Origin: a virus
Reading direction: 5' to 3' (one strand)
Length of the DNA stretch: 22,065 nt
Virus record (IMG/VR): IMGVR_UViG_3300047550_003964
Span: 1 to 22,065 of that record
This document shows positions 1-22,065 of this stretch, piece by piece; within the stretch, counting starts at the first letter, position 1, and each line of letters opens with the position of its first letter. A program made the translations under genes and the position numbers. The notes under the pieces are model-generated. The model was given only the letters and a program-made list of their open reading frames with translations, made no database searches and had not been told where the DNA came from.

Positions 1-32
1 CCACACTTTTTGCCCATACCCGTATCTGCCAC
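1..32 (-). CDS. possible 5' end of the next gene (start only)
   Basis: After the HNH gene stops at 44, the minus strand opens a short frame with GTG at 32 and an in-frame ATG at 17, encoding VADTGMGKKCG before the window ends. HNH endonuclease genes of this type very often sit immediately before the small terminase subunit in siphoviruses, so this could be the start of a packaging gene. That is inference from position only: eleven residues are too few to recognise a family, and no strong ribosome binding site is visible upstream of either start codon. Confidence 0.2.
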   Translation of the reverse strand, partial: MADTGMGKKC

Positions 33-43
33 GGGGGGTCAAT

Positions 44-355
44 TTAATTCTGTGCGTTTTTTCCTTTAGATGAATTGCAAACGCGACAAAGCACTTGGAT
101 ATTTTGCAATTCGTTTCTGCCACCATTTTTCAAACTAATTATGTGATCCGCCGTCAGGTCTTGAGTGCTATGGCATAGCCGACAAAATGGTTGCAACTGC
201 CGAGCGAGCTTAGATAACTTCTGCCATTTGTAATCATAGCCTCGCGCTGTTCGTGATGGGCGCAGTGCTTCTCGTTTGCGTTTGCATTCTAAGCAGAGAT
301 GAGAGTTGCGAACTATTGTTCCGCATTGTGAGCAAGGTCTAGGAAGTAATGCCAT
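44..355 (-). CDS. HNH endonuclease (packaging-associated type)
   Basis: This 103-aa protein has an N-terminal Cys4 cluster (C8, C11, C21, C24) and then a classic HNH core: CRLC (C58, C61), the metal-binding DH pair at 70-71, an asparagine-rich middle and CRVCN at 90-94. HNH proteins of this size cooperate with terminase in DNA packaging in HK97-like phages, where they cut at or near cos sites. The gene starts 17 bases inside the end of the upstream endonuclease VII-like gene and is the last complete gene on the minus strand here, consistent with terminase genes lying beyond the edge. The family call is confident; the packaging role is inferred from family and position. Confidence 0.85.
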   Translation of the reverse strand: MALLPRPCSQCGTIVRNSHLCLECKRKREALRPSRTARGYDYKWQKLSKLARQLQPFCRLCHSTQDLTADHIISLKNGGRNELQNIQVLCRVCNSSKGKNAQN

Positions 356-758
356 CGTGTTTCACTAAGTATTCTATTGCCATCGCTAGGCGGGTGGGTG
401 AGTCTTTGAAGAATCCAAGACCCTTGTTGCAATATGAACAAACAATTCCTCGCACAATAAGTGTGTCGTGATTGTGGTCAATGATTAACTTATCATTGCT
501 TTCTTCAGCAGTGATTCCACATATCGCACAACAGTTATTCTGCTTCTGTAATAGTTCGTCATAATGTTGCTGTGCTTCTCGCACAAACTTTCTATGAATC
601 TGTCTGCAATGTTTGCAGATGTTGTGTCTTTTGTTTAATGCTTTGTTAGTGAATCGAAACTCTGTTAAAGGATAATCTGTTCCACACTTACGACACACAC
701 GCGATTCATTCGGCTTCCTCATCATCATCTTCTTCTTCATCCGTTCCGAAGCTCGCAA
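339..758 (-). CDS. Recombination endonuclease VII-like nuclease
   Basis: The C-terminal half carries the T4 endonuclease VII (gp49) type HNH/zinc fold: CAIC near residue 76, then IDHNH near 94 followed by VRGIVCSYCNKGLG, the typical signature. An extra zinc ribbon (CRKC at 22-25, CKHC at 48-51) precedes it. Such enzymes cleave branched DNA (Holliday junctions, Y-forks) and clear structures before packaging. The start is uncertain: TTG at 758 has a GAGG box six bases upstream and overlaps the previous gene by 53 bases, while ATGs at 740 and 728-722 give shorter overlaps but weaker binding sites. It shares this end of the genome with a second HNH nuclease. Confidence 0.82.
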   Translation of the reverse strand: MRASERMKKKMMMRKPNESRVCRKCGTDYPLTEFRFTNKALNKRHNICKHCRQIHRKFVREAQQHYDELLQKQNNCCAICGITAEESNDKLIIDHNHDTLIVRGIVCSYCNKGLGFFKDSPTRLAMAIEYLVKHDGITS

Positions 759-906
759 GACGATCCTCAGTTGGAAGAGAGAGATAACATTGCAGAGTTG
801 CTGCGACTGCTCTATTCAATAACGATTCAATTGCATCGAATGAAAGATTTTGGTCTGTTATCAATTCGGACTCAACATCACCAATGCTTATCGAGATATT
901 TAACAT
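706..906 (-). CDS. hypothetical acidic protein, 66 aa
   Basis: This small protein is of unrecognised family. Residues 1-50 look like a folded helix/strand domain and the end is a run of Asp/Glu (EEEDDDEEAE). The start is well supported: GGAG lies five bases before the ATG at 906, inside the last codons of the upstream gene, which overlaps by seven bases. The acidic tail is encoded by GAA/GAT repeats that also serve, in another frame, as the beginning of the endonuclease VII-like gene, so part of the acidity may reflect the dual coding. No function is assigned. Confidence 0.6.
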   Translation of the reverse strand: MLNISISIGDVESELITDQNLSFDAIESLLNRAVAATLQCYLSLPTEDRLASFGTDEEEDDDEEAE

Positions 907-1103
907 TGTAGCTCCAAGCGCATATCAAGCAAATCATCTATGAACTCGTCAACAATATCGCGTTGGCGTTGGGTGTAGTGAGGAAGGTTGCGTGCCTTGG
1001 TAGCGTGACCAAGGGCTTCATCGATTTCGTGGATGGATTGTTCCGAGATAGGGAACTCTGATAACGAAAGTGTAGCAGAGAACCTTGACAACATTCTAGG
1101 CAT
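900..1103 (-). CDS. hypothetical helical protein, 67 aa
   Basis: This short, predominantly helical, mildly acidic protein matches no family I recognise. GAGG stands eight bases ahead of the ATG at 1103, and the gene overlaps its neighbours on both sides by a few bases, so it is translated as part of the early operon. The C-terminal half, with a QRQRDIVDEF segment, looks amphipathic and could mediate dimerisation. Function is unknown. Confidence 0.6.
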   Translation of the reverse strand: MPRMLSRFSATLSLSEFPISEQSIHEIDEALGHATKARNLPHYTQRQRDIVDEFIDDLLDMRLELQC

Positions 1104-1836
1104 TTTGTTGCCTCACTTTCATTAGGGCTTGCAGGTCGTAAGTAGAACCGCGTTTCTCAATTCCAAACTTCTTAACTGCTCGATAAACCTCTCGCTCTGT
1201 CATTTGTAGCCAAGCAGCAATCGCCTCGATGTCGAGAAAGAATCTGCGATTCGGGTTGCTCATTGCTAGTGCCACCAATCTCAAGACCGACCAACTTTGT
1301 TTGCATCCAAAGCAACTGACATCTTGTGACATTTGTTCGACATCAATGACAACAAAACGATTGCAGTCATCAGTCGGACAAGGAATCCTTCTTGCCTGTT
1401 CTTTGAACTTTTTGGCGGCTGCACGACCCCTAGCGTGTAGCCCCCAAACTTCCCCTGCGAAGTCTAACGCCCACGGCTGAGTCAATGTCCAAGAAAGGTG
1501 GGCAATGTGGAACTCACAAGTTGCCAGGACTTCAAGGTCAGTGGTCGGCTCCCTCTTAACTAAGGCAGGCGGTGTCAACTGCCGGTCGCGCCTGATTATC
1601 TCTTCCCATCCGTGAAGGATGGCAAGAAGGTCAGTTGCCATTGAGAAGTCCAAGGCATTGACATTGATACCGATAGAGCGTTCGGCGCTGACCGCGCCAC
1701 TGCCGGTGCGTGATGGCTCAAGGTAGAAGCCTGCCTCGAACTGCAACTGTGGCAGCTCCTTGAAAATGGCCCTAAGGCGACCGAAGCAACTGCGACACTC
1801 GCCTTGCACTTCATTCTTACAGACTAGACATTGCAT
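1096..1836 (-). CDS. zinc-finger and helix-turn-helix DNA-binding protein
   Basis: This 246-aa protein has an N-terminal zinc cluster (CLVC at 3-6, CRSC at 14-17). A second CxxxxC/CxxC pair follows in the last third (CPTDDC near 152, CFGC near 174). The C-terminus resembles a MerR/excisionase-like winged helix-turn-helix: the segment after LDIEAIAAWL contains TEREVYRAVKKFGI and then a short wing. Proteins with this zinc-ribbon plus HTH layout are common in actinophage early regions and are presumed regulators or replication accessories. The ATG at 1836 shares one base with the upstream stop (TGATG), with AAAGG nine bases before it. It lies downstream of the repeat region at 2186-2292, a possible target; that is inference. 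Confidence 0.65.
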   Translation of the reverse strand: MQCLVCKNEVQGECRSCFGRLRAIFKELPQLQFEAGFYLEPSRTGSGAVSAERSIGINVNALDFSMATDLLAILHGWEEIIRRDRQLTPPALVKREPTTDLEVLATCEFHIAHLSWTLTQPWALDFAGEVWGLHARGRAAAKKFKEQARRIPCPTDDCNRFVVIDVEQMSQDVSCFGCKQSWSVLRLVALAMSNPNRRFFLDIEAIAAWLQMTEREVYRAVKKFGIEKRGSTYDLQALMKVRQQNA

Positions 1837-2168
1837 CAGAACGGCCTTTCCACATAGTCAAGCTCTTTCCAATAGTTCGGCGGTATCACTTCAAAGAGTT
1901 TGTAGGATGAGCAGTGATGCTCTCCCAAGATGACTGACCTCTTGGTCTTGCCCCACTTGATTCTGTTGGCACTTCTCTCAACCGCCTCAAAGGACACCTT
2001 GGTCTTGTGGCACTCAAAGGTCATCAGGTTGTTGATCCGTTTGATTATCTCTTCCTCAATGGTCAAGACAGGAGTATCAAGTCGGCGGGCAAAGCCAGCC
2101 CAACTTATCCCCGCCCAAATGAGGCTGCCACACCTTGAGCAATTTATAGGCTTGAAATCTTGATTCAT
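1836..2168 (-). CDS. hypothetical zinc-ribbon protein, 110 aa
   Basis: The protein has an N-terminal CSRC (C10, C13) and the motif LIWAGISWAGFARRLD, followed by a helical middle and a late CH/HHC group near residues 53 and 84-86 that could complete a zinc site. This layout recurs in actinophage genomes as a conserved protein of unknown role. It is the first gene after the repeat-rich intergenic region, and AAGGA sits six bases before the ATG at 2168. It could be a single-strand or repeat-binding protein, but the sequence gives no direct proof. Confidence 0.6.
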   Translation of the reverse strand: MNQDFKPINCSRCGSLIWAGISWAGFARRLDTPVLTIEEEIIKRINNLMTFECHKTKVSFEAVERSANRIKWGKTKRSVILGEHHCSSYKLFEVIPPNYWKELDYVERPF

Positions 2169-2192
2169 CTGTTCCTTCTCGCTGCTGAACCG

Positions 2193-2237
2193 AACCGAAC
2201 CTGAACCCCTCTAAAGAGGGGGTTCAGAGGTTCGGTT
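2193..2237. repeat. long imperfect inverted repeat (hairpin)
   Basis: The arms AACCGAACCT (2193-2202) and AGGTTCGGTT (2228-2237) are perfect reverse complements. The inner arms GAACCCCTCT and AGAGGGGGTTC continue the stem, with one bulged G and a two-base offset, around a small A-rich loop at about 2213-2215. The outer arm is the same 10-mer as the tandem copies at 2263-2292, so the hairpin is built from the repeat unit. No T-run follows it on either strand, which argues against a simple rho-independent terminator. Confidence 0.75.
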
Positions 2238-2262
2238 AGTCGGTGCTTTTGTGACTTTTTAT

Positions 2263-2292
2263 AGGTTCGGTTAGGTTCAGTCAGGTTCAGTT
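2263..2292 (+). repeat. three tandem 10-bp iteron-like repeats
   Basis: AGGTTCGGTT (2263-2272), AGGTTCAGTC (2273-2282) and AGGTTCAGTT (2283-2292) are head-to-tail copies of one 10-mer, i.e. one copy per DNA turn and all on the same helix face. Further copies occur in the hairpin arms. Ten-bp phasing suggests cooperative binding of a replication initiator or repressor. The repeats abut the 3' end of the PrimPol-helicase gene, with its stop at 2299. Confidence 0.7.
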
Positions 2293-2298
2293 GGACAT

Positions 2299-4365
2299 TC
2301 ACGACTCAGGTGTCCAAGTCTTAACATCGTGAGCCAAAAAGGTGTTTCGGTGAGAGTAAAGATTCTTCTGACCTGATTGCCTAATTGTCACCGCCCCTTG
2401 AGCTACTAGCGAGTCAAGAGCAACTCTGACCATATCGCTGCCCATTCCTATACCCTCATCTCGAAGTCGCTTCTTGATGTCATTAAAGTTCATCTCGTAG
2501 CCGTGCTTCTCAAGGAAGTTAGAAATCTGCTCCATTCGTTGATCCGCGTTGCTCGTGACAATCGCGCCACCCGATATGGACACAGAAATCCCACCATCAG
2601 GAAGGCTTCGTAGGTTGGCAACGCCGACCGTCTTGGCATCGGGGCAGATGGCACGGACAAAGCCAGGCCTATCCTTGGTGCAAGTTATATCAAGGGCTCC
2701 GTCAATGCCTCTGCCAAATGGCATCGCCACCGACACGGCAAAGGCCGCGCCGTCAATGTCAGCTCTCTTGGCTTGGGCTCCGATGGCATAGTTGCCTCGG
2801 TTGTCCTTTGATTTTGTGACATGGTCGATGGTGAGAATGCCAGCGCCACCGATCCTCAAGGGCTTCAAAATTGTCTGTGAGAAGAAGGTTGCATCCTTAT
2901 TCTTCTCTAAATCTAAGCCCATCAGGTTCATCGCGGCATTGACACCATCAACGACAATGAGGCTCGGTAGGTAGGCCATAATCTCAGTCTTCATCAATTC
3001 GCCAACACCTGCTTCGAGTTTTGAGTCAGGGTTTGCATACCTAAAGAACTTGAACTTATCTGTTGGCACCTTCATTGTCTTTAGGCGATTGAGAATGCCT
3101 CTTGCCGAGTCTTCAAAGTCTAAATAGAAGACGATGTTGTTCTTAGCAAGTTCTTGCCTGATTGCTTCCAATGCGAGCCAAGTCTTACCACTTTCAGATT
3201 CACCGAAGAGGGCATTTATCTTGCCTGCATAGATTAGACAGTTCCCATCCTCTCGTCTAAGCATTGATGGCGCAGGCTCATCTTCTAGTTCTAACTCTTG
3301 AATCTGTTTTGGTATCCAAGAAGACTCAAAAGGTTGACCTTCTTCATCGTGGAGTTGAACTAAGGCAGGTGAGTGAACTTCTAAGGTCTGAAGTTCTTTT
3401 CTTGCCTCGCCGTAGCCTTGCTCACGCAGAGCCTTGGCAGAGGCGGTGAAGTTGCCTTGGTGTTCAACGATAGTGAAGACTGCAAACTTGCTATAACTTC
3501 TCTCAGCTTCAAATTGTGTGCTACTTGAAAAGACATAGAACTTGTCATTGCCGGCGTGATTTGTGGTCGCGCTTATGCCTTCAGACTTGCCTGGTCTTCT
3601 CCAAGAGGTCACACCTGCCTTGTTGGTATAGACCTTTTTCCAACCTAAAGGCTCAAGTATCTGCTCCCAAGTGACTTTGGCGTTGTAATCATCACCAGGA
3701 GTTAAATTGACACCTTTTGGCGCAAGTTCTTCGGTGACAAACTCGACCTTGGGAACTGAATCAAAGGTTTCAAATAATTTGTGTAGTTGGTCGCGCTCGG
3801 CCACCGTCAGTGTCGGGATGCTATTGGCACCGCCAACCAACATCTTCCACGCTCCGCCCGAAGGATGGCAAGAGCCTGCCGATGGCGCGACAATGACAAA
3901 GCCGCCTTCGCCTCTTGTTTCGGCTAGGACATCAATCCCGCCATTTTCTCCTGGCCTTCTTGCAAGTTTGGTGTTGCCAGGCACAATTCCGTCAATGCGA
4001 TAGAGCCAATGAATCCCGCCTGATGGAGTCATCTCCACATAGCCGTTGTTTATCCGATCCCATACATTGCCAAGGCCTGCATTATTTGCCATCTCTTTTA
4101 AGTCAAGGTGCATCTTGTCGGCAACTGCTCTTCCTTCTAGCTCTAGCATCTCAAGATTGCCACTGACTTTTCCGCAGATGACACCGACACCTTCGGCGTT
4201 TGCAAACCAAGAAAGTAATTCTTGCGGGCTTGGCAGGCGTTCTTGATACAACTTCCAATTTGCAAGTGCAGGCCTCTTAGAACCATCAGTTGCAACCGGC
4301 ACCGCACAGATGCCATTGGCAGCGAACTCAAGTCCTGTTCGTAAGATTTCCCCCGTCATTGTCAT
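2299..4365 (-). CDS. PrimPol-helicase (bifunctional primase/polymerase with RecA-like ATPase)
   Basis: The 688-aa replication protein starts with an archaeo-eukaryotic-type Prim-Pol domain (about 10-180): LEMLELEGRA at 71-80 at the first catalytic acid position, GGIHWLYR at 116-123, and GFVIVAPSAGS near 155 followed by HPSG. A linker leads to a RecA-like P-loop ATPase: Walker A GESESGKT (388-395), Walker B LIVVDG (469-474) and a motif-3-like LTIDH (511-515). The last 80 residues form a winged-helix-like domain. Such proteins prime and unwind phage DNA at the fork. The usual first DxD is ExE here. The start at 4365 follows the upstream stop by one base, and the adjacent repeats at 2186-2292 may be its origin. 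Confidence 0.88.
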   Translation of the reverse strand: MTMTGEILRTGLEFAANGICAVPVATDGSKRPALANWKLYQERLPSPQELLSWFANAEGVGVICGKVSGNLEMLELEGRAVADKMHLDLKEMANNAGLGNVWDRINNGYVEMTPSGGIHWLYRIDGIVPGNTKLARRPGENGGIDVLAETRGEGGFVIVAPSAGSCHPSGGAWKMLVGGANSIPTLTVAERDQLHKLFETFDSVPKVEFVTEELAPKGVNLTPGDDYNAKVTWEQILEPLGWKKVYTNKAGVTSWRRPGKSEGISATTNHAGNDKFYVFSSSTQFEAERSYSKFAVFTIVEHQGNFTASAKALREQGYGEARKELQTLEVHSPALVQLHDEEGQPFESSWIPKQIQELELEDEPAPSMLRREDGNCLIYAGKINALFGESESGKTWLALEAIRQELAKNNIVFYLDFEDSARGILNRLKTMKVPTDKFKFFRYANPDSKLEAGVGELMKTEIMAYLPSLIVVDGVNAAMNLMGLDLEKNKDATFFSQTILKPLRIGGAGILTIDHVTKSKDNRGNYAIGAQAKRADIDGAAFAVSVAMPFGRGIDGALDITCTKDRPGFVRAICPDAKTVGVANLRSLPDGGISVSISGGAIVTSNADQRMEQISNFLEKHGYEMNFNDIKKRLRDEGIGMGSDMVRVALDSLVAQGAVTIRQSGQKNLYSHRNTFLAHDVKTWTPES

Positions 4366-4366
4366 A

Positions 4367-4576
4367 TTAAATTGACCACCATCCCCTAATCGTTCCCCCT
4401 AGTGGGCAGATGTTCCAATCTGCCTTGCCATCTCTTATCCATTGCTTATGAAGTTCTATTTGAAACTCAAAATCTGTTTCGTGAGTGTCACGCCCGCAGT
4501 CAGGACATATTGGAACTCCAATGGTTTCGAAGATGTGGCGACAAGGCTTCTCTTCCTTCAACTGTTGATGGGTCAT
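4367..4576 (-). CDS. small zinc-ribbon protein, 69 aa
   Basis: The protein has C12 and H14, then CPDC (C24, C27) and a nearby histidine, so one zinc site is likely. The tail is Trp/Gly-rich and ends GWWSI. Small proteins of this kind (CPDCG then THE, ending in WWSI) are frequent among actinophage replication genes, with no known role. GAGGTG lies five bases before the ATG at 4576, a strong binding site. The first 77 bases are shared in another frame with the gene upstream. Confidence 0.65.
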   Translation of the reverse strand: MTHQQLKEEKPCRHIFETIGVPICPDCGRDTHETDFEFQIELHKQWIRDGKADWNICPLGGTIRGWWSI

Positions 4577-4715
4577 TATTCACCTCTAAATATCCTTCGA
4601 GCTTTAACTGTTCGACAATTGCAAGACCCATCTGAAAAGGTGTATCAGGCAAGGCCATTTCATATAACCGCCACAAGATATTAGCGATGGCACCTTCAGG
4701 CGAGTGGCGGCTCAT
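4500..4715 (-). CDS. hypothetical protein, 71 aa
   Basis: The start is well supported: ATG at 4715 overlaps the methyltransferase stop as ATGA, and GAGGGG lies nine bases upstream. Residues 1-45 look like a compact helical domain (ILWRLYEMALPDTP, then LAIVEQLKLEGYLEV). The last 26 residues are read from the same bases as the N-terminus of the next gene and look like unconstrained overlap. The native protein may normally end sooner, or a frameshift may have extended it. Function is unknown. Confidence 0.55.
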   Translation of the reverse strand: MSRHSPEGAIANILWRLYEMALPDTPFQMGLAIVEQLKLEGYLEVNNDPSTVEGREALSPHLRNHWSSNMS

Positions 4716-6034
4716 AGCAAGAACCCCTCATTATCACTTACTGCAAACTCAATTCTTGCCTTAGCAATTGGCAAATACTCATCGGTCATTTCAACTCCGA
4801 TAAACTTAAATCCTTCATACATCGCAGCCTTGCCGGTTGAACCTGAGCCCATAAACAGATCAAGGACAATTCCGTTCGGCGGTGTGATTAGTCGGCATAA
4901 GTAGCGCATTAAGTCTGTTGGCTTAACTGTTGGGTGATGGTTTTGTCCTGCTGCTTTGATAGAAACATAAGCTCCGCCAACTTCGGTCAAGCCACCGACA
5001 CCTAAAGTTTGTTTTACCTCAAACCCATCAAGCCCCTCATTCCTGTCGCGCTTGCTTGCCTTGGCGCAGTAAAAGAAGCGGGCGGCGCTGCCGAATCCGT
5101 CTTTTTCGCCTTGACCAAAGTATTCAGATTTTCCGCCACCAAATTCGCCATAACCTGTCACTTTTGTTTTTGACCAATGACCACCACCTGCTTTGTCTGG
5201 AAACAACGCCACAACCTCGTCACTGCCATCGTGAATGACATTGGCAGGCCAACGGCCTAGTTCTTTCAGTTTTGCAAGAGCCGCTTGTTGTCCAGGCGAT
5301 TCCAAAACTCGCGCCTTGTATTCCTCATCGGTTTCGTCATTCAATTGTGTAGCAAGTTTCTGAATCGGCCTGCCAACTAATCCATCAAAGTTATCACCAC
5401 TTGCAACCCTCGCACCATCAATGTTCAACCCGCCGGTGCCATAGGTCAGCACATTGGCGGCGACAGTGCCCGTGAGAGGCTTGCGAGCTAAGACCATCGG
5501 TTCGTGAGCAGGCTTTAGTGCCGTTCCCCAACCTTCCCATTGCTTGGCTTCATCCGTTGTTGCCTTAGTTATGTAATCTGTTTTTCCAACTGTTCCTGAT
5601 TCATACAAAGTGTTGTCTTTAGTTGCATTTTCTCTTGAATTAGGATTACGACCAAGAACTTCTCGCTCTGCGCCAGCCTGCTTGTCAATTGCCTTGCTGA
5701 CATCGTGCGACTTAGGAAAGCCACTGCCATAAATCCACATTATTTGGTCGCGTATCTCAAAGCCTGCATCCTCGATGGCGACCGCCATTCTGTGATAGGT
5801 GCGAGAGCCTGAGAAGGCAATGAGATGACCGCCAGGCTTTAACACTCTCAGCGCCTCGCGCCAAGTCGCAGGATCAAAGGCAACGCCGCTTGCATCCCAA
5901 CTCTTGCCCATAAAGCCAAGCTCATACGGCGGGTCGGTGACAATGGCATCAACACTATTTTCTGCCAAGGTCGGCAGGATTTGCCTGTTGTCGCCGTGAT
6001 AAATTGCGAATTGCTCCGTGCTTGCGTAAAGCAT
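4712..6034 (-). CDS. DNA methyltransferase, beta-class (N6-adenine or N4-cytosine)
   Basis: The catalytic motif IV, DPPY, is at residues 34-37. The AdoMet-binding motif I, FMGSGSTG, is at 394-401, just before VEM. Motif IV before motif I is the circular order of beta-class amino-methyltransferases. The roughly 350 residues between them are long for the family and should hold the target recognition domain. GGGGAG lies a few bases before the ATG at 6034. No restriction endonuclease is visible beside it, so this looks like an orphan phage enzyme that modifies phage DNA against host restriction or marks replication or packaging sites. The target sequence cannot be read from the protein. Confidence 0.9.
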   Translation of the reverse strand: MLYASTEQFAIYHGDNRQILPTLAENSVDAIVTDPPYELGFMGKSWDASGVAFDPATWREALRVLKPGGHLIAFSGSRTYHRMAVAIEDAGFEIRDQIMWIYGSGFPKSHDVSKAIDKQAGAEREVLGRNPNSRENATKDNTLYESGTVGKTDYITKATTDEAKQWEGWGTALKPAHEPMVLARKPLTGTVAANVLTYGTGGLNIDGARVASGDNFDGLVGRPIQKLATQLNDETDEEYKARVLESPGQQAALAKLKELGRWPANVIHDGSDEVVALFPDKAGGGHWSKTKVTGYGEFGGGKSEYFGQGEKDGFGSAARFFYCAKASKRDRNEGLDGFEVKQTLGVGGLTEVGGAYVSIKAAGQNHHPTVKPTDLMRYLCRLITPPNGIVLDLFMGSGSTGKAAMYEGFKFIGVEMTDEYLPIAKARIEFAVSDNEGFLL

Positions 6035-6059
6035 TTACTCCCCTAACTTAAATTGTCGA

Positions 6060-6124
6060 GTGCAGTGGCAGGAATCGAACCTGCCGATGAATGACCCCGT
6101 ATCTCATCGCTCCCAAGCACTGCT
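6060..6124 (-). tRNA. tRNA-like element, D-arm-less, possible ACG (Arg) anticodon
   Basis: On the minus strand GCAGTG (6123-6118) pairs with CACTGC (6067-6062) as an acceptor-like stem. Inside it is a textbook T-arm, GCAGG-TTCGATT-CCTGC (6084-6068). Before that comes a hairpin whose loop can be read as T33 followed by ACG (6100-6098). Only about ten bases stand where a D-arm should be, the anticodon stem has a G-G mismatch in that register, position 1-72 is A-A, and CCA is not encoded. It is therefore either a degenerate tRNA, a tRNA 3'-end copy such as an attachment core, or another structured RNA. A functional tRNA is not established. Confidence 0.4.
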
Positions 6125-6197
6125 TGGTTGCCCGTGGAAAGGTAGGACACAGGCAACCTTATGATGCAAGACGGTGACGGAAGGAAAACCGCCTTGC
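6113..6197 (-). ncRNA. structured non-coding segment upstream of the tRNA-like element
   Basis: Three inverted repeats fill the gap between the genes. CCAAGC/GCTTGG (6113-6118, 6122-6127) is a tight 6-bp hairpin. GGTTGCC/GGCAACC (6126-6132, 6152-6158) is a 7-bp stem. GCAAGACGG/CCGCCTTGC (6166-6174, 6189-6197) is a 9-bp stem with one mismatch. With the tRNA-like part, about 135 bases between the stop at 6206 and the methyltransferase start can fold. No open frame with a binding site was found. It could be an ncRNA, a processing signal or an attenuator; only the pairing is seen directly. Confidence 0.4.
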
Positions 6198-6205
6198 TTT
6201 CACAT

Positions 6206-6676
6206 TTATAGTGGCTTTGCTCCAAGTTGTGCGAGCAGAGCTGCAACTTCAGGTGTTAGACCCGCAGTTGGATTTGCAACCGATGCCACCGGCGCAGCCG
6301 CCGCCGCCGCCACAGGCGCAGGCGTTGCCGCAAGATAAGCATTTGCCTTTGCAATTGCTGTTGCATCGCTTGTGGCATCTAGCAGAATCCACGGCGCGCT
6401 CTTGCCAGGCTTGGCAGGGCCTTGGCCGATGCGGGCAAGAACCTTCTGATTTAGTTTTGTCTTTAGCGCATTGCGTAGGGCGACATTGAACCAAAGCAGC
6501 GAGTTGTGCGCGGTATTGGTGTCAAGATCATAGACATTGACTTCGACTGCCTCGGCAATGCCGTGGACAGTTTGAATCCCTGTCTTGTATTCAGTAGGTG
6601 TGATTATGAGCAAGTGATTGGCAAGGTCTGCCACTTTCACTGACTCGCTTTGATTTCCTGGTGATGCGAAGGTCAT
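6206..6676 (-). CDS. conserved phage protein, possible single-strand DNA-binding accessory
   Basis: The first roughly 105 residues of this 156-aa protein look like a compact beta-rich domain (ADLANHLLIITPTEYKTG, then VNVYDLDTN, then KVLARIGQG). A low-complexity Ala/Pro/Val linker (about 112-135) and a short helix follow. A folded N-terminal domain plus disordered tail is the layout of phage SSB-like proteins, and the neighbours are recombination and replication genes. No diagnostic motif proves it. AAAGGAG precedes the ATG at 6676. The C-terminal GCN-rich repeats produce long spurious frames on both strands. Confidence 0.6.
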   Translation of the reverse strand: MTFASPGNQSESVKVADLANHLLIITPTEYKTGIQTVHGIAEAVEVNVYDLDTNTAHNSLLWFNVALRNALKTKLNQKVLARIGQGPAKPGKSAPWILLDATSDATAIAKANAYLAATPAPVAAAAAAPVASVANPTAGLTPEVAALLAQLGAKPL

Positions 6677-6894
6677 TCCCCCGACTCCTTTTCTATTTTG
6701 TTTGCTTCATCTTCTTCGTTGTTTTTTACTATGTCATTGATTGTCACTTCAATGTCGTTTTCATCAGCTTCTTCAGTTGTTTCAATCCAACAGTAGGCAA
6801 CAGAGCCACCGCGCATTCCAATCAGCCAAGCGACAGAATTGAGGATTCTTGCTTCCCAATGCTTCATTGGGCTAATTACGAGTCGCGGTTTCAC
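6673..6894 (-). CDS. hypothetical acidic protein, 73 aa
   Basis: The N-terminal half is basic to neutral with a WLIGMRGGSVAYCWIET core. The second half is strongly acidic and probably helical or disordered. The frame begins with GTG at 6894, with AAGG eight bases before it, overlapping the exonuclease end by 23 bases; an ATG at 6867 is the alternative but lacks a binding site. The stop overlaps the next gene as ATGA. It is unrecognised; being tucked between an exonuclease and a possible ssDNA-binding protein suggests a recombination accessory role, which is only an inference. Confidence 0.5.
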   Translation of the reverse strand: MKPRLVISPMKHWEARILNSVAWLIGMRGGSVAYCWIETTEEADENDIEVTINDIVKNNEEDEANKIEKESGE

Positions 6895-7615
6895 CTGAGC
6901 ATCCTTTCGAGAGGTCTTTTGAGTAAGGCAAAAAGTAAGGACAATAGTTGCAGAGGCGATTTGGTGCTGATGGAATCATCTCCCACATTGCAGGATTTGT
7001 TTCCACATCGACCTGAGCAAGTAGAGCGTGGATGTTATCCATTCGCTCTAAACCTTTCAGAGCTACTGATTCGTCATAGTCATAAAGTTCTATGTGCATC
7101 TCATCTATGCCACCACTTGTGGGCAGATAGACAAGGGCAACTTGATTGACCTTTGCCCCTGTCTGCGCCATTCCATAGCCATAGAGTTGAATTTGTGTGA
7201 AGTATTGAGGGTTTTTGCCCTCTTTGCGTTTGCGATCCATCTGATTAGGACTTGTGGTCTTCCAATCAATGACGATGCCACGCACAGTGTCATAAAGGTC
7301 AACGGTGCCGGTCAGGTTGCCACGGATATTGACTCGCTTCTCGACTTCATAGCCTTCAATTCTTGCAAAGACATCTGCAAGATATTTATGGATTGCACTG
7401 CCAACTTGGGCGCTCCAATTAGAGGAACCGCCTTCGTTGGTCTTCTCCCAATCAAGGAGTTTGTAAGCAAGTCGCCTTGTGCAATCGTGACCAACTTCCG
7501 ATGGCCCGATAACGACTTGCTTGGCTCTTGGAGTCCAAATGCCTGCCTGAGTAATTATCTCAGAGAGGCCTTGACCTAGAGCTTTAGCAGGTGAAACAGG
7601 TGACACTAAGGTCAT
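6872..7615 (-). CDS. Cas4/RecB-like PD-(D/E)XK exonuclease with Fe-S cysteines
   Basis: The nuclease core is visible: H76 (GSAIHKYL), D106 in GTVDLYD, D117 and K119 in IDWKTT, and the QIQLYGYG motif around 143. One N-terminal cysteine (C45, HDCTRRLAY) and three C-terminal ones (CNYC at 222-225, C239) match the four-cysteine 4Fe-4S layout of Cas4/AddB-type nucleases. Phage homologues resect double-stranded ends for recombination. ATG at 7615 is preferred over TTG at 7618: it overlaps the upstream small ORF's stop (TGATG) and has GAGGA six bases before it. No CRISPR array or other cas gene is present, so a replication/recombination role is likely. Confidence 0.85.
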   Translation of the reverse strand: MTLVSPVSPAKALGQGLSEIITQAGIWTPRAKQVVIGPSEVGHDCTRRLAYKLLDWEKTNEGGSSNWSAQVGSAIHKYLADVFARIEGYEVEKRVNIRGNLTGTVDLYDTVRGIVIDWKTTSPNQMDRKRKEGKNPQYFTQIQLYGYGMAQTGAKVNQVALVYLPTSGGIDEMHIELYDYDESVALKGLERMDNIHALLAQVDVETNPAMWEMIPSAPNRLCNYCPYFLPYSKDLSKGCSGETATRN

Positions 7616-7695
7616 CAATCTTCCTCTTCTTCATCGTCATAATCAGGAATGATTGGCACAATCGGCTCAATCGGATTTATGTAAGGGATGCTCAT
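7615..7695 (-). CDS. proline-rich acidic micro-protein, 26 aa
   Basis: A 26-codon frame fills the gap exactly. Its ATG overlaps the upstream stop (ATGA, 7692-7695), its stop overlaps the exonuclease ATG (TGATG), and AGGA stands seven bases ahead. It encodes MSIPYINPIEPIVPIIPDY followed by an acidic tail. Prolines at 8, 11, 14 and 17 are spaced by three, as in a polyproline-II helix. The GAA/GAG codons of the tail also form the Shine-Dalgarno sequence of the exonuclease gene. It may be a functional peptide, for example a binding partner of the nuclease, or mainly a translational coupler. Confidence 0.6.
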   Translation of the reverse strand: MSIPYINPIEPIVPIIPDYDDEEEED

Positions 7696-8012
7696 TGTTC
7701 ATCCTGGCTTACAAGAGTGAATCTGCGATGAGTGCTTTGAACATTTAGGACATCAAGCACCTGTGGTGGCAAGATTTCCTTTGCTCGTTTCACATCAAAT
7801 CTTGTCGATGTGACAGTTGAGAACTTGACGACTTGTTGGCCTTTGTAAAGACCGACTTCATTATCGCCAAGAGCTGCTTCAATGTGGGAGCGCGCGACAT
7901 CGCCGACCTCTTCCCATTCTTTTATTTTGGCAAGGGCGTGGCGATATTGTTCAAGCCACATTGCGATATTCTCGTCAAAGTCCACCACGCCCTTTTCTAT
8001 TTCAGTTGACAC
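7692..8012 (-). CDS. YqaJ/exonuclease-associated domain protein
   Basis: This roughly 106-aa protein has a helical N-terminal half (NIAMWLEQYRHALAKIKEWE) and then a small domain with GLYKGQQVVKFSTV, TRFDVKRAKE and a final THRRFTL. This pattern matches the module found fused to or beside YqaJ/RecB-type phage exonucleases, where conserved K/R and basic-aromatic positions may contact DNA. The location one small ORF upstream of the Cas4-like nuclease agrees. The frame is open to TTG at 8060, but GTG at 8012 has AAGG seven bases upstream and avoids a 34-base overlap with the transglycosylase, so the shorter start is preferred. Confidence 0.6.
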   Translation of the reverse strand: MSTEIEKGVVDFDENIAMWLEQYRHALAKIKEWEEVGDVARSHIEAALGDNEVGLYKGQQVVKFSTVTSTRFDVKRAKEILPPQVLDVLNVQSTHRRFTLVSQDEQ

Positions 8013-8026
8013 GACCCCGCCTTGTT

Positions 8027-8398
8027 TCAGTAGTAGTTTTTTTCCTTGAAGTGACTCCAAGCCTTGCAGGGAGTCAGGTGTCGCCTATGGATGTAGGCAA
8101 GTGTTGCCACAAGTTGTGGCACCGATGCCTCGGTGTGTTTCATTCCGAGGTTGCGATAGGTGGCATCGAGCAGTTGCCCAATACCTTTGGCGCTGGAATC
8201 AGGGTTTTTTGCCTCTGCATTCCAGGCTGACTCCTTACCGAGCAATTTCGCCAGGCAGGAATACTCTTTTTTTGTCAGCAATTTCTTCGCCAATTTCTTA
8301 GCATCGACTTGCTGCAAGATAGGTCTTTCTTTGTAAACAATAGATGCAGGAATTGCAGGTTGTGGTGCAAATGCCGCATTCACCAACATTGAAGTCAT
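8027..8398 (-). CDS. SLT-like lytic transglycosylase
   Basis: The 123-aa protein carries the soluble-lytic-transglycosylase fold: catalytic glutamate E56 in LLGKESAWN, the AKGIGQLLDATY motif at about 69-80, a LVATLAYIHRRH helix and a PCKAWSHF end. These enzymes cleave peptidoglycan between MurNAc and GlcNAc. The first 25 residues are hydrophobic and Ala/Pro-rich and may help export, but no clear signal peptide is present. It is unusual to find it among recombination genes rather than with lysis or tail genes. The ATG at 8398 overlaps the WhiB stop (ATGA), with GGAG upstream. It could act in DNA entry or in lysis. Confidence 0.78.
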   Translation of the reverse strand: MTSMLVNAAFAPQPAIPASIVYKERPILQQVDAKKLAKKLLTKKEYSCLAKLLGKESAWNAEAKNPDSSAKGIGQLLDATYRNLGMKHTEASVPQLVATLAYIHRRHLTPCKAWSHFKEKNYY

Positions 8399-8865
8399 TG
8401 CGCTGACTCCGATGATGATGATGATTCCCCTGAAGGTTTTTCTGCGTTGAGTAATTGGGATTCTCCTTCTAATTTCGCAGCTCTCTTGAGAACCTGAGTG
8501 ACATAAGCCAATTCGATTTTCATTGTTGCTGCGATTTCTTTGGGTGTTCGCCCAAAAGAATGCAAGGATCGGATTGCATCAGCGCGATTGACTCGCCCTG
8601 TTTTGCGATTCTTAAATCCTTGCCCAAAGCCTCGCTGTGCAGGCGTGGTGCCTGCCCATATTCCGTGAGGGATTTGTTCTTTGAGCGCGTAGTCCAAGCA
8701 CTCCTTTCTTTCAGGACAACCGGCGCAAATAGTGCGCGCGATTGGAAGGCACTTTGCCTCTTGTTCTTTTGATTCAGGAAAAAATAAGTTTGGGTTGATG
8801 ATTCCTTTGCAACTCGCTTCAGGTAAAAGTGGAAGCGTTGGATAGAATAATTGTAGAACATTCAC
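8395..8865 (-). CDS. WhiB-family iron-sulfur transcriptional regulator
   Basis: The WhiB pattern is complete: C19, then C47-x2-C50-x5-C56 as 4Fe-4S ligands, and the GIWAGTT turn at 68-74, the equivalent of the family's GVWGG. A further cysteine at 39 is not part of the core. WhiB proteins occur only in actinobacteria and their phages and bind the primary sigma factor to alter promoter choice, so this gene fixes the host group. The protein is longer than usual: residues about 90-130 look like an HTH (RTPKEIAATMKIELAYVTQVL) followed by a Ser/Glu-rich tail. It starts at GTG 8865, with a GTGA overlap with the resolvase-like gene. Confidence 0.88.
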   Translation of the reverse strand: MNVLQLFYPTLPLLPEASCKGIINPNLFFPESKEQEAKCLPIARTICAGCPERKECLDYALKEQIPHGIWAGTTPAQRGFGQGFKNRKTGRVNRADAIRSLHSFGRTPKEIAATMKIELAYVTQVLKRAAKLEGESQLLNAEKPSGESSSSSESAQ

Positions 8866-9212
8866 TGCCTCTCACCTAGCCAAGATTCAAGGTCTTGAAT
8901 AACAAATGCCCTCTCGATAGAGGCGTTCCTTCTTTTAACAACAACGAATGATGGTGGAGCTTCTTCTAAGCCCCGCGCCTTTGCATAGTTGTTGGCTTCT
9001 TTGCAGGCCTCATCCCAAAAGGTCGGAAGGCTGATTGCTTTTCTGTTCTTAAGTTCCAAAACATAAGTTTTGCCAGCAATGAATGCAACAATATCTCCTT
9101 CATCTTTTGACCCCGATAGTCGCAAACGCTCGGCGGTGACACCGCGAGAACGCAACCACTTGAGAACTCCGATTTCAAAAGCAGAGCCTTTGCGACCATT
9201 GGGATTTGCCAT
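8862..9212 (-). CDS. Holliday-junction-resolvase-like PD-(D/E)XK nuclease
   Basis: This 116-aa protein has the small-resolvase pattern: the N-terminal GSAFEIGVLKWLRSRG helix with its glutamate, RLSGSKDEGDIVAF with the catalytic aspartate, and YVLELKNRK supplying E and K of the PD-(D/E)XK site. Proteins of this type resolve four-way junctions or act as phage recombination nucleases. Start ATG 9212 shares one base with the upstream stop (TAATG). With an endonuclease VII-like protein in the same operon, the phage may have two branch-cleaving enzymes; specificity cannot be told from sequence. Confidence 0.75.
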   Translation of the reverse strand: MANPNGRKGSAFEIGVLKWLRSRGVTAERLRLSGSKDEGDIVAFIAGKTYVLELKNRKAISLPTFWDEACKEANNYAKARGLEEAPPSFVVVKRRNASIERAFVIQDLESWLGERQ

Positions 9213-9547
9213 TACTTCACCAACTCTAATTTCGTAGGTTTGCCGGCGATGGCGCGGGCGAACTTCACTGCCATTATCAATTGCTCAGCCAAGGCCAGCG
9301 CCTCATCTTCTGTGATGCAGGCAAGTTTGACTGCGATGTCAGGCAGTTGCGCCCTGACCTTGTCGAGAAGCCTTGCAGCTTCTTGCGACTTCAAGGCATC
9401 AAGGCCTGAATGCTCGGCAAGGCGAGATAGGGCCAACAAAGGCACCTGAGCTACGACATCTTCGAGCAGGTCAAGGTTTGCATCCTGCTCTTCTAAGTAG
9501 AGAACAACTGATCCATCTGAGGCATTGTGGACAGAAAAAAGGTTCAC
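9212..9547 (-). CDS. hypothetical helical protein, 111 aa
   Basis: The start is chosen at GTG 9547: it overlaps the stop of the membrane-protein gene as GTGA, whereas the frame's further extension upstream (to 9589) lies inside that gene and reads like noise. The first 20 residues form a beta hairpin (GSVVLYLEEQD), and the rest is a long Leu/Ala-rich helical bundle. No family is recognised. It may be an oligomeric adaptor in the early operon, but this is a guess from composition only. Confidence 0.6.
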   Translation of the reverse strand: MNLFSVHNASDGSVVLYLEEQDANLDLLEDVVAQVPLLALSRLAEHSGLDALKSQEAARLLDKVRAQLPDIAVKLACITEDEALALAEQLIMAVKFARAIAGKPTKLELVK

Positions 9548-9696
9548 TTGCCCACCGCCCTTGCAAGAGCCTTCTGACGGCTCTCCCAAGCCTGCGCCTG
9601 CCTAATGCCCTCTTCTAGTGGGTCATCGTGTAAGCTCAGAATGCCCCATAAAAGGCAGAGAATGCCGATTATAGCCCCGAACATAACAAACTCCAT
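9544..9696 (-). CDS. small single-span membrane protein, 50 aa
   Basis: The start is ATG 9696, with AAGGGG about seven bases before it. The frame stays open to 9771, but that part has no binding site and reads as noise. One transmembrane helix (FVMFGAIIGILCLLWGILSL, 3-22) is followed by a charged helix ending RAVGK. It is the first gene of the minus-strand early operon, directly next to the divergent intergenic region, so it should be expressed early. Possible roles include membrane association of the replication complex or superinfection exclusion; none can be proved from sequence. Confidence 0.65.
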   Translation of the reverse strand: MEFVMFGAIIGILCLLWGILSLHDDPLEEGIRQAQAWESRQKALARAVGK

Positions 9697-9862
9697 ATAA
9701 CACCCCTTCTGTTGACTTGCGCTAAGTATGAGGGGAAGGGCTGACACCCTATGCCCGACACGCCGAAACACCGAATGGCTTGTGTATGGACAAAGGTAGG
9801 CACTTAGGCTACTGTTCTCTTATCGGGGCGAAAGGTAGTAGCTCCGAGAAACGGAAAAAGTA
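9697..9862. promoter_or_regulatory. divergent intergenic region between early operon and plus-strand cassette
   Basis: This 166-base gap separates genes pointing away from each other, so promoters for both directions should lie here. For the minus side no convincing -35/-10 pair was found by eye, and the ribosome binding site at 9701-9708 is the only clear signal. A candidate promoter for the plus side is given separately. There is no obvious operator repeat or hairpin. Confidence 0.55.
9787..9815 (+). promoter_or_regulatory. candidate sigma70-type promoter for the plus-strand cassette
   Basis: TGGACA at 9787-9792 (consensus TTGACA, one mismatch) is followed after 17 bases by TACTGT at 9810-9815. 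This -10 keeps the important T1, A2 and T6 positions of TANNNT, the form common in actinobacteria. Transcription would start near 9822 and leave about 40 bases of leader before the ATG at 9863. The match is moderate and chance occurrence is possible. Confidence 0.35.
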
Positions 9863-10177
9863 ATGAATACAGCAGACAGACAAGAAGCAACTCAGATTTA
9901 TTTTTATTTTGAGAATGATGTGACAGAAAAAGATTTGAGAAGCATTGTCAAGAAAGTAGAAACTTTCCGCAAGAATTGTGAATATAACACAACTGTTGCT
10001 TTCTTTATGTCAAGAAATGAAATTCAAGTTGTCGTCACATTTATTGATGTGGATAGACATTTATTTGACCGCACTCGTTCTTCTCTTGGTCGTCTTATTG
10101 ATTCACACAAGCAACCAGCGACTTATGGTTGGAGTCTTGATGTTTCTAATCTTATGAGAGAAAAGGTCAGCGCATAA
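9863..10177 (+). CDS. hypothetical protein of the plus-strand cassette, 104 aa
   Basis: This is the first gene of the only plus-strand block. It is AT-richer than its neighbours by eye. Predicted alternation of strands and helices (QIYFYFEND, a Lys-rich helix, TTVAFFMSRN, IQVVVTFIDVD, then a charged helix) suggests a small alpha/beta fold like a ferredoxin-type sandwich, but no family motif is recognised. The ATG at 9863 has a weak GGAAAAAG upstream. The stop shares one base with the next ATG (TAATG), so it is coupled to the RHH gene. A regulator partner or DNA-binding subunit are possibilities without direct evidence. Confidence 0.6.
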   Translation: MNTADRQEATQIYFYFENDVTEKDLRSIVKKVETFRKNCEYNTTVAFFMSRNEIQVVVTFIDVDRHLFDRTRSSLGRLIDSHKQPATYGWSLDVSNLMREKVSA

Positions 10178-10302
10178 TGAAGAAAATCAGAAGCGTTCGT
10201 GTATCGGATCAACTATGGCGCAAGGCGCAGGCGAAGGCGCGGGCAGAGGGCAAATCATTGTCCGAAGCCATCAACGATTTCTTGAAGGAGTATGTCAAAT
10301 GA
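10177..10302 (+). CDS. ribbon-helix-helix (CopG/Arc-type) protein, 41 aa
   Basis: A short frame fills 10177-10302 exactly: its ATG shares a base with the preceding stop, and its stop overlaps the Prim-Pol start (ATGA, 10299-10302). The protein opens with a basic strand, KKIRSVRVSDQ, continues LWRKAQAKARAEG, and ends SLSEAINDFLKEYVK. This is the ribbon-helix-helix pattern (beta strand, helix, turn, helix) of dimeric DNA-binding regulators. At 41 residues it is a minimal RHH. It probably binds DNA as a dimer and may repress this cassette or the divergent early promoter. No toxin gene is evident beside it. Confidence 0.75.
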   Translation: MKKIRSVRVSDQLWRKAQAKARAEGKSLSEAINDFLKEYVK

Positions 10303-10757
10303 CAACTGCCGAAATCGCCACCGCCTTTGCAAAGCGCGGTTGGTATGTTCTGCCTTGCTATCCACAACAAAAGATTCCATTCTTTCCGATAGCAAAGCAA
10401 GGTTATAAGTCAGCCTCGAATAAACCTGCCACAGTCAAGAAGTGGTTTGAGAAGTCGCCTTTGCTAAACATTGGAATTGCTTGTGCGCCATCAAATCTTG
10501 TGGTCTTTGATATTGACTACCGCAATGGCGGAAGCACCGATGGCTTAGACCTTGACACCTTCACAGTTGAAACAGGTGATGGCTTGCATCTCTACTACAA
10601 GGCACCAATTGGCGCTTCTTTCAAAGGCAAACTGCGCGATGGCGTTGACATCAAGTTCAATGGATATGTTGTCACCGCAGGATCAATGCACGAAAACGGC
10701 AAATTCTATGAAATTGTCAAAGACATTGAGCCTGCCCCTGTGATGGGATGGTGCTAA
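10299..10757 (+). CDS. stand-alone Prim-Pol domain protein, 152 aa
   Basis: The start at ATG 10299 (overlapping the RHH stop) is used; upstream in-frame sequence is the RHH gene in another frame. The protein is a single archaeo-eukaryotic Prim-Pol fold: AKRGWYVLPCYPQQKIP at the N-terminus, the catalytic DxD as VVFDIDYRNGG (D71, D73), GDGLHLYY with H97, then VDIKFNGYVVTAGSMH (117-131). Members synthesise primers and can extend DNA. There is no helicase domain, and the phage already has a PrimPol-helicase on the other strand. It could be a dedicated primase for a second mode of replication, a lesion-bypass enzyme, or a regulator. Confidence 0.82.
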   Translation: MTTAEIATAFAKRGWYVLPCYPQQKIPFFPIAKQGYKSASNKPATVKKWFEKSPLLNIGIACAPSNLVVFDIDYRNGGSTDGLDLDTFTVETGDGLHLYYKAPIGASFKGKLRDGVDIKFNGYVVTAGSMHENGKFYEIVKDIEPAPVMGWC

Positions 10758-10997
10758 ATGAATGGTTGGGATTTGCTTATTGTTTTCTTCACTGCCTTCT
10801 ATGCCTTTGCAATTGGAAGAAACATCTTCTTTTGGGCTTTCCTCTCAGCCTTTTATGGCTTTTGGATTCCACTTCTGATGGTGTTATTTATGCCAAAGCG
10901 CCAACCAAGTGCGGTCATCTTTCCGCAATGGTTTATGGATTGGGCTTCACCTAAATACATCAACCGAACAATCAAGAAGATGGAGCGCGAGTTCTAA
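10758..10997 (+). CDS. two-span membrane protein, 79 aa
   Basis: The ATG follows the Prim-Pol stop with no gap. Two hydrophobic helices (LLIVFFTAFYAFAIG at about 6-20 and FFWAFLSAFYGFWIPLLMVL at about 24-43) are joined by a short RN turn, then a soluble tail ends in basic-acidic IKKMEREF. Aromatic residues are frequent in both helices. No family is recognised. Holin-like, exclusion or membrane-anchor functions are all possible. The stop overlaps, on the opposite strand, the stop of the epimerase gene by four bases (CTAA), leaving no room for a terminator. Confidence 0.6.
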   Translation: MNGWDLLIVFFTAFYAFAIGRNIFFWAFLSAFYGFWIPLLMVLFMPKRQPSAVIFPQWFMDWASPKYINRTIKKMEREF

Positions 10998-11860
10998 ATG
11001 CCTTTCAAGGCTCGGTCAATGCCTTCTTCCAAAGAGATGCGAGGCTCATAGAAGGAGAGCATTTTGCGAGTGTCGCCAACCCGATATGCAACCCCAACAG
11101 GTGCAGTCGGGTTGGTTTTTATTTCAGCCAAATAACCTGCCTGCATCATCACAAGTTCTGCTAATTCAATGAAAGATGTCGCTCTACCTGAGCAGAGATT
11201 AGAAACCTCAACTTTGTTTGTTATTGCCTCAAAGGTAGCTCTTACAATGTCCTCGATGTGGATGAAGTCGCGCACCTGCGTTCCTTTGCCCCAAACATTG
11301 AAAGGCGCTTCCTTTTCTCTGCCTCTCTTGATAAATGAAGGGAATGGATAGTCAAGGCTTTGATCCGTGCCATAGCCTGAAAATGGGCGAAGGATGGTGA
11401 TGTTCAAGCCTTCGGCGCGAGCATAAGAGGCAAGTTTCTCGCCTGATAACTTTGCCCATCCATAGGTCAAATCAGGCGTTCTGATGTGGTCAAGGTTTAT
11501 ATCCCATTCTTTCAACTTCTGTTTGTATTCAGCGCGTTGCAAGAAAATCGGATAGGCAGCAGAGGATGAGAAATAAACTAAATGACCAGGGCGAGTGCGA
11601 AGCGCCCATTGGAATAAGTCGGCATCGATGGCCAAGTCAGAGGCAACTGCCAAAGGATTTCCTTCAATGGTGGCACGGCCACCGACAATGGCCGCGAGAT
11701 GGATGACGACATCAAACTTGGTGTCATCTTTGGCAAAGAAGTCACGGACATCGCGCCCATTCTTTATGTCAATGCCGGTGATTTGGTTGTTCTTGGTATC
11801 AAGATGCTTCTTGAAGTTAGTGCCGACAAAGCCCTCATCGCCTGTTATCAGGATTTTCAT
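10994..11860 (-). CDS. NAD-dependent sugar epimerase/dehydratase (extended SDR)
   Basis: The N-terminal Rossmann motif GDEGFVG (GxxGxxG, 7-13) follows MKILIT. FSSSAAYP near 97-104 supplies the catalytic Ser region, and YGWAK (Y133, K137) is the YxxxK pair. Length (288 aa) and the C-terminal NVWGKGTQVRDFIHIEDI segment are typical of nucleotide-sugar 4-epimerases/dehydratases such as GDP-fucose synthase or GalE relatives. ATG 11860 overlaps the glycosyltransferase stop (ATGA), so it is preferred to an in-frame start nine bases upstream. It likely supplies the sugar nucleotide used by the two glycosyltransferases upstream in the operon. The exact substrate is not determinable from sequence. Confidence 0.87.
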   Translation of the reverse strand: MKILITGDEGFVGTNFKKHLDTKNNQITGIDIKNGRDVRDFFAKDDTKFDVVIHLAAIVGGRATIEGNPLAVASDLAIDADLFQWALRTRPGHLVYFSSSAAYPIFLQRAEYKQKLKEWDINLDHIRTPDLTYGWAKLSGEKLASYARAEGLNITILRPFSGYGTDQSLDYPFPSFIKRGREKEAPFNVWGKGTQVRDFIHIEDIVRATFEAITNKVEVSNLCSGRATSFIELAELVMMQAGYLAEIKTNPTAPVGVAYRVGDTRKMLSFYEPRISLEEGIDRALKGI

Positions 11861-12594
11861 TTCCCCCACCTGTCGCTCTCATACTTATATTTCTCAGTGT
11901 TGGCTTCTGCCAATTGAGCCTCTCGGTCAATCCTAAAGATAAAGCGGTCATTCTCATCAAGAGCTGCGCCTATATGAGAGAGGCGAGTTGGAGCATCAAA
12001 GGCAATGCCTGTTCTAATTGACTTGCCCTCAATAGGTGTGTTGTAAAACGGATCGTGAATAAGAACTGAATCCTTGACCCAAGGATAGATAACTTTTTCA
12101 AGAAATGCTTGGTCTGTGGTGTAGAAGTCGCCAGGGTTATTTTCGGCAATAAGTTCTGCCATATCTCGAAACTTGTAGGTCTTGCCGGCAAACATTCCTG
12201 CGCTTATTGGATAGTTATGACCTGATGGATGGTCTTTGATGATGTGATAATCAAGACCTGATTGCTCCCATTCTTCGTGCGCTATTCGGTCGCGGAAGGA
12301 AAGGCGGGCATCGGCATCACGGCAGATGACCACTTCAAATTGCGGGTCAGAGAAGGCAAGATAACGCCAAAGTTTTGCCGTGTGATTTTCTTGCTCACTC
12401 ATCCTGACAATCTTCACGCCTTTGACAAGATTCAAGGTGCTGATGACCCATTCTTCAACGCTTTGTCCACAATAGAAAACTAAACGAAAGCCATCTTCAA
12501 ATGGAAAATAACGCAAGCCAAGAATTGCGTTCTTGATAGCTCCGATGGTGTAGCGCGGATCATTGCCATAGAGAGAGAATGAAACTGCTCTCAT
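11857..12594 (-). CDS. GT-A-type glycosyltransferase
   Basis: The 245-aa protein has a GT-A layout: an N-terminal strand, MRAVSFSLYGNDPRY, the metal/nucleotide-binding DxD as CRDADAR (D93, D95) after VVI, and an ISAGMFAGK acceptor-side motif. Proteins of this shape often lie with a sugar epimerase and another glycosyltransferase in phage and capsule clusters. The ATG overlaps the next upstream glycosyltransferase stop (ATGA). It probably transfers the sugar nucleotide product of the epimerase to a virion protein, DNA or surface glycan; which one is unknown. Confidence 0.8.
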   Translation of the reverse strand: MRAVSFSLYGNDPRYTIGAIKNAILGLRYFPFEDGFRLVFYCGQSVEEWVISTLNLVKGVKIVRMSEQENHTAKLWRYLAFSDPQFEVVICRDADARLSFRDRIAHEEWEQSGLDYHIIKDHPSGHNYPISAGMFAGKTYKFRDMAELIAENNPGDFYTTDQAFLEKVIYPWVKDSVLIHDPFYNTPIEGKSIRTGIAFDAPTRLSHIGAALDENDRFIFRIDREAQLAEANTEKYKYESDRWGK

Positions 12595-13268
12595 TTCGAC
12601 AAATCTCGCAAGAGAACTTGGTAGTCCTCGCTCTTGATGTAATTGTCATAGACCAAGGCATCGAATGAATACACCTCGCGGGCATTCACGGCGCGATAGC
12701 CTTCATCCCATTCGGCTTTGCCTGCTAAGGGATGGAGATGTTCAATGATTACTTGAGGCAGATAGACAAGATTTCCAAGGTCTTGTCCTAATTGCTTCCA
12801 AAAGTTATCAAGGTATAAGTGGCGAAGTTTCGGTGGCACCATCCCGCCAAGGGCGCTGACAATGGCTTTTGACAACATCACGGCAGTTGGCAAGTTCTCA
12901 CCTTGCAAGAGGTCATTGCCATAAGCCACGCCAGGGGCGCTGCCTATTGCCCTACTCAATGCAATATCCCAATCAGGCGTTCTGAATCTATGGTCATCGC
13001 CAATAAAGGTGAAAAAGTCATATTCATTGACATACTTCTTGGCAGCGACATTGACAGGATAAGCCATACCCCGTGTGGTATTTTCAATTTCTAGGATGTA
13101 TTCAACACCGACCGAGCTTCGATAATTGACTATCTCATCATCATCTTTGTCAACAACAAAGAGCAAATCAGAGCGACAAGAAAACTCTCTATGTGCTTGC
13201 AATACTTCAACTGCATTCTTTGGCCTGCCTCTAGTTGGCACAAGCACTAGGTTATTTTTCTGAATCAT
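12591..13268 (-). CDS. GT-A-type (family 2-like) glycosyltransferase
   Basis: Starting at ATG 13268 (GGGGA six bases upstream; the ATG at 13280 lacks one), the protein begins NLVLVPTRGRPKNAVEVLQA, the nucleotide-binding strand of GT2 enzymes. It has VDKDDDE near 40 and IGDDHRF (D91, D92) as the metal-binding acidic pair. The second half contains an acceptor-binding region with YLDNFW and IIEHLHP. It overlaps the DUF6378 gene by 17 bases. Together with the other two cassette members it is likely to build a short glycan; substrate unknown. Confidence 0.82.
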   Translation of the reverse strand: MIQKNNLVLVPTRGRPKNAVEVLQAHREFSCRSDLLFVVDKDDDEIVNYRSSVGVEYILEIENTTRGMAYPVNVAAKKYVNEYDFFTFIGDDHRFRTPDWDIALSRAIGSAPGVAYGNDLLQGENLPTAVMLSKAIVSALGGMVPPKLRHLYLDNFWKQLGQDLGNLVYLPQVIIEHLHPLAGKAEWDEGYRAVNAREVYSFDALVYDNYIKSEDYQVLLRDLSK

Positions 13269-13521
13269 TGATTTCCCCATAAATAGCGGTGTAAGCCGCC
13301 AAGTCGATGATGCTATCTAGGTGGTCAGGTGTTTCTATCAGCCGAGCAATTTTCACAAGGCATAAACACAAAGCGACCTGTGAAGGGCTTATCTCAGTTT
13401 CAAGATAAACACTCCACAGGTCTGCGATGCGTTTGTGATTTATGTAAGGGTCGCCATAAATACTTTGACGATCCGTTGCGGTGAGGCGTTTGGCCTCATC
13501 CAAAATCTTCCCCCGATTCAT
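13252..13521 (-). CDS. DUF6378 family protein
   Basis: The preferred start is ATG 13521 (GAG just upstream), five bases after the holin-like gene ends; the open frame extends further back within that gene. The 89-aa protein shows the family's pattern ILDEAKRLTATDRQSIYGDP, then LWSVYL, LCLCLVKIARL and LDSIIDLAAYTAIYG. The conserved KIAR and D-x-x-ID-x-AAY residues resemble the helical phosphohydrolase-like MazG relatives that might act on nucleotides, but no activity is established. It sits between the lysis and glycan genes, away from replication genes. Confidence 0.7.
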   Translation of the reverse strand: MNRGKILDEAKRLTATDRQSIYGDPYINHKRIADLWSVYLETEISPSQVALCLCLVKIARLIETPDHLDSIIDLAAYTAIYGEINDSEK

Positions 13522-13525
13522 TTCT

Positions 13526-13723
13526 CTACTTACTTCCGCGACCAAATTCTGTCGCCTTTGGGTCAATGGCTTTTAACACAGGGCCAATGACTGCTGCAAT
13601 AAAGCAGGCAAGATAATCTTTTAGAGGGCGCGATGGGTCGGCAAGGTAGAGAGCTGCGACTGCGGCTGCTCCTGCTCTTGCGTAGGTGTTAGCGATTGCG
13701 ATTGCTTTGTCTTTGTCGAACAT
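13526..13723 (-). CDS. putative holin, 65 aa
   Basis: The start is ATG 13723, with AAGGAG five bases before it. One or two hydrophobic segments (IAIANTYARAGAAAVAALYL near 8-27 and LACFIAAVIGPVLKAI near 37-52) flank a short polar turn, and the end is charged and Gly/Lys-rich. The size, segment order and position directly after the endolysin fit a small phage holin that forms the membrane lesion releasing the endolysin. The first 103 bases are read in another frame as the endolysin tail. A structural membrane protein is an alternative. Confidence 0.65.
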   Translation of the reverse strand: MFDKDKAIAIANTYARAGAAAVAALYLADPSRPLKDYLACFIAAVIGPVLKAIDPKATEFGRGSK

Positions 13724-14226
13724 TTGCACTCCTTAAACTTTGGTCTGCCAAAGCCCACGATGAACACTGGCAGAGATGGCTTGAGTTTGCCACGATTCTT
13801 TACTTTGTAGGCGCGTATCTTACGGGCAACTTGCCCGCCATTGCGTTGATCGCCCTTAGTGTCGGGGGCGGTGTTGCCCTCAATGCAGACAACAGTTCCA
13901 TTGTCCTTGACTTGCTCCACGATGCCGATGTGAGAGATGCGGTCAAGTGAATCATTTGGGAAGTCGAAGAAAACCAAATCCCCTGGCATCGGCTCGGCCT
14001 CGGCGATACCTTGCCAACGCTTCGCCTCGGCGAAGGCTTTGGCCCCTGCCGGTGTGTAGGTGCAGTCAGGGATTTTAACGCCTGCCTGCTTTGCAACCCA
14101 ATTGACAAATGCCCCGCACCAAGGCTGATTCGTCTTTTGATATTTGGTTTGATTATCGGCAGGGCCTTCAATGTAGCCAACTTCGCCTGCTGCCACTTCT
14201 AAGAACTTATCAAGTTGCGAACACAT
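13621..14226 (-). CDS. CHAP-domain endolysin
   Basis: The 201-aa protein begins KFLEVAAGEVGYIEGPADNQTKY and has the catalytic PWCGAFV (C37), ISHIGIVEQ (H99) and CIEGNT (E116, N118) of the CHAP cysteine amidase/endopeptidase family, which cuts peptidoglycan cross-links or stem peptides. The folded domain ends near residue 165 (VGFGRPKF). The remaining Gln/Thr/Ser-rich 33 residues lie entirely within the overlap with the holin-like gene and may be non-essential or a cell-wall contact. ATG 14226 shares one base with the stop upstream (TAATG). Confidence 0.88.
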   Translation of the reverse strand: MCSQLDKFLEVAAGEVGYIEGPADNQTKYQKTNQPWCGAFVNWVAKQAGVKIPDCTYTPAGAKAFAEAKRWQGIAEAEPMPGDLVFFDFPNDSLDRISHIGIVEQVKDNGTVVCIEGNTAPDTKGDQRNGGQVARKIRAYKVKNRGKLKPSLPVFIVGFGRPKFKECKCSTKTKQSQSLTPTQEQEQPQSQLSTLPTHRAL

Positions 14227-14429
14227 TATTTTTTCAATGCCTGCTTCACTAGGTCGGTTAGGAAGTCAACCTTATCCTCTAAAACTGACACTTTGTCCTT
14301 TATTGAACTGCCCCCATTTGGCTTGAGTTCGGCTAGATAGTGCTTGACGAGCCATTTGACTCCAAGGGCAACTGAGCCAATTATGCTTATCAGGGCGACA
14401 ATAAAGCCTGCCCAATCGGTTATGTTCAT
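14226..14429 (-). CDS. membrane protein with coiled-coil tail, holin-like
   Basis: The start at ATG 14429 is one base after the stop of the preceding gene. The 67-aa protein has one transmembrane helix, WAGFIVALISIIGSVALG (about 5-22), then a linker and a charged heptad-like helix (KDKVSVLEDKVDFLTDLVKQ). This is the layout of many small phage membrane proteins beside endolysins, often holin or antiholin-like. With the holin-like gene on the other side, the phage may use a two-component lysis timer. No functional proof is available. Confidence 0.65.
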   Translation of the reverse strand: MNITDWAGFIVALISIIGSVALGVKWLVKHYLAELKPNGGSSIKDKVSVLEDKVDFLTDLVKQALKK

Positions 14430-14430
14430 T

Positions 14431-14691
14431 CTATGGCTCCATAAATAGCATCGAGGCAATGCCAGTTTCATTGTTGCTTGTTATTACATACAACTGCGAC
14501 TTTGGTGCCATTCTGAAATTGATATAAGCATCTTTCGGGATACTAAAACCATTGGCAGTTGTCACACCTTGCCCACCGACATACATCGCGTGCGATCCAA
14601 CATTGCGAAGGTGGACATCACGATACTCACCATAGGTTTCAATGATGAGAACTCCTGTTGATGTGACTGTGATTGCGTTTGAGGAAGCCAT
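14431..14691 (-). CDS. conserved phage structural-type protein, 86 aa
   Basis: This short beta-rich protein (VTSTGVLIIETYGEYRDVHL, then GGQGVTTANGFSI) ends in a strand rich in Ile/Met. Small proteins like this, found between tail and lysis genes, often decorate the virion or tail surface. The start is clear: AAAGGAG lies a few bases before the ATG at 14691. The function is inferred from position and fold only. The preceding 17-codon frame may be a coupled leader. Confidence 0.6.
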   Translation of the reverse strand: MASSNAITVTSTGVLIIETYGEYRDVHLRNVGSHAMYVGGQGVTTANGFSIPKDAYINFRMAPKSQLYVITSNNETGIASMLFMEP

Positions 14692-14700
14692 TTCTCTCCT

Positions 14701-14754
14701 TTACAAGAGATTGACGAGTGACCGAGTTCTCCCCGAAGCTAATTGTGTAGTCAT
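14701..14754 (-). CDS. possible leader micro-ORF, 17 aa
   Basis: The frame MTTQLASGRTRSLVNLL has ATG at 14754, preceded by a run of Gs (GGGGGG, possibly a binding site). It ends TAA at 14701, and this stop is directly followed by the AAAGGAG of the next gene. That arrangement suggests a short coupled leader or a remnant of a larger gene's start. Evidence is limited to the frame and its context; no conservation data are available. Confidence 0.3.
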   Translation of the reverse strand: MTTQLASGRTRSLVNLL

Positions 14755-14770
14755 TGCCCCCCTGCTTTTA

Positions 14771-15601
14771 TTACTTAATTTTTGCCACAGGTTTCAAGAA
14801 ATCTAACGCATTTGCGTATTTTTCTTTTATGTAATCAGATAGAACGCTAATGTCTTTATTGTTTGTTTCTAAAACAGGTTTAACAGCGTGCATTTGGTCA
14901 ATCCCAAACACATTGATTTCGTTTGGCATTGGTTCCCATATCAAATCATCAAACCAATGTTGAAATCTTGGAATGCCAAGAAAGTCATATAATTGATTCA
15001 TAGTTTGATTAGGTTGCAATAATAAATCGTCATACAGAACAAAATGAAATTTATCTTTGTGCTTTGGTTCTAATGCACTTGCAAGAGAAAAAATGTTATG
15101 TTGTAAGCCAAGTTCATCACTCATCAAAGCATCACAACGAGCATCGTTCAAAGGTCTGTAATATCCCGATGGAGTGTTTGTCAGCAATTTGTCAATAAAA
15201 TTATTAGGATTTTTTTCTGCCAACCGAACAAAAGAAGCAAGTATTTCCAAAATGGGCCGCACTGGGCAAATAATTTTTACATTATCACTCAATAAGTCCA
15301 GCAACTTTATGTTGTCTATTGTTCCCCAAGTGCGGTTTTTATCTATAACATATTTTTTTGGAGTGTTAATGTAAAAATTATTTGGCATCTGCCGCAAAAG
15401 ATTTATATAACCCTCTGTGTTGTAGCCTGATTGGAATGACTCTGATTTTTGCGTTTCGTGATAAATGCTCAGCATCATTCTAGGAAAATCTGTCTGCGGC
15501 CCTGAATAAACATCAGGATTTTGGTTCAAAATAGCAGACAACAAAGTGCTACCCGAACGGGGCAGACCCGCCATAAAGAAAAAAGTCTTGTTTTTATTCA
15601 C
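14771..15601 (-). CDS. sulfotransferase-family protein
   Basis: The 276-aa protein has the PAPS-binding P-loop-like motif FFMAGLPRSGSTLLSAIL (8-25) and a 3'-phosphate site PVRPILEILASF near 113-124 (R115, S123), followed by a helical domain. Sulfotransferases move sulfate from PAPS to an acceptor hydroxyl. The DNA is clearly AT-richer than its neighbours, GTG 15601 has no good binding site, and the function is not a normal phage module, so it may be a late acquisition (moron). It sits between tail genes and the structural-type 86-aa gene, so a virion or host surface glycan could be the acceptor; inference. Confidence 0.82.
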   Translation of the reverse strand: MNKNKTFFFMAGLPRSGSTLLSAILNQNPDVYSGPQTDFPRMMLSIYHETQKSESFQSGYNTEGYINLLRQMPNNFYINTPKKYVIDKNRTWGTIDNIKLLDLLSDNVKIICPVRPILEILASFVRLAEKNPNNFIDKLLTNTPSGYYRPLNDARCDALMSDELGLQHNIFSLASALEPKHKDKFHFVLYDDLLLQPNQTMNQLYDFLGIPRFQHWFDDLIWEPMPNEINVFGIDQMHAVKPVLETNNKDISVLSDYIKEKYANALDFLKPVAKIK

Positions 15602-15607
15602 AAAAAT

Positions 15608-15904
15608 TTAATCTAAAATGTTTAGTATTGCCTCAGCCTTAGCGCATTCAACAATTTCAGTTTTCAACAAGTTAGTGACTTGATCAAATTGTTGCAAAAC
15701 TGCTAACCTGTCCAGTCTATCCATCGGACATTGCCTCGCAGCAGATTGGGCTTCAATGCCTTTCAAATGAATTAAATCGGCATCCCAATTTCCATCAAGA
15801 TTAGCAAGAAGTGTTTGATAAATAGCGATGTTTGCTTTATACGCATCAACTTCGGCTTGTCTTACTTGTTTAGGTGTCAATGGAGTTTCTGATGTTTCTG
15901 GCAT
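15608..15904 (-). CDS. small helical/coiled-coil protein, 98 aa
   Basis: The protein begins with a PETSETPLTPKQVRQAEVDA stretch and then long amphipathic helices, with one Cys pair of no obvious metal pattern. AAAGGA lies about twelve bases before the ATG at 15904. It is AT-richer like the sulfotransferase it precedes, so both may have arrived together. Unrecognised; a tail-associated or chaperone-type protein is possible, given its position next to the propeller-repeat protein. Confidence 0.5.
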   Translation of the reverse strand: MPETSETPLTPKQVRQAEVDAYKANIAIYQTLLANLDGNWDADLIHLKGIEAQSAARQCPMDRLDRLAVLQQFDQVTNLLKTEIVECAKAEAILNILD

Positions 15905-15925
15905 TTTTTTTATGTCCTTTTCTAG

Positions 15926-16942
15926 TTAGTTTAATCTTACGCCATAACCATAACTGGCAGGCAATGTTGCTGGATTAGCATATTTTGTTCCAAAACCTGC
16001 TGACCAAGGATATGCTAAAACAAACGGACTTGATTTGGAAGCAAGTGCAAGAGCATTTCCAGTTGAACTCCACCCAACGCCATTGCAATCGTTTGGCGGC
16101 AATGTTGCAGGGTTGGCGTATTTTGTTCCAAATCCTGCTGACCAAGGATAAACCGAAATGCGAGGTGAAGAATTGTGGGCAATTGCCAAATCTGCCCCGC
16201 TTGGCGACCAAGAAGGCTCATTTCCCTGATTTGCTGGCAGAGTCGATGGATTGGCATACTTAGTTCCAAAGCCTGAACTCCAAGCATAAACACTTATGTA
16301 AGGAGTGCTTTGATGGCCAACTGCAATAGCATCATCGGCTGGGTTCCATTGCACCTTTTTTCCGTATCCGACTGGCAATGTTGCAGGGTTGGCGTATTTT
16401 GTTCCAAATCCTGCTGACCAAGCCCAAGCATTTATTCGAGGTGAAGTTGATTGCGATGCAGCAATTGCGTTGCCACTTCTAGTAAAAGCAACTCCATATC
16501 CAACAGCAGTTTGAAGGGTTGCTGGATTAGCGTATTTTGTTCCGAATCCTGCTGACCAAGGATAAACGCTAACAAATGGTGAAGTGTCGTGAGCAATCGC
16601 AACAGCATCTCCTTGATATTTCCAAGCAGTGGCGTGCCCTGTTCCAGTTGGCAATGTTGCTGGGTTAGCAAACTTAGTTCCCCAACCTGAGCCTGCTGTG
16701 TAAGGATAGACCTGTATGTAAGGGGAACCAGTAGAAGCAAAAGCAACTGCCCCTGCCGTTGAATTGAAATCAATGCCTCTTGTGTATCCACCTGGCAAAG
16801 TTGCTGGGTCTGAGTATCTAGTTCCAAAACCTGTTGTTGCTGAAAATTGATATGCGCTGATTGTCGTGCTTAAACCGCCATAAAATAAAGTGTTTGGAAG
16901 CCTAGAATAATTTTGTGAAGCCATAATTCCTAAAATACGCAT
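15926..16942 (-). CDS. beta-propeller-like tail/receptor-binding protein with seven repeat units
   Basis: After a start of MRILGIMASQ, the protein is almost entirely about 46-residue repeats, each with a GFGTKYANPATLP-type segment followed by a GxxVxW...GxAIAxA...SPxxxVYPW strand group. Seven GFGTKYANPATLP-type segments are seen (16855 down to about 15960); the last unit is short and could close the ring with the first, as in a seven-bladed propeller. It follows the fibre-like protein and is a good candidate for a distal tail or receptor-binding part. The start is taken at ATG 16942, which shares a base with the upstream stop (TGATG) and has AGGAG about ten bases before it; ATG 16924 is the alternative. 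Confidence 0.7.
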   Translation of the reverse strand: MRILGIMASQNYSRLPNTLFYGGLSTTISAYQFSATTGFGTRYSDPATLPGGYTRGIDFNSTAGAVAFASTGSPYIQVYPYTAGSGWGTKFANPATLPTGTGHATAWKYQGDAVAIAHDTSPFVSVYPWSAGFGTKYANPATLQTAVGYGVAFTRSGNAIAASQSTSPRINAWAWSAGFGTKYANPATLPVGYGKKVQWNPADDAIAVGHQSTPYISVYAWSSGFGTKYANPSTLPANQGNEPSWSPSGADLAIAHNSSPRISVYPWSAGFGTKYANPATLPPNDCNGVGWSSTGNALALASKSSPFVLAYPWSAGFGTKYANPATLPASYGYGVRLN

Positions 16943-17856
16943 CAGGCAATATCTCCTACAACATACCAAGTATCGGTTGCGACCTTGATACAAGAAGCGG
17001 CTGAATACTGCGCCCTCAACTTAGGAGTTGTGGCAGTAGCTCCTGTTGATGAGATCGTAGTAGTGCCTGAAGTGACTGCCTTGATTGTGGTTTGACCTGC
17101 ACCGATTTGAATAACATTGATAACTGTGCCAACAGGGTAGGCAACATTGGCATTGGTTGGAATTTGGAAATCATTAGCACCAGCAACGGACATAGTGACC
17201 AGTTTGTAGGCATCACCGAGGACAACTGTATAAGTAGCAGTCTGAGCGTTTAGAACTACTGGAATTCCCGCAGAGTAGGCAAGTCCTGTGGTTGCTCCAC
17301 TATCCGCTACAAGTGTGTAGCCGTTTGTGCCGACTGGAAGGTTGTCGAAAGTGGCATTTCCCGTTCCCACGATAAGGTCGCCCTTGGCCGTTATCTCGGT
17401 GGCCATAGCGTTTGTTATGGTCACAGTTCCGCTTGTTCCGCCACCTGAGATTCCTGTTCCTGCGGTGACACCTTCGATGTCGCCCGAAGCAGGTGTTGCG
17501 AACTGGAAGAAGATCGCTGCGCTCGCACTTGTGAAGCGAAGAACACCACCTTGATTCTGAGCAAGAGCAAGTGAACCTGAAGTTGTGACAGTTGCGGTGC
17601 CTGCGGTAATTGTGCAAACACCTGCGCCAAGATTGATGATTGTGACAATGTCACCTGCCGCAAACAAACCTGTGTTCACAGTGATTGTTGTTGCACTGCC
17701 ATTGCTCATTGTGATAGCAGTGCCGGCATCGGCAGCAACTAGAACATAAGAGGCAACTTTTGCACTTGCATCGCCACCCAACATCGCAGTTTGTTGCAGC
17801 GATGTCATTTGCGCTGCGGTTAAGACCTGACCAGTTGTGAAGGTCTGTTTAGCCAT
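16942..17856 (-). CDS. tail-fibre-like structural protein
   Basis: This 304-aa protein begins MAKQTFTTGQVLTAAQM, the usual N-terminus of phage fibre-type proteins. It is rich in Thr, Ala, Gly and Val in a beta-helical pattern (TVNTGLFAAGD, TVTTSGSLALAQ). Residues about 129-146 have DIEGVTAGTGISGGGTSG, a glycine-rich fibre motif. AAGGAG lies seven bases before the ATG at 17856. It likely forms a trimeric fibre or spike, and it precedes the propeller-repeat protein, so the two may act together in adsorption. Confidence 0.75.
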   Translation of the reverse strand: MAKQTFTTGQVLTAAQMTSLQQTAMLGGDASAKVASYVLVAADAGTAITMSNGSATTITVNTGLFAAGDIVTIINLGAGVCTITAGTATVTTSGSLALAQNQGGVLRFTSASAAIFFQFATPASGDIEGVTAGTGISGGGTSGTVTITNAMATEITAKGDLIVGTGNATFDNLPVGTNGYTLVADSGATTGLAYSAGIPVVLNAQTATYTVVLGDAYKLVTMSVAGANDFQIPTNANVAYPVGTVINVIQIGAGQTTIKAVTSGTTTISSTGATATTPKLRAQYSAASCIKVATDTWYVVGDIA

Positions 17857-17865
17857 TTCTTCTCC

Positions 17866-19131
17866 TTAGTATGAAAGAACTCCCACAGTTCCATCAAGCA
17901 GACCTTGGATTGCGGAATCCAAGATGAATGCTTGAATTATAGGTTCTGCGGTGAGGAAGCGTGTTGTCCAAGTGTTCGGTGTTATGTCGTGCTGAATACC
18001 TTGAACGAATAGCTCAAGGGTAAAGGTTGAGGATGCCTGACCTGTCTTGGTGACATTTATCAGGGTGAACAAATCTGATTCAAGGCCTGCCACAATGCGA
18101 TTTGAGGCGGTCGAATCCATAAGGTTTAAGCCAATGGAATCAATGCGAAGAAGGGCATTTTCGCGGGCATTTAGAAGCATTGAAGCCTGGTCTAAGGCCT
18201 CGGCATCGGTCTGCATTAGAAGGTCAGAACGCGATCCTGAGTGAATGAAATAGGTTTCTATCGAACTTGTTGACTGCACATTTTGGGCAGTTCCCCCAAG
18301 GCGAGTGACTGTTATATCGTTGAAAATCTGAGTGTCATCGTAGGCAAAATCGATGCTCTGATAAGAGATATTGGTGCCATCATCGTTGAACAATAAAGGC
18401 GTTTCATCTGCCTTTTCTGAAACTGTTGACCTTGATAGAAATACCGCGTTGCCTTCATCATCGATAAAGAAGCCACCAAGTTCGGTCTGTTCTATATTCT
18501 GACAAGCTCCAAGCAGGGTTCGAGAAGTGCCAGGGTCAGCCTGCACAGTCGTATCACCGACATCAATGAGTCTTTGACTTACAGGGAAACTTGCCAAATC
18601 TAGCAAGTTTTCAATGCGCGCCCCCGTGGTTTGACCGGCGGAAGAACCCGCAACGGTCGAGATTTGAACATTTTGGAAAAGGCGGAAGGCATCGACACAT
18701 TGAAAAGTCACAGTTGAAACTTCATCATTGCCGAGTCTGAATGTATTGTCGAAGCTGACAATATAGCCTGAATAAAGATAATAGCGGTCAGTGCCACCGC
18801 CATCGTCATAATCTGCCCAAATGCGAATCTTGCGAAGAGGCAAGAGTTTGCCATAGTAAGGCGATGAAGTATTTTGCGGGTTGTAGTCGCCATTTTCGTC
18901 TTCTAAGACGACAGTGGCGGTGCCTGCTTCAAAGCTATTAAGAACTCGGTTTCGGCCTCGGCGGATGGAAACGCGAAGGGCGATGTCACTTACATCAACG
19001 ACATCTGCCGGCGCATCTGCCAAGATGCCAACGCCAAGGGGCGTGGAAGGATCATCTAAAATTAAAGGGTTTCCAAAGGCAGGGCCATTTGCGAAGTCAA
19101 TGCTGACTCCAAGATGCGGAGTGCCTGGCAT
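17866..19131 (-). CDS. minor tail protein
   Basis: The 421-aa protein directly follows the tape measure gene (one shared base, TAATG), as minor tail and baseplate-type proteins do in siphoviruses. Its N-terminal half contains ALRVSIRRGRNRVLNSFEAG, then TATVVLEDENGDYNPQN and LLPLRKIRIWADYDDGG, which resemble the phage minor tail/distal-tail fold with paired beta-sandwiches. The C-terminal third has TVTFQCVDAFRLFQN and further beta strands. Several proteins like this occur after TMP in actinophages. A host-binding or baseplate hub role is likely. Confidence 0.75.
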   Translation of the reverse strand: MPGTPHLGVSIDFANGPAFGNPLILDDPSTPLGVGILADAPADVVDVSDIALRVSIRRGRNRVLNSFEAGTATVVLEDENGDYNPQNTSSPYYGKLLPLRKIRIWADYDDGGGTDRYYLYSGYIVSFDNTFRLGNDEVSTVTFQCVDAFRLFQNVQISTVAGSSAGQTTGARIENLLDLASFPVSQRLIDVGDTTVQADPGTSRTLLGACQNIEQTELGGFFIDDEGNAVFLSRSTVSEKADETPLLFNDDGTNISYQSIDFAYDDTQIFNDITVTRLGGTAQNVQSTSSIETYFIHSGSRSDLLMQTDAEALDQASMLLNARENALLRIDSIGLNLMDSTASNRIVAGLESDLFTLINVTKTGQASSTFTLELFVQGIQHDITPNTWTTRFLTAEPIIQAFILDSAIQGLLDGTVGVLSY

Positions 19132-21515
19132 TACAAACCGCCAACAAACAGAAGAGGCTTACCACTTTGTTGTTCTAAAAGAAGTTTTTGACGGAAAGTA
19201 TCAACTAAATCATTCTCACTTGTCACATTACCTGCGACATTGAGATTGATAACCATTCCTGCATTTTCTGCCATACGGAAAGAGCCAGGGTCAAAGGTTG
19301 AGGTTGCGCCAATGCCAGGGCCATCAAACATTCCCATTGCACGCAATCTTGCTTGCTCATCTCCAAGGGCATTGAGCGAAGTGGTGCTAAGAGAATCAGT
19401 CAAAGTGTCAATGTGTTCTTTCAAAAGGAAATTTATACCCGTTCCAACTTCTGTTCCTTTGCGCAGCTCAGTCAAGGTTTCAATTTGTTCTCTAAGAGCA
19501 ACAGGAACAGCATCAGGAAAAACTCCACTAGGCCCACCACCAGGCGCACCACCAGGAGTTCCACCAGGAGTTCCACCAGGAGTTCCACCAGGTGAGGGCT
19601 TTGGAACTGCGCCAGGAGTGCCACTATTTAGAACAGCAAGATAAGCGTTAAGAGCTGTAAGAGCATTTATCCAAGACTGCTCTGCTAATGCGCCAGGGTC
19701 ATCCCAAGTTGTTGAGAAAACTGTTCCTGCTTGCACTGTTTTTGCATAATCAAGAACACCTTGACGAGTCAAACCCCACTTGCCCATCAACTCTTCAATT
19801 TCCTTATCGTCAATCTTTTCGTCTTTAAGGGCGCGGGTGAAATCTACATACTTCTCGGCTTCTTCTTTTGTCAGACCCCACTTCATTAGCAGGTTGACAA
19901 TAGGGCCATCGTTTAGGTCTGTGGTATTTGCAGCGTAAATTCTCGCAATGTATTCAAGAACTTGTCCTGTTGTTATGCCCCACTTTGAGGCTAGGACATT
20001 GACTTCTTCGCTTGAGATTGTGCGATCCGATAGAACTTGCAGAAGGTCTGCATAACGCTGAGCATTTTCATTGACCTTCATCTGAATTTCAGCGTTTTTG
20101 ATTAAGGCTTCAACCTTGCGAAGTTCCTCAATATTTGCCTGCTTGACAAGATTTAAGCGAGCTGCCTCTAATTGAATTGCATCTTTTTCTGTGGTGGGCG
20201 TGACCTTGAATTGTTTTTTCAATGCTGCAAGAGCAGCTTCAGAAGCAATTTGCTCTTTGGTTTTCTTGTTTAAGGTTGTCGTGATTTGAACATTTCTAAG
20301 ATTCTTCAAGTTGGCATTAGCAGTTGCCTTTGAAAGTCTGTCAAGGTCTTTTAAGTGACCAACAACAACAGAGGACTGTTTTTCCATCGCCTCGGTGTTA
20401 TCGTTGAGGCCTTCAGTCATATTTTGCATTGCAATATAGGCTGCGCCTGCTGCGACTGTGAATGCTGCAATGCCTGCTGCTGCTGCAATTGCCGATGTTC
20501 CGCCTGTTGCGAAAGCGGTGGCGGTGCCTGCGGCGGTGCCTGCGACCGCCTGTTTTGTAAATGCTCCTGTGAGCAGAGTGATTATGCCGATGAGAGCTTT
20601 GACACCATTATAGACGGCGGTGGAAACGAAAAGTCCAAAAAGCAATGCGCCGAAGGCTTGGAAGAATGCCAAGTTGTCTGAAATTGTCTTGAACATCTTG
20701 GCAAGACCCTTGCCAGCATTAAGAGCAAACTGCGCAACATCGCGCAAAGTGTCTGCAATCTGATCCTTATTGTTTGCGATAAATTCTTCAAATACAGGCA
20801 GGACTTGAGTTTGAAAGACAGTTGCTAATTCTTCCAATACAGGAATCAAGGCATAGCCAAGAGTTTCTAAGGTTTCATCAAAAGAAATACGCAGAGCAGT
20901 CATCCTGCCTTCAAAGGTGCCTGCCTTTGTTGCTGCTGCGCCTGCGAATGTTTTGCTTAGTTCGTCAAGAGCTGCGTTTAGGTCTTTGCTCTTCTTAACA
21001 TCATCAGATAAAGTCACTCCAACTTTCGTGAGAGCGCCAATGTTCCCGCCAACTGCTTTGGCAAGCGCCAAGGAAACTGATTGTAAATCTTTTCCTCTAT
21101 CTGCCGAAATATCAAGAGCAAGGTTTTGCAATGATTGAGCCTGAGTGACATCTTTGGTTGCTGTGAGCAAAGTTGCAAAACTTGGCCTTAATTCGTCATC
21201 AGTGACGGCAACGGCTCTTTGTTGCGCGGAGATGTAATCTTCAACCGAGGCAATTGCCGCTTCATTTGCGTTTGTGGTGTTGCGAAGGGTATTCGCAAGC
21301 AATGCTTGTGACTTCTGATCCGCGATAGCCGCTTCAACGCCGTCTTTGCCGAGCTTGACTGCCAGCGCCCCTGCCGCGAGGGCGGCCACGCCAAATGCCT
21401 TGGCAATTTTCTTGCCGGCATCTTTGAAATTTTGTTCAAGTTTGTTGAGGTCTTTTACTGCCTGCTTTGAACCTTTGTCGTTATAGACGGTGACAATGCG
21501 TTCAATAATTGCCAT
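19131..21515 (-). CDS. tape measure protein
   Basis: The 794-aa protein has the tape measure hallmarks. Long helical, coiled-coil N-terminal regions (about 1-260) are followed by hydrophobic segments at about 285-316 and 340-362 that can insert into the host membrane, a charged helical region and a flexible, Pro/Gly-rich stretch (640-664, PGGT units). Three KWGxT segments at 511, 545 and 579 are spaced exactly 34 residues apart. With about 0.15 nm per residue, tails near 120 nm would be expected. AAGG lies about nine bases before the ATG at 21515. It sits just after the truncated gene and before minor tail genes, as normal. Confidence 0.88.
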   Translation of the reverse strand: MAIIERIVTVYNDKGSKQAVKDLNKLEQNFKDAGKKIAKAFGVAALAAGALAVKLGKDGVEAAIADQKSQALLANTLRNTTNANEAAIASVEDYISAQQRAVAVTDDELRPSFATLLTATKDVTQAQSLQNLALDISADRGKDLQSVSLALAKAVGGNIGALTKVGVTLSDDVKKSKDLNAALDELSKTFAGAAATKAGTFEGRMTALRISFDETLETLGYALIPVLEELATVFQTQVLPVFEEFIANNKDQIADTLRDVAQFALNAGKGLAKMFKTISDNLAFFQAFGALLFGLFVSTAVYNGVKALIGIITLLTGAFTKQAVAGTAAGTATAFATGGTSAIAAAAGIAAFTVAAGAAYIAMQNMTEGLNDNTEAMEKQSSVVVGHLKDLDRLSKATANANLKNLRNVQITTTLNKKTKEQIASEAALAALKKQFKVTPTTEKDAIQLEAARLNLVKQANIEELRKVEALIKNAEIQMKVNENAQRYADLLQVLSDRTISSEEVNVLASKWGITTGQVLEYIARIYAANTTDLNDGPIVNLLMKWGLTKEEAEKYVDFTRALKDEKIDDKEIEELMGKWGLTRQGVLDYAKTVQAGTVFSTTWDDPGALAEQSWINALTALNAYLAVLNSGTPGAVPKPSPGGTPGGTPGGTPGGAPGGGPSGVFPDAVPVALREQIETLTELRKGTEVGTGINFLLKEHIDTLTDSLSTTSLNALGDEQARLRAMGMFDGPGIGATSTFDPGSFRMAENAGMVINLNVAGNVTSENDLVDTFRQKLLLEQQSGKPLLFVGGL
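19540..19592 (+). repeat. 12-bp tandem repeat inside the tape measure gene
   Basis: Three full copies of a CCAGGAGTTCCA-type 12-mer, with flanking variants, encode the Pro-Gly-Gly-Thr repeats of the tape measure protein (residues about 641-660) on the minus strand. Such low-complexity repeats can expand or contract by slippage. They are explained by the coding function, so no independent role is claimed. Confidence 0.7.
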
Positions 21516-21518
21516 TGT

Positions 21519-22065
21519 CTAACCTTCTCTCTGATTCAAATTTGCATCCATCCGTGCCTGTGCTTTGCTTTCAGCATCTTTAATTGCTTCAAAGATAGCA
21601 CGCTGAGCATTCTTCTTGTTGTCGTCAACTGCTCTGATAAGAGCGCGACCTTTATCTTGACCCAAGCCTTTAGATGTTGGCAAAACTCCATAATACTTTT
21701 CAACTGCTTGGATAAAGTCTTGAGAGGCAGTTGGATTTGTGGATCGTGATGCGCGGGTTCTTGCGCGACTTGCTTTGCTTCCGCGACCGGCAGTTTCAAA
21801 GATAGCTCCTGCGGCATCGCGCTGAATAACGCCATACGAATTGCGAAAGCCTGTGGCACTTGATTTAGAACTTGGCGATGTTGATTTGATTCCTGCTTTA
21901 GCTTTGGCGGCATCGAAGCGCACAAAACTTCCTCGGCCTTGACCCTGTTGTAATGGGCCAATTAAGCCTGCATTTTTGTTCTCACGCGCCCATCCTGAAG
22001 GATGAATGTCAAAAGGTATATGTTCGCGGGCTTGTGTGACAACCTTGCTCAAGACACCTTTGATT
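21519..22065 (-). CDS. unknown protein upstream of tape measure (5' end missing)
   Basis: The reading frame stays open to the edge, so the TTG at 22052 is probably internal and the gene is cut off. The visible part has GLIGPLQQGQGRGSFVRFDA, then GFRNSYGVIQRDAAGAIFETAGRG, an Arg/Ser-rich linker and a C-terminal helical domain (QDFIQAVEKYYGVLPTSKGL, then AQRAIFEAIKDAESKAQARM). The position three bases before the tape measure gene suggests a tail assembly or minor structural role, but no family is recognised. The start outside the window could alter this reading. Confidence 0.55.
   Translation of the reverse strand, partial: IKGVLSKVVTQAREHIPFDIHPSGWARENKNAGLIGPLQQGQGRGSFVRFDAAKAKAGIKSTSPSSKSSATGFRNSYGVIQRDAAGAIFETAGRGSKASRARTRASRSTNPTASQDFIQAVEKYYGVLPTSKGLGQDKGRALIRAVDDNKKNAQRAIFEAIKDAESKAQARMDANLNQREG

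Follow-up and report, generated by a model that had tools for sequence, protein, structure and literature searches.

The gap that follows the primase-helicase gene of a viral genome fragment holds an array of short repeated units and a hairpin built from the same unit. We compared this site, in a 22,065-base virus record (hereafter the window), with its counterparts in related phages, and found that the array is probably a replication origin, or an initiator-loading site, that is read by the phage's own primase-helicase and can be swapped as a cassette. From the same comparisons, we regard it as highly likely that the site is the replication origin of the phage, and as very likely indeed that the C terminus of the primase-helicase reads the units.

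Repeated units and a hairpin after the PrimPol gene

The gene at 2299-4365 (minus strand) encodes a 688-amino-acid predicted initiator, which we call PrimPol, with a Prim-Pol domain (PF09250), a RecA-like AAA_25 helicase domain (PF13481) and a predicted winged helix at its C terminus. Just past its stop, three exact copies of AGGTTCRGTY lie head to tail on the plus strand at 2263-2272, 2273-2282 and 2283-2292 (AGGTTCGGTT, AGGTTCAGTC and AGGTTCAGTT; 10-bp spacing), as the first-pass annotation of this DNA had described. A hairpin at 2193-2237 has two inverted copies of the same unit as its outer arms, at 2193-2202 (minus strand) and 2228-2237 (plus strand). The annotation was right about these arms, but its count of five copies missed a sixth, inverted and with one mismatch, that overlaps the outer arm at 2188-2197 (minus strand). 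The spacer that it had called AT-rich does lie between the iterons and the hairpin (2238-2262), but is only moderately so (A+T approximately 64%, counted from the sequence). Inside the hairpin is a core at 2206-2221 (CCCCTCTAAAGAGGGG; CCCCTCTTTAGAGGGG on the PrimPol strand, that is, the minus strand), which is common to unrelated AAA_25 phages.

The sequence GGTTCRGT occurred at six sites in the 22-kb window, all of them inside 2189-2291 (103 bp), against 0.84 expected, and six or more sites were reached in none of 100 shuffles. The commonest 7-mer of the 140-bp gap was present in five copies, whereas 1000 dinucleotide shuffles gave a maximum of four (p ~0.001). Consistent with an iteron origin, the three copies at 10-bp spacing are in-phase short direct repeats that adjoin an initiator gene. 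On the side of the array opposite PrimPol lies a gene (1836-2168, minus strand) for a 110-amino-acid protein whose beginning resembles a zinc ribbon. Elsewhere in the window, a second protein with a Prim-Pol domain (180 amino acids; PF09250, E 1.1e-26) is encoded at 10215-10757 on the plus strand, opposite to the large PrimPol, and a WhiB-family gene at 8395-8865 suggests that the host is actinobacterial.

One alternative explanation is that the PrimPol winged helix acts on these units as on an operator, regulating its own operon or later genes, and that replication starts elsewhere. The genes on either side of the array are transcribed in the same direction, many repressors contain winged helices, and the known structures that resemble this domain are mostly those of transcription regulators. 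However, the units stand downstream of the primase-helicase gene rather than ahead of it, the domain that would bind them is part of a helicase-primase, and an operator would not be expected to keep a constant core beside AAA_25 helicases whose neighbours differ. The lone promoter-like match at the array is weak and at background level. We consider regulation of this kind unlikely.

We then turned to relatives, of which 55 loci were retrieved with PrimPol as the query and more with an alignment. The first-pass annotation had proposed an iteron-type origin beside a replication initiator, and conservation in these relatives strongly supports that proposal: wherever the corresponding gap could be read, the repeats were present. 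On this comparison the anatomy is conserved, with the PrimPol stop followed by direct units, a spacer, the hairpin, inverted units and the next gene, and with a hairpin core that is CCCCTCTTTAGAGGGG or a CCTATAAGG variant. The unit itself came in six types, A (YYGAACC, the type of the window), B (YYGTTCCG, in L002 and others), C (YTGTTTCCC), D (YYGTTCC(C/T)), E (CGCGCCGA) and F (YYGATCCG). Between relatives, the hairpin arms and the direct units always switched type together, with the core mostly unchanged.

This joint change also bears on the possibility that the hairpin is an RNA element of the replication operon, a terminator or processing signal, beside which the repeats are incidental. 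The transcript strand of the hairpin region has a strong predicted fold (-48 kcal/mol over 128 nt) with a G+C-rich stem and a short apex, as such an element would. We found no terminator-like site at the array, the stem being without a T-run, and no Rfam family that matched the hairpin, and so rejected it as an intrinsic terminator or known RNA. Because direct repeats outside the hairpin change with its arms, and because the core is also found in the orientation opposite to that of the helicase gene, an RNA element is very unlikely.

Some relatives carry additional DNA at this position. In L080 (7082-7157), the array is separated from the PrimPol stop by an inserted tRNA-Gly gene (anticodon tcc) and an open reading frame, and L030 and L036 have inserted open reading frames at the same place. 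Some loci have a further cluster of units, immediately behind the PrimPol stop and ahead of the standard array: the type-A loci L021, L043, L045 and L054, in which it is framed by the inverted repeat TTTACGCTCAA...TTGAGCGT, and the type-B loci L005, L024 and L034; this cluster may be an enhancer-like element or a second part of the origin. When the type-A double unit CCGAACCTRACCGAACCT was scanned against 2.9 million viral contigs, 16 of the 17 matches lay beside the PrimPol family of the window. The lone match outside the family (L255, ~2354-2371) belongs to a type-A-like array of CTAACCGAACCT repeats in an unrelated phage that is without a PrimPol of the window's type; this array adjoins a gene that, by reading, resembles a RecA-type recombinase.

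The PrimPol C terminus and the unit type

The only protein segment that tracked the unit type was the last ~80 residues of PrimPol. On a tree of PrimPol residues 1-595 the unit type changed 15 times, against 5 times on the tree of the C terminus; the minimum possible is 4. For the 54 loci in common, the zinc-ribbon gene required 12 changes, the PrimPol body 12 and the PrimPol C terminus 5; for 47 loci, the next gene, beyond the zinc-ribbon gene, required 10, the PrimPol body 10 and the C terminus 5. Since only its C terminus follows the unit type, PrimPol itself is, on these sequence comparisons, the most likely binder of the units.

We ran AlphaFold on the last 88 residues of PrimPol together with 39 relatives. 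The model (mean pLDDT 74; 81-84 in the core) has helices at 7-21, 27-37 and 43-56 and strands at 59-64 and 67-72, and is predicted to form a winged helix that spans residues ~607-672 (2350-2547, minus strand). Among PDB structures it matched 2mh2 best (TM 0.90 by target length, E 9e-4); Zur, BlaI, FurB and further wHTH proteins came next. By contrast with this C-terminal domain, which was usable alone, the AlphaFold model of full-length PrimPol was too poor for use, and a phmmer search of PrimPol against the PDB gave no meaningful match. The third helix begins at residue 642, and residues 642-655 (2401-2442, minus strand) form the predicted recognition helix.

The first four residues of this helix sort the iteron types. 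Residues 642-645 read G-S-D-M (or G-G-x-S) with type A, small-N-x-E with type B, K-D-x-E with type C, N-N-E-E with type D, G-N-T-E with type E and G-N-D-N/G with type F; residue 645 is Glu with GTTCC units, Asn or Gly with GATCC and mostly Met or Ser with GAACC. None of the 25 distinct 7-residue recognition helices was paired with two unit types, although some of the added loci are contigs that were fetched twice, so that the independent cases are fewer than the rows. In the three relatives with inserts after the PrimPol stop (L030, L036 and L080), the array lies beyond the insert, and in all three its unit was the one predicted from the recognition helix.

Comparison of close relatives also points to replacement of the C terminus and the array as one unit. 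The PrimPol of the window is 99.3% identical to that of L002/L003 over residues 1-595 but 38.4% identical over the remainder. Other pairs that differ in unit type behave similarly, with body identities of 98.5-99.7% and C-terminal identities of 42-62% (L014/L029, 99.7% and 41.9%; L020/L024, 99.3% and 61.6%; L042/L083, 98.7% and 45.3%). In DNA, the sequence of L002 departs from that of the window at PrimPol codon ~601 (~2563) and rejoins it ~13 bp short of the ATG that starts the gene downstream of PrimPol (~2181), and the two flanks are 98-100% identical. What is exchanged between these breakpoints thus corresponds precisely to the C-terminal domain plus the region of repeats and hairpin, a cassette of ~380 bp (2181-2563) that is replaced as a unit in L002-like relatives. 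Most relatives are metagenome contigs, so any single junction could be an assembly chimera; several of the junctions come from different samples.

These observations do not fit the suggestion, made in the first-pass annotation, that a neighbouring zinc-ribbon or zinc/HTH protein reads the iterons of the origin. Small adjoining genes do have zinc-ribbon or HTH features, but the cassette that is exchanged does not include the zinc-ribbon gene, and the iteron types agree with the tree of this gene no better than with that of the PrimPol body. The tree counts of the next gene give the same result. We rejected both genes as the binder on the tree counts, and consider recognition by a neighbour extremely unlikely. 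Just as improbable is a centromere-like partition or incompatibility site bound by PrimPol: iteron arrays with winged-helix binders occur in plasmid partition too, and two of the PDB matches are centromere-binding proteins, but here the DNA-binding domain belongs to a primase-helicase, and we noticed no partition gene beside PrimPol in the window.

The hairpin core in other phages and plasmids

The 16-mer core CCCCTCTTTAGAGGGG was present in at least 119 stretches, against 12 for a control hairpin of equal composition (CCCCTGTTTACAGGGG). We examined 110 core loci from among the matches listed, which formed 45 sequence clusters. In 14 of these 45 clusters from the matches listed, the 3' end of an AAA_25 (RepA-family) helicase gene lay within ~260 bp of the core, and the 5' end never did; these assignments were confirmed by Pfam, and L148, for which there was no such confirmation, was dropped from the count. 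The primase parts of the helicases vary, and include Prim-Pol, Toprim_3, a DnaG zinc ribbon, PriCT_2 and a DnaB-like N terminus. Each of the core-bearing AAA_25 loci has its own repeats around the core, which occurs in the opposite orientation relative to the helicase gene as well. Approximately half of the 45 clusters, again from the matches listed, have no AAA_25 gene in the fetched stretch, and some of these look like unrelated hairpins. Two of the 12 control-hairpin matches, in L218 (~3743) and L219 (~7630), lie 62-99 bp after AAA_25 helicases and have their own repeats. Because they share the arrangement, the core tolerates changes in its stem, and the hairpin family is broader than the exact core.

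We also sampled 18 named phages with AAA_25 helicases. A significant repeated unit follows the AAA_25 gene in Salicola CGphi29, Idiomarinaceae 1N2-2, Alteromonas XX1924, ct3Oc712, Roseobacter CRP-406, CRP-811 and CRP-821, Rhizobium RHph_N65, MinS1 and P8625, most of which also have a hairpin with a CTNNAG-like apex. In the E. coli phage Sortsne the repeats were borderline (p 0.056), next to an 11-bp hairpin with CTAAAG, and in 7 of the 18 there was no array after the helicase (ct76p945, ctyzp037, Phelemich, Vibrio 1214, LittleMunchkin, SE-W109 and RootBeer). In the Verrucomicrobia phage P8625 (L246, 3530-3644), the stretch from the helicase to the end of the linear record contains eight copies of ATCGGCA, and no hairpin was seen in it. 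The same architecture after an AAA_25 gene occurs in plasmids of Methylobacterium and Caenibius, and in two IncQ plasmids repC is followed immediately by three iterons and then by hairpins.

CRP-811 and CRP-821 have the hairpin AAACCCTTTAGGGTTT in common and are 95-100% identical in a stretch of the helicase domain. Their units (ACTACAAA and TTGTATAAA, respectively) differ, and their C-terminal blocks are 55-77% identical; their N-terminal parts differ too. As judged from these sequences, the pair is a second case in which the unit and the C terminus differ around a kept hairpin.

The first-pass annotation had proposed cumulative GC skew as a check on the origin, and this lent it no support outside MinS1. 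The skew is flat at the site in the window, and among four complete phages with this architecture there was no step at the array in CRP-821, ct3Oc712 and RHph_N65; a step was present in MinS1.

A model for the proposed origin and its relation to known systems

We infer the following sequence of events, in which physical binding, origin activity and the role of the hairpin are deduced from the comparisons above. The PrimPol winged helix would bind the three direct iterons and the inverted units that flank the hairpin through a base-specific recognition helix. Binding would place the RecA-like helicase of PrimPol at the array and open the DNA, and the constant hairpin, exposed or extruded, could then serve as the loading or priming point for the helicase and the Prim-Pol domain. 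PrimPol would in this way be primer maker, helicase and origin reader at once, forming one self-contained replicon module in which the origin lies beside the code for its reader. The 3' end of the gene encodes the DNA-binding domain and adjoins the sites of that domain, so that domain and origin could be replaced as one cassette; recombination that swaps these ~380 bp would confer a new origin specificity in one step and leave the primase, the helicase and the hairpin core unchanged.

Parts of this arrangement have precedents. The alpha protein of phage P4, like PrimPol, has a primase and a helicase fused in one satellite-phage protein, and it binds the origin through its C terminus. Its primase is of the Toprim type (PMC4234260), unlike the Prim-Pol of the window. 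The C termini of the helicases SaPI Rep and SCCmec Cch2 bind iterons just downstream of their own genes (PMC7581432). As in the window, a helicase initiator with a C-terminal DNA-binding domain (predicted in our case) has its sites directly downstream of its gene, but SaPI Rep and Cch2 belong to other helicase families (Cch2 is discussed with the D5 helicases; PMC7581432), whereas the helicase of the window is an AAA_25 (PF13481) domain fused to Prim-Pol. The conserved hairpin core that joins the iterons in the window is a further difference from these two systems.

In pRN1, a stem-loop after the gene for a PrimPol-helicase-winged-helix protein is the origin and is needed for replication, and the authors of that study suggest likewise for phage BIP-1 (PMC4234260). 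This protein, ORF904 of a Sulfolobus plasmid, combines Prim-Pol, a helicase and a C-terminal winged helix in a single chain, as PrimPol is predicted to do. However, its helicase is of the SF3 type and the ~100-nt stem-loop is not accompanied by iterons, whereas the window has AAA_25, iterons and a short hairpin with a constant core. In RSF1010, RepC binds the iterons, RepA unwinds and RepB' primes at hairpins (PMC4234260). The RepA-family (AAA_25) helicase is common to the IncQ/RSF1010 system and the window, but RepA, RepB' and RepC are separate proteins and the iterons are ~20 bp, whereas in the window the functions would be fused in one protein. The hairpins of the two IncQ plasmids that we compared are without the CCCCTCTTTAGAGGGG core.

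The origin of geminiviruses has a conserved stem-loop. Lineage-specific iterons are there recognised by the cognate Rep (PMC12548392). These are ssDNA plant viruses with a rolling-circle Rep that is not homologous to PrimPol, and the likeness is one of analogy only.

Downstream iteron origins linked to helicases are thus of an already known kind. The open literature that we searched contained no paper with the 16-mer core, and none that brought together phage, iterons, origin of replication and RepA helicase. Judged against that literature, three features appear to be new: a core common to AAA_25 phages with different primases, the apparent natural exchange of a winged helix and an origin as one cassette, and the pairing of recognition helix with unit.

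We tentatively propose that these sites could represent a widespread, as yet unnamed class of phage and plasmid origins with RepA-family (AAA_25) helicases, an idea that we rate at slightly less than even odds. In this class, the near-constant hairpin CCCC-TNTTTANA-GGGG and related CTNNAG apexes would be shared as a loading or priming site by helicases that are joined to very different primases. The lineage-specific iterons would form an exchangeable specificity cassette with the C-terminal DNA-binding domain, with diversity maintained by satellites or because selection disfavours cross-recognition when phages co-infect. The gap between two genes is a natural experiment on origin recognition, with six repeat types and 25 recognition helices, and phage pairs that are nearly identical except for the cassette allow a direct test of the base-by-residue code by which a winged helix would read an origin. 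The array would also make it possible to predict origins in many phages that have RepA-family helicases, would raise the question of what job the constant hairpin does, and would suggest that phages exchange origin specificities in nature.

Follow-up and report, generated by a model that had tools for sequence, protein, structure and literature searches.

Arbiol et al. reportedly described, in 2010, the PeSLs of T4-type phages, mobile regulatory cassettes in which a promoter and a stem-loop are repeated between genes. In cluster K mycobacteriophages, many unrelated small genes carry upstream of their start a conserved sequence, SAS (GGGATAGGAGCCC), which perhaps has a role in translation (PMC3203893). 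In acr-aca operons, the variable anti-CRISPR genes are followed by the gene of a regulator, which acts on repeats to repress the promoter (PMC9410906). In pRN1, the CopG protein encoded by orf56 has been proposed to bind its own promoter, and orf56 is co-transcribed with orf904 (PMC3869888). The helix bundle of ORF904 and of the NrS-1 PrimPol is required for priming, not for extension (PMC8718748).

The locus described here lies in a window of 22,065 nt, which is the whole stretch of viral DNA that was analyzed (IMG/VR record IMGVR_UViG_3300047550_003964). Positions 9863-10997 form the only plus-strand block of this 22-kb virus record; every other plausible gene is on the minus strand. The initial annotation had described four coupled genes in this lone block, and its coordinates and the coupling of g22-g25 hold: g22 and g23 overlap as TAATG, g23 and g24 overlap as ATGA, g24 and g25 abut (TAA followed directly by ATG), and the 3' end of g25 reaches 4 nt into the convergent gene g26. 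The gene identities hold as well: g23 (RHH) and g24 (Prim-Pol) have profile matches, g25 has hydrophobic segments, and g24 is indeed a second Prim-Pol, alongside the PrimPol-helicase encoded by g08 (2299-4365, minus strand). The proposal of an inverted, independently controlled unit is supported: the block has its own conserved promoter and leader, which point away from the early operon. The features of the region are the following.

9717-9735, no strand assigned: conserved intergenic block, TTGTGGATAAGTATGAGGGG in many relatives, adjoining the start of the leftward operon
9757-9767, no strand assigned: GACACGCCGAA, a motif conserved in the divergent control region
9784-9804, plus strand: tandem repeat GTATGGACA-N3-GTATGGACA with a 12-bp pitch, overlapping the -35, putative RHH operator
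9787-9815, plus strand: sigma-70-like promoter, TGGACA - 17 nt - TACTGT, recognized by conservation
9823-9847, plus strand: 5'-leader RNA hairpin with a 7-bp stem and a GAAAGGUAGUA loop, covarying across relatives
9853-9862, plus strand: ribosome-binding region of the leader, preceding the first slot gene
9863-10177, plus strand: g22, slot gene (exchangeable cassette) of 104 aa with 35% GC, belonging to no known family
10162-10179, plus strand: cassette junction AAAGGTCAGCGCATAATG (consensus AAAGGTAGGTGCATAATG), holding the last codons and stop of g22 and the ribosome-binding site and ATG of g23
10177-10302, plus strand: g23, ribbon-helix-helix (RHH) protein, 41 aa, constant member of the tail, predicted autorepressor
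10299-10757, plus strand: g24, stand-alone Prim-Pol (AEP) catalytic domain, 152 aa, lineage-specific
10758-10997, plus strand: g25, predicted membrane protein, 79 aa, hydrophobic segments, a common, not universal, tail gene

The block is probably a divergent accessory-gene operon with exchangeable cassettes, a constant promoter and hairpin, and an RHH autorepressor. A constant sigma-70-like promoter with operator-like tandem repeats, together with a 5' RNA hairpin, would drive a slot of small genes; the junction which tends to end each slot gene and to start the next would allow genes to be swapped with translation unbroken; the RHH protein would most likely bind the tandem repeats and close the promoter after an early burst of expression; Prim-Pol and the membrane protein would be tail genes retained in the clade of the window. 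No described equivalent of this combination, actinophages included, was found in the literature searched, which is no proof of novelty.

A search with g24 gave 80 viral loci (72-99% identity), a set that later searches widened; the overall comparison covers about 90 relatives. In nearly all of the 80 relatives reaching the region, the RHH and Prim-Pol genes are at the same place and on the same strand, mostly with the same 4-nt overlap, and are flanked by minus-strand g15-g21 and g26-g29. The median dN/dS values (0.12 for Prim-Pol, 0.21 for RHH and 0.12 for the membrane protein) indicate purifying selection. The shared place and strand, together with this selection, therefore put the RHH-Prim-Pol arrangement beyond chance. 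The four-gene set which the initial annotation had singled out is not itself a conserved unit, however: g22 is the only slot gene of the window phage and is missing from 80 of the 80 Prim-Pol relatives, which carry other small plus-strand ORFs in its place. Judged from sequence, the block is made of three layers across relatives: a constant promoter and leader, a hypervariable slot, and a tail of which RHH is the constant member. By the same comparison, the leader and RHH are the most constant, followed by Prim-Pol and g25; sampling the relatives by g19 rather than by Prim-Pol gives a fairer view of the tail genes.

The slot usually holds one to six small, mostly unannotated ORFs, from about 50 families which are shuffled among phages (55 clusters were counted, but a few of them, namely c6, c12 in part, c17 and c28, are frames running through the leader, and about 50 is the fairer count; slot genes were read by hand at three loci of the clade comprising L015 and L020-L025). 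The gap between the leftward genes and RHH, control region included, is about 0.3-1.8 kb. The slot genes have a median length of 65 aa and a GC content of 39%, against 46.5% for the loci. Family c1 is followed by ten kinds of neighbour and c3 is preceded by six, and the slot of L089 is empty, RHH coming directly after the leader. The possibility that the slot contains tandem RHH copies was rejected (there is one RHH per locus). Comparison of ten slot proteins with Pfam and PHROG gave no convincing family, and no annotated function, anti-CRISPR included, was found among the slot proteins tested.

Homologues of g22 are present in L159 (64%, at the DNA level) and in L223-L226 (47-67%, tblastn). 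The homologue is the first gene behind the leader in L159 and L224; the homologues are followed by genes other than RHH and have the same type of junction at their ends. Since they occupy the slots of other phages, with junction ends, g22 belongs among the slot genes. The same slot families, with the same junction, are also present in several contigs whose genomes are organised differently. Slot families and junctions in such differing settings were seen in L225, L232, L243, L252, L266, L290 and L292; in L225 the slot families seem to begin an operon that also includes a likely exonuclease. Another, smaller site of variation lies between RHH and Prim-Pol, where L002, L011, L034, L042, L049, L092 and L096 have extra genes of 42-51 aa.

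Unrelated slot genes share an 18-nt end, AAAGGNNGGTGCATAATG, in which their final codons and stop are combined with the ribosome-binding site and ATG of the gene that follows. It has the form AAAGG-YN-GGTGCATAATG and codes for ...K-V/A-G-A-stop, the stop overlapping the next ATG; AGG/AGGTG is likely the ribosome-binding site. The junction of the window is a mild variant of the consensus. Slot DNA, 85,768 nt in all, contains the 11-nt core GGTGCATAATG 74 times (copies which come from related loci and hence are not independent), and the 886,151 nt elsewhere do not contain it once on either strand; about 0.02 and 0.42 copies, respectively, would be expected. When up to four mismatches to the 18-mer are allowed, 30 of the 55 slot clusters have a match (16 clusters with none or one), whereas the best match among control gene families of the same genomes has six. 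Identity among different slot families is 0.51 at the junction, compared to about 0.27 on either side. An exact search of viral contigs for 16 nt of the junction gave at least 120 stretches, some tens of which are possibly due to chance by rough arithmetic.

The points where similarity breaks coincide with the first ATG and with the junction. L002 and L003 have leaders that are 97.8% identical up to the first ATG, then two unrelated genes, and are again 97% identical from the junction that precedes the third; the breakpoints of L007 and L044 follow a similar pattern. It is conceivable, though short of probable, that the slot is an integrase-free cassette system, in which small early genes would move among phage families by recombination at the 18-nt junction, under a constant leader and an RHH autorepressor. 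In the comparison with integrons, a tyrosine-recombinase match (PF00589) was found in 2 of 15 long records, outside the slot. Alternatively, the junction could be selected for translation alone, as a convergent translational-coupling signal of highly expressed small genes, the slot varying by illegitimate recombination at a tolerant spot. Such a signal would account for the AGG/AGGTG near the ATG and the stop-start overlap inside the junction, and some exchanged slot genes do lack the junction. But none of the other gene boundaries in these genomes has the junction, not even the 162 TAATG overlaps, similarity returns at the junction past the exchanged genes, and the junction is common to several phage families, which makes coupling as the sole explanation rather unlikely. 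The exchange of cassettes would show how a freshwater phage operon stays translatable while its genes are replaced.

Like SAS, the junction is a short conserved sequence at the starts of unrelated small genes. It differs from SAS in that it reads AAAGGTAGGTGCATAATG rather than GGGATAGGAGCCC, also codes for the end and stop of the preceding protein, lies within one operon, and coincides with breakpoints. The block also resembles the PeSLs by a conserved regulatory element with a stem-loop and by shuffled small early genes; in contrast to the PeSLs as reportedly described, it has one promoter and hairpin, at its head, and only the junction is repeated. The combination of leader, AAAGGNNGGTGCATAATG and RHH provides a searchable rule for such slots, which together are a large reservoir of small, unstudied phage genes.

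The leader, promoter and hairpin are constant ahead of about 20 different first genes. In most relatives the promoter reads TTGACA/TGGACA-17-TAYTGT, with TTGACA in many. A consensus promoter/terminator scan of the window was uninformative and made no promoter call at 9787-9815. The hairpin is supported by covariation: 92% of the cells are paired, compared to at most 62% when the register is slid, and four pairs are changed on both sides. Both-side changes occur in 13 cells versus 4.4 in shuffles, and none of 500 shuffles reached the both-side count or the covariation score. More distant relatives have hairpins of different sequence at the same position of the leader. A search of Rfam gave no match.

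g23 matches the Pfam RHH_1 profile just above the cut-off (20.8 versus 20.5 bits) and the Arc-like repressor family phrog_6506 (8.7e-12). The conserved tandem repeats lying over the -35 are its putative operator. The tandem repeat is the best such site of its own locus in 80 of 89 loci, and scores 18/18 in L178 and L182; the window copy is weak (15/18, versus 14 elsewhere within the window). Both the repeat (GCATGGGCA/GCATGGATA) and the ribbon of the RHH protein (KKNRSVRIAEQ) are altered in the clade comprising L015 and L020-L025, a single co-change that is suggestive.

RHH is present without Prim-Pol in L178-L184, L224, L257 and others, so Prim-Pol was rejected as its universal partner. L178-L184 keep the leader, the slot and RHH (63%), have no Prim-Pol and, where the records reach, encode the PrimPol-helicase only; in L178-L183, a terminator-like hairpin lies directly 3' of RHH (in those read, an inverted repeat rich in GC and then a T-rich tail). 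L224 and L259 have RHH and g25 without Prim-Pol, and g25 is missing from part of the Prim-Pol clade. The initial annotation had suggested an accessory replication system; as the essence of the block this is unsupported, given that the promoter, the slot and RHH are retained in related lineages that have no Prim-Pol. The loci that lack Prim-Pol fall in at least two places on the resolvase tree, and these scattered positions indicate that Prim-Pol has been gained or lost more than once.

In the clade of the window, the Prim-Pol is intact and conserved, and not inactive and variable as the initial annotation had considered it might prove, nor is the cassette absent there. g24 matches the Pfam Prim-Pol family (PF09250) with 95.5 bits, well above the curated cut-off of 22.8 (5.9e-27). 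Its metal-binding residues D71, D73 and H97 are invariant, and D117 is at least 90% conserved, in 21 sequences down to 30% identity. An AF2 model, built with distant relatives added, has the AEP fold with a pLDDT of 94.5 (12 close sequences alone gave 54.9). A Foldseek search of the PDB retrieved 1rni (1.4e-06) and NrS-1 6jop (2.3e-03), so that pRN1 ORF904 and the NrS-1 PrimPol are the nearest solved structures. The protein is 150-152 aa long in every relative measured; it ends where the catalytic domain ends and has no helix bundle. Extension, or priming that depends on a partner, is therefore expected. From sequence and model, g24 is most likely a real AEP with intact catalytic residues, which would extend primers or prime only with a partner, and its strong conservation suggests that it does more than ride along. 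Other Prim-Pols without helicase are gp96 of Gordonia phage Rabbitrun (238 aa), gp94 of Mycobacterium phage Nebkiss (218 aa) and BFVD A0A6J5PXQ9 (170 aa); the first two are 34-36% identical to g24, are longer, and have no RHH gene annotated beside them. g24 supplies a naturally minimal Prim-Pol domain with which the contribution of the helix bundle can be tested.

The first metal motif of the PrimPol-helicase g08 is ELE (LEMLELEG) and not D-x-D/E. This could mean that the Prim-Pol is the point of the operon, as a catalytic subunit acting in trans for g08, with RHH and the membrane protein regulating or localising it. Indeed, g24 keeps D-x-D, H and D while g08 reads ELE throughout, and the two Prim-Pols occur together in 13 of the 13 long records that reach both. 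However, the motif NLE(M/L)LELEG is found in nearly all relatives readable there, with or without a stand-alone Prim-Pol. ELE is unchanged in L220-L222, where the stand-alone Prim-Pol is absent and no helper is needed, so that a role of g24 as helper for a dead g08 is unsupported. A subunit in trans also leaves the slot and its junctions unexplained, and we regard it as unlikely.

The RHH-Prim-Pol pair recalls pRN1, in which an RHH gene lies directly upstream of, and in the same orientation as, a PrimPol gene with the same AEP fold (PMC3869888). The pair could be a captured plasmid-type copy-control and replication module, in which RHH would control its own operon and Prim-Pol would start replication from an origin close to the divergent promoter. 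The RHH gene immediately preceding and overlapping Prim-Pol, the nearest solved fold being that of ORF904, and the proposed autoregulation of orf56 would all fit. The stretch from g21 to the first slot gene contains, in relatives, a shared TAAGTATGAGGGG block that often includes a DnaA-box-like TTATCCACA, which is perfect in L014, L062 and other loci and is possibly an origin or a host-factor site; in the window it is degenerate (9717-9725). In addition, ORF904 has a helicase part and a helix bundle, whereas g24 is a single 152-aa domain that some lineages lack. At least two lineages have kept RHH in the absence of Prim-Pol, and all informative genomes already have the PrimPol-helicase g08. 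No close relative of the Prim-Pol was found in plasmids, and an origin in plasmids or bacterial genomes was rejected, the relatives there being only distant (less than 40% identity). Of the captured plasmid-like element proposed in the initial annotation, the parallel with orf56-orf904 stands, but the block has neither the helicase domain nor a known origin; such a capture is quite improbable.

RHH proteins are often antitoxins. A defence, superinfection-exclusion or toxin-antitoxin module would use such a protein, and a membrane protein with variable genes fits exclusion modules; yet PADLOC found no match in g22-g25, and no constant toxin partner adjoins RHH. A module of this kind is very unlikely. 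The accessory operon with exchangeable cassettes is closer to the acr-aca operons (PMC9410906), with which it shares a sigma-70-like promoter of its own with core repeats, variable small genes and a constant downstream DNA-binding protein. Unlike the block, in which the protein is an RHH and the repeats are direct and in tandem, the operons described there use HTH Aca proteins and inverted repeats; the block further has a hairpin in the leader, junctions shared between genes, and additional tail genes. It is therefore not a member of the acr-aca class, though by analogy it may work alike. The slot genes may serve host takeover or counter-defence, which the variable-slot architecture makes more likely than defence or exclusion. 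They are likely candidates for such functions against hard-to-culture hosts, probably Actinobacteria. Strains of 'Ca. Nanopelagicales' have no CRISPR (PMC10202952), which is relevant if such bacteria are the hosts.

The host is probably actinobacterial, as the gene content suggests: g18 encodes a WhiB protein, the Holliday-junction resolvase g19 is most like those of Streptomyces and Cutibacterium phages, and g08 resembles Arthrobacter phage proteins. Comparison of the window DNA with named phages gave no match. Some members of the group may be temperate, a tyrosine integrase being encoded in two of the 15 long records, the contigs of L029 (G015:6704-7153) and L057 (G004:13320-13712).

Other genes of the window also deserve mention. 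Within the leftward early operon, and away from the lysis genes, g17 (8027-8398, minus strand) is an SLT transglycosylase-like gene. Convergent with the block, g26-g28 (10994-13280, minus strand) encode an NAD-dependent epimerase, an unannotated protein and a possible glycosyltransferase (weak TAGT match). Further on, g33 (14771-15601, minus strand) belongs to the Sulfotransferase family (Sulfotransfer_3, 1e-17) and, with 35% GC, is probably a recent acquisition.
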